From NCBI RefSeq assembly GCF_023256255.1, contig NZ_JAGDXD010000068.1, positions 2,084-48,369 of the forward strand: a stretch of 46,286 nt of DNA, written 5' to 3'. Of this stretch, positions 1 through 46,286 are shown piece by piece. The position numbers were made by a program, and so were the translations under genes. Positions within the stretch are counted from its first letter, which is position 1; each line of letters starts with the position of its first letter. The DNA comes from Caldivirga sp. (GTDB taxonomy: Archaea > Thermoproteota > Thermoprotei > Thermoproteales > Thermocladiaceae). The notes beneath the pieces were generated by a model. It was not told where the DNA came from. It did no database searches and was given only the letters and a program-made list of their open reading frames with translations.

Positions 1-426
1 GTATAGATGAACCACAAGCGACCTATTGCCATTATTTTCGCCGGTCACTATAATGTCCACTGTCTCGAGTGGGTTCATTAATTCCATTAACTGCCTCCAA
101 TAAGTCTCAACCCACCTCTTCCTAAGCGTCTCAAACATCTCAGTCATCTTCTTAACGATTTTTCTGACTTCCTTCACCTTCCTGTTTTTATCATCCCTAT
201 GCTCCTTAAGCCAATGTGCAAGTAAGTTGATTAATTCATCAATGAAGACTCCTGCCTCGAGCTTACTTCTATGCTTATCAAACCTGCTTTTAAACTCCTC
301 AATTAGTTCCTTAACCTCCTTGATAACGGCTTCATCAGTTAAAGGCTCCTTACAAATAAGTCTCCTACCACGCCTAACACCCCAGCAAATCCTTAATTTC
401 TTAACATCCATCTGGGCCAAGGACAT
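1..426 (-). CDS. Partial hypothetical protein, charged and helical, running off the left edge
   Basis: This minus-strand frame stays open from an ATG at 424-426 to the window edge, giving 142 codons without a stop. The protein begins MSLAQMDVKKLRICWGVRRG and is rich in Lys, Glu and Arg. A central run such as VIKEVKELIEEFKSRF looks helical or coiled. A TATA-like element on the same strand (448-455) lies about 26 bases before the ATG, as expected for a leaderless archaeal message. A second Met follows five codons later. I do not recognise the family. It may be a fragment of a larger gene, since the C-terminus is outside the window. Confidence 0.6.
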   Translation of the reverse strand, partial: MSLAQMDVKKLRICWGVRRGRRLICKEPLTDEAVIKEVKELIEEFKSRFDKHRSKLEAGVFIDELINLLAHWLKEHRDDKNRKVKEVRKIVKKMTEMFETLRKRWVETYWRQLMELMNPLETVDIIVTGENNGNRSLVVHLY

Positions 427-658
427 TAATAGTTCATGCTTAAACTCCTTAAATACTATTTTATTACAAAAATTAAATAGAGCTCAGTAAAAGTTTCAGT
501 CCACTCCTCGTTTATAACCAATATGAAGTCAACAAATAAGAGATAAAAACTTAAGTAAAGCAATAAAGCACATAGTTAAGTTAATTAAGTGGAACTGCCT
601 TGAAATCGACTTTACGCTTTTATGAAAGATTAAGCAATCAGTACCAAATAGAGGAAAG

Positions 659-666
659 CTTAAAAC
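659..666 (+). promoter_or_regulatory. TATA-like box of tRNA-Leu
   Basis: CTTAAAAC lies about 32 bases before the mature 5' end of tRNA-Leu. That predicts a transcription start a few bases upstream of the tRNA and hence a short 5' leader. Confidence 0.5.
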
Positions 667-694
667 AGGGATAACGAATCGCTGACTTGCACTT

Positions 695-779
695 GCGGGG
701 GTGCCCGAGCTTGGTCAAAGGGGGCGGGTTGAGGTCCCGTTGGCGTAGGCCTGCGTGGGTTCAAATCCCACCCCCCGCA
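695..779 (+). tRNA. tRNA-Leu(GAG), intronless, with encoded CCA
   Basis: This is a class II tRNA. The acceptor strand GCGGGGG (695-701) pairs with CCCCCGC (772-778), followed by discriminator A779 and a genomic CCA at 780-782. The anticodon stem-loop is GCGGG-TTGAGGT-CCCGT, so the anticodon is GAG and reads CUU/CUC. A long variable arm precedes the T arm (GTGGG-TTCAAAT-CCCAC). No intron is present. The encoded CCA contrasts with tRNA-Lys and the tRNA-Gly half in this window, which lack it. The gene borders a region of decayed genes. Confidence 0.95.
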
Positions 780-833
780 CCAGTTAGTCATGTCTAACAT
801 TTATAAGAGGAAGTAGGGCTTTGTTTGAACATA

Positions 834-1025
834 TTGAGGGTCTTGGTTATAGTGGTTTTGGTAATGTTAGACATTTCAATGATAGTGATTGCTCAAAACA
901 TAGGACAAGTAATAGCAGCAATGCTAATAGGCTCACGTCCACAGACTCTACTCTATGACTCACAAAACGGATACATATGAATAGCTGCCTTTAATCCAGA
1001 TGCTGTCCTAGTATACGATCTATAA
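834..1025 (+). pseudogene. Relic of a secreted YVTN-type beta-propeller protein
   Basis: A TTG start at 834 opens a reading frame with a hydrophobic, signal-like N-terminus (MRVLVIVVLVMLDISMIVIA). It continues as PQTLLYDSQNGYI, meets TGA at 978-980, and carries on in the same frame as IAAFNPDAVLVYDL to TAA at 1023-1025. The two pieces joined resemble one repeat of YVTN/NHL-type surface beta-propellers, which read roughly LLYDSxNGYIYVANFNxDxVxVID. A TATA-like TTTATAA near 800-806 sits at a plausible promoter distance. Only the signal region and about one repeat survive, so this is a truncated and interrupted remnant. The family assignment rests on one repeat only. Confidence 0.5.
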
Positions 1026-1391
1026 TAATGAATTAAATAATAGCAAAAATACTAATTAAGGTGTCAATGGTCATGGCTATCCCTAAACCTGGCCACAAGC
1101 TTACTTGCATTAACCCCTCCTTAACATGCGTGGAGCTGTCATCGTCCAGGTTAACCAATTCATCATTAGCCTTAAGCCTACTATAACTAGCTTAAACATA
1201 CCTTACCTTTCCACATCTAAGGTCTCTACCTGGATTAGCCTAAGGGATTAATGCGCAGTCCGCTGGAGGTTATCCATTAGGCTTTTATCAAACCATTTAA
1301 TACACGGATGATTAAGATTCATAAATTAGGATTTAGCTAAGATTTAGCGTACAGATTAGGCCATTAAATATAGGGTAAGGTTTATTTACTA
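1026..1391. other. Intergenic stretch without a recognisable gene
   Basis: I see no open frame of convincing length, no tRNA arms and no clear C/D or CRISPR pattern. It may be degenerate remains of the surface-protein gene upstream. Its right end holds a TATA-like TTTATTTAC (about 1380-1388) that probably serves the ATPase gene at 1423. Confidence 0.4.
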
Positions 1392-1421
1392 AGGGGGGTT
1401 AGTAACTTAGGGGGGTTAGTT
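1392..1421 (+). repeat. Tandem 17-base G-rich repeat before the ATPase start
   Basis: AGGGGGGTTAGT occurs twice with a period of 17 bases (1392-1403 and 1409-1420), ending directly before the ATG at 1423. The G-run of the second copy could act as a Shine-Dalgarno-like element (inference). The exact duplication could instead be an operator or a slippage product. Confidence 0.7.
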
Positions 1422-1422
1422 C

Positions 1423-2475
1423 ATGTTGTTTGACCCTGCGCCTAAGCGTAGCAGGGATGATTTATTCAACTTTGAGAATGAGCTTAGGCAATTTGTTCAA
1501 TCATTAACCATGGATAGGTTGATACTCGTGACTGGGTTGAGGAGGTATGGTAAGACATCGCTAATATTGACTGGGTTAAGTGAGGCTAAAGCTAGGCACA
1601 TCTACGTTGACTGCAGGCTCCTGCCAAATAATCCAACGATGAGGGACCTAATAGGCCTCATGGTTAACAGTGGATTGGGTAATGGGTGGTTCAGGGATAT
1701 TATCAGAAGCCTTGACTTCATAGAGGTTGGAGTGTTTGGGGTTAGATTGAGGGTTAGGAGGGTTGGCGAGGGTCTCGTTAGGTTAATTGAGGAGTTGGGA
1801 GAGTCCGTGCTTGTCCTCGATGAAGCCCAGCTACTAAGGGGTATTAAAGGGTTTAATATACCGAGGCTACTGGCCTACATCTACGACCATTTAAAGACTA
1901 GGGTTGTGCTATCCGGCTCCGAGGTTGGGTTACTTTACGACTTCCTAGGTCTCCACAAGCCTGACTCACCGCTTTTCGGTAGGGCTTATAGGGAGGTTAG
2001 GTTAAGGCCCCTTAGCGAGGATAAGGCCATCGAGTTCCTTAGGCTGGGCTTTAGGCAGGTGGGTATTGAACCCCCTGAGGCCATCATCCACGAGGCCATT
2101 AAGAGACTTGGTGGCGTGGTGGGTTGGTTAACCTACTTCGGCTACAATTACGCTAGGGGAATGAGAGACCTAGAAGCCATTATAGATGATGCATCTAGGC
2201 TGATTGCCTCAGAGGTTAATAAGATGCTTGACGTATATAGCGTAGCTAGAGCCAGGTATGTGGCTGTTCTAAATGCCGTAGCCACCTTAGGTAAAGCCAA
2301 CTGGACCTCTATCAAAAACATAGTGGAGGCTAGGCTAGGCAAAATACCAGACACCACGCTCAATAACATACTTAGAAACCTAGAGAGGGTTGGAGTAATT
2401 GCAAAGACTAATAAGGAGTACACAATAACTGACCCAATTACGCGTGAGGCAATCGTTAGAGACTATGTTAAATGA
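1423..2475 (+). CDS. Archaeal ATPase (ATPase_2/MNS-type STAND-like family)
   Basis: The 350-residue protein starts with MLFDPAPKRSRDDLF, the typical opening of archaeal P-loop ATPases of the PF01637 type. A Walker A (GLRRYGKTSL, about residues 39-48) is followed by a hydrophobic Walker B with LVLDEAQ (about 130-136) and a sensor-like VVLSGSEVGLL. The C-terminal part (from about 270) resembles a winged helix. Such proteins are abundant in crenarchaea, often near mobile or decaying regions, and their cellular roles are largely undefined. It is intact in length and motifs while its neighbours are decayed. It appears to be transcribed alone. Confidence 0.9.
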   Translation: MLFDPAPKRSRDDLFNFENELRQFVQSLTMDRLILVTGLRRYGKTSLILTGLSEAKARHIYVDCRLLPNNPTMRDLIGLMVNSGLGNGWFRDIIRSLDFIEVGVFGVRLRVRRVGEGLVRLIEELGESVLVLDEAQLLRGIKGFNIPRLLAYIYDHLKTRVVLSGSEVGLLYDFLGLHKPDSPLFGRAYREVRLRPLSEDKAIEFLRLGFRQVGIEPPEAIIHEAIKRLGGVVGWLTYFGYNYARGMRDLEAIIDDASRLIASEVNKMLDVYSVARARYVAVLNAVATLGKANWTSIKNIVEARLGKIPDTTLNNILRNLERVGVIAKTNKEYTITDPITREAIVRDYVK

Positions 2476-2873
2476 TGCTTAATTGGGCGTGGGCCTGCGT
2501 GGACGATGTGATTTAGGTAAATTCACTACGCCTGGGAAATGCTAGATCTAGGGGGTAAGCATTATTAGTTACGAGACCTACACTGTGGGGATACTTAACA
2601 GTACCATTATGCGTGAAATTAACATACTTAAACACTAATTACCTTCTTAAGTATACCACATTTAAAAATACTATATACCGAGTAATATTCCTCACCATAC
2701 TCATAGGGATGTATAACGGTACATCAATACCAGTTGACGTCTTAACAAGTGTAGATGCAGTATATGAAGAAGACTTATCATTTACCATGCAACTCAACAT
2801 CACTTCCTAAACTAGGAATTAGTGGGTTATGTTGAGTAAACGAGACTAAATTAGCGTAGGGATAAGGCGTAGG
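2476..2873. other. Intergenic stretch with short broken reading frames
   Basis: No convincing gene is visible. A 65-codon plus-strand frame (2613-2810) and a short run reading SYETYTVGILNSTIMREINI (near 2567-2626) look protein-like but lie in different frames and have no family I can name. They may be remnants of a decayed gene. The right end meets the 3' end of the minus-strand surface-protein gene. Confidence 0.4.
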
Positions 2874-3620
2874 TTAGTTTATGGTAATACTGCTTGATAT
2901 CGAATCTAGGATTAATTCTATTCCGCAGCCTGGCTTCGTCGCATTGATTGTTCCTGTTCCTGCTATTGAATTTCCTGGGTAGCTTACTGTGCTTGACGTT
3001 GCGTCTATTAGTAGGCATGTGTTTGTTGGCGTGCTTACATTTAGTGATGAAGCCGTTGAATCTACGTGGTAGTGTCCCATTCCCTTAATACTGATATTAG
3101 CTTCTGAGGATTGTATGGTTATTGAGGCGTTACTTACGTTCGATATCTTCATAGTTATGGCTGAGGCTGATAAATGTAGGTTAAGGTTTCTTAAACCATC
3201 AATATTTAGATTAATGGCTGATGCTGAATCTTTAAACGAAACACTAGCAGTACTTGATGGCACGTAAATGCTAATACCTACTATGCATGTGTATACTGGA
3301 TAAAACTGCCCACTTGGGCATGTTGCTGAGCTGATATTAATGTATGTTACTTCACCAATCCTACTAACCGTGTAGTATACTGTTGGTTTAGGCATTAGTG
3401 GTGTATATATTATTGTTAAGTTGACCTCAGTGCTTTGGCCATCATATTCATCAATATGCACAATACCCGGTACCTTGGATTCAATAGCAATTACAGGTGT
3501 TTCCGAGTAATTTGAGCCATACGTGACGTGACTCAGCATGTTTGGCGCCACATATATAAGTAGATATGCCACTGCAATGGCTACTATTATCACCATTATT
3601 GCCTTCACAACCAAATCCAT
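2874..3620 (-). CDS. Membrane-anchored extracellular protein, Ser/Thr/Asn-rich, possibly DUF4097-like
   Basis: I chose the ATG at 3620 because it follows the upstream stop by four bases and has a good Shine-Dalgarno (GAGGAGTGAG) just before it; the frame is open twelve codons further. The 248-residue protein has one N-terminal membrane segment (about residues 4-24). A long outside domain follows, with many N-glycosylation sequons and short alternating beta patterns such as NLNIDGLRNLNLHLSASAIT. That pattern resembles the DUF4097 beta-repeat fold. It is the last gene of an operon with a small membrane protein and an ArsR-type regulator. The function is unknown and a cell-surface role is inferred. 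Confidence 0.75.
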   Translation of the reverse strand: MDLVVKAIMVIIVAIAVAYLLIYVAPNMLSHVTYGSNYSETPVIAIESKVPGIVHIDEYDGQSTEVNLTIIYTPLMPKPTVYYTVSRIGEVTYINISSATCPSGQFYPVYTCIVGISIYVPSSTASVSFKDSASAINLNIDGLRNLNLHLSASAITMKISNVSNASITIQSSEANISIKGMGHYHVDSTASSLNVSTPTNTCLLIDATSSTVSYPGNSIAGTGTINATKPGCGIELILDSISSSITIN

Positions 3621-3624
3621 GTTC

Positions 3625-3924
3625 TCACTCCTCAATAGCCTTCTTAAGCTCATCAATCTTAGCGTTCAATTCACTAATCCTACTACTTAACTCGCTTAGC
3701 TGCTTCTCTAAATTGCCACCGGCTTCAACACTTCTCCAAGCCATAAGCTTAATAACCCTCGCCCATACACTTATCGCGATTATAAAGACTATGAAGTCGA
3801 ATACTACACCATCAATGCCGGTGTACATTACCACTAGGGCTCCGACCACGGCTAGGGCTGCCCACACTATGGCTGTCACTATTATTAGACCCCTCTCGCT
3901 TAAGTTACTGCTCACGGCTGCCAC
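3625..3924 (-). CDS. Small two-helix membrane protein with C-terminal coiled coil
   Basis: This 99-residue protein starts with GTG at 3924 (or GTG at 3915), overlapping the end of the HTH gene, which suggests translational coupling. Two hydrophobic segments (about residues 13-35 and 40-58) precede a heptad-like coiled coil ending LSSRISELNAKIDELKKAIE. The layout fits an inner-membrane protein with a cytoplasmic coiled-coil tail. That tail could bind the HTH protein or the membrane-anchored protein encoded next to it (inference). No enzymatic motif is visible. Confidence 0.75.
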   Translation of the reverse strand: MAAVSSNLSERGLIIVTAIVWAALAVVGALVVMYTGIDGVVFDFIVFIIAISVWARVIKLMAWRSVEAGGNLEKQLSELSSRISELNAKIDELKKAIEE

Positions 3925-4222
3925 CCATTAATTTCACTATGTAGTCTGGGTACACGGTTACCTTGAAGTCCACTAATTGGTAATACCTCAAAGCCCTCGC
4001 TTCCCCAGGCACTAACTCCACCCTTGAGGTTACTAGGCCGGCTTTCTGGAGCTTGTTTAAGTGTACTTTTGCTAATGCCCTGCTTACACCAAGCCTCTTC
4101 GCTATGTCTGCCAAGTAAAGTTGCCCATTCATCCTCAGTAATGCTATTATCCTTAACCTCATTGGATGACCTAGGGCATCCATTATCCTCGCCAGCTCCT
4201 CTAGGGAGTTCACCTCCACCAT
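3905..4222 (-). CDS. ArsR-type winged-helix transcription regulator
   Basis: The 105-residue protein contains a compact winged helix: a helical ALGHPMRLRIIALL segment, then LADIAKRLGVSRALAKVHLNKLQKAG as the recognition region (about residues 36-63), and a wing with charged residues. No metal-binding Cys pair is visible, so it is not a classic metal sensor. It is first in an operon with two membrane proteins. A TATA-like GTATTTAAATAT (4254-4265) sits about 26 bases before an ATG at 4232 that is out of frame with this gene. The in-frame ATG at 4222 would leave a leader of about ten bases. Confidence 0.85.
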   Translation of the reverse strand: MVEVNSLEELARIMDALGHPMRLRIIALLRMNGQLYLADIAKRLGVSRALAKVHLNKLQKAGLVTSRVELVPGEARALRYYQLVDFKVTVYPDYIVKLMGGSREQ

Positions 4223-4253
4223 GCTTGTCCATTGTGTAATTAAAAAATTACTA

Positions 4254-4265
4254 GTATTTAAATAT
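4254..4265 (-). promoter_or_regulatory. TATA-like box of the HTH/membrane-protein operon
   Basis: GTATTTAAATAT on the minus strand predicts a start near 4232, about ten bases before the chosen ATG of the ArsR-type gene. Confidence 0.5.
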
Positions 4266-4381
4266 TACCCCACTCATAGAATGAACGGTCATGATAATGT
4301 AAGGGGCATACCTTAACAGTAGGAGTAGCTGTATTCAAATTATCTTAATAGTTCTCAATCTTAAATAATTCTGACTCAGTA

Positions 4382-5722
4382 TCATATATTAAGATTGCTT
4401 AGATGCTTCCTCCTATATGTAATTATCATAGTTATCGTAGTTATAATAGTGATAACCCACAGTATGATCATTGTATATGCATTGTCAAAGAGAATGTAAT
4501 ACCAAGAGTCATTAATTAACTGCGATTCACTGCTTATGTATAGTGAGTTATCAAAGAAGTAGAGGAAGTACTTATCATTCACCAAGAACACCGGCGTTAT
4601 GTATGGTAGTATGGAGTCTGGGCTTGGTGTGTTTATTATAGGTAGCTTCAATGGCCTAGTGAATTCATGAATCACGAAACCGCTTGTTACGTTCATGATT
4701 GCTACCAACTCCTTATACCCATAAACACCATAAGATACACTACGAGCACCGTTATGCCTTTATCCATAGGATTAAGTGCCGCTTAGGTTATTGATTAGGA
4801 AACCAACTTTTGGCCTACCACTTAATAGATCTATGCCGCATAAGGATGAGCCGTAGCAAGGATTTATAAGTACGCTATCCACGACAGTGGAGTAGTAAAT
4901 ACCTTCACTTTCCATGTTAGTTAGGTTTTCACGGTATATTACTGATCCATTAGAATCATTAATAAGCAACAGCACATTACTATTATTATATTCGCTGTAA
5001 AGTAAGGTTACGTAGTTATTAACTGTAGCTAACATAGGTGAGGTTCTTCCAAACACCCATGAAAGATCCACGTACTGCGCCATTGGTACTTCCCAATTAA
5101 GTTTAAGTGACCCATTTTCATTAATACTTAATTTTACTAAAGTACCAGGTTAAAGAAGACCCCATTGATATTACGTAAACACTATTATTCACAATGTTGA
5201 ACATTAGACTAGGGAAATTAATGTAAAGCATGCATATAGTACTCTTATTACTGTAGATTGAACTGAAGAAGCCATAATTCAGAGTTACTCCATTGCTCTC
5301 ATTAACCCTAAGCAGGCATATTCCAGGGACATAATTATTAACAATACTGCTTCTATTTATGCACGTATACACTATGTTTAATGCCCTGTCTATACAATTA
5401 ACTTTCATTTGAGGCCAAGCTATGAATATATCCGTAGTGTTTACCGCCGTTGGTGGGTAAACTCTCATTATACACCCATTACTTAGATCAAAATCGTGAA
5501 TTTCCAAAATTGCGTGCTGCTAGTATTAATATACCCTAGCACAATGTACCTGCCGCAGGATGCGATTAAACCATTCACATCACTCATAGACCGGATATAG
5601 GGTAATGGACTTAGGTAGAGGTAAGCGTATGTTACTAGTAGAGATAGAGTGAATAATGATACTGTAATTAATAGGAACCTTAACTTGGGTATACTGGAGT
5701 TAATAGGATAAGTAAATAAGCA
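4382..5722 (-). pseudogene. Decayed membrane-anchored surface protein (beta-propeller-like), frameshifted
   Basis: Four pieces in order appear to form one former gene. The N-terminal piece has a membrane segment (LLITVSLFTLSLLVTYAYLY) and ends near 5480 in a stop. The next piece (5121-5507) continues after a frameshift. The third (about 4772-5140) follows another frameshift. The last piece (to 4382) lies in the same frame as the third but after two in-frame TAA stops near 4772 and 4760. It ends with a membrane segment (MIILWVITIITTITMII) and a basic tail RRKHL. The outside part is rich in sequons and beta-like repeats. Sequencing errors alone would not easily explain two frameshifts plus two stops. 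Confidence 0.7.
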
Positions 5723-6035
5723 TTATGGTATGTATCCGTAAGCTAATTCTACCCACGCTTCTTGCAATTCTTACATAACCATTGAACACGCATATGATGG
5801 TAATGATTATATTAAACTTGATAACACCAATAATGCTTTTACATTTCTTATCTAGGCCGGTTAAATGCATGAATTTAACAATCTCTATGGAGTTAATTTA
5901 AGACGCAAGTATTAAGGGTTATTATTTAATCATTAATAGCTTTATAACAGTTAAATCACTACATATTGGATCATTCAGTATCAATATACTCCTCTTAAGC
6001 TTCATGGAGCACTCAATCGCATCTGAGGTGCATAC
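5723..6035. other. AT-rich intergenic stretch, nothing recognised
   Basis: I found no open frame, tRNA, repeat or clear sRNA box pattern here. It lies between the 5' end of a decayed gene and a small hypothetical frame on the same strand. Confidence 0.4.
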
Positions 6036-6236
6036 TTATCTCATAGCGAATCTAAAAGTTATGAGCAAGTTCATGGGTTTCATGTCAACACTAGCGTTCG
6101 TTAATTCATTCCGTATCTTTACTATTGGTTCCTTTAGTTGATTTATTAAATCTACGACACCAGATGCTTTATGAATTTTCCTTAGGCATTCATCACCCGC
6201 ATTGGCTAAATGATAATTAATTTTACTGCATTTCAT
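6036..6236 (-). CDS. Possible small hypothetical protein
   Basis: A 66-codon frame begins MKCSKINYHLANAGDECL and ends LLITFRFAMR. The amino-acid make-up is plausible for a folded helical peptide, but I recognise no family. An AT-rich region upstream could contain a promoter. It lies at the edge of a decayed region and may be a remnant. It is listed as possible only. Confidence 0.3.
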   Translation of the reverse strand: MKCSKINYHLANAGDECLRKIHKASGVVDLINQLKEPIVKIRNELTNASVDMKPMNLLITFRFAMR

Positions 6237-6363
6237 TAATTATTTCATAAAAATTCACTAAAGAATTATTTATCTTTATTTAACACTATTCTCAATATGC
6301 ATTATCCTAATTGATGAGAATACTTTTTAGAACCCTATTAATAAGGTTAAATGGGTCTTAATT

Positions 6364-7476
6364 ATGGGTGTGGTCACTGTGGTAGGCTTAGGTTCAATGG
6401 GTAAGGCTGCCTTATACTACTTGCTTAAGCACACTAATCATGAGGTGTGGGGTTATGATAAATCAAGTGAGGTTGTTAACAATGCATTAAGCTTGGGGGC
6501 TAATGCCGTCAGAGCTGATGTAATGGATGATTCAGTCACCAAGAAGATAGCAAGTAATTCTGATGTCGTCTTAACTGCTGTGCCACAATCCATTGCTGAT
6601 TCACTGGTGATTAAGCTTCATGATTATGGAGTTAACGTTGTTGATTTAATATTCCTATGGAAGTTCAGTGATGAGGTGGCGGGTAGGGTTAAGAATGGGC
6701 CTCTTGTAATACCTGCCTGTGGATGGGCCCCAGGCTTAACTAATCTGCTTGCAGTCGCAGCATCCTCAGAATTAGATATAGTTGAGGAGGTGGGTATCCA
6801 CGTTGGTGGTAATCCAGTGAACCCAAGGCCACCGCTGTACTATGACCTGCTCTTCTCGGTTGAGAGCACTATTGAAGAGTACGTGAGGCCAGCTACCATT
6901 ATGTTTAACGGTGAGTTAAAGAACGTTGACCCATTATCATTCATTTACCCATTCAAGACATGGCTTATTGAGGGTGATTTCTCGGAATTCTACACTGATG
7001 GCCTATCAACCCTAATCGTCACTATGCCTAAGTGGTTTAGAACCATTAAAACAATGTATGAGAGGACCATTAGGTGGAGCAGGCACTTGGAGGTAATGAG
7101 GGTTCTTAAGGACCTTGGCTTACTCAACAATACCGATGTGCTTGTTAAATCACTAGGCAATGTCCTTAAGCCTGGAGTTGAGGATTTTTCACTAACAATC
7201 GTGGAGGCAAAGGGCATGATTAATGGTGAACCTGCCAAGATCGCATTCGAGGGGATTGATTATGCGAGGGAGGGATTCACTTCAATGGCTAGGTTAACTG
7301 GGTTCACTGCAGCTATAGTTGCTGATTTAGTTGCTAAGAAGGCTATTGTAGGTAGTGGTTTAGTTCCAATTGAGGAGGCTTATGTTAGGAATAGGGATGT
7401 TTTACGGCAAGTGCTTAATGGGCTTAAGGCTGAGAACGTGAAGTTCATGCTTACGAAAACGGTAACGGCACCTTAA
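6364..7476 (+). CDS. Saccharopine dehydrogenase family oxidoreductase (lysine-6-dehydrogenase-like)
   Basis: The 370-residue protein opens with a Rossmann NAD(P)-binding motif (VVGLGSMGKAAL, about residues 6-17). Its second conserved block, ACGWAPGLTNLLA (about 118-130), is typical of the saccharopine dehydrogenase/lysine dehydrogenase group. The length matches lysine 6-dehydrogenase-type enzymes, which oxidise the side-chain amino group of lysine. The substrate cannot be fixed from sequence. It is flanked by non-coding sequence and appears to be transcribed alone. It is the first clearly intact metabolic gene after the decayed left region. Confidence 0.85.
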   Translation: MGVVTVVGLGSMGKAALYYLLKHTNHEVWGYDKSSEVVNNALSLGANAVRADVMDDSVTKKIASNSDVVLTAVPQSIADSLVIKLHDYGVNVVDLIFLWKFSDEVAGRVKNGPLVIPACGWAPGLTNLLAVAASSELDIVEEVGIHVGGNPVNPRPPLYYDLLFSVESTIEEYVRPATIMFNGELKNVDPLSFIYPFKTWLIEGDFSEFYTDGLSTLIVTMPKWFRTIKTMYERTIRWSRHLEVMRVLKDLGLLNNTDVLVKSLGNVLKPGVEDFSLTIVEAKGMINGEPAKIAFEGIDYAREGFTSMARLTGFTAAIVADLVAKKAIVGSGLVPIEEAYVRNRDVLRQVLNGLKAENVKFMLTKTVTAP

Positions 7477-7641
7477 ATATTAATTAATACCCCATTAGAT
7501 AATGCTGATTATTGCTGCAGCATCACTATCCCCCTTGAATCCAATCCCCTAGGGCAACTAAGGAGAAACCACCACAGTGAGGAGGCCAGCGGGAAACGTA
7601 ATCGCTGCGAAATCACGGCAAATGGGAAACACTAAGATGCA

Positions 7642-8583
7642 TTACTTACTTGTCTTGGTTAACTTAGCCACTTCCTTAGCTAATGAAACAATGTTGAGTG
7701 CTACTTCAACGGCGTTATTACCGAATACATATGTTATTGGTTCAATACCGTAACCTCCAATATCTACAATTACCTTGGGTTTACTGGCTACGTAGGCTGA
7801 TATGACCCTACCTATTATTTCCTCTTCAGTAGGTTTCATTGACCCGCTCGTCTTTACCATACTCCATCCAAGTGACTTAATGGCCTCCTCCACATCATTC
7901 CCCCACTTAACTGAGGCAACAGCCCTAGTTGATGGGTCACTATGTGAGATCCCTATAAGTATCATTGCTAGGTGGCTGCTGGCTCCGTATGTTGGGGGGT
8001 TCCACGCCTTCACTCTTCCCTCAACCTTATCTATCCTACCTGGTACAGCGGCAACATCACTTGGATCCCTTGGGTTGGGTATTGCCTCAGCTATGTTCAT
8101 TAGAACACCTGGTACTAATAACGAGACCTCAGGGTTAGCTTCAAGAATCCTAATTGCCTCCTCCACATTCATAACCACCGCATCCCTCGGCATTATTACT
8201 ATTGAGCAGACATTGCAGTTAGTGGGTATGTCAGCCTTAATCATCCTATGGGCATCACAGAGCCTTAGGCTAGCTAGGTCCAGTAACAGGGTACTCATAA
8301 TGTATCTTGACGCTTCATCATAACGGTCATTAATGATCATTTCAACCACAGCCTTACTAACGTTAATAACTAGACTCAGTAAGTTAAGCTTCCTAGCCTT
8401 CTCAAGGTAGTAATCATACTGATTCATCAACCTGTTAACCATTGGTTGAGTAACCCCAAGTACTTTAGCTATCCTAGATTGAGAGTAGCCTCTTTCAGCA
8501 AGCTCCCTAGCCACCTCAGCCTTAATTAGGGGTATGACCTCATCAACCAGGAATTCCAACCCCAGGTTAAGCACATTAATCAA
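7642..8583 (-). CDS. thiR: HTH-ThiN transcription regulator of thiamine metabolism (ThiR type)
   Basis: The N-terminal part carries a helix-turn-helix (GYSQSRIAKVLGVTQPMVNR, about residues 32-51). The C-terminal half (about 140-305) matches ThiN, the thiamine-phosphate synthase domain, with NPRDPSDVAAVPGRID, SVKWGNDVEEAI and a closing VFGNNAVEVALNIV. ThiN alone or fused to ThiD makes thiamine phosphate. HTH-ThiN proteins without ThiD have been described as archaeal thiamine regulators that sense a thiamine phosphate. The start is TTG at 8583, with a TATA-like CTTTAAAAC about 25 bases upstream (8600-8612). No thiamine gene is adjacent in this window. Confidence 0.85.
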   Translation of the reverse strand: MINVLNLGLEFLVDEVIPLIKAEVARELAERGYSQSRIAKVLGVTQPMVNRLMNQYDYYLEKARKLNLLSLVINVSKAVVEMIINDRYDEASRYIMSTLLLDLASLRLCDAHRMIKADIPTNCNVCSIVIMPRDAVVMNVEEAIRILEANPEVSLLVPGVLMNIAEAIPNPRDPSDVAAVPGRIDKVEGRVKAWNPPTYGASSHLAMILIGISHSDPSTRAVASVKWGNDVEEAIKSLGWSMVKTSGSMKPTEEEIIGRVISAYVASKPKVIVDIGGYGIEPITYVFGNNAVEVALNIVSLAKEVAKLTKTSK

Positions 8584-8704
8584 GCTAACTAAAGCACCTA
8601 AACTTTAAAACCATTACTCACGCACCATAGTTACTATGCTGCTTATGTCGAGTTACCTGTTATCATGGAGTTAATGGTTTAAAAGCACCTACTGGGTTTA
8701 ACAT

Positions 8705-9415
8705 ATGGCTAAACGAGGACCAGTTAACTTCTACGTAATGCCGGTTATCCTAACTATCTTACTCCTAGTTGGTGTGTATGCGATTAGTATAACGGTTTTA
8801 ACAATAAGACATCCGGTTAATAACACACAGTTAATGTATACTTCATTAATCTCCTGGAGCATTAACGAAACTAAGGTTCTACTCCTAGAGGCTATAAACA
8901 CATCTTCACCCCAGGAGTACCTGCATGGTATTAGCCTTAACAGTCTATTGAGTATTAGGGTAATTAACTCCGACTCATTAACCATAGGTAACTTAACCTA
9001 TTGTTATGCCCCAATTGAACTTTCAATCAACAATGCCCTAATCTGGCTCAGTAATGTAACCATGGGCGAATACACGATTAATGTAAAGATCTTCAACACC
9101 ACCTACTACAATGGCAATTACCTAGTAACATTAAACATATACAGGGGTAATAGCAGGGTTGGTTCCATTACGTATAATTACGTTATACCGATATTAGCCG
9201 TAAAGTCACCTCAAGTGAACGCGTGGAGGGTGGGCAATGTCACAATACTAATGATGGATGCTTGGTACTACCTGGTTGTTAATAAACCTGAACAACTAGT
9301 ACCTAGTGGTAATCAGACCCTTTACCCTCATGGATCACTCTCACTATGGCTAATTATTATACCTAAGGATGATTGCTCATCATGCTGTGTGATTAATTAC
9401 TCAAGGGTAAGATGA
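8705..9415 (+). CDS. Membrane-anchored extracellular protein of unknown function
   Basis: The 236-residue protein has one N-terminal membrane segment (about residues 11-32) after a short basic start, then an outside domain with many N-glycosylation sequons and beta-like stretches. It ends near a Cys cluster (DDCSSCC) that could bind metal or form disulfides. A TATA-like GTTTAAAAG lies about 25 bases before the ATG, so the message is probably leaderless. No family is recognised. It is divergent from the ThiR gene and convergent with the alpha-galactosidase gene. Confidence 0.75.
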   Translation: MAKRGPVNFYVMPVILTILLLVGVYAISITVLTIRHPVNNTQLMYTSLISWSINETKVLLLEAINTSSPQEYLHGISLNSLLSIRVINSDSLTIGNLTYCYAPIELSINNALIWLSNVTMGEYTINVKIFNTTYYNGNYLVTLNIYRGNSRVGSITYNYVIPILAVKSPQVNAWRVGNVTILMMDAWYYLVVNKPEQLVPSGNQTLYPHGSLSLWLIIIPKDDCSSCCVINYSRVR

Positions 9416-9435
9416 AATAGCCTTTGATTTAGTAC

Positions 9436-11493
9436 CTATATTCTCCTTTGCTCCCCTGCTTTTACCTTAATCCTCTGCATCTCGCCATTTTTTACATAAG
9501 CTAATGTTCCCTCCTCCTTAACCTCAACTATTAACTCATCATTAATTCTACCTACCTTTATTGGATATGGAGGTAGCGCCTTCTCCACAATGCCTATCGC
9601 TGCCTTACCATTAATTAATGGTGCAAGTATCACTATTTCAGTCTCTAAATCACCTAGCTCAATCCTCAGTGAACCTGCTGGGTCAACAATACCCCAATCT
9701 CCACTCACAACCTTATAGTAAGCGTACTGGCCCATTAGCTTCATTGGCATGTTACTTAGCTTAAACTCCTCACTAATCTTAACACCATCCTTATTAACAT
9801 TCATGAAGGCTACCGTTGGGTAACCGTTAACTGTTGAGGCTAGTTTAAGCAATACTGCCTCATTGTAGGGGTCCCTGAATAAGACATCCCTGGTTGGCAA
9901 TGCTGGTTCATCAACCCTAACAACATCACCATTACTGAGCGTAATCCACTTAATTAACTCCACGTTAGCCCTCTCGGGTTCACGGTCAGTTATGTATACT
10001 GGGCCTCCGCTAAATATCCTTGTTACGGCAATAAGCTTGGCTGATGGATCATAGCTCATCCACATGTCGTAATCTGGATAACCGAAGTGGCTATACAGTA
10101 AGCTATTGTAGACACTCCACATTGTGTGAAGCTTAGCGTCTGTCCTCCACATTGGGATGTAGTCTATTGAAATCCTCAAGGCGTTACTAATCGCGTAGTT
10201 GCTGTAATTACCGGGAAGCATACTCATGCAGTTCAAGATATCTAAACCATTAGTAGTGGATGCTAATTGTAGACCCAGTTCAACAGCTGCAGTGGCTTCC
10301 GCATCATTAGCGAAGCCCCTGTATAGGTGATGTATTGACCACTGGTTATCAACCTTAACGAAACTAAAGCCATTACCCTTGAGTACCTTGAACCAAGCGT
10401 CATAAAGCCTGAAGGCACTCTCAAGATTAGGCTTAGGTACGTAACCCCTACTTGTCTTGAAGCCCTCAGCGTTAAGTGCATTAATGAACTTCTCAGATGC
10501 ACCATTCCAGTACAGGTTTATGGTGAACCAAAGGCCAATGTTACTTATGCCTAAGTTCTTTAAATCATCCACAAGGGCCTTGAAGCCCCTTGGGAACTTC
10601 ACTTTGCTGGGCTCTGTACTGTTAATTACACCGTTCCAAAGGTCTTGCCAACCATCATCAATTATAATCCACTTGATGGGTACACCCTTATCTTTAAGTC
10701 CCTTAACAATTTTAACCACATTATCATGGCTTAAATCCTCGCCTAACAATGCATTCCAACTGCACCACCCTAGACCATTCATGAACAGTGGTTTAGCCTT
10801 ACGATCCCTTGTCTTAAACACAGCCACCCTAGAGGCTGAGGAAACTGCCTTAGCTATGGCATCATATGGATCACTACTAGTGGCTATGGAGGCTACGTAA
10901 CTTAGGTTAACTTCATCATTAGGCTTACTGGTGTAGGTTCTTATTATAAGGCCCTTATCAAGCCATGCGGTTAATTGACCATTAGAGAAGGTAAACAATG
11001 CAGTGTACTTCCCATCACCTAAATCTGTAAGTGCCATTACAGTGTAGGGGTATAATTCATTATAGTCATTAGTAAGCATTGGGTAGGACCAGCAATCCAA
11101 TGGATCACCCTCAACTAGGCCAGTTACCTTAATCCTTGGTGGGTAATCCGGCTTATCAGACGGCGGCTCAGACCTAGGTTGCTTACCTTGAGCAACGTAG
11201 TTATAGTAACCAAAGGCCTTTCCTATGAATGGTCCCGCTAAGCCTAGGAAGGTTAAGGAAAGCACCCTACTTGGCTTGGGTTGATTAAGAATCACTGATA
11301 CTGGGTACTTACTGAGCCGCTTACTTGACTTGAGGGATATGCCTATTATTGATGCTGATTCATCGTTAATGATCCTTAACTCACCTGAACCATAACCACA
11401 GAGGTTGAATGAACCTAAGGGGGCCTTCACACCGCAGGTTGAGCCGTCATCAAAGCTGATTATTAGGCTGGAAACTAGGTTACTTAAACTCAT
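9436..11493 (-). CDS. GH36-family alpha-galactosidase (raffinose synthase/Sip1-like)
   Basis: The protein shows the GH36 core: GWCSWNALL (about residue 240), KWIIIDDGWQD, then FVKVDNQWS (about 375-383), whose Asp is the expected nucleophile. ISIDYIPMWRTD follows, around the likely acid/base region. It is expected to cleave terminal alpha-1,6-galactose, like the GalS enzyme of Sulfolobus. The frame is open to 11541, but I chose ATG 11493 because a TATA-like CTTTAAAA (11515-11522) inside the longer frame sits 25 bases upstream. The start used gives 685 residues with no signal peptide, so the enzyme is probably cytoplasmic. It may act on imported oligosaccharides or glycolipids. Confidence 0.9.
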   Translation of the reverse strand: MSLSNLVSSLIISFDDGSTCGVKAPLGSFNLCGYGSGELRIINDESASIIGISLKSSKRLSKYPVSVILNQPKPSRVLSLTFLGLAGPFIGKAFGYYNYVAQGKQPRSEPPSDKPDYPPRIKVTGLVEGDPLDCWSYPMLTNDYNELYPYTVMALTDLGDGKYTALFTFSNGQLTAWLDKGLIIRTYTSKPNDEVNLSYVASIATSSDPYDAIAKAVSSASRVAVFKTRDRKAKPLFMNGLGWCSWNALLGEDLSHDNVVKIVKGLKDKGVPIKWIIIDDGWQDLWNGVINSTEPSKVKFPRGFKALVDDLKNLGISNIGLWFTINLYWNGASEKFINALNAEGFKTSRGYVPKPNLESAFRLYDAWFKVLKGNGFSFVKVDNQWSIHHLYRGFANDAEATAAVELGLQLASTTNGLDILNCMSMLPGNYSNYAISNALRISIDYIPMWRTDAKLHTMWSVYNSLLYSHFGYPDYDMWMSYDPSAKLIAVTRIFSGGPVYITDREPERANVELIKWITLSNGDVVRVDEPALPTRDVLFRDPYNEAVLLKLASTVNGYPTVAFMNVNKDGVKISEEFKLSNMPMKLMGQYAYYKVVSGDWGIVDPAGSLRIELGDLETEIVILAPLINGKAAIGIVEKALPPYPIKVGRINDELIVEVKEEGTLAYVKNGEMQRIKVKAGEQRRI

Positions 11494-11514
11494 TAAGACT
11501 AACCCTAATATTAG

Positions 11515-11522
11515 TTTTAAAG
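11515..11522 (-). promoter_or_regulatory. TATA box that decides the GH36 start
   Basis: CTTTAAAA on the minus strand is centred about 25 bases before the ATG at 11493. This favours that leaderless start over the upstream in-frame ATG at 11541. Confidence 0.6.
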
Positions 11523-11659
11523 CATTACCAATAATGAACATGAGTAACCATGAGAGTTAAGTGAAGTAGCTGATCCCTGGTTAACCAAAAACAACATCAG
11601 GCTATTGGGGATTATGGGAATTTATGAGCAGGTAGATCCTGATATCGGTTGGAGGTATC

Positions 11660-12289
11660 TTAAGCTGACTCATTCTCATTCCTACTCATGAGTATACCTA
11701 ACCATGGGTTATCCTTAACAAAGCTTGGTACATTATCGGGTACTTGAATATTAACCTCCTGCCCCATTGCCCTAGTATGCGCCACCTCCTCGCTTCTTTG
11801 AGTACTACGCTTAAGCTCATTAATCACCTGCGTTAATTGATTAATCTTATCCTCAAGTTCCTTAACCCTACTTTCAAGAGAATTAACAGTCCTCTCCAAG
11901 TACTCTACCCTCTGATCCATTCCTTGTCCTTTACTAGATGCGGTTTCAATAGGTATACTTCTCATAACCTCCTTAATTGATGATTCATCAACAACCATTA
12001 CTCCTATACCAAGCTTCTTAACTAAGCCACCATCTATGAAGTTCACAACCTCAGGTGTGGTGACTATGTAGTACTTGTTGTAGAGAACCCTGTCCTTAGC
12101 CATTAAGGCAATCTCCTTAGCAACATCACCCTCAGTGGGTATTTCTAAGTAAAGTCCCTTATACATGATCGTATTGTTGCCTTCCTTACACACTATGTAA
12201 TCATCACCCTTATCCATTTCCACTAGCCCATTTTCCCTAATCCACTTGTCTAGGAACTCCATGGCTTTAGCAACAATGAAACTAGTCAT
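11660..12289 (-). CDS. Hypothetical protein with coiled coil
   Basis: The 209-residue protein has an N-terminal mixed alpha/beta region (about 1-110) with segments such as YKGLYLEIPT and GIGVMVVDESS. These are weakly reminiscent of restriction-endonuclease-like folds, but no catalytic motif is certain. A clear coiled coil follows (about 125-165, VEYLERTVNSLESRVKELED), then a conserved-looking tail ending VKDNPWLGILMSRN. A TATA-like TTTATATTTT (12313-12322) lies about 29 bases before the ATG. The function is unknown; the coiled coil suggests oligomerisation. Confidence 0.75.
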   Translation of the reverse strand: MTSFIVAKAMEFLDKWIRENGLVEMDKGDDYIVCKEGNNTIMYKGLYLEIPTEGDVAKEIALMAKDRVLYNKYYIVTTPEVVNFIDGGLVKKLGIGVMVVDESSIKEVMRSIPIETASSKGQGMDQRVEYLERTVNSLESRVKELEDKINQLTQVINELKRSTQRSEEVAHTRAMGQEVNIQVPDNVPSFVKDNPWLGILMSRNENESA

Positions 12290-12340
12290 TACAGGGTAAT
12301 AGCATGAGCTGAAAAATATAAACCTAACCTTTTAATGCGA

Positions 12341-12916
12341 CTACGCCCATATCTTAGTCAACTCACTTGAGGTTATTACTGGGAAGAATGACCTCATGTT
12401 CTGTAGTGATCTTTCATGCCCATCCCTACTACGTGAGGAAACAGCATCACTAATTATGATTGGTATGAAGCCTAATGCATACGCATGCCTTGCACTAGTC
12501 TCAACACCAATCTCAGTTGCTATGCCAGTGAATACTATGGTTGACCTCCCTGAATTACGTAGCAGCAATTCAAAGTTTGTACCAACAAATATGCTCCAAG
12601 TATTCTTATTAAGCACTATTTCACTCTCCTGAGGCTGAATAACCAGCTCCATATCCTCAGGTCTAAATCCTCCCCTCCACTGCATTAACCTAGTTGTTAA
12701 TGGTTCAAAACCCCTTGGATACGGTGTTATCCTGGTGAACACTATTGGCACCTTAACTCTCCTGGCGGCCTCAATAACCCTGGTTAATGCGTTTAAGAAT
12801 TCATCCTTATTGAATATTGCATTATAGAGTGCCTTATGCACATCCCAGACAACCAGAATTGAATTACTTGGTTTAAGTAAGTCCCTTAACATATCTTCAC
12901 TTAGGTTAAGCGCCAT
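12341..12916 (-). CDS. Isochorismatase-fold protein lacking the usual catalytic Cys
   Basis: The 191-residue protein has the isochorismatase/nicotinamidase fold: an N-terminal VVWDVHKAL with the conserved Asp, [13 protein letters not shown] with the conserved Lys, and [15 protein letters not shown] near residue 140. Cysteine hydrolases of this family have Cys where this protein has Gly (ATEIGVE instead of ATxxCVE). The Asp and Lys remain. Related Gly-bearing sequences exist in the superfamily, so this is probably a distinct subgroup and not a recent mutation. The substrate is unknown. A GTTTATTA about 25 bases before the ATG supports the start. Confidence 0.85.
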
Positions 12917-13066
12917 ACCGATATCGATACTGACCCATTAATAAACCATTCCCCATAATAGAATAACCTAGAATTTCCTATTAAAGAGTTCATGAAAAAT
13001 AATCACAATATGTAACATTATACATGAAGCATAAAGTATTTAAACAGTAAAATCATATATTAAGGT

Positions 13067-13435
13067 ATGTCAACACAACTAGATCCAATATCAGTAGCCA
13101 GGATGCCTGAAGGTCAAAGGGAAAGCACCATCAAGGGTGTTTTAGAGGGGCTCTTTAAAATGAAGCAGGATGATGCCTTTAAGGCCTTAAGATCAGTAAT
13201 CCAGACTTTAGCAGAAAGGGCTACTGACCAAGAGTACATTAACTGGTGCTTAACCACAATGAGGATTCTAGCCAGTTACCCTGATGATGTGGTTAAGGCT
13301 GGTTTAACGCTTAGGAGGAACGTAGTATCAAGTTTAGATAAGAGACTTGCCGATAGGGATGCTGCAATAATTAGTAGAGTGCTTAACATGCTTGATAATA
13401 ACACTAGGCAAAAACTAATGCGAAACATGTCCTAA
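13067..13435 (+). CDS. Conserved-looking all-helical hypothetical protein
   Basis: The 122-residue protein is predicted to be mostly helical (EGLFKMKQDDAFKALRSVIQ). It has no membrane segment and no Cys cluster. A TATA-like TATTTAAAC (13037-13045) is centred 26 bases before the ATG, supporting a leaderless start. It lies directly upstream of the serine recombinase gene but has a separate promoter region between them. Function not recognised. Confidence 0.75.
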   Translation: MSTQLDPISVARMPEGQRESTIKGVLEGLFKMKQDDAFKALRSVIQTLAERATDQEYINWCLTTMRILASYPDDVVKAGLTLRRNVVSSLDKRLADRDAAIISRVLNMLDNNTRQKLMRNMS

Positions 13436-13454
13436 ACTACTCCCCTTAGGTTAT

Positions 13455-13470
13455 CACTTAAACATAAGTG
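13455..13470 (+). promoter_or_regulatory. Perfect inverted repeat over the recombinase promoter
   Basis: CACTTA-AACA-TAAGTG is a perfect 6-bp inverted repeat. It includes a TATA-like ACTTAAAC and lies 30 to 45 bases before the ATG of the serine recombinase. It could be an operator or a binding site of the recombinase itself (inference). Confidence 0.5.
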
Positions 13471-13499
13471 TTATTATTCTGCTTGCTTATTGGGGTGCG

Positions 13500-14216
13500 A
13501 TGGTTAACGCAGTGGCTTACCTTAGGGTTTCCACTGAGGAGCAGGAGCTTGGTCTTGATGCCCAGCGTGATGGCTTGCTTAAGTTCGCTTCAGCTAGGGG
13601 TATTTCAGTGAGGGAGTTCTTCATTGATCAGGGTGTGAGCGGTAGTATCCCAGCGTTTGAAAGGGAGGGGTTTGGGAGGGCTGTTGAGTATGCTAAGGCT
13701 AATGGCATTAACCTACTCCTAGTATACAGCCTGGATAGGCTTAGTAGGAGCTTCACAGACCTCTTTAACCTACTTAGGCAATTGGATGAGGATGGTATTG
13801 GCGTAGTTAGTGTTCGCGAGGAGTTCCTACAGGACCTTAACCCAATGGTTAGGAGGCTTGTTTTAAGTATTTTAGCCTGGGCGGCTGATTATGAACGTTA
13901 TCTGATTCGTGAGAGGACTAGGGCCGCACTTAGGGCTAAGGGTGTGGTTAAGGCTACTAGGGTCGACCCAAGCTTAGCTAGGGCTGTCACCGTCCTTTAC
14001 CAGTATGGTGAATCAATAAGATCAATATCAAGTAAACTAGGGCTAAGTGAGAGGCAGGTTAGGAAGATACTGTACAGTAATGGTGCATTAACACCACCAC
14101 CAGGCACATGCCCAAGGTGCTTCCACAAGCTGAAGTGGGATGAACAATACAACACATGGTACTGCCCAAACTGCGGATACCTCACTCCCTCTTCCCCCAC
14201 ACCTCAACGATCCTAG
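13500..14216 (+). CDS. Serine recombinase (resolvase) with C-terminal zinc ribbon
   Basis: The N-terminal catalytic domain contains YLRVSTEEQ with nucleophile Ser11 and the later YSLDRLSRS with catalytic Arg (about residues 77-85), followed by the long helix of resolvases. An HTH resembling the resolvase DNA-binding domain follows (about 155-190, SIRSISSKLGLSERQVRKIL). A short C-terminal zinc ribbon then appears (CPRC...CPNC, about residues 203-225). The usual resolvase ends after the HTH, so the ribbon is an addition. No transposase or terminal repeats flank it, and it lacks the N-terminal HTH of IS607 enzymes. It may be a resident chromosomal resolvase or a remnant of an integrated element. 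Confidence 0.92.
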   Translation: MVNAVAYLRVSTEEQELGLDAQRDGLLKFASARGISVREFFIDQGVSGSIPAFEREGFGRAVEYAKANGINLLLVYSLDRLSRSFTDLFNLLRQLDEDGIGVVSVREEFLQDLNPMVRRLVLSILAWAADYERYLIRERTRAALRAKGVVKATRVDPSLARAVTVLYQYGESIRSISSKLGLSERQVRKILYSNGALTPPPGTCPRCFHKLKWDEQYNTWYCPNCGYLTPSSPTPQRS

Positions 14217-14403
14217 TCACCACTCATTCTCACTAAACCATGAACCCACCTTAATGATTAAGCAAGACTAATGCCGTGATTCATCCTAGTGTTTCACTGC
14301 CTCAGCTAATTATGGGTAATAGGTACTTGAGATGGGGTCCACCTTGACATCATTAGGCAACTCACCCTGCATTAGAAAGGGCGGGTCCTTTGCCAGTATA
14401 AGA

Positions 14404-14946
14404 TTAAGATGAAGCTACATTGATGACACACTCCGCATCCAAATGCTCAATTGTGCATTTGGTCATCAGTCCCTTTACTAGGCTTAATGTGTAACTAATA
14501 CCTCTGTGGTGGCTGCCTATCCAATAGTACCTGCCGCATCCTTCACACTTGAGTAGTGTTGGGTTTCTACTAATAACATTCAATGGTACCTTACCCATGG
14601 CGTCCATTGAATTAACCTTAGTTAACCTACCACCGCATATTGGGCATAGTGAATTATCGCCTATAAGTGGCTCAACATTAAGTACTATTAATGCTGCGGT
14701 TAACCAATGAATGTGATCGTCAGTTAATAGAAGTAGTGTGTCGCCACGACGCCTATTAAATAAACCCTTATCCCTAGTTATGACTAATCCGCTTAAATTC
14801 ACTAACTCATCGTCACTGAAATCATCCCTGTAGACAGTCATTACCCCAATCATCCTCAGCCACCTAGATAACCAACCAAGCATAGAGTCAACGTAAACAA
14901 TTCCTCCACTAACCTCACATGGTTTAACTAAACCAATACTCTTCAT
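14404..14946 (-). CDS. Mut7-C RNase domain protein with zinc ribbon
   Basis: The 180-residue protein contains the PIN-like Mut7-C block (YVDSMLGWLSRWLRMIG, about residues 18-34) with acidic residues. The conserved GLVITRDKGLFNRR and a C-terminal zinc ribbon (CPICGGRL...CEGCGRYYW, about residues 99-140) follow. This is the standard architecture of archaeal Mut7-C proteins, which are predicted to be ribonucleases. The RNA target is unknown. It lies next to a C/D box sRNA gene on the opposite strand. Confidence 0.9.
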   Translation of the reverse strand: MKSIGLVKPCEVSGGIVYVDSMLGWLSRWLRMIGVMTVYRDDFSDDELVNLSGLVITRDKGLFNRRRGDTLLLLTDDHIHWLTAALIVLNVEPLIGDNSLCPICGGRLTKVNSMDAMGKVPLNVISRNPTLLKCEGCGRYYWIGSHHRGISYTLSLVKGLMTKCTIEHLDAECVINVASS

Positions 14947-15005
14947 TTAACAGTTAAACTTAATTCAAGCAAGGCTTAATAACTTACTGCTGGAAAAACA
15001 TTTAA

Positions 15006-15054
15006 GTGATGTGAGGGAGTACGTCTGAGCACTGATGAAGTGGTCCTAAACTGA
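15006..15054 (+). ncRNA. C/D box sRNA (2'-O-methylation guide)
   Basis: The boxes and spacing match an archaeal C/D guide: C box GTGATGT (15006-15012), a 12-base guide, D' box CTGA (15025-15028), a 4-base spacer, C' box TGATGA (15033-15038), a second 12-base guide, and D box CTGA (15051-15054). The guides are GAGGGAGTACGT and AGTGGTCCTAAA. By the N-plus-5 rule the target nucleotides would be the A in ACGUACUCCCUC and the first of the two Gs in UUUAGGACCACU. The boxes are near consensus (the C box ends in T, not A). A TATA-like CTTAATAAC lies about 30 bases upstream. I could not identify the RNA targets. Confidence 0.75.
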
Positions 15055-15230
15055 AAAATAATTTACACAACTCCTAAAGTTAATCAGTTACCATGCAGTT
15101 AAGGTGAATCATTTAACTTAGTACTTAGTCCAGTTTGAGTAATATTGGCCATTGTCACTTTAAATCAAAGCTATTCTAAGGCTGATAGGTTAAAACATTG
15201 ATTTTAAGCCTGTTAAGAAACTTGCTTAAA

Positions 15231-15983
15231 TCATCCCTTACACAATACTGCAATCATCGTTACTGATGCACTGGCTGACCCTGGACCTGGATTAATCTGA
15301 GGTGGCGGAGGTAATGTAGGTGCTAAGGATGCTACTTCTAATAGGTAGGGGATTGGTTGAGTGAAGTAGTATTGTTCATTAACCACTTTAACTGAAACTA
15401 TGGTTTCATTTAATGCATTAGCAATAGTACTAACCTTACTATAGGCGTCTAACACGGCCATTCTTAGGGCGTATAATCGAGCCTCATTAGATAATTCTGG
15501 GTTTATGTAGGAACCTATTGATACACTGTCTACCCCAATGCTGACTAAGCCAGATAGTAACTCTCCTAATAGTGTTTGGTTCAGTGGGACTATTATAGTC
15601 ATTGTGTAGGTTGCCTTATAGCCCTCGAACGTGCCGTATGAACCATACTGAGGATTCAGTGAAAAGGAACTAGTGTAGTTTAATCCAAACCCCCTTACTA
15701 GGGTAATTGCATCATCAGCCCTAGACGCCACATTGATGTAAGCCCTAGTGGCATTCATGTCTGGTGCCGGTGTCTCTATTGTTAAACTTACAGTGAAACC
15801 ACTTGGTGGTATTGATACACTGTACGAACCCTCCACGTTAACCGTAGTATTTAATGCGCAGCTGGTTAAGGCACCATCATTAGTTGCATCATAGTAGCCA
15901 CTATGAGAACTGACTAGAAACGTTACGGCTACAGCCAACATTACCGCAAGTATTAGGGCTACCGCTAAACTACTGGCCTTCAT
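15231..15983 (-). CDS. SIMPL (DUF541) domain protein, membrane-anchored or secreted
   Basis: The 250-residue protein has an N-terminal membrane/signal segment (about residues 5-25). The rest resembles the SIMPL/DUF541 fold: a first strand [13 protein letters not shown], repeated beta-alpha elements, and the helix [20 protein letters not shown] (about residues 165-184), which is the best-conserved part of that family. Family members are outer-surface or periplasmic proteins of unclear function. It has many sequons. It appears to be transcribed alone. Confidence 0.85.
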
Positions 15984-16144
15984 AGTTGGTGCTGCTACTC
16001 TGGAGTTATTTTAGCTACCTCATAGTACAGTGCGTACAAGGGATTAGAACACATTCATTAATTATCATGCTAGTCAATTCCTTAAGTAGTGTTGAAACTT
16101 AAGGTGGAAGCCAGAGTTTATTAAGCTCACCGTGGTTAGGTTAG

Positions 16145-16564
16145 GTGATGAGCACCATAGCCATTTCCCCACTGTTCCTGGATATAGTATTCTCGCTAGT
16201 TATAATTGTGCTTGGCTTCGTGATATTCGTTGAATCACTGAGTGATTATAGGCTGGTTTCAGCGGTTAAGAGAATAATGGCTAAGAGGGTTATGATTAAT
16301 CCCGTTAACGTTAAGCAGTACGCCATTATTCAACTGTACCAGAGGAGCATGATTAAGGGCTACTTTAGGATTATTAACGCAACCTTGAAGGATCCATCAA
16401 TAGGGTCAGTTCTAATAAGTGAAGATAAGGTTCTGGTTAAGTTATCTGAAGGAATTAGAACCCCAGTGGATACTGAACTCCTTGTTACAGTTAGCGTTAG
16501 AGGTAGGTTAGACGAGTACTACATTAAGAGTGGGATTAAGGTTAATGTTAAGTTGGCCGAATAG
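16145..16564 (+). CDS. Small membrane-anchored hypothetical protein
   Basis: The 139-residue protein has one strong N-terminal membrane segment (about residues 10-30) and a soluble basic domain ending VNVKLAE. The frame starts with GTG at 16145, immediately followed by ATG at 16148; either could be used. The domain after the membrane segment looks like an alternating beta/alpha fold, but no family is recognised. Its 3' end is convergent with argS, with only a few bases between them. Confidence 0.7.
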   Translation: MMSTIAISPLFLDIVFSLVIIVLGFVIFVESLSDYRLVSAVKRIMAKRVMINPVNVKQYAIIQLYQRSMIKGYFRIINATLKDPSIGSVLISEDKVLVKLSEGIRTPVDTELLVTVSVRGRLDEYYIKSGIKVNVKLAE

Positions 16565-16569
16565 GGCAT

Positions 16570-18462
16570 TTACATTTTACTCAACACTGGTATACCCAGT
16601 ATATTCATTGAGTTCTCTAGGACTATTTTAACAGCCTTAACCAACGCAAGTCTAAATTCCTTAAGCCCAGGCTCAGCATTTATGACTGGGTACTTCTCGT
16701 AGAACGTGTTGAACTCTAAGGCTAACCTATTCATGAAGCTAACTAGATTCTCTAACTTAAGATCCTCTGAAACCCTCAATAGCACCTCAGGGAATTCACC
16801 AATCATAAGTATTAAGTCACCCTCCTCTTGACTTAATGTGCTGGGTACTGTGTATTGTAATGGTTCAATACCTGCCTTACTTAGTATTGAGAATGCCCGC
16901 ACGTAAGTGTACTGTATGAATGGTCCACTATTTTGGTTCATATCCAGTACTTTACCCCAATCAAAGACTATTTGCTTACTTGGTGATACTGAAACGAAAT
17001 AGTACCTAATAGCCCCAACCGCCACTGCATAGGCAACTTCACTAGTGTTTAATCCGCCACGACTTGAGGCTATTGCCTTAACCCTCTTAACAGCATCCTC
17101 AAGGAGGCCATCAATTGTTACGGCTTGCCCCCTGCGGCTACTCATCTTTGCTTCACCTAGATTAACCATCTCGTAGGCGTAGTGCACTATACGGGATGCA
17201 TCATAACCAAGCAGCTTAAGCATGATCCTTAACTGAGCCTGCGGGTGAGTCTGCTCCACTGCAATGACCCTTATTACAGTGTTTGGGTTACAGTTGGTTA
17301 GGCACCATACGGCGTACGCCACATCCCTCGTTAAGTATAATGTGGTTCCATCACTCCTGTTTAATGTAGCTGGTGGTATGAACTTAGGTAGTTTAAGCTC
17401 ATCCCAAAGCTTAAGCTCTGAGGCGGCCTTATCGGCTCTAAATACGTATACACCATCCTTAAACTCCACGTAGCTTGGCGCTGCCTTAACCAGGTCCATT
17501 ATTATGCGTCTAGCTAAGCCACTGTAAACCGCTATTTCTGATTCCCAATCATAGGAATCGAACTTAACGTTAAATAACCTGAAGGTTTCCTCAAAACCCT
17601 TAAGGACCAGGTTAACCGCCTCCCTGACAATGCCCTTAACACCTTCATCCCCATCCTCATACGCCTTAGCCATCCTGGCAACCTCAGCATTAACGTCAAT
17701 GTTTGATAAAGACTCCACAAGGGCGTTTACAAGCTCCTTATCCTTACTTAACCAATCCGCAATAACCCCAACCCACTCGTCCCTCTCCTTAATTAACCCC
17801 CTATACTCCTCCTCACTCTTACCTTCAAGCAACTTAGTGATCCTCTGCACTTCAGCAACGGCGTTAGTGACGGAGTATATAATCCACATTACGTGGTCAG
17901 GTTTTTGACCAGCCTCAATGCGCTCCTTAGCTAACTCCCTAACTTTACTGTAGCCTAAGGCAAGGTACATTACTTGGATTCCAGTATCATCTAGGTAAAA
18001 CCTTGCTGAGACGTTATGCCCCATGAATTTAAGTAGCCTAACCAGTGAATCCCCAAGGACCATGTTCCTACAATGACCTATATGTAACGGGTGAAGCGGA
18101 TTAGCGCTAGTGTGTTCAACTATTATGTTAAGCTGCTTAATGCCTGGGACTTTACCGTAATCTGGCCCTAGGCTAATGGCTGAGTCAAGGACAAGTTTAC
18201 CGTAATTAACTAGGTTAACGTTAGCGTTCAGGAAGCCGTTAATGAATCTTAGGTCCATTAGGTAATGAGATTTAATTCCCTTAATACCCTCATTAACCTC
18301 ACTACTTAGGTTAGGTCTACTCCTAATTAAGTCATGAAGTGGAATGGATAAGTACCCGAAACCGGCTCTAGCCTTAATAACCTGTAAGTCCTCCACTCCC
18401 GTTAACTTAGCAGCAATGCCCTTAAACTCACTTATCAATGCCCTATACGGATTATACTCCAC
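16570..18462 (-). CDS. argS: Arginyl-tRNA synthetase
   Basis: This 630-residue class I synthetase attaches arginine to tRNA-Arg. It shows the HIGH signature in ANPLHPLHIGHCRNMVLGDS (about residues 116-135) and the KMSSRRG signature (about residues 436-442), with a C-terminal DALR-like anticodon-binding region. The length is typical of archaeal ArgS. Its 3' end is close to the convergent membrane-protein gene. The amidotransferase gene upstream on the same strand ends about 56 bases before its ATG. Confidence 0.97.
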   Translation of the reverse strand: MEYNPYRALISEFKGIAAKLTGVEDLQVIKARAGFGYLSIPLHDLIRSRPNLSSEVNEGIKGIKSHYLMDLRFINGFLNANVNLVNYGKLVLDSAISLGPDYGKVPGIKQLNIIVEHTSANPLHPLHIGHCRNMVLGDSLVRLLKFMGHNVSARFYLDDTGIQVMYLALGYSKVRELAKERIEAGQKPDHVMWIIYSVTNAVAEVQRITKLLEGKSEEEYRGLIKERDEWVGVIADWLSKDKELVNALVESLSNIDVNAEVARMAKAYEDGDEGVKGIVREAVNLVLKGFEETFRLFNVKFDSYDWESEIAVYSGLARRIIMDLVKAAPSYVEFKDGVYVFRADKAASELKLWDELKLPKFIPPATLNRSDGTTLYLTRDVAYAVWCLTNCNPNTVIRVIAVEQTHPQAQLRIMLKLLGYDASRIVHYAYEMVNLGEAKMSSRRGQAVTIDGLLEDAVKRVKAIASSRGGLNTSEVAYAVAVGAIRYYFVSVSPSKQIVFDWGKVLDMNQNSGPFIQYTYVRAFSILSKAGIEPLQYTVPSTLSQEEGDLILMIGEFPEVLLRVSEDLKLENLVSFMNRLALEFNTFYEKYPVINAEPGLKEFRLALVKAVKIVLENSMNILGIPVLSKM

Positions 18463-18518
18463 TAGGGCGTAGTCATTGCAAGGCTAAAAACATTTCCTCC
18501 AGCTAAGAAGACCCTTGC

Positions 18519-19355
18519 CTAAGCCTCCTCACAGTTAATGCTACTTAAGCTTAGCTTACATAGTATTAATTCACTACCCTTAGGTTCAATCTCCTCAGCA
18601 GTGCCATTACCTAGGCCATAAGCCTTAATAAGTGTACTGGATGCCATGACTACACCTAGGCTTGATTTAATCATAAACAAGTTATAGTACTTTCTCCTCC
18701 TCTCATTGTTTAAAACACTTGAACTATACATTAATGTTACGTATACCTCAATGTCGCTTGGCTTAATGAGTAGGAAACCTGCGTTTAAAGCTGACTTAAG
18801 CCAATCACCATTCCTAATTAAGCCCGCTAACTTACTTAGCGCATACCCTAAATCACTAGCATCATCGTAAATCCTGGCCAGTAACTGGGCTAATACGTAG
18901 GTGTCATTCATTAACTCAACCTTAAGCTTAACGCCGTACCTGCTCTTTAAGTATTCATAAACCTTAAACTTATCTACAACACCATTATGAACAACGTACA
19001 ATTCCCCATCATTAACCTGCGCATTAACAGGATGCACAGTAACTGTACTTACAACATTCTTATCATCAGCATTAAGCACATGCATAACACCACTGTAGAC
19101 CACACCCATCGATTGGGTTAATGATTCAAGCACCATATTGAAGCTTGGGTCATCATAAATGGGTTTAGCAGCCCTATACAACGTGAGTTTACCATCCCTG
19201 GGATTACCCTGTATTACCGCTAAACCCCACCCATCACTATGAGTAACGACGCCACTGGGCCCCATTGGGTCTGCTTTTGCAGCTTCCTTAAGCTTAAGTA
19301 AGGTCTCCTTAACTAAATTAGGGTCACTTACTACTAAGGCTGCGAACCTACACAT
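18519..19355 (-). CDS. Class II glutamine amidotransferase (YafJ-like)
   Basis: The 278-residue protein begins MCRFAALVV. The Cys at position 2 is the N-terminal nucleophile of Ntn-type amidotransferases once Met is removed. Later blocks such as SDGWGLAVIQ (about residues 40-49) and VHPVNAQVNDGELYVVHNG (about residues 90-108) fit the GATase_4/YafJ group. No synthetase domain is fused, so the acceptor of the ammonia is unknown. A TATA-like CTTATAAAG lies about 26 bases before the ATG, so the message is leaderless. Confidence 0.9.
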   Translation of the reverse strand: MCRFAALVVSDPNLVKETLLKLKEAAKADPMGPSGVVTHSDGWGLAVIQGNPRDGKLTLYRAAKPIYDDPSFNMVLESLTQSMGVVYSGVMHVLNADDKNVVSTVTVHPVNAQVNDGELYVVHNGVVDKFKVYEYLKSRYGVKLKVELMNDTYVLAQLLARIYDDASDLGYALSKLAGLIRNGDWLKSALNAGFLLIKPSDIEVYVTLMYSSSVLNNERRRKYYNLFMIKSSLGVVMASSTLIKAYGLGNGTAEEIEPKGSELILCKLSLSSINCEEA

Positions 19356-19487
19356 AGTTACTTAACTAACGTTAAACCTTTATAAGTAGTACACATAACA
19401 TGCATTACACCTATATGTGGGGTTTAGGTTAAGTTGAGAAGGCGTAGGCTTAATGCTTAAATACCTTTAACTATTTGTTAAGAATTA

Positions 19488-20480
19488 ATGAGTAATCTAA
19501 GGATTGTGGTATATGGCTTAGGCCCCATAGGTCAATTAATAACTAAAGTGGCGTTAGAGAGAGGAATGGAGGTCACTGGGGCAATAGATATTGACCCCAG
19601 TAAGGTTGGTAAGGATATTGGTGAAGTATTGGGTTTAGGTAAGAGTGTGGGTATTAAGGTTGAAAGTGATGCCGATAAGGTATTATCAAGCTCAAGACCC
19701 GATGTTGTACTTCACTCCACTGGCACATGGCTTGATAGGGTTTACCCACAGTTAGTTAAGGCAATTAAAGTCGGCGCCGACGTGGTATCCACATGTGAGA
19801 CGTTGGCATGGCCGTGGTACAGGTATCCTGACTTAGCTGAGTTAATAGATAGTTACGCTAAGAGCCATGACTCAACCGTACTTGGTGCTGGAGTTAATCC
19901 AGGTTTCATCTTCGATGCATTACCAGCAGTATTATCCATAACACTGGTGAGGCTTAATAAGATAAGCATTATTAGGTCACTTAATGCCGCCGAAAGGAGA
20001 CAGTCATTCCAGAGGAAAATTGGCTTAGGAATGACTCCTAGTCAATTTAAGGAAGCGTTAAGTAGAGGGGAAATAACTGCACATGTTGGCTTCGCTGAAT
20101 CCATATTACTTACTGCAAGCATCATTGGTATTAACCTCACTGAGGTTAAGGAGAACCAGGAGGCCATAATAGCTGATAAGCATTATGAAACCCAGTACTT
20201 TAAGATTGAGCCTGGCCAAGTCCGTGGCGTTGATGGTTACGGGGTTGGGTTAGTTAATGGTCATGAAGTCATTAAGGTTGAATTAAGGGCATGTGTCGCC
20301 TGTGAGGATTATGAGGAGGTTAGTCTTGAAGGTGAACCAACCATAACCTGGAGGAGTAGTGGAACACCAGGTGATCCAGCTACCGCTGCCGTTGTTGTTA
20401 ATCTAGCTGATAGGGTCACCGAGGCTAGGCCTGGTTTAATAACTCTTAAAGACTTAATAAAATACTCATACAGTTGGTAA
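19488..20480 (+). CDS. 2,4-diaminopentanoate dehydrogenase-like oxidoreductase
   Basis: The 330-residue protein has an N-terminal Rossmann fold (RIVVYGLGPIGQL, about residues 5-17) and DapB-like architecture. The segment STCETLAWPWYRYPDLAEL and the loop VLGAGVNPGFIFDALP (about residues 128-143) are typical of the 2,4-diaminopentanoate dehydrogenase group. True DapB proteins are shorter. The enzyme probably acts on an amino acid in an NAD(P)-dependent step; the substrate is not certain. A CTTAAATA (19456-19463) is 28 bases before the ATG. Confidence 0.85.
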   Translation: MSNLRIVVYGLGPIGQLITKVALERGMEVTGAIDIDPSKVGKDIGEVLGLGKSVGIKVESDADKVLSSSRPDVVLHSTGTWLDRVYPQLVKAIKVGADVVSTCETLAWPWYRYPDLAELIDSYAKSHDSTVLGAGVNPGFIFDALPAVLSITLVRLNKISIIRSLNAAERRQSFQRKIGLGMTPSQFKEALSRGEITAHVGFAESILLTASIIGINLTEVKENQEAIIADKHYETQYFKIEPGQVRGVDGYGVGLVNGHEVIKVELRACVACEDYEEVSLEGEPTITWRSSGTPGDPATAAVVVNLADRVTEARPGLITLKDLIKYSYSW

Positions 20481-20543
20481 AGTTCCGTTAAATAATAATC
20501 AAGCTTAGGCGCTTAGCCGCTCCTCATGCATTGGATTATGTTA

Positions 20544-21797
20544 TTAGATGAATTTTAAGTAAGCATAGTAAATGCCTGCATTAACTAGTGTTACTGGAAT
20601 ACCGTAAAGTAGGAATTCAATGTAACTGAAACGTGGACCCCCTCTCTTCTCACTTGCCTGCAGTATTATTATGTTACTTGCCGCGCCTATTAACGTTAAG
20701 TTACCTGCTATTGTGCTTGCCGCTGCTAAGGCAACCCAATCATTAACATTCCCTGGCCCAACACCTAGGCTTGACATTAGGGGTAAGTATAAGGCCACCA
20801 TGGGTACATTACTAATGACTTGGCTCAACAGTATGCTTGCGGCAAAAATACCCCAGAGAGTTGTGGGTGCTGGTAATGCATGCGCCAGGTAACTTAAAAC
20901 ACCTGAAGTATACGCACCCTCACTCACTATGAATAAGGCCATGAAGAATACCAGCGTCTGCCAATCCACATTACTTAAGACCTCCCCCCTCCTACTGCTT
21001 AATGCGTACACGACAGTTGCCCCAATTAACGCAACTAATGCTGCATTTAGGTTTAGGCCAACTAAATCTGACGCAACAAGCACTGCAACAATAAGGATGA
21101 GCATTATTAACGCTAGGTTAGATAAGGCTGGGTCACTTAAACTTATGCTTAGACTCTTAACCTCTAAGTCATCCATGGCGCTCCTCCTGAAGAGGACAAG
21201 CATTAAGGCATATGTTACTGCTAGGTTAATTAATGTTGGTATCGCTAAGTACATGATGAAACTTACAAATGGCCTAGGTATCCCCGATTCAATTGCTATG
21301 AGAAGGTTTTGCGGGTTGCCAATCGGCATCATTACTGAACCTATGGTGACTCCATATGCAAGCGCATAGAGGAGGGGCTTAACATCAATGTTATTCGCCG
21401 CCTTACCACTTTCAATAATCATAGGCGTGAAACTGGCCGCTAATCCATCGTTGGAAATAACCATGCTTAATACTGCTGATGATAGGAATACTTTACCTAT
21501 TAGGTTATACATTTTCCTGCTTGATGATACAAGCCTGTAGGCCACGTAGGATAGGAAGCCGCTAACCTCAAGTGCTGATGCTATTGTGAACAGCGAGAAA
21601 AGGAATATTATTACGTCCAGGTTAATTGAACTTAAGGCTTCACTAGGGGTTACGACTCCTGTACCTATCATTATTGATGCACCAATTAGCATAGCTACCC
21701 ATGCCGGCACATCAAACCTTCTCGACACTCCCCTTAACACTATTAGGCTGTATGTTGTCAGTAATGCGATTGACGCGGCAATAAACCTATACTCCAT
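20544..21797 (-). CDS. SLC13/ArsB-type anion permease
   Basis: This 417-residue protein is almost entirely hydrophobic, with about 11-12 membrane segments in two similar halves. The conserved helical loops include SNDGLAASFTPMI (about residue 115) and a matching LLSQVISNVPMVALYLPLM in the second half. That layout is typical of the ion-transporter superfamily covering ArsB and SLC13 proteins, which move arsenite, sulfate, phosphate or dicarboxylates. The ion cannot be assigned. Upstream are a strong Shine-Dalgarno (GGAGGTG, eight bases before the ATG) and a TATA-like GTTTATAAG. Confidence 0.85.
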   Translation of the reverse strand: MEYRFIAASIALLTTYSLIVLRGVSRRFDVPAWVAMLIGASIMIGTGVVTPSEALSSINLDVIIFLFSLFTIASALEVSGFLSYVAYRLVSSSRKMYNLIGKVFLSSAVLSMVISNDGLAASFTPMIIESGKAANNIDVKPLLYALAYGVTIGSVMMPIGNPQNLLIAIESGIPRPFVSFIMYLAIPTLINLAVTYALMLVLFRRSAMDDLEVKSLSISLSDPALSNLALIMLILIVAVLVASDLVGLNLNAALVALIGATVVYALSSRRGEVLSNVDWQTLVFFMALFIVSEGAYTSGVLSYLAHALPAPTTLWGIFAASILLSQVISNVPMVALYLPLMSSLGVGPGNVNDWVALAAASTIAGNLTLIGAASNIIILQASEKRGGPRFSYIEFLLYGIPVTLVNAGIYYAYLKFI

Positions 21798-21852
21798 GGT
21801 GAGGCACCTCCTATGCGCGTCTCTTATAAACCTATGCCTACTACCTCATGAT

Positions 21853-22089
21853 TCAATACGACGCCGTGGCCTTACCCTTTAACAGTGAGTATAGGAAGTC
21901 TAATGCGCTTGACCAGTCTAATACATCGTCATCATAATCAACATGCTTCATTAGTATAATCCTCTTACGAATAGTAACGCTTAGGTTACATTTATCGCAG
22001 TATAACTGGACATGCTTATTATATTCCCTTAACGTGAGTTTATTACCGCATCGGGGGCAGTCTAGCGTTAATTTCAATTCAAAGGCCAT
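21853..22089 (-). CDS. Small zinc-ribbon protein
   Basis: The 78-residue protein has a zinc ribbon with two Cys pairs (CPRCGNKL, about residues 14-21, and CDKCN, about 34-38). An acidic helical tail follows (VDYDDDVLDWSSALDFLYSL). It is probably a small nucleic-acid or protein adaptor, with no specific function recognised. It lies just upstream of the permease gene on the same strand with about 55 bases between them. Confidence 0.75.
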   Translation of the reverse strand: MAFELKLTLDCPRCGNKLTLREYNKHVQLYCDKCNLSVTIRKRIILMKHVDYDDDVLDWSSALDFLYSLLKGKATASY

Positions 22090-22174
22090 CGGCTTTAAAT
22101 TCCGGCTTAGAGTTTATCAGGTTATTAGTTATTTTAAACACTATATTGAAATACACTTAAATCACCTAAGCCAT

Positions 22175-22297
22175 GTGAATAAGTACACTAATAGTTTTAG
22201 GGATAACCCATGGATAGTGATAATTAAGGAGCACCCAACCAACGCTGAAAGGCTTAAGCATTATGGAGTAAGAATTAGACAGGTAGCTTCAAATTAA
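22175..22297 (+). CDS. Possible small protein (40 aa), GTG start
   Basis: A GTG at 22175 opens a 40-residue frame ending LKHYGVRIRQVASN, with the segment DNPWIVIIKEHPTNAER that looks protein-like. The frame is also open further upstream but there overlaps the zinc-ribbon gene on the other strand. No family is recognised and the start is uncertain. TATA-like elements upstream are not at the ideal distance. Confidence 0.3.
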   Translation: MNKYTNSFRDNPWIVIIKEHPTNAERLKHYGVRIRQVASN

Positions 22298-22307
22298 GAA
22301 ATTAACA

Positions 22308-22928
22308 TTAATACATGAATAATTGCTTCCTTTCATCTATCTTAAGGAACAATATTACTAATGGCTGCTGGGTTTTAGCAATATCATTAACTCTTGAAAC
22401 TACGTATGATAATAGTGTTGGGTCATTATCCTTAATCATTTGATTAACCCTTGAGACACCATATAAGTCCACTAACTCCTTTAGGAATTGTACGGTTAAG
22501 TAATTGGATACTGCATCAATGCCGCATATTTCATTATTCTCAACAAGAGCCCTCCTAATTAACCTACTCATCTTCCCAATCTCCCTCTTACCTAAAAGCT
22601 TTAAGTCATCAATTGATTCCGTACCCTGATCCTCCTGACTCTCACGGAACATTAACTTAACTCTCTGCCTCCACTTAACAACCCACAATTCAATCCACTC
22701 ATTCACAAACCTCTTTAAATCCCCATTTCTATAGAGTCTGCATAAGTAGTTTAGTGACCTGCTTCCGTGAAGTGTTCTAACGTATATTATGAAGTCATCC
22801 TTGGCGAATGAGGCTAGTACCCTAGTTTCATTTGGGTTAATGTTTTGAATACCATTAACTAAACCATCAATCAACAATTGGTTCACTAAACCTTCCAGTT
22901 CACCTTTATCACATGTTTGGGGTTCCAC
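22308..22928 (-). CDS. Hypothetical helical protein
   Basis: The 206-residue protein begins with GTG at 22928 behind a good Shine-Dalgarno (AGAGGAGG). It is rich in charged residues and predicted to be mainly helical, with a segment like FVNEWIELWVVKWRQRVKL (about residues 74-92) and a helical C-terminal region. There are no membrane segments and no recognised domain. The Shine-Dalgarno lies in one arm of a 7-bp inverted repeat (22938-22960), which could affect translation. Confidence 0.7.
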   Translation of the reverse strand: MEPQTCDKGELEGLVNQLLIDGLVNGIQNINPNETRVLASFAKDDFIIYVRTLHGSRSLNYLCRLYRNGDLKRFVNEWIELWVVKWRQRVKLMFRESQEDQGTESIDDLKLLGKREIGKMSRLIRRALVENNEICGIDAVSNYLTVQFLKELVDLYGVSRVNQMIKDNDPTLLSYVVSRVNDIAKTQQPLVILFLKIDERKQLFMY

Positions 22929-22937
22929 AGTTCCCGC

Positions 22938-22960
22938 CTCCTCTTTAGAATTCAGAGGAG
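22938..22960 (-). promoter_or_regulatory. Inverted repeat containing the Shine-Dalgarno
   Basis: A perfect 7-bp inverted repeat (CTCCTCT...AGAGGAG) surrounds a 9-base spacer containing GAATTC. On the minus strand the second arm is the Shine-Dalgarno of the gene starting at 22928. If it forms a hairpin in the mRNA it would hide the ribosome binding site. It could instead be a DNA operator. Confidence 0.5.
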
Positions 22961-23052
22961 AGGGTGTTAATAAAGGTTATTCAGTGTTTAGCTATTAAGC
23001 TCTATTTAGGCCGCGGAAATACGTAAAAATATTTACTAAGTTAAGTAAAGTT

Positions 23053-24786
23053 TCATAATGAACCTGTAAGCCCTAAGCTCCCCTTACCTAGTTCACTCAT
23101 AACCATGTCTATCACTAGTGTTGACCAACCGAAATCAGGGGCGCCCATTGGCTCCCCATTACTACTATTATAATTCTCGCTGCAAGTCATTGATTTACCC
23201 ATTACTTCAAGAACCTTATTAAGCAGCCTAGACGCCTCATTATAGTAACCATAGTTCCTTAACCCATGATACGTGAACCACACTAGGTTAATCCATGACC
23301 TACCCCTCCAGTAGCCTGCTGGGTCATAGGTTGGTTCATCAGCGCTTACGCTTGGTAATGGGAACATGGTCCAAAACTCCCTTGGATTGAACAAATGCAC
23401 CACTAGTTTCTCAGCCTGCTCACCAGTGGCTATCCCACTAAATAGTGTTAGGAAGGCTGCAGGTGTCTTAACCCTGATTAACTCATGGTTTTCCTCATAA
23501 ACGTCATAAAAGAAGCCGTCTTCATTATTCCACATGATTCTCCTAATTGCCCTAGCGGTTTCATCAGCCAATTCATCATAGTAGTTAGCCGCCTTAACTT
23601 CACCAAGTCTTCTAGCCAACTTAGCGATTATTCTTCTTTGAAGGTAAATTAAGCTATTTAAATCAACAGCCTCAATAGGGGCCATTGTTAATTTCCCATA
23701 CTTCCCATACCGCTGCGGATTCTCATTAAACCTCCTGGTTGCTTCATCCCACCTAGGGCTATTGTCCCACCCGCTTTCCAATGGATCAAAGTAGGAGTAC
23801 AAGTAGTCTGAATCCCCATCCCTTTGACTCCTGAACCATTCATCATACTTCATTAACGCATTAATAGCCCTCTTAGCGAAATCATCATCCCACTTCACTG
23901 ATAAAACCCTATCAACGGCTACAGCCAACACCGGGGGTTGGGTTGTCCAAGGTGAGTAATCATCAATACCCCAGAAGGATTTACACGCCTCCTTAGACAT
24001 GAATATCTCATGCGGAATCCTACCATCAGGCTTCTGATTAGTAAACAAATTCTCCAACTCCTCCATAGCCATGTTAACGTCGTAGTGGCTGAGGACTATT
24101 GAATGAAATGAGGAGTCCCAAAGCCATTGATGCTTGAAAACGTACTTACTAGGCATGTTAAAAGGCTTCCTTAAGGCTTGGTGATTAGGTACACTGCACC
24201 TATTAGTTAATATCACGTACCAGCATAGTTTAATTAAATCATCTCCATTAACATTGCTCATTAATGTGCTTAACCATAGTCTTCTCTTAGACTCAACCTG
24301 TGATTCATCGCTAAGTGCCTTATCAATATCATTAACTTGATCACCCCCTGCCGTAACTACTCTTAATTCACCATTAATGTTAATAGTCACTGCGAATCCA
24401 TTATCCAGTACCTTTAAGTTAAGGGGTTGATTAGACTTAATTCTCATGAACCCACCCTCATGTTTAACATTAATTGAACCATCACTCAATTCACTAATAC
24501 CACCAAAGCCCCTTACCTTGAACTCACCTTGAATGATCCCCCTATAGCCTCTTACAACATATACTGCTAAATCACCATACACTGAGGTGAATTCAAAAGA
24601 ACCATTACTCCAGTACCTCCTAATTCCCCCGAAATCCCAGTAGCTCCTAAGCAATGTAGCGTTACTACCCCTTAATTCACCCTCAACGTATTCTCCGTAA
24701 AATAACTTGCTTAACCCTATGCCTGTATTACTCATTATTATTGATGTAATGTTACCTGAGATTTCAAACTTATTACTAATCCTCAT
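23053..24786 (-). CDS. GH63-type glucosidase (mannosyl-oligosaccharide glucosidase-like)
   Basis: The 577-residue protein has an N-terminal beta-rich part and an (alpha/alpha)-barrel with HQWLWDSSFHS (about residue 220) and LESGWDNSPRWD (about residues 332-343). In the latter, the Asp after GW is the expected general acid of GH63 enzymes. YWRGRSWINLVWF (about residues 485-497) is another hallmark. The C-terminal end contains GEPMGAPDFGWS. Such enzymes cleave alpha-linked glucose from oligosaccharides; the natural substrate is unknown. There is no signal peptide. It follows the LutB-like gene by 14 bases, so the two are probably cotranscribed. Confidence 0.88.
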   Translation of the reverse strand: MRISNKFEISGNITSIIMSNTGIGLSKLFYGEYVEGELRGSNATLLRSYWDFGGIRRYWSNGSFEFTSVYGDLAVYVVRGYRGIIQGEFKVRGFGGISELSDGSINVKHEGGFMRIKSNQPLNLKVLDNGFAVTININGELRVVTAGGDQVNDIDKALSDESQVESKRRLWLSTLMSNVNGDDLIKLCWYVILTNRCSVPNHQALRKPFNMPSKYVFKHQWLWDSSFHSIVLSHYDVNMAMEELENLFTNQKPDGRIPHEIFMSKEACKSFWGIDDYSPWTTQPPVLAVAVDRVLSVKWDDDFAKRAINALMKYDEWFRSQRDGDSDYLYSYFDPLESGWDNSPRWDEATRRFNENPQRYGKYGKLTMAPIEAVDLNSLIYLQRRIIAKLARRLGEVKAANYYDELADETARAIRRIMWNNEDGFFYDVYEENHELIRVKTPAAFLTLFSGIATGEQAEKLVVHLFNPREFWTMFPLPSVSADEPTYDPAGYWRGRSWINLVWFTYHGLRNYGYYNEASRLLNKVLEVMGKSMTCSENYNSSNGEPMGAPDFGWSTLVIDMVMSELGKGSLGLTGSL

Positions 24787-24800
24787 GCATCAACACCCCT

Positions 24801-25949
24801 TCACCGCTTAGCCACTAACCTAACGTACCTTGCCTTAATCCCCTGTATTATTTCAGGAATATTAATCTTCATTGGGCATGCTTCACGACATGTACCCGCA
24901 TGCATACATAACATTGCATGTGGGCCAGCCTTCTCAATACCGTAAACCACGGCTGTCCACATAACCCCCATTGGCCCCACGTAGGGGGATTCACCCCATG
25001 AACCATCTAGTGCCCTGTAGACCGGGCAGTGGAAGTGGCACCTACCACACCTAACGCAGAGTAGCGTCTCCCAAAGTAAGTCATCCTTAGATGCCTTTAA
25101 TCTACCATTATCGAGGAGGACCACGTGAACCTCCCTGGGACCATGAGATGGGGAAACCCTGGTCTGCTCAACATCAGCTGTGGTTGATGGTCCAGCAACT
25201 AAGTTAACGTACGTTGGTGGGTAAAGTCCAGCATAGGCGCTTTGAACCATAACCTCCATGAAGGCGTGGTGCAGGGTTGGCACTATCTTATCAATGCCCG
25301 TTAAAACTATGTGCACCGGTGGTGATACGGTAGTGAACCTTATGTTACCCTCATTCTCAATCAGTAGCACAGCCCCAGTGTCAGCAGCAACCGCATTTGC
25401 CCCAGTTATCCCAAAGTTAGCCCTGAAGAACTTATCCCTTAAGAACCTCCTAGCGGCCTGCGCTATTTCAGATGGATCAGCCTTAACATCAACACCCAGC
25501 TTCTCCTTAATAACCCTGGCAGCCCTCTCCCTAGTCATGTGCAGTGCAGGGGCGACTATGTGAGTTGGCTTATCCCCAGTTAACTGAAGTAGGAATTCAC
25601 CTAGGTCTGTTTCCCAAACCTCATTACCAATACTGATTAAGTACTCCCTAAGCCCGATTTCATTACCAACCATTGTCTTACCTAGGACTATAACATTACC
25701 CTTACCTACAATGCCACTTATTATCCTTCTGGCTTCATCGCCATCCCTTGCAAAGTAGGCCTTAGCGCCTATGGCTTCAATAGACTTAATAGTCTTATCT
25801 ACGTAGTACTCTAAGTTTCTAATAACCTCCTCCTTAGCCTTCCTAAGCTCCTTAGCTAACTCAGTTACGTAAGGGTATTTATCAAGGATATTCATGGTTC
25901 TAGGCACGTTAGCATCAACGGCTCTTCTAATAGCTTCATCATACTCCAT
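24801..25949 (-). CDS. LutB/LldF-like LUD-domain iron-sulfur protein
   Basis: The 382-residue protein has a LUD domain (about residues 60-270), including the typical NFGITGANAVAADTGAVLLI. Two 4Fe-4S ferredoxin-type motifs follow in the C-terminal part (CVRCGRCHFHCP, about 290-301, and CMHAGTCREACP, about 345-356). Bacterial LutB works in lactate oxidation with LutA and LutC. No LutA- or LutC-like gene is beside it here, and it is shorter than LutB. The neighbour downstream is a GH63-type enzyme. Its physiological partner remains open. Confidence 0.9.
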   Translation of the reverse strand: MEYDEAIRRAVDANVPRTMNILDKYPYVTELAKELRKAKEEVIRNLEYYVDKTIKSIEAIGAKAYFARDGDEARRIISGIVGKGNVIVLGKTMVGNEIGLREYLISIGNEVWETDLGEFLLQLTGDKPTHIVAPALHMTRERAARVIKEKLGVDVKADPSEIAQAARRFLRDKFFRANFGITGANAVAADTGAVLLIENEGNIRFTTVSPPVHIVLTGIDKIVPTLHHAFMEVMVQSAYAGLYPPTYVNLVAGPSTTADVEQTRVSPSHGPREVHVVLLDNGRLKASKDDLLWETLLCVRCGRCHFHCPVYRALDGSWGESPYVGPMGVMWTAVVYGIEKAGPHAMLCMHAGTCREACPMKINIPEIIQGIKARYVRLVAKR

Positions 25950-26068
25950 TACACACCACTAAGTAGCCTATCTAATTAGCCTTTTAAGTACTCCATATGC
26001 AATTCAATGGAGCTTAAAAGCCGCAGTACACTTGGAATGCTTAAAAATCGACAGTAGGAAGAAAATCA

Positions 26069-26443
26069 ATGAGTGTCGCTAGTCAAAATGCCAAGGATTT
26101 ATCAGAAGCCATTATGTATATTAGGAAGCAACTTAAAGGTTTATTGGGCATATATGTAGCTAGCCTCGATGGTCTTCTAATTAGTTACAATGGTGCAGGT
26201 GATCCGGATCGATGGGCCGCATTAACGGCAACGCTAGCCGCATTAGGTACTACGTATGTTAAGGAAATGTCTAACTTAACTATGGATAATCATAAGCACA
26301 TGTACACTATAATACGCTCCGATAAGGGATTCATATTAAACGTTAAGCGAAATGATTACGCTTTAACCATTGTTGATAATGATCCAAGTGAGGAGGGAAA
26401 GGCCATAAGGGTACTAGATGATGCGTTAGCTAAAATAACATGA
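26069..26443 (+). CDS. Roadblock/LC7-domain protein
   Basis: The 124-residue protein matches the roadblock fold: GLLGIYVASLDGLLIS (about residues 25-40), then a helix RWAALTATLAALG and strands MYTIIRSDKGFILNV. Roadblock proteins often bind small GTPases of the MglA type. No GTPase gene is adjacent here, so its partner must be elsewhere. A TATA-like GCTTAAAAAT (about 26040) is 26 bases before the ATG, consistent with a leaderless message. Confidence 0.85.
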   Translation: MSVASQNAKDLSEAIMYIRKQLKGLLGIYVASLDGLLISYNGAGDPDRWAALTATLAALGTTYVKEMSNLTMDNHKHMYTIIRSDKGFILNVKRNDYALTIVDNDPSEEGKAIRVLDDALAKIT

Positions 26444-26482
26444 TTATAAGACTTTTTAGTCTGCTGCAGCTCACTCTAAGTA

Positions 26483-26908
26483 GTGGCCACTGTAACGCTG
26501 ATTAGTAAGCCTCAGGCAAGGGTTGGAGGAAACTTTAGGGTAATTAAAATACCTGAGGAATGCTATAAGTGTAAACTCTACAACATATGTATGGGTAGGT
26601 TAAGGCCTGGGAGGGTTTACAGAATTACTGAAGTTAGGCCGCTTAGGTATCCGTCTCCGTATAAGTGCCTACTTAATGGTGATGAAATGGTGCCTGTGGT
26701 CGTAGAGGAGGAGGACTTGATACTACCCATTAAGCTACCTTACGTTATCGAGGGTTCAATAACATTATTCGACAAGTCATGGTGCATATGTCATCCATGC
26801 CCCAGTGAGGAGGCTTTACCAAGTAGGGTAAAGGTTGTTAAAATCATTGATAAGAGGCAATGTGGCAGTGGTTGGTTCTTCCTAGTGGAGGCTAAGCCGT
26901 TGGATTAG
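26483..26908 (+). CDS. UPF0179 family protein
   Basis: The 141-residue protein carries the conserved Cys cluster of the archaeal UPF0179 family: CYKCKLYNIC (about residues 28-37), followed by GRVYRITEVRPLRYPSPYKC and a second group WCICHPCP. These Cys residues probably bind zinc or an iron-sulfur cluster. The biochemical role of the family is unknown. It starts with GTG at 26483, about 40 bases after the roadblock gene, so co-transcription is possible. Confidence 0.88.
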   Translation: MATVTLISKPQARVGGNFRVIKIPEECYKCKLYNICMGRLRPGRVYRITEVRPLRYPSPYKCLLNGDEMVPVVVEEEDLILPIKLPYVIEGSITLFDKSWCICHPCPSEEALPSRVKVVKIIDKRQCGSGWFFLVEAKPLD

Positions 26909-26945
26909 GGTAACGTTAAGTGCAGGTTCACTCCCAGTTAACTTA

Positions 26946-27458
26946 ATGTCAGAGGAGGTTAAGCCCATTTACGCTAAGGGCTTCTTCACAATGGATTTAA
27001 GCGGTACTGTTAGACAGTACACGGTATTCTACTATACTGACCCTAAATTCTACTACGCTAACTTATCTAAGGATGAGTATAGGAGGGAATTAAGCCTACT
27101 AAGACGCAACATGCAGCAGTTCCTTGATGAGGAGGTTATTAGGATAAATGGTGTTAGGGTTCATGCCAAGGTTGTTTACGTTAATGTTGGGTTATTAACA
27201 GTTAACTTACCCTTCATAGAGTTCCTAATAACGTTTAAGGGTTCCCTGAGGAGTGGCGTTAATAATTATGAGGACGAGTATGAGGAGGAGGTTACCGAGT
27301 ACCCTTATGACATATTATGGTGGCTTCCTGGTAATGTTGTTGAAGTATCAATGGCAGGTGAAGTTAACGTTAAGGGTAATGTACTTACCGTGAAGGTTAG
27401 TGAAGGCACTAGGGTTGGCGGCAAGGAGTCAATAACTTTCATTGTTGATAATGTATAA
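26946..27458 (+). CDS. Conserved-looking hypothetical protein
   Basis: The 170-residue protein has alternating beta strands and acidic loops (DEYEEEVTEYPYDILWWLPG, about residues 118-137), with no membrane segment. I recognise no family with certainty. It lies 37 bases after the UPF0179 gene in the same direction, suggesting an operon of small archaeal proteins. The charged central domain could bind proteins or nucleic acid (inference). Confidence 0.75.
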   Translation: MSEEVKPIYAKGFFTMDLSGTVRQYTVFYYTDPKFYYANLSKDEYRRELSLLRRNMQQFLDEEVIRINGVRVHAKVVYVNVGLLTVNLPFIEFLITFKGSLRSGVNNYEDEYEEEVTEYPYDILWWLPGNVVEVSMAGEVNVKGNVLTVKVSEGTRVGGKESITFIVDNV

Positions 27459-27531
27459 ATAATTTTCTAGTATTATATTCTCTCAAATATGGTAACGATA
27501 GCCTTATATATCGCTAAGGGAATACTAAATC

Positions 27532-27750
27532 ATGGTCATAGCACTGTATTGCACCAACTGCAGTAGAGTAGTCATGGTATTTAAGAGGTTAAGGCCATAT
27601 AGTGAAATCTGGGAACTCCTAATTAAGAGGACTGGGGGTAGATGCCCGTACTGTGGCTACAAGTTCACTCAGTTAGACATAAGGCACGCTAGCTACAGTA
27701 TTGGTGATAGGGTAAGTAGGGGAATGGAAGTTGCGCTTAATCCGACTTAA
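27532..27750 (+). CDS. Small zinc-ribbon protein
   Basis: The 72-residue protein has two Cys pairs: CTNC (about residues 6-9) and CPYC (about 38-41), an arrangement typical of a zinc ribbon. The rest is basic. Small archaeal zinc-ribbon proteins like this often bind nucleic acid or larger complexes, but no function is recognised. Confidence 0.75.
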   Translation: MVIALYCTNCSRVVMVFKRLRPYSEIWELLIKRTGGRCPYCGYKFTQLDIRHASYSIGDRVSRGMEVALNPT

Positions 27751-27814
27751 CGGTAACATTGGTGGGAATTAAACTAATGAATAACATTTATAACTTGGTG
27801 CTGAAGCCATAATT

Positions 27815-28159
27815 ATGCCCCTTTACAGATTAAGCAACATAAAGGGAGAGGAGGTTAATGCATTAACAATAAGGAGGTATATTAACGGCGAAAGAATGAC
27901 ACTCGCACAGTTCATGTTCAAGAGAGGGGCTAGAGTTAAGAAGCATACTCACATTAATGAACAATTCTCAGTAATAGTAACAGGCAAATTAAGGTTCAGG
28001 GTAAATAATGAGGAATACATTGCTGAAGCCGGAGATGTGGTTCACATACCCTCAAACATGGAGCATGAGGTTGAAGCACTGGAGGATTCAATAGTGATAG
28101 ATGTATACAGTCCAATCAGGGAGGATTGGCTTAAAGGGGAAGATAAATACCTGAGGTGA
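27815..28159 (+). CDS. Cupin-domain protein
   Basis: The 114-residue protein is a single cupin: the first motif GARVKKHTHINEQFSVIVTG (about residues 34-53) has the metal-ligand His residues and Glu, and the second GDVVHIPSNMEHEVEAL (about residues 73-89) has the last His. It probably binds a metal and a small substrate; no specific reaction can be assigned. A TATA-like ATTTATAAC is 26 bases before the ATG. Confidence 0.88.
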   Translation: MPLYRLSNIKGEEVNALTIRRYINGERMTLAQFMFKRGARVKKHTHINEQFSVIVTGKLRFRVNNEEYIAEAGDVVHIPSNMEHEVEALEDSIVIDVYSPIREDWLKGEDKYLR

Positions 28160-28260
28160 GTGCTACTAATCCAGGTTACCTACATGAGATAATGATCAGG
28201 GACTTAAACCCATGCATCCGATAATATCCCTTAATCCGCATTTAAGTTACCTTACCTTAT

Positions 28261-28280
28261 ATACTATCGAAATATAGTAT
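28261..28280. repeat. Inverted repeat in AT-rich intergenic region
   Basis: ATACTAT and ATAGTAT form a perfect 7-bp inverted repeat with a 6-base spacer. It is the first of three palindromic elements between the cupin and ACT-domain genes. Confidence 0.6.
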
Positions 28281-28310
28281 CATTGTATGTAATTTTAATT
28301 CTTTAGATTT

Positions 28311-28328
28311 ATCAATATATTTATTGAT
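28311..28328. repeat. Inverted repeat ATCAATA-TATT-TATTGAT
   Basis: A perfect 7-bp inverted repeat with a 4-base spacer is followed by a T-rich tract. It could end transcription from upstream or serve as a binding site. Confidence 0.6.
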
Positions 28329-28388
28329 CTTTTTAATAACTGCATATAGTTAAATGCTAAAGTTAATATGATGAGCAAAAATTTATTA

Positions 28389-28402
28389 AATACTTAAGTA
28401 TT
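28389..28402. promoter_or_regulatory. 14-bp perfect palindrome before the ACT-domain gene
   Basis: AATACTTAAGTATT is a perfect palindrome overlapping the TATA-like TTTATTAAAT (28382-28391) and ending eight bases before the ATG at 28411. It is a candidate operator, perhaps for autoregulation (inference). Confidence 0.55.
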
Positions 28403-28410
28403 ACTAGTGT

Positions 28411-28791
28411 ATGCTTAATAACTTAATAAGCATACATGGAAACAACCTAAGATCCCTGAACACTGTTCTTGGTGAGGTTGGTAATGTTTTTGGGCAGGTG
28501 TATAGGAGTATCTTATCCTCACCTAATGGTGTGTTCGTATTCTTTATTGCATTGCCTAATAGGCCTGGTGCCTTGGCTAGGTTAGCTTCGGCGTTGGCTG
28601 AATTAGGCCTTAACCTAACTTTAACCTACCTATACGCTATTAATGAGGAATTAGCAATGGCACTACTAATCTATGAGGCTAAGGAAGGCTACTTCCAGAA
28701 GGCAGTAGAAGCATTGAGGAGAGGAGGAGCAGTAGTAAGGGAAGCTTACGAAGTTAAGGCAATCAATAAAATCAATAGAAGTACCCCTTAG
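28411..28791 (+). CDS. ACT-domain protein
   Basis: The 126-residue protein has an ACT domain in its centre and C-terminal part: FFIALPNRPGALARLASALA (about residues 46-65) is the typical first strand and helix, then NLTLTYLYAINEELAMALLI. ACT domains bind amino acids or other ligands and control enzymes or transcription. There is no fused enzyme. The palindromes before the start suggest regulation. Confidence 0.85.
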   Translation: MLNNLISIHGNNLRSLNTVLGEVGNVFGQVYRSILSSPNGVFVFFIALPNRPGALARLASALAELGLNLTLTYLYAINEELAMALLIYEAKEGYFQKAVEALRRGGAVVREAYEVKAINKINRSTP

Positions 28792-28915
28792 ATCATTAAA
28801 GTGGAAAATCAAATAAAGCGCCTTAATCTAAGTTGCTGGTCAAGGTAAGCCAGCATTGATGATTAAACTCAGTTGGGGATTTTCATAATTGTGTTTAAAG
28901 GTTTTTAAATCGCTT

Positions 28916-30199
28916 ATGTTTGAAGGTATTGTGCCAATGTACTATATTGAAACTTACGGCTGCTGGTTGAATAAGGCTGATTCAGAATTAATGGAGGAGG
29001 ACTTAAGGAGAATCGGATACGTTAAAGTTAATGATCCTACGCAAGCTGACTTAATACTGATAAACACGTGCGCTGTTAGGGAGGATTCAGAGGTTAGGGA
29101 GCTTAAGGCTATTGAGAAGTACTCTAAGCTAGGTAAGAAACTTGTGGTGGCTGGGTGCTTAACTAAGGCAAGGCCTAGTGAAATAATGAGATTAGCCCCT
29201 AATGCGCTGCTAGTGAACCCAAGTTCAGTTGAGAATTTTGCTGAGACTTTAAGAAATGGTGGTAATTCGAGTGAACGATTAATGGTGAGGATTCCTCAAC
29301 ACAATGAGTTAAGCCACATTTACGTTGTCCCTATTCAAGTGGGTTGCCTTGGGAACTGCTCATACTGCATAATAAAGTACACTAGGGGTGGTATGGGCTG
29401 GGTTAGGAGTGCTGACTTAAATATGGTTAAGGAATCCATAGCCAAGGCCGTTACTAGGGGTGCTAGGGAAATTTACCTAACTGGACAGGAGATTTCAGCA
29501 TACGGTAAGGATAAGGGGTACGACTTGGTTGACTTACTTGAAGCCGTATTAAGGGATGTTGATGGACGATACTTGATTAGGTTAGGAATGCTTGAGCCAT
29601 TAGAGCTTGAGGGAATCATACATAGGTTAATCGATGTGATTAAGAGTGACTGGAGAATCTACAGGTTCTTCCACATACCTGTGCAAAGCGGCAGTGATAA
29701 GGTACTTAGATTAATGAAGCGTAAATACACTGTGGATTTATTTAAATGGGAAGTTGGGTTAATTAGGAGGAGTTTCCACAACTCATTCATAGCCACTGAC
29801 ATTATAGTTGGCCATCCTGGAGAGGAAGATGTCGACTTTCAGGATAGTGTGAGGCTAGTTAGGGAACTGAGTATTGATAAGGTACACGTTGCTAGGTATA
29901 GTCCAAGACCGTTTACTGAGGCAGCTTATATGCGTCAAATACCTGATCATATTAAGAAGCAGAGGAGCAGCTTACTGAGTAAGGTGGCTCTTGAGGTTGC
30001 GTACTCCAGGAATCTTGAGTACGTTGGTGGTACTTACGAAGGCTTAATTAGTTCAACTGGGTTTAAGGGTAAGGGGCTTATGGCCAGGTTAATGGACTAT
30101 AGGCCAGTTATCGTTAATGAAGGCCGCTTAGGCTCATTTGTGAGAATTAAGATAACCGGCGCCTCATCAATAAACTTGCTTGGTAATGTGATTGAATAA
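28916..30199 (+). CDS. MiaB-like tRNA methylthiotransferase (e-MtaB/CDKAL1 type)
   Basis: The radical-SAM enzyme has three N-terminal Cys (in YGCWLN, NTCAVRED and VAGCLTK) for one 4Fe-4S cluster. The radical-SAM motif VGCLGNCSYCIIKYTRGG holds the CxxxCxxC that binds the other. A C-terminal TRAM-like region closes it. Archaeal members add a methylthio group to t6A37 of tRNAs. The frame is open upstream, but I chose ATG 28916 because two TATA-like elements (28892-28909) overlap the longer N-terminus. A second ATG at 28937 also fits. Confidence 0.9.
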   Translation: MFEGIVPMYYIETYGCWLNKADSELMEEDLRRIGYVKVNDPTQADLILINTCAVREDSEVRELKAIEKYSKLGKKLVVAGCLTKARPSEIMRLAPNALLVNPSSVENFAETLRNGGNSSERLMVRIPQHNELSHIYVVPIQVGCLGNCSYCIIKYTRGGMGWVRSADLNMVKESIAKAVTRGAREIYLTGQEISAYGKDKGYDLVDLLEAVLRDVDGRYLIRLGMLEPLELEGIIHRLIDVIKSDWRIYRFFHIPVQSGSDKVLRLMKRKYTVDLFKWEVGLIRRSFHNSFIATDIIVGHPGEEDVDFQDSVRLVRELSIDKVHVARYSPRPFTEAAYMRQIPDHIKKQRSSLLSKVALEVAYSRNLEYVGGTYEGLISSTGFKGKGLMARLMDYRPVIVNEGRLGSFVRIKITGASSINLLGNVIE

Positions 30200-30272
30200 A
30201 CCATAAACCACCATAGGAGTTATGGATTACTAATCATTAAAAGCTTATACGCATATTCAGTAACGATAAGTT

Positions 30273-31547
30273 ATGGCAAGTAAACTAACCTTAGCTGCTT
30301 TACTTGCAGTGGCATTAATAATATTAAGCATAGTTAACCTAAGTGATGCATCAGCATTAAGTTTAAAGGAACTATACGCCAAGAGGGCTGTAGCCACATT
30401 TAATGCGCTTCAGAGTCATTACTATATAAGTAACTTGAACTTATACGAAGGTTCTACCTGTGGAAAATACAGTTGCCTATGGACCTACTCCCAGATTTTA
30501 TCAGCATTAACATACTTATCCTTGATACCTGGCCTAAGTAACTTCACTAGCCTATTTAATCAATACTACATGAGCTTAAGTTACTACTCTAATCCACTTA
30601 ACCCATCATCAGGGTATGAGTCAGCAGTAACCCCGCCAATTGGCCCAGGTGGTGACACGTATTATGATGATAATGAGTGGGTTACGTTAGCCTTAATAAG
30701 AATGTACCTAGTAACTAATAATACTAGGTACTTGAAGAGGGCTGAGGAACTATTCAACTTTATAGTAAGTGGCTGGAGTACTAATGAATCATTAAAATGT
30801 CCTGGAGGAATATACTGGAGGGTTGGTGACTTATCGAGAAACACATGCTCCAATTCCCCAGCTGCTGAGGTGGCTGTTGAATTATACATGGTGACTGGTA
30901 ACCCAAGTTACTTAAAGTGGGCCATTAGAATACTTAACTGGGTTAATGAATGCTTAAGATCACCCAGTGGGCTGTATTACGATCACATTAACCCAGATGG
31001 TACTATTGATGAAACAATATGGAGCTATAACCAAGGCACTACCGCAGCAGCGGCAGCGTTAATATATGAGGCAACGCACAATGAATCATACCTAATTCTA
31101 GCGGAGGAAACCGCATACGCATCATTGAGCTACTTTAGTCAAGGAGCCATATATTCACAACCCCCTGAGTTTAACGCCATATACTTCAGAAGCCTTGAAA
31201 AAGTCATCGAGGTAAGTGGTAATAGTACACTCTCTAAAATGTATTGGAATTTACTCTTAACGTACGTCAACAATACGTGGGTGACCTATAGGGATCCTGA
31301 AACTGGGTTAATAACAATGGGTCAGCCATTAAGTTCAATCAATCCTGATGATGTGGAAATATGGACTGCAGCAATGGTACAATTATACTCAATAATTGCT
31401 GGTTCACAGCAGCCAATCACATTTAAAGCAGTGGGAATAACTAAGCCAGCGCGCACCCAGTGGCCTACATTAGTCATTGCAATTACTGCTGCGGCAGTAG
31501 CCGTAGTAATCGCCTACACAGTACTAAGAGTTAAGAGGAATGATTAA
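30273..31547 (+). CDS. Secreted, membrane-anchored GH76-like alpha-mannanase
   Basis: The 424-residue protein has an N-terminal signal segment (about residues 7-26), a long helical-barrel domain and a C-terminal membrane anchor (about 397-418) with a basic tail. YYDDNEW (about residues 129-135) is the Asp-pair catalytic motif of GH76, and the repeated LYMVTGN, YLKWAIRIL and QGTTAAAAALIYEAT fit its (alpha/alpha)6 barrel. GH76 enzymes cut alpha-1,6-mannan, as in yeast and microbial cell-wall glycans. In a hyperthermophilic archaeon it may degrade exogenous mannan or the cell's own surface glycans (inference). Confidence 0.8.
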   Translation: MASKLTLAALLAVALIILSIVNLSDASALSLKELYAKRAVATFNALQSHYYISNLNLYEGSTCGKYSCLWTYSQILSALTYLSLIPGLSNFTSLFNQYYMSLSYYSNPLNPSSGYESAVTPPIGPGGDTYYDDNEWVTLALIRMYLVTNNTRYLKRAEELFNFIVSGWSTNESLKCPGGIYWRVGDLSRNTCSNSPAAEVAVELYMVTGNPSYLKWAIRILNWVNECLRSPSGLYYDHINPDGTIDETIWSYNQGTTAAAAALIYEATHNESYLILAEETAYASLSYFSQGAIYSQPPEFNAIYFRSLEKVIEVSGNSTLSKMYWNLLLTYVNNTWVTYRDPETGLITMGQPLSSINPDDVEIWTAAMVQLYSIIAGSQQPITFKAVGITKPARTQWPTLVIAITAAAVAVVIAYTVLRVKRND

Positions 31548-31604
31548 TCACCTTTAGTAACATTTACGGGAATTACTTAAAAGCGAAAAATCAACGTGAA
31601 CGTG

Positions 31605-32372
31605 ATGATAATAATTAAGTTAGGTGGATCAGCATTCAGTGATAAGGCTAAGCCATTATCGTTCAATGAGGAGCCGGTGCGAAACTTAGCATTACTGATT
31701 AAGAGGCATGGTGTTACACCCGTTTTAATTCATGGAGGTGGATCGTTTGCCCACCCCATTGCTAAGGCTTATGGGTTAGATAAGGGAATTAGAGATGATG
31801 CCCAGTTAATCGGTGTATCATTTACGTCACTAGCGTTAACCCTACTTAATGAGAGGATAATCTCAATATTCTCTAAGATAGGATTACCCACATACACTAT
31901 AAGGACAGGGGCGGTATTTGTAAGAACACTGAGTGGACTTAGGTTAAGTAACGAAGCAGTAGACTTAACAAGAAGGCTAGTGGAGACTAAGATAGTCCCA
32001 GTGTTTTACGGTGACGTTATTCATGATCATGAATTAGGCTTCAGCATACTAAGTGGTGATGAGATAATGGTTGAGTTAGCTAAACGACTTAAGCCAAGGT
32101 ACGCGTTATTCCTAATGGACGTTGAGGGAGTCTACACCGGAGGACCTAGGAAGGGTGAGTTAATTAGGGTGTTTAAACCAAGTATCCGCGTATCATACGG
32201 TAGTAGGGGGGTTGATGCCACAGGAGGTTTAATGGGTAAACTTAGGCACGCTGTTGAATTAGCTGAAATGGGGATTAAAACCTATTTATGCTCAGTAATG
32301 GATGAGGAATCCATAAGCCTAATCCTCACTGATGAGGAACCTACTAAGTGCACTAGGATTGAGGCCCAATAG
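31605..32372 (+). CDS. Isopentenyl phosphate kinase
   Basis: This amino-acid-kinase-fold protein has the N-terminal IIKLGGSAFSDK (residues 3-14) and the hallmark IHGGGSFAHP with the catalytic His (about residues 46-55). It phosphorylates isopentenyl phosphate to isopentenyl diphosphate in the archaeal mevalonate pathway. GTG at 31596 is possible, but ATG 31605 lies about 28 bases after a TATA-like ACTTAAAAG. An aconitase-X protein, another archaeal mevalonate enzyme, is encoded at 40178-41353 but is not adjacent. Confidence 0.93.
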   Translation: MIIIKLGGSAFSDKAKPLSFNEEPVRNLALLIKRHGVTPVLIHGGGSFAHPIAKAYGLDKGIRDDAQLIGVSFTSLALTLLNERIISIFSKIGLPTYTIRTGAVFVRTLSGLRLSNEAVDLTRRLVETKIVPVFYGDVIHDHELGFSILSGDEIMVELAKRLKPRYALFLMDVEGVYTGGPRKGELIRVFKPSIRVSYGSRGVDATGGLMGKLRHAVELAEMGIKTYLCSVMDEESISLILTDEEPTKCTRIEAQ

Positions 32373-32613
32373 TCTGTTAGTATTCCTATGTGACTGCTTT
32401 CTGATCCTTTAATGTTGCCGGTGAGGTTAGTGTGCTGTGGATTCATGGTTTCTTCAATTAACGATGAAGCTGAAGGATACTTAACAGGCTAGAAGCATTC
32501 ACTAGATAAAAGAAAACAACAGAATAATGAAATACACGGGGAAAACCAAGCTCTACCTAAAGGTTAACTCCATAATGTAGGCATAGATGTAAGCTTTTAA
32601 ACTGATTAAAACA

Positions 32614-33174
32614 ATGCTTAAGCCCGTGGAGAAGGAGGAGATCATTGAGGATCTAAGTAAAATAATGGAGGAGAGGGGCTTTACCCTAAGTAAGCTTAAT
32701 GATGAAGCCTATATTGCTAAGTCAGGTTCATTAAGCATGCTTATTTGGCTACCTAATGAGGATTACTTGCTCATTGATGACCCAGTTAAGTTCGTTGAAA
32801 GAATGGGATTAAATAAGGTTGATAGCATTATGGTTGTTTCATATAGGGCCTTTTACCTGGCTGATGAGGTTAGTAAACTCATTGACACTGTTAGGGTTTG
32901 GAATGGAATGTACCTTAACGTTAAGGTTTACGCAGTTGACATTTATAGGCTTGGGGAAAGGCTTGAGGAGACTCTTAACTTAGCCTTAACAACGTTCTCC
33001 TCCAAGGTTTCAAGCATTAATGAGCCTGATGGGCCATGTCCACAATGTGGATCCCAAATGCTAATTAAGTATAGGCATTCCCACAGGTCATTAATATACG
33101 AGAAGCCGGTGATTGAGGAAATACTAGTCTGCGATAAATGCATGGTTAAGATACATAGGGTTAAGGTTCAATAA
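32614..33174 (+). CDS. Hypothetical protein with C-terminal zinc ribbon
   Basis: The 186-residue protein has an N-terminal helical/mixed domain beginning MLKPVEKEEIIEDLSKIMEE. Its C-terminal zinc ribbon has CPQCGSQM (about residues 142-149) and CDKCM (about 174-178). A TATA-like CTTTTAAAC lies about 20 bases before the ATG, compatible with a leaderless start. No known family is recognised. It is followed by a large inverted repeat (33175-33242). Confidence 0.75.
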   Translation: MLKPVEKEEIIEDLSKIMEERGFTLSKLNDEAYIAKSGSLSMLIWLPNEDYLLIDDPVKFVERMGLNKVDSIMVVSYRAFYLADEVSKLIDTVRVWNGMYLNVKVYAVDIYRLGERLEETLNLALTTFSSKVSSINEPDGPCPQCGSQMLIKYRHSHRSLIYEKPVIEEILVCDKCMVKIHRVKVQ

Positions 33175-33242
33175 CCACGTAATCGTATCATTTAAGCGCT
33201 AGGCAAATAATTAAACCACCTACATTTAGATAGATTACGTGG
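33175..33242. repeat. 10-bp perfect inverted repeat flanking 48 bases
   Basis: CCACGTAATC (33175-33184) and GATTACGTGG (33233-33242) are exact inverted copies bordering a 48-base segment. The first copy starts immediately after the stop codon of the zinc-ribbon gene. It could fold into a long stem-loop, be a small element with terminal repeats, or mark a transcription end. No target-site duplication is obvious. Confidence 0.7.
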
Positions 33243-33296
33243 ATTCATTGCTTAAATGGAAGTAATCGTTAATAACCCTCACTAGTTCTGGATTTA

Positions 33297-34001
33297 ATGA
33301 CAATGTTTGCTGTAATACTTGCAGGTGGTTTTGGGAAGAGACTTAGGCCGCTTACTGATGATAGACCTAAGCCCCTTGTTGAGGTTGCTGGTAGGCCAAT
33401 ATTGGCTTGGCAAATAGATTGGTTAAGGGAACAGGGGGTTACTGATGTTGTATTAGCTGTTGGTTACCTTGGCGGTAAGATATTCGACTATGTTGGTGAT
33501 GGCTCGCAATTCGGCATTAGGGTCTACTACAGTGTTGAAAAGGAGCCATTGGGGACTGGGGGTGCTGTTAGAAACGCGTTAAAGTACATTAATGATGATG
33601 GCTTCATTGTTGTTAACGGTGATATAATAACTAATTTAAGAGTAAGGAAACTCATGGATTCCCTCCAGGGGGGTGTTATTGGGGCTATTGCTTTAACACC
33701 ACTTAAGAGTCCATATGGTATAGTTCAGGTTGATGAGAATGGCTTCATATTAAACTTCCAAGAGAAGCCTCAGTTACCTTACCTAATTAATGCAGGTGTA
33801 TACGCATTGAAGACCTCCATAAAGGATTACTTACCGGAGAAGGGTGATATTGAGGTTCATACGTTCCCTAAGCTAGCTAGGGATAAGAAACTCGTAGGCG
33901 TTACGTATGGTGACGTTTACTGGAAGTCAATAGACACACTTAAGGATCTTGAGGAAGCCGATAAGGCGATTAATGAACAAGGCGTCTTTAATAAAAAGTA
34001 A
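33297..34001 (+). CDS. Sugar-phosphate nucleotidyltransferase
   Basis: The 234-residue protein is a short NTP-transferase: AVILAGGFGKRLRPLTDDRP (about residues 5-24) binds the nucleotide, KPLVEVAGRP follows, and VVNGDIITN (about 101-109) is the metal-binding region. The closest roles are glucose-1-phosphate or mannose-1-phosphate nucleotidyl transfer. It lacks the C-terminal left-handed beta-helix found in longer relatives. The product would be a nucleotide sugar for glycans or glycolipids. Two Met codons lie two apart at the start. Confidence 0.9.
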   Translation: MTMFAVILAGGFGKRLRPLTDDRPKPLVEVAGRPILAWQIDWLREQGVTDVVLAVGYLGGKIFDYVGDGSQFGIRVYYSVEKEPLGTGGAVRNALKYINDDGFIVVNGDIITNLRVRKLMDSLQGGVIGAIALTPLKSPYGIVQVDENGFILNFQEKPQLPYLINAGVYALKTSIKDYLPEKGDIEVHTFPKLARDKKLVGVTYGDVYWKSIDTLKDLEEADKAINEQGVFNKK

Positions 34002-34016
34002 ACGCTAATTCCAGGG

Positions 34017-35423
34017 TTGGGTAAGGAATTAAAAAGCAACCATTGGCGAGTTAACGTGCCTAGCGTTGAGGACATTATTGAGGAGGCCCTTAGAATCGTT
34101 ACCCCAAGTCAAGATGAGGTTAAGGTAATTAATGATACTGCTGCAGAAGTAATAAGTATACTTGAAGGTAAGGTACGTGAATTAGGTTTAGAGGCTGAGG
34201 TTACTTTACAGGGTTCTGTTGCCCACGGTACTTGGTTACCTGGAGATAGGGATATTGATATCTTTCTAATTTTCCCACGTAACGATAAGTACATTACTCT
34301 TGTTAAGTCAGGGGAATTAGTGAGGAATTTAGCTTCTGCATTTTCTGAAATAGGCATAAGTTGGGTTATGAATTACGCGCAACACCCGTACTTAACATTA
34401 ATGTATAATGGCTTTAACATTGATGTAGTTCCATGTATAAGAATTAAGCTTGGTGAAAAACCAGTAACAGCAGCCGATAGGACTCCTCTTCACACACTTT
34501 ACTTAAAGAGCAAATTAAGTGGCCTTGAGAGTGATGTTAGGTTACTTAAATTAATGATGAAGAGCATTAATGTTTATGGTGCAGAGGTTAAGGTTCAGGG
34601 CTTTAGCGGTTACTTAACAGAATTGATAACGCTAGCCTATGGTGGCTTTATGAATGTGCTTAAGGCTGCCTCAAAATGGGTTCCATTTAAAGTTAAAATA
34701 ACCCTCGAGGCCCCAGGGCAAGGTAACTTTAACACACCGCTAGTGGTCATTGACCCAGTTGACCCAAGCAGAAACGCTGCTGCTGCAGTATCCCTAGACT
34801 CTATGGCAACATTCATAGCTGCATCCAAGCACTTCCTCAGGAAACCAAGCATGGCTTTCTTCACCAGCGGTATGCAATCACCCGCAGCATCACTGACACT
34901 GCCAACACCGACACTAGTCATGTATGGGGAGTACCCTAAGGGTTACGTTGAAGACATTGTCTGGGGTCAATTGAGGAGGATGGCGTCAACCATATGGAGC
35001 ACTGTAAGTAATAGTGGTTTCAAACCAGTTGACATGGGTCTCTATACACCGCAGGATAAGTACATTGTAGTAATGCTTACGGTTGAGGAACCTGAGTTAC
35101 CAGAATATGAGGTTCACGTGGGTCCTCCTGTTTGGACTAGTGAAGCTGATGTATTTATTGAGAAATACATTAACGCTAGTAATATTGTGGGCCCATTCAT
35201 AAGGGATGGCAGATGGTTCGTAATTAGGCCTAGAAGAACTAGAAGCATCAAGGATGCAGTCATTAAGGAGCTTAAGACCGTTAGAAGTAGTGTTGTAAAG
35301 GATTCCCTACTTAAAGGTAAAATAATGATTCTTAACAATACTGCTCAAGTTAATGAGTTACCAGTTGAGTTGAGGAATATCGCACTAGCATTCATGAGCA
35401 AGAAGCCTCATTGGCTTGTTTAA
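34017..35423 (+). CDS. cca: CCA-adding enzyme (archaeal class I tRNA nucleotidyltransferase)
   Basis: The protein carries the class I signature GSVAHGTWLPGDRDIDIFLI (about residues 63-82) with the metal-binding Asp pair. The later regions match the archaeal CCA-adding family in length. It adds or repairs the 3' CCA of tRNAs. The frame begins with TTG at 34017; a GTG at 34056 (residue 14) would give an N-terminus closer to the family. It follows the nucleotidyltransferase gene by 15 bases. It is needed here, because tRNA-Lys and the tRNA-Gly half lack an encoded CCA. Confidence 0.93.
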   Translation: MGKELKSNHWRVNVPSVEDIIEEALRIVTPSQDEVKVINDTAAEVISILEGKVRELGLEAEVTLQGSVAHGTWLPGDRDIDIFLIFPRNDKYITLVKSGELVRNLASAFSEIGISWVMNYAQHPYLTLMYNGFNIDVVPCIRIKLGEKPVTAADRTPLHTLYLKSKLSGLESDVRLLKLMMKSINVYGAEVKVQGFSGYLTELITLAYGGFMNVLKAASKWVPFKVKITLEAPGQGNFNTPLVVIDPVDPSRNAAAAVSLDSMATFIAASKHFLRKPSMAFFTSGMQSPAASLTLPTPTLVMYGEYPKGYVEDIVWGQLRRMASTIWSTVSNSGFKPVDMGLYTPQDKYIVVMLTVEEPELPEYEVHVGPPVWTSEADVFIEKYINASNIVGPFIRDGRWFVIRPRRTRSIKDAVIKELKTVRSSVVKDSLLKGKIMILNNTAQVNELPVELRNIALAFMSKKPHWLV

Positions 35424-35491
35424 TGACTTAGTAATGCTTAAGATCGCGGCTCAGGCAAAAATAATTAAAGCATAATGCCTGCCTCACTTAA

Positions 35492-36331
35492 ATGGCTAAA
35501 GTTTACGTAGGCCCTGCTGGAATACCAATAGGCTTAAAGGGTAAGAGAAGCACATTAGATGGAATCAAGTACGTTAAGGACGTTGGGCTAAATGCCATGG
35601 AGATTGAGTTCGTTAGAGGAGTTAGGATGAGTGTGGCTGATGCTGAAAATGCTGGAAAATTAGCTAAGGAAATTGGGGTTAGATTATCTATTCACGCACC
35701 ATACTTCATAAACCTATGCAGTGATAAGAACAGTACCGTTGAGGCAAGCATTAAGAGGCTTATGGAATCCCTGGAGAGGGGTGAGGCAATGGGGGCCACG
35801 GTGGTTGTCTTTCACCCAGCGTACTACGGTAAATTAGGGCCGGAGGGATGCTATAATGCTGTTAAGGAGTCTGTGATTAAGATTATTGAATTAATGGGTA
35901 AGGAGGGGATCAGTCACGTTAAACTAGGCCTGGAGGTAATGGCTAGGAGGAACCAGTTCGGTGGGCTTGAGGAGACATTCAGGCTTGTTAAGGAGGTTAA
36001 TAACCCTCAGGTAGTAGCTGTGGTGGATTGGGGGCATGTATATGCGAGAAATGGGGGTAACATAGATTATAGGGCTATATTAAGCATGTGGAGGGAGTAT
36101 TTCGGTAATCAACCAATGCACACTCACTTCACTGCAGTTAAGTATCGGAATGGAGAATGGATTGATGAACATGAACCAATAGACACTAATAACCCACCCT
36201 TTGAACCATTGGCGCAGGAATTAGCTAAGGAGGATGTGGAAGTCACAATAATATGTGAATCCCCCCTGTTAGAGCAGGACGCATTGAAAATGAAGGATAT
36301 GCTACTTAGGTATGGGAACATCATAGCTTAG
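35492..36331 (+). CDS. Endonuclease IV-like TIM-barrel protein
   Basis: The 279-residue protein has the metal ligands of the AP-endonuclease family 2: LSIHAPYFIN, VVFHPAYYG, LGLEVMARR, VVDWGHVYAR, MHTHFT and ICESPLLEQD, in order through the barrel. Endonuclease IV cuts DNA at abasic sites, but sugar isomerases share the fold. The full set of His/Glu/Asp ligands favours endonuclease IV. A TATA-like AATTAAAG lies 25 bases before the ATG. Confidence 0.87.
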   Translation: MAKVYVGPAGIPIGLKGKRSTLDGIKYVKDVGLNAMEIEFVRGVRMSVADAENAGKLAKEIGVRLSIHAPYFINLCSDKNSTVEASIKRLMESLERGEAMGATVVVFHPAYYGKLGPEGCYNAVKESVIKIIELMGKEGISHVKLGLEVMARRNQFGGLEETFRLVKEVNNPQVVAVVDWGHVYARNGGNIDYRAILSMWREYFGNQPMHTHFTAVKYRNGEWIDEHEPIDTNNPPFEPLAQELAKEDVEVTIICESPLLEQDALKMKDMLLRYGNIIA

Positions 36332-36380
36332 GTAATTAATCTCAATTAACGGCCGCATGGCTAGTAAGAGTAGCTTACAT

Positions 36381-37550
36381 TTAGTGAAGTTGCCTAGTCA
36401 TGCTGGTTAACCTGCGGTTAATCCTAAATAAGCCTAAGTAAATTACTGAGGCGGCTAAGGCTGGGGATGATAGTGACTGCCATAGTAGGAATGGGTTATT
36501 AATCATGTACTGCATAGCCTCACTAGATATGACTGAGCCCATGGTTCTACCAATATTGGAGACTAACCCAAAAACACCCATATACTGACCCCTCTTATCA
36601 CTCTCAGCCATATTCATAGCTATCGCCAGCACTATGGGTGAAACAATGATTTCTCCGGTAGTTACTAGGGCTATGTCGAGTAGTGCCTCGTATATGTTAC
36701 TTATGATGAATATTAAGCTATACGAGAAGTAGTATATTAATGAACCATACACTAACCAGTACCTCACATCCCTTCTTGATAGAAAGTTGCCAACTTTATC
36801 CTGTAGAACCACAACCATGAAGCCATTAAGTGCATACACTAGTCCTATGTCGGAGATCTTAATATTTTTCACAACATTGTAGTATGTGGTTAAGGCGAAG
36901 CCAAGCAACCCCATTGTTGAGAAGAGAAGCATTGTTGGTATTAGGAATAGGGCGAAGGGGACATTAACCTTAATTAATTTAAATGACACTATCCTCCTTT
37001 CTAATCCCCTTAGCATTAGTATTAATGGTGTAGAGGCCAATGCCATTAATGCAGTTATTAAAAATACGTAACCATAACCCAGGTAATACATTACATAGCC
37101 ACTTATTAATGGGCCCAATGCCCAACCAGCATTAGCCCCCACTCTAATTCTGGAGTATGCTTTAATTAAGTTACCTAACCCCTTCTCAAGATCACCGACA
37201 ATTGTTGAACTGGCTACTGCAAACATACTATTGAATAATGACTGAGTTAACAATAGCACCATCACCACTATGACGTTGAACTTTATTAAGAAGTATGTTA
37301 ACAAGAGAACTATAACTGACCCGACATTACCAATAATCATCAACTTAACTCTACCCAGAATATCCGTTAAGACACCGCCAATTACCTGTGAGATTGTGTT
37401 AATGAGCATTTGCGCGCTGTAGTAAATGCCGATTAACCAGAACGGTAAACCTAACTTATATAGTATTAGGCCAATGTAGGGCCAGATAAGTGAAAAGCCA
37501 AGTGCCCTCATCCCGTTAAGTAAGGCTATCTTATTTATTGTTGAACTCAC
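36381..37550 (-). CDS. Major facilitator superfamily transporter
   Basis: The 389-residue protein has about 12 membrane segments, with the short basic loop after the second segment (GVLTDILGRVKLM, about residues 58-70) typical of MFS proteins. The substrate is unknown; the family includes drug and sugar exporters. The start is GTG at 37550, with a TATA-like ACTTTAAATG about 25 bases upstream. It is divergent from the ATPase gene at 37675. Confidence 0.87.
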   Translation of the reverse strand: MSSTINKIALLNGMRALGFSLIWPYIGLILYKLGLPFWLIGIYYSAQMLINTISQVIGGVLTDILGRVKLMIIGNVGSVIVLLLTYFLIKFNVIVVMVLLLTQSLFNSMFAVASSTIVGDLEKGLGNLIKAYSRIRVGANAGWALGPLISGYVMYYLGYGYVFLITALMALASTPLILMLRGLERRIVSFKLIKVNVPFALFLIPTMLLFSTMGLLGFALTTYYNVVKNIKISDIGLVYALNGFMVVVLQDKVGNFLSRRDVRYWLVYGSLIYYFSYSLIFIISNIYEALLDIALVTTGEIIVSPIVLAIAMNMAESDKRGQYMGVFGLVSNIGRTMGSVISSEAMQYMINNPFLLWQSLSSPALAASVIYLGLFRINRRLTSMTRQLH

Positions 37551-37674
37551 TTTAATCCTTAAACCTCGTTACATTTAAAGTATTTAACACATGAGTGCAA
37601 TGAGGTAAGCTACATCGGATTAATTACTCATCACTTAGTTTAAAGCATTTAAAGGCATATTAGATCCTTGGGCA

Positions 37675-38712
37675 ATGATAGTGAGCTTAAGCGTTGAAGA
37701 GGAGAATGGTGTCTCAGCCACCATTAACTTAATGCCAGTAACCTTAATTACTGGAACTCCAGGTTCAGGTAAATCTAGGTTAATTAACATACTTTGGAGC
37801 ACATTCTCCAACATAGGTGGTAATGTTAAGGCTAAGATTAATTGGCTTGGTAAGGTTAGCATAATGGTTAGGGCTAGGATTAGTAATGAGATAGCCGGTA
37901 AGATCACTGGGCTAGAGCTAAAGGATACTGAGGCTCACTTAGAGTACATAATTGAGCATAATGGTAGATCACTTAGGCAGATTATTAAAACCAGGGACAA
38001 GACTTTACTGGTTACTGAGGCTGATGATTCAAGGTCCATGATTACTCATCCCATTGAAGCCCCTGTCACTGATGCATGGAACTTGGCTGGTGAAGACACC
38101 TTAAGGGTGCCTGAAGGGGAGGCGTCAGTGCTAATAAGTAGTAATGAGGAAGTTTTAGAATCATCTAGGGCTTTAATGAATCTAATTAGGAGTGAGTTAT
38201 TGAACCATAAGGTTCACATGCTTGGCCCCTACTTCGAATATGAGAGTAAGGACCAGTCCTTAAGCCATGTTGAGAGCCTTGGGAAGAATGGGGAAGGGGC
38301 TATTAGAGCCTTAGCTGAGATTTTCATGAATCCTAAGTTTGATAGTGACGTTGGGTTACTTAGGAAAGCTATGGCTAAGCTTGGCTATAGATCCATCAGG
38401 GTTGGTTTATTCAATGGAAGTTTAACCTTGGGTTTTAGGGATAATAAAGGTATCTACAGGATTGGGGCTCAATTACCATGCCACCTTAGAACAATCCTAG
38501 CTGTCTCAACTCAGGTCATACTAATGAATAGGGGTGATATACTCCTAGTGGATAACCTGGATTACTGCATGAGCAATGAAACATGGGATGTCTTAATGAG
38601 TCTTCTGGCTGACTTAGCTAGGGATAAGTACATTATCGCTGAGGTTCATAATTATGAATTAGTTAGACGCATCAACTTAAGTAATGCAGTGTATTCTGTA
38701 GTGTCTACGTGA
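37675..38712 (+). CDS. P-loop ATPase with altered Walker B
   Basis: The 345-residue protein has a Walker A (ITGTPGSGKSRL, about residues 26-37) and, near the end, a Walker B-like DILLVDNLDYC (about residues 299-309), where the usual catalytic Glu after the Asp is Asn. The region QLPCHLRTILAVSTQVILMN before it resembles an ABC/SMC-type signature area. The fold looks like an AAA_15/AAA_21-type predicted ATPase. The Asn suggests slow or absent ATP hydrolysis, or a regulatory role. A TATA-like CATTTAAAGG is 24 bases before the ATG. Confidence 0.75.
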   Translation: MIVSLSVEEENGVSATINLMPVTLITGTPGSGKSRLINILWSTFSNIGGNVKAKINWLGKVSIMVRARISNEIAGKITGLELKDTEAHLEYIIEHNGRSLRQIIKTRDKTLLVTEADDSRSMITHPIEAPVTDAWNLAGEDTLRVPEGEASVLISSNEEVLESSRALMNLIRSELLNHKVHMLGPYFEYESKDQSLSHVESLGKNGEGAIRALAEIFMNPKFDSDVGLLRKAMAKLGYRSIRVGLFNGSLTLGFRDNKGIYRIGAQLPCHLRTILAVSTQVILMNRGDILLVDNLDYCMSNETWDVLMSLLADLARDKYIIAEVHNYELVRRINLSNAVYSVVST

Positions 38713-38809
38713 GGAAAGTTAAGCCTAGTTGAAACTCAGTTTAAACATAATAACATAGGTAATACACCAATAATTAAGTGCATTCCACTAAGGTGGTTTA
38801 ATGGCTTAG

Positions 38810-39433
38810 TTAATCTCCCTTTACAGCTAAGACTAGGTAATTAACCCTACGTCCAATGTGCACCTCAGTAGTGAATATGACCTTTAGGTTCACTGATACT
38901 TCACCATCTAATTCACCCTTAGTGAATAAGTGGTAATATCTTTCAACAGGTTCCTTAAGGCCCCATGACCACTTAATAATCCTATCGCAATTAGCTTCAC
39001 CACAACCCCACACAGTAGCTAAGAATACTCCATTATTCTTCAGTACCCTCTTAGCCTCAGTGTAGGCTAATTCCCTATCATCCCTATTTAAGTGGTGAAG
39101 CATTGCAATGGTCATGTAAAGATCCACTGATGATGATCTGAAGGGTAATAATCTAGCATCACAATTAACGTATTCAACCGCACCGCCTAATTCATCATGA
39201 AGGTTCTTAACCATGTTGTATGCCACGTCGCAAGCCACGTATGCTTTATGATGAATTACTGAGACTGCATAACGCGTATTAGAACCATTACCGCAGCCGG
39301 CATCGAGAACCACATCATATTGCCTAACCGGTAGTTTATCGAATACTGTTACCCATGGACTCCTCCTTGATTCCCTATAAACCCCTGCTATCTTCTCGTA
39401 CGCCTCCTTTACCTCCCTCATTGAGCCATTCAT
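38810..39433 (-). CDS. SAM-dependent methyltransferase (class I)
   Basis: The 207-residue protein has motif I VVLDAGCGNGSNTRYA (about residues 40-55), then VEYVNCDARLLPF and the post-motif AMLHHLNRDDRELAYTEAKR, as in UbiE- and TRM9-like enzymes. Substrates of this group range from tRNA wobble bases to small molecules. It overlaps the end of the SWIM gene by 59 bases; an internal ATG at 39421 still overlaps. It is therefore probably translated from the same operon mRNA. Confidence 0.88.
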   Translation of the reverse strand: MNGSMREVKEAYEKIAGVYRESRRSPWVTVFDKLPVRQYDVVLDAGCGNGSNTRYAVSVIHHKAYVACDVAYNMVKNLHDELGGAVEYVNCDARLLPFRSSSVDLYMTIAMLHHLNRDDRELAYTEAKRVLKNNGVFLATVWGCGEANCDRIIKWSWGLKEPVERYYHLFTKGELDGEVSVNLKVIFTTEVHIGRRVNYLVLAVKGD

Positions 39434-39848
39434 AACTACTTAGATTAATCACCTTCCCGTACTTTAAAACATTAATCACGTTCATTAATATTAACCCAGC
39501 CACTATATGTTTACACACTTTACCATTAATCATGTTACGTTCACAAGTGCACTTAGCCCCATACTTACCCACTATGGTGTAGTAGTATTCGTTTCTTCTA
39601 CTATCCGAGGAGAACCTCAACCTAACCCCAGTCACCTCCTCACCGTTATCAAATATCCTTATTATTTCTGCCCTTGTTGGCTTGTTTACCTCGCCCTCTA
39701 GTTGAAATTCCCTTGACTTAATGTTATCCGAGAGCCAGTAGTATACGTCAATTACCCAATTTAGGCTAACACCTAGTCTATTTGAAAGCTCAAGTAGGAA
39801 TGCTCTCATCTTCTTTGCGTAATCTTCACTGGCGTTAATCTCCACCAC
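39375..39848 (-). CDS. SWIM zinc-finger protein
   Basis: The 157-residue protein has a C-terminal SWIM motif (CTCERNMINGKVCKH, about residues 99-113) with the CxC...CxH ligand pattern. The N-terminal part is helical and mixed. SWIM domains bind DNA or proteins and occur in recombination- and repair-associated proteins, among others. It starts with GTG at 39848, three bases after the zinc-ribbon gene, and overlaps the methyltransferase gene downstream. This close arrangement points to one functional unit. Confidence 0.85.
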   Translation of the reverse strand: MVEINASEDYAKKMRAFLLELSNRLGVSLNWVIDVYYWLSDNIKSREFQLEGEVNKPTRAEIIRIFDNGEEVTGVRLRFSSDSRRNEYYYTIVGKYGAKCTCERNMINGKVCKHIVAGLILMNVINVLKYGKVINLSSYEWLNEGGKGGVREDSRGL

Positions 39849-39851
39849 TAA

Positions 39852-40127
39852 TCACCTATCCTTTGGGGAATTATTAATACTTTTAGCGTTCTCCCTCCTA
39901 GCCATAGCCTTAACCGAGTACATTAGGTACTTCTTATACAGTTTCCTAGCTAAGGCCTTCTCAATAGGCTTACCCACGTCTTCAGCCTCAACTTCATTAA
40001 CGGCCTCCTCCGCATCAACCATCACGTATATTCCGCATTTACTACACCCAATAACTATTACATCAAGCCTACTGAACATTACTAACCTACTCCCACAGTA
40101 GGGGCACTTGTACCTAAGTAGTACCAC
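39852..40127 (-). CDS. Small zinc-ribbon protein with basic tail
   Basis: The 91-residue protein begins with a zinc ribbon (CPYCGSRL, about residues 8-15, and CSKCG, about 28-32). An acidic stretch (DAEEAVNEVEAEDVGK) and a strongly basic C-terminal tail follow. It resembles the small transcription-elongation-type zinc ribbons, but I cannot name the family. It starts with GTG about 24 bases after the TATA-like box at 40146-40155, so the message is leaderless. It heads the SWIM/methyltransferase operon. Confidence 0.75.
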   Translation of the reverse strand: MVLLRYKCPYCGSRLVMFSRLDVIVIGCSKCGIYVMVDAEEAVNEVEAEDVGKPIEKALARKLYKKYLMYSVKAMARRENAKSINNSPKDR

Positions 40128-40145
40128 GACCCTGTACTCCCTGTT

Positions 40146-40155
40146 CTTTTAAAAG
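40146..40155 (-). promoter_or_regulatory. TATA box of the zinc-ribbon/SWIM/methyltransferase operon
   Basis: The perfect palindrome CTTTTAAAAG is centred about 24 bases before the GTG start at 40127. Confidence 0.6.
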
Positions 40156-40177
40156 ACTTATATGTAAAAATAAGGAA

Positions 40178-41353
40178 TCAATAGTTACTTAGTTCATTCT
40201 CTAAACAATCCTCGATGCTGCATGGCATGGCGTTAACATTAACCAACCTAGGCAGGTAAAATATTGCCTTAGATGATGACGTTGCTACCCTCCTAATGCC
40301 TAATCCCTGAAGTATTGGTGACACCATGGGGCAAGTATCAGTGATTAAATATACATTAGCCTCCCTAAGCCTATTAATTAGTTCAGGGCTTAGTGAACTT
40401 TTAATGAACCTTGAGGTTGACACTATAAGCGGCTTCATGAGCTTCCTATATCCATGCCTCTCAAGAACCCTAACAATACTCATTACTTCCTCTAGGTTTG
40501 CATGAGGGCACCCTATGAATAATGCATCGTAGTCACTGGGTTGTTCATACCTTAACTCGGCTTCATCAATGATTATGAAATCAGGCTTATCAACCATCCC
40601 TAAGTACCTACGCCAATTCGGGTTAACACCCTTAATTACCGCAAGTGGGGTGGGTGAGTAGGTTGCATAGCTGGCTAAGAATGACTTAAGCAGTTGCTTA
40701 TCCCAACCATCATAATCAATGAATGGTACTTCACCTTTTAATTTACCTGCAGTAACCCTCCCAAGTAACCCAGCCTTAACTGGAGTGAGCTTAGCATTAA
40801 CCTTCACAATAACTTTAGGTATCCTGTTCTCCTCAACATAAAGCCCAAACCTAGGTACCTTACCGGCTATGGCCACTATTATTGTGAATGGCCCAGGAAG
40901 CTTCTCCGTATATGCATCATTAACCGAGTTAATGTAAGCTATTGCGTTTGATTCACCCCACGCATGTATTGAACCCGGCTGAGGCTTAATGAACTCGTAG
41001 GGGGAACAGGTTAACCATAGGCTAGCCCCCATTTTACTTAAGTAATCAACTATCTCCATCTGCTTCTTAACAAAACCCTCATTAACGGGTAAATTCAAGT
41101 TACCGTACTCCACCCCAGCTGGATTAACGGTAGTGAAGACCCTGAACCTAGCCCCACTGCTTGAAATGTCCCTTAGGAATTCTAGTCCAGCTTCACCAAT
41201 TGTTAGGTAGCTAACGCCACTAACGTGCACCGTGTCAACGTCAAGTAGCCTATCGGCCTTTACAGCCTCACCAACCTTAATAACTGTTTCAAGGGCCTTA
41301 GCCAAGCACCCACCCTCCCTAAGTAACCTCTCATCTTCACTACTAACGTACAC
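40178..41353 (-). CDS. Aconitase X large subunit (phosphomevalonate dehydratase-like)
   Basis: The 391-residue protein matches the aconitase X catalytic (DUF521) family: HVSGVSYLTIGEAGLEFL (about residues 43-60), LTCSPYEF (about 114-121) with a conserved Cys, LFIGCPHANLEE (about 287-298), and a late TDTCPMV. In archaea this large subunit with a small DUF126 subunit dehydrates 5-phosphomevalonate. Bacterial relatives act on hydroxyproline, so that role is possible too. No small subunit is adjacent. The GTG start at 41353 follows a TATA-like box 26 bases upstream. Confidence 0.88.
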   Translation of the reverse strand: MYVSSEDERLLREGGCLAKALETVIKVGEAVKADRLLDVDTVHVSGVSYLTIGEAGLEFLRDISSSGARFRVFTTVNPAGVEYGNLNLPVNEGFVKKQMEIVDYLSKMGASLWLTCSPYEFIKPQPGSIHAWGESNAIAYINSVNDAYTEKLPGPFTIIVAIAGKVPRFGLYVEENRIPKVIVKVNAKLTPVKAGLLGRVTAGKLKGEVPFIDYDGWDKQLLKSFLASYATYSPTPLAVIKGVNPNWRRYLGMVDKPDFIIIDEAELRYEQPSDYDALFIGCPHANLEEVMSIVRVLERHGYRKLMKPLIVSTSRFIKSSLSPELINRLREANVYLITDTCPMVSPILQGLGIRRVATSSSKAIFYLPRLVNVNAMPCSIEDCLENELSNY

Positions 41354-41440
41354 CCTACTAAGCCGGTTAAACCGCTTTAAAAACCCTCACCCACTGATCA
41401 TCCTATGCTGCGGATTCCCGGGTTTATGCTTATAAACTAA

Positions 41441-42781
<1,341 letters not shown>

Positions 42782-42868
42782 TAAAACTAGTCCCCTAGTC
42801 ATGGTTTATTCCTCGATCATACCTAGTAATGTAAGGCATATTGGTTCTTACAGGTACTTAACGAAATG

Positions 42869-42876
42869 TTTAAAAG
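42869..42876 (+). promoter_or_regulatory. TATA box of the tRNA-Gly 3' half
   Basis: TTTAAAAG lies 25 to 28 bases before a predicted start near 42897, giving a leader of roughly 20 bases before the tRNA exon. This shows the half gene has its own promoter. Confidence 0.65.
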
Positions 42877-42896
42877 GCCCATAAAGTAATGCCCTT

Positions 42897-42916
42897 GACG
42901 CACCGCCCGCGTGGAA
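42897..42916 (+). other. GC-rich leader of the tRNA 3' half
   Basis: The leader (GACGCACCGCCCGCGTGGA before the exon) is very GC-rich beside AT-rich flanks. In split tRNAs such leaders pair with the trailer of the partner transcript, and the endonuclease removes them at a bulge-helix-bulge junction. Its exact 5' end is inferred from the TATA box. Confidence 0.55.
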
Positions 42917-42952
42917 CGCCGCAGATCCCGGGTTCAAATCCCGGCGGCCGCA
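42917..42952 (+). tRNA. Stand-alone 3' half of tRNA-Gly (split tRNA)
   Basis: The segment contains base 38 (C42917), the 3' anticodon stem GCCGC, variable loop AGATC, a full T arm (CCGGG-TTCAAAT-CCCGG), the acceptor 3' strand CGGCCGC and discriminator A42952. No CCA is encoded. No D arm, anticodon or 5' acceptor precedes it, and no matching 5' half (GCGGCCG start) occurs in this window. The acceptor and the GCGGC/GCCGC anticodon stem match archaeal tRNA-Gly. It begins after the canonical 37/38 junction and a GC-rich leader with its own TATA box, so it looks like a trans-spliced half, known from Caldivirga split and tri-split tRNAs. A T-rich CTTTTCC follows as a likely end. Confidence 0.88.
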
Positions 42953-43107
42953 TCACTTTTCCTTTCCCGTCACCTAAACCACCGGTTAATCCTAAGGTAC
43001 TTTATTATTCGAAAACTCATCACATTAAATAACCCCTACGTTATATTCCCTAACTAACAAGATTGTTAAAACATTTATTGGTTTAAAAATAACCAGCATA
43101 GGGTACT

Positions 43108-44145
43108 ATGCCTATTATACAATTGAACACGTATAGGCTAATGAAGAGAATCAGGAGGGCGTTAAGGAGCTTAGTAATGTACGTCATATTAATGTTTATA
43201 CTAGTGCTATTCCTTGGGGCATTAAGTATTTACCTAGTTGAACATGGCCATAATCCCAGCATTAGGAATTTCTTTGATGCTGTCTGGTTCGTCATGGAGA
43301 CCATAACCACTGTGGGTTATGGAGATATTGTTCCTCAAACCACCATAGGTAAGGTTGTGGATATGGTTATAATGCCGGTTGGTATAGCTGTAATAAGCAT
43401 ATTAACCGCGTCAATAGCCACGTTATTAACTGAAAGAGCTATGGAGAGAGCAAGCGGTGTTAGACCGGTTAGTAGAGGGAATCACATAATTATTTTAGGT
43501 GAACCAGAGAGGGCGATTAATTTAATTAAGGCTTTAATTAAACTAATGGAGGATTCAGGTAAACTAATTGATATAGTCTACGTTAGTGACCTAGATAAGC
43601 CTCCTAACTTACCTAAGGATGTCGACTTCATTAGAGGTAACCCAACGCTTAAGGATACGTTAATTCGAGCTAAGGTTGATAAGGCAGCAGTATTAATAAT
43701 CCTACCCCAGGGGGACTCCGATTCAGCCGATGCTAAAACACTTATGGAAGTTATAGTGGCTAGAAGCATTAATCCAAGCATTTACATAATAGCTGAGCTT
43801 CTTAATGAGAGTAATGCAGAATATGTACTCAAGGCTGGAGCTAATGAGACTATTGCCGTAGGTTCATTAACAACAGTTGCCATAGCGACTGAAGCCATTT
43901 ATAAGGGATCATTAAAGGCAATAATGAGGCTCCTTAGGGGAAATAGTGAAATTTCAGTAATAAGTTCAAGTGAATATGCCGGGTTAAGCTTTAAGGATGC
44001 GCTAATTAAGGTAAGAGAACGAGAAGCAGGGATACTCATCGGTATCTTAAGGAATAATGAAGTATTAATAAATCCTAGTGATGAATTCGTCATAGAATCA
44101 AGCGATGAATTAATAGTAATTAAATCAGTTAAGGCACTTAAATAA
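43108..44145 (+). CDS. Potassium channel with RCK (TrkA-N/TrkA-C) domain
   Basis: The 345-residue protein has two membrane segments around a pore with the selectivity filter TVGYGD (residues 68-73). An RCK Rossmann domain (HIIILGEPERAINL, from about residue 128) and a C-terminal TrkA-C-like domain (VISSSEYAGLSFKDALI, from about residue 284) follow. It resembles MthK-type channels gated by cytoplasmic ligands. A TATA-like GTTTAAAAAT is about 24 bases before the ATG. Confidence 0.93.
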   Translation: MPIIQLNTYRLMKRIRRALRSLVMYVILMFILVLFLGALSIYLVEHGHNPSIRNFFDAVWFVMETITTVGYGDIVPQTTIGKVVDMVIMPVGIAVISILTASIATLLTERAMERASGVRPVSRGNHIIILGEPERAINLIKALIKLMEDSGKLIDIVYVSDLDKPPNLPKDVDFIRGNPTLKDTLIRAKVDKAAVLIILPQGDSDSADAKTLMEVIVARSINPSIYIIAELLNESNAEYVLKAGANETIAVGSLTTVAIATEAIYKGSLKAIMRLLRGNSEISVISSSEYAGLSFKDALIKVREREAGILIGILRNNEVLINPSDEFVIESSDELIVIKSVKALK

Positions 44146-44280
44146 TCACTGCATCATAATGCGGCCATTATGGAGCTAAGTTCCTCCTTAACATAGGGAA
44201 GCACTTGAGCATAATGCGTATGGTAGGTATTAATTATTGAAGAAACCTTTTAAATATGCACTCCTGAACTTATAAGTATT

Positions 44281-45231
44281 ATGAACATTAGATACTTAAT
44301 TCTAGCCGCTGCGACTCTCATTGTATTAGTTATCTTCATTACTTTCATTAACATTAAGCACACTGAATTAACAAGAGGCAGGATCCTAATTTGGATTGAA
44401 CCATGGATGCCTAACACAACGATACCTAGATGGGCCTTAGCTGGTATTGTCACGGTTTATTACTGTGGTACTGATGTGATGTGCCTTGAGACGCTGAATA
44501 ATTCCCTGGCATTAATCAAGTATTACCTAAATATTAGCCAACCAGTCTTCATAGCGCTGTACCCAACTTACTGGACTTATAGAGGAAGGTTAAATAACCC
44601 AGTTTACTTCAACTACAGTTACTTAACTCACATTGTGAATTACCTGAAGGTAATTGACCCAAGTGGTAAGGGGTTAATGATAGGATTCAGTGAACAGTGG
44701 GGTTGCCTACAATCCCTCAACTGCGAAGCAGCATTAGTGAACACATACCACATGCTTGAGAGGGAATTCCCTGAGGCTGGGTTTTACTACTATGATTGCT
44801 GCATTGATGTCAATACAATGATTAATTTCGCTAAGGAGGCCAATGTAACTATACTGGGTTACGATATTTACTCCTACGTACATAAAGGGAACATGGTTTA
44901 CGTTAATCCATCCTTATTAAGTAATCTTAGAATAGTGAAGCAACATGGGTTTACGTTAATCGTGGGAGAGATTGGGTTCAGAGTATGTGATGCGAATGCT
45001 TGGTATAATCCATCTCAGGCAAATCCTGGCATACTTATTAAGTACAACTGTACTGCTCCAGCGTTATACCTGGCTGAGGTACTTAACCAGGTAAGTGAAT
45101 TGGAACCAGCCTACATAGGCATATGGGCTTGGGATGACTGCTGTGGATTTGGTGTAAGTCAGAATCCATTGATGATAAATGTACTAAGGGATTACGTGGA
45201 GAACACTACCTATTACCCATTAACCAGCTAG
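44281..45231 (+). CDS. Secreted/membrane-anchored protein, possible TIM-barrel glycoside hydrolase
   Basis: The 316-residue protein has an N-terminal membrane segment (about residues 4-22) and an outside domain with many sequons and Cys residues. Segments such as MIGFSEQWGC (about 137-146) and LIVGEIGFRVC (about 224-234), each with a Glu after a strand, and the late IGIWAWDDCC resemble the two-Glu layout of clan GH-A barrels. I cannot name the family, so hydrolase activity is a guess. A TATA-like CTTTTAAAT is about 29 bases before the ATG. Confidence 0.75.
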   Translation: MNIRYLILAAATLIVLVIFITFINIKHTELTRGRILIWIEPWMPNTTIPRWALAGIVTVYYCGTDVMCLETLNNSLALIKYYLNISQPVFIALYPTYWTYRGRLNNPVYFNYSYLTHIVNYLKVIDPSGKGLMIGFSEQWGCLQSLNCEAALVNTYHMLEREFPEAGFYYYDCCIDVNTMINFAKEANVTILGYDIYSYVHKGNMVYVNPSLLSNLRIVKQHGFTLIVGEIGFRVCDANAWYNPSQANPGILIKYNCTAPALYLAEVLNQVSELEPAYIGIWAWDDCCGFGVSQNPLMINVLRDYVENTTYYPLTS

Positions 45232-45310
45232 TTAATGCCACTGTCTTACTATGGTTTATGATGATAATTAAGCGGATTCATGATTAACATTGAGATAAAC
45301 TTATAAGATA

Positions 45311-45329
45311 CCTAAACCCCGAGTTTAGG
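45311..45329 (+). repeat. Perfect hairpin just before tRNA-Lys
   Basis: CCTAAAC-CCCGA-GTTTAGG is a 7-bp inverted repeat lying between the TATA-like CTTATAAG (45300-45307) and the tRNA 5' end at 45333. It spans the predicted start region. Confidence 0.6.
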
Positions 45330-45332
45330 CAA

Positions 45333-45424
45333 GGGCCCGTAGCTCAGCCAGGTTAGAGCGGCGGGCTTTTAAGGTGATAACCGAAGCAACCCGTAGGGCG
45401 TGGGTTCGAATCCCACCGGGCCCG
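45333..45424 (+). tRNA. tRNA-Lys(UUU) with 17-base intron
   Basis: The acceptor GGGCCCG pairs with CGGGCCC (discriminator G45424). The D arm is GCTC...GAGC and the T arm GTGGG-TTCGAAT-CCCAC. The anticodon loop reads CTTTTA then A, giving anticodon TTT. The 17-base intron (45372-45388) sits at the canonical 37/38 position, as expected for archaeal endonuclease splicing. The exons are 45333-45371 and 45389-45424, 75 bases in total. No CCA is encoded. The exact intron edges could shift by one base because of a repeated A. Confidence 0.93.
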
Positions 45425-45660
45425 TTACTTTTCCGCATTCTCACTAAACTCATTCATGCAAATGTTGATTACCATGCCTTACACAATTACTACACTTAGT
45501 GATAAATGATTAATCACAATGGCTGAGCCCTCAGTTAACGCTCCAAAGCAATAGTCTCTAATCTAAAATAGGATAATCGTATTTTAACAATACACCTTAT
45601 GAAGTTAATGATATAGTTAGGCAAATTAGTTAAAAACTTATTTAAAAAGCTTAAAGATTT

Positions 45661-46286
45661 TTAACTAACTGGTATTAGTTCCTCCTCTGAAACCTCCTCT
45701 AAGTCTATATGCTTAGGTTCCTTTAATAGGATTGATATTAATGCTCCAGCAATCGCGGCTATTGCATATATTATTAAGATACCCTTAACCCCAATTATAG
45801 CTTGAAGTGTTGGAAAGAGCAGTGTGGCTATGGCGGCTCCTACCTTACCTGCTGCCGCAGAGATACCGTGACCAGTAGTTCTACGTGATGTTGGGTAAAC
45901 CTCAGCTGGTATTACGAAGGTTGTGGTGTTTGGGCCGAAGTCTATGAAGAAGAATGTTAATGCATATATCGCTAGAGCATAGCTGGCTGGTATTATAAAG
46001 CCTAATATCTTCGTGCCCTGTGTTATCATTAAATTAGTCACAATTAAGTAGAGTGTAGCCATCATTGAGAAGCCCAAGATTTGTATAGTCTTCCTACCAA
46101 GCCTATCCATCAATGCTGCAGCTAAGAAGTAGCCTGGAAAACCCACTAGGAATGGTAAACCACTTGCTATAATCTCCTTAACAACCTGTTCCTGTACTGG
46201 TAAACTACTACTTATTGGTATGAATGTTGATACTATTGGGCCTGAGTATATTCCTGAACCGTAGTAGGCTATGTCCATTAGGAACC
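45661..46286 (-). CDS. MFS transporter (phosphate/sugar-type), partial at the right edge
   Basis: The frame is open to the window edge; the visible part is the C-terminal half of an MFS transporter with about six membrane segments. The motif ALMDRLGRKTIQILG marks the inter-segment loop. The stretch FGPNTTTFVIPAEVYPTSRR resembles the proton-coupled phosphate and sugar transporters of the PHS/SP group. It ends with an acidic cytoplasmic tail (DLEEVSEEELIPVS). The N-terminal half is outside the window. Confidence 0.87.
   Translation of the reverse strand, partial: FLMDIAYYGSGIYSGPIVSTFIPISSSLPVQEQVVKEIIASGLPFLVGFPGYFLAAALMDRLGRKTIQILGFSMMATLYLIVTNLMITQGTKILGFIIPASYALAIYALTFFFIDFGPNTTTFVIPAEVYPTSRRTTGHGISAAAGKVGAAIATLLFPTLQAIIGVKGILIIYAIAAIAGALISILLKEPKHIDLEEVSEEELIPVS

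What the first reader, a model, noticed from the sequence alone, without database searches (positions are those of the whole stretch)
42869..42952. Stand-alone 3' half of a tRNA-Gly with its own promoter
The sequence holds a complete T arm, 3' anticodon stem and 3' acceptor strand starting at the canonical 37/38 junction, but no 5' tRNA part. A TATA box and a GC-rich leader precede it. This fits a trans-spliced split tRNA. Such split and tri-split tRNA-Gly genes are established for Caldivirga maquilingensis, so the phenomenon is known; which partners this half serves cannot be told here.
Basis: partly seen in the sequence, partly recalled or inferred. Interest (0 to 1): 0.85.

Follow-up and report, generated by a model that had tools for sequence, protein, structure and literature searches.

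The report
Shared 3' half of split tRNA-Gly
This archaeon, a relative of Caldivirga maquilingensis, makes all its glycine tRNAs by joining separately encoded RNA pieces; the gene in the window is the one 3' piece they all share, and all four partner genes were found in the genome, a known system here seen in a further species.

Summary
Confirmed. Window 42869-42952 holds a conserved TATA element, a GC-rich leader and tRNA-Gly positions 38-73, with no 5' tRNA part. All predicted partners exist in the same 2.07 Mb assembly: a 5' half for Gly(CCC), a D-arm piece (positions 1-25), and two middle pieces (26-37) with anticodons GCC and UCC. Trailers and leaders pair into bulge-helix-bulge motifs at 37/38 and 25/26, and the joined products are recognised as tRNA-Gly. 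No intact tRNA-Gly was found. All five pieces recur in three other Caldivirga genomes; promoter, leader and exon of the 3' half are conserved between diverged flanks. This is the tri-split tRNA-Gly system reported for C. maquilingensis (Fujishima 2009; reviewed in PMC4390854), here in a further species: a new member of a known kind. In passing: another genus of the family has a separate bi-split tRNA-Gly(UCC), divergent halves 118 bases apart, and sister species keep an intact gene identical to the predicted spliced product. tRNA-Ala is split here but contiguous in MU80. This points to repeated, recent splitting of tRNA genes. Transcription and splicing were not tested.

The parts
42862..42879 (+). 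Conserved promoter block CGAAATGTTTAAAAGGCC with TATA box TTTAAAAG at 42869-42876; expected start of transcription near 42897-42900
   Evidence: Invariant in four Caldivirga genomes while the sequence upstream has diverged; role as promoter inferred from archaeal BRE/TATA spacing
42897..42916 (+). Leader of the 3' half; removed on splicing. 42900-42910 GCACCGCCCGC pairs with partner trailers, 42911-42914 GTGG is the 3' strand of the central helix, 42915-42916 AA lies before the cut
   Evidence: Complementary to the trailers of the CCC 5' half and the GCC and UCC middle pieces
42917..42952 (+). tRNA-Gly exon, positions 38-73, shared by tRNA-Gly CCC, GCC and UCC
   Evidence: Joined products are called tRNA-Gly gcc, tcc and ccc by ARAGORN; exon identical in G001, G002, G003

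Best explanation
The locus is the single 3'-half gene of a tri-split tRNA-Gly system. It is transcribed alone. Its leader pairs with the trailer of a 5' half (C4:37917 plus, Gly CCC) or of a middle piece (C3 about 20471-20494 minus, GCC; C6:3931-3942 minus, UCC). The middle pieces in turn pair through their leaders with the trailer of a D-arm piece (C27:101725 plus). The archaeal splicing endonuclease is expected to cut the bulge-helix-bulge motifs at 37/38 and 25/26, and a ligase to join the exons, giving all three tRNA-Gly. Shown here: the gene pieces, their complementarity, the products and the conservation. Inferred: transcription, cleavage, ligation and charging.
For: All five pieces in one genome. 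Canonical bulge-helix-bulge at 37/38 between the GCC piece and this leader (11-bp outer helix) and at 25/26 between the D-arm and GCC pieces (14-bp outer helix), read on the sequences. Duplex energies reached by 2, 124 and 13 of 5000 shuffled trailers for GCC, UCC and CCC, and by 0 of 5000 shuffled middle-piece leaders. Products recognised as tRNA-Gly gcc, tcc, ccc. No intact tRNA-Gly among 37 tRNA matches. All five pieces conserved in three more Caldivirga genomes. Same arrangement as described for C. maquilingensis, where cleavage was demonstrated.
Against: No RNA data. The UCC and CCC joints have one mismatch in the central helix and an unpaired insertion in the outer helix; the UCC leader-trailer energy is the least unusual against shuffles (124 of 5000). 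Computed minimum-energy cofolds do not in every case reproduce the full hand-drawn motif. The assembly is a draft (97% complete), so an intact copy in a gap is not excluded.
Confidence: 0.97

Rival explanations
1. A dead 3' fragment of a tRNA gene, such as the attachment-site copy left by an integrated element.
For: Such a fragment seems to exist in this genome: a second 3' end of tRNA-Arg(CCG) about 2 kb from the intact copy on contig C5.
Against: Here no intact tRNA-Gly exists to be the source, the fragment starts exactly at position 38 behind a leader complementary to three partner pieces, and promoter, leader and exon are conserved across four genomes.
Confidence: 0.01
2. An intact or intron-containing tRNA-Gly gene whose 5' part was missed nearby, or a permuted gene.
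For: Vulcanisaeta-like relatives (genus g4) have contiguous tRNA-Gly with a 37/38 intron ending in CGUGGAA, as this leader nearly does.
Against: The exact GCGGCCG D-arm pieces lie on contigs C4 and C27, not in the window; in the single-contig G001 the 5' pieces and the 3' half are hundreds of kb apart.
Confidence: 0.01

Closest known systems
Split and tri-split tRNA-Gly of Caldivirga maquilingensis (Fujishima et al. 2009, as described in PMC4390854 and PMC4033280)
   Same: One constant 3' half used by a split tRNA-Gly(CCC) and by tri-split tRNA-Gly(UCC) and (GCC); [quoted passage not shown] the same number and roles of pieces here.
   Different: A further species; sequences of leaders and trailers differ slightly. 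No difference in design was found. The primary paper was not held, so the comparison rests on reviews and on G001, which may be C. maquilingensis.
Split tRNAs of Nanoarchaeum equitans and of Desulfurococcales (PMC3218864, PMC4390854)
   Same: Separately encoded halves joined through a bulge-helix-bulge motif; in N. equitans one 3' tRNA-Glu half serves two 5' halves.
   Different: Other tRNAs and two pieces only; the Desulfurococcales halves lie close together, and the splits are regarded as independent.

Membership tests
Caldivirga-type tri-split tRNA-Gly | Stand-alone 3' half (positions 38-73) with its own leader | tested here: met
Caldivirga-type tri-split tRNA-Gly | 5' half for Gly(CCC) split at 37/38 | tested here: met
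   C4:37917 plus
Caldivirga-type tri-split tRNA-Gly | Common D-arm piece ending at position 25 and two anticodon pieces (GCC, UCC) | tested here: met
   C27:101725, C3 near 20471, C6:3931
Caldivirga-type tri-split tRNA-Gly | Leaders and trailers form bulge-helix-bulge motifs at both joints | tested here: met
   Read on the sequences; cofold and shuffle tests; relaxed motif for UCC and CCC at 37/38
Caldivirga-type tri-split tRNA-Gly | No intact tRNA-Gly genes | tested here: met
   37 tRNA matches, none tRNA-Gly; the one ARAGORN Gly call is a truncated tRNA-Ser(GGA) at a contig end. Draft genome, 97% complete
Caldivirga-type tri-split tRNA-Gly | Transcription, endonuclease cleavage and joining in trans | not testable with these tools
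   Needs RNA or enzyme assays; the splicing endonuclease genes of this genome were not looked for
Attachment-site fragment of a tRNA gene | An intact source tRNA gene of the same identity and an integrated element | tested here: not met
   No intact tRNA-Gly

The most novel reading that the evidence does not exclude
tRNA-Gly has been split at least twice independently in this archaeal family: once in the ancestor of the Caldivirga species (tri-split) and once, recently, in another genus (bi-split Gly(UCC) with divergent halves) whose sister species keep the intact gene. Together with tRNA-Ala, split in some Caldivirga genomes but contiguous in MU80, this gives before-and-after pairs for how tRNA genes become split.
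Probability: 0.8. Interest if true: 0.6.

Novelty: new member of a known kind. Interest (0 to 1): 0.4.

Why it matters
The window gene shows that the tri-split tRNA-Gly system is not a peculiarity of one strain but is kept across the genus Caldivirga. The comparisons bear on the open question whether split tRNAs are ancient or derived: intact orthologues in sister species, and intron ends that resemble the leader, favour late splitting of ordinary or intron-containing genes.

Tried and rejected
A 5'-half pattern with wrong spacing found only one unrelated site with two mismatches and was replaced by a gapped one. The exact 3' exon also hits Thermofilum, but there as intact tRNA-Gly genes. The 2009 primary paper is not held. 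Searches for papers on split tRNAs with Thermocladium or Vulcanisaeta, or on Caldivirga MU80, found none. Glu(UUC) halves, expected from C. maquilingensis, were not searched for. G004 (67% complete) gave only the UCC middle piece.

Full report
What is there. The window reads TTTAAAAG at 42869-42876, a GC-rich leader GACGCACCGCCCGCGTGGAA at 42897-42916 and then 36 bases (42917-42952) that are tRNA positions 38-73 with an intact 3' anticodon strand, T arm, acceptor strand and A73. No 5' tRNA part is near; the tRNA finders report only other tRNAs in the window. The locus sits between a PALP-family enzyme ORF and an ion-channel/TrkA ORF.

The partners. The window lies in a 2.07 Mb assembly of 71 contigs. 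Scanning it for GCGGCCG D-arm pieces gave two exact hits. At C4:37917 the piece runs through the anticodon CCC to position 37 and continues into a trailer that pairs with the window leader. At C27:101725 it stops at position 25 and runs into AAAGGGGGCUGGGGC. A scan for the complement of the leader gave, besides the window itself, one site with two mismatches, at C3 near 20471. Read on the minus strand it is a middle piece: a leader complementary to the C27 trailer, the exon GGCGGCCUGCCG (positions 26-37, anticodon GCC) and a trailer complementary to the window leader. A second middle piece, with anticodon UCC, is at C6:3931-3942.

The joints. Read by hand on these sequences, the GCC piece and the window leader form a canonical motif: anticodon stem GCGGC/GCCGC, bulge AA^C, central helix CUGC/GUGG, bulge CG^C and an 11-bp outer helix. 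The D-arm and GCC pieces form another: central helix UAGG/CCUA, bulges AU^A and AG^G, and a 14-bp outer helix. The UCC and CCC pieces pair at 37/38 with one mismatch in the central helix and an unpaired insertion in the outer helix. Duplex energies against shuffled partners: 2, 124 and 13 of 5000 shuffles reach the observed value for the GCC, UCC and CCC trailers, and 0 of 5000 for both D-arm joints. The joined products are recognised as tRNA-Gly gcc, tcc and ccc. The computed minimum-energy cofolds do not always reproduce the hand-drawn motif in full.

Is it needed? The genome gives 37 tRNA matches, none a real tRNA-Gly. The one Gly call by ARAGORN, at the end of contig C9, is a truncated tRNA-Ser(GGA), judged by reading the sequence.

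Conservation. The 3' half recurs in G001, G002 and G003 of the same genus, and so do both D-arm pieces and both middle pieces. G002 and G003 match Caldivirga sp. MU80 and UBA161 at this locus. G001 is a single 2.1 Mb contig and may be C. maquilingensis; this was not shown. In the alignment CGAAATGTTTAAAAGGCC is invariant, and leader and exon from CGCACC onward are invariant but for one base, between flanks that hardly align.

What is known. PMC4390854 describes the C. maquilingensis system: Gly(CCC) from two pieces, Gly(UCC) and Gly(GCC) from three, one constant 3' half and four alternative pieces. The present set is the same. The finding is therefore a new member, in a further species, of a known kind.

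Origin. In another genus of the family (g4) contiguous tRNA-Gly genes carry an intron at 37/38 that ends in CGUGGAA, close to the end of this leader. In genus g2, G006 and G007 have a bi-split tRNA-Gly(UCC): the halves are divergent, their exons 118 bases apart, with a trailer and leader that pair over about 16 bases and cofold to a cloverleaf at -84.2 and -83.1 kcal/mol. Sister species G008 and G009 hold an intact gene identical to the predicted product. tRNA-Ala is split in the own genome, and the lone 5' half is also present in G001 and G003, while G002 and G004 have contiguous genes with extra bases in the anticodon-loop region, read as introns. These comparisons favour late, repeated splitting, although no tree was built.

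Noticed in passing
L169 (G006:C146, 5' half 7751-7713 minus, 3' exon from about 7869 plus) and L172 (G007:C52, 5' half 766-804 plus): In another genus (g2) of the family, two species carry a bi-split tRNA-Gly(UCC) with divergent halves 118 bases apart and a trailer/leader helix of about 16 bp; sister species G008 (L176) and G009 (L179) have an intact gene letter-for-letter equal to the predicted spliced product. No paper on it was found in the held library.
   Followed up: yes
G000:C28:126921-126946 minus (5' half); C28:126573 plus and C15:23083 plus (3' halves): Split tRNA-Ala genes in the own genome, with one 5' half and two 3' halves; MU80 (G002) and G004 have contiguous tRNA-Ala genes with introns instead.
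   Followed up: partly
G000:C5, near 34822 minus: A second 3' end of tRNA-Arg(CCG), about 2 kb from the intact gene, without a leader; looks like an attachment-site copy of an integrated element.
   Followed up: no
G000:C4:37917 (L069), position 33 of the tRNA: The Gly(CCC) 5' half has C instead of the nearly universal U at position 33; the same in G001, G002 and G003.
   Followed up: no
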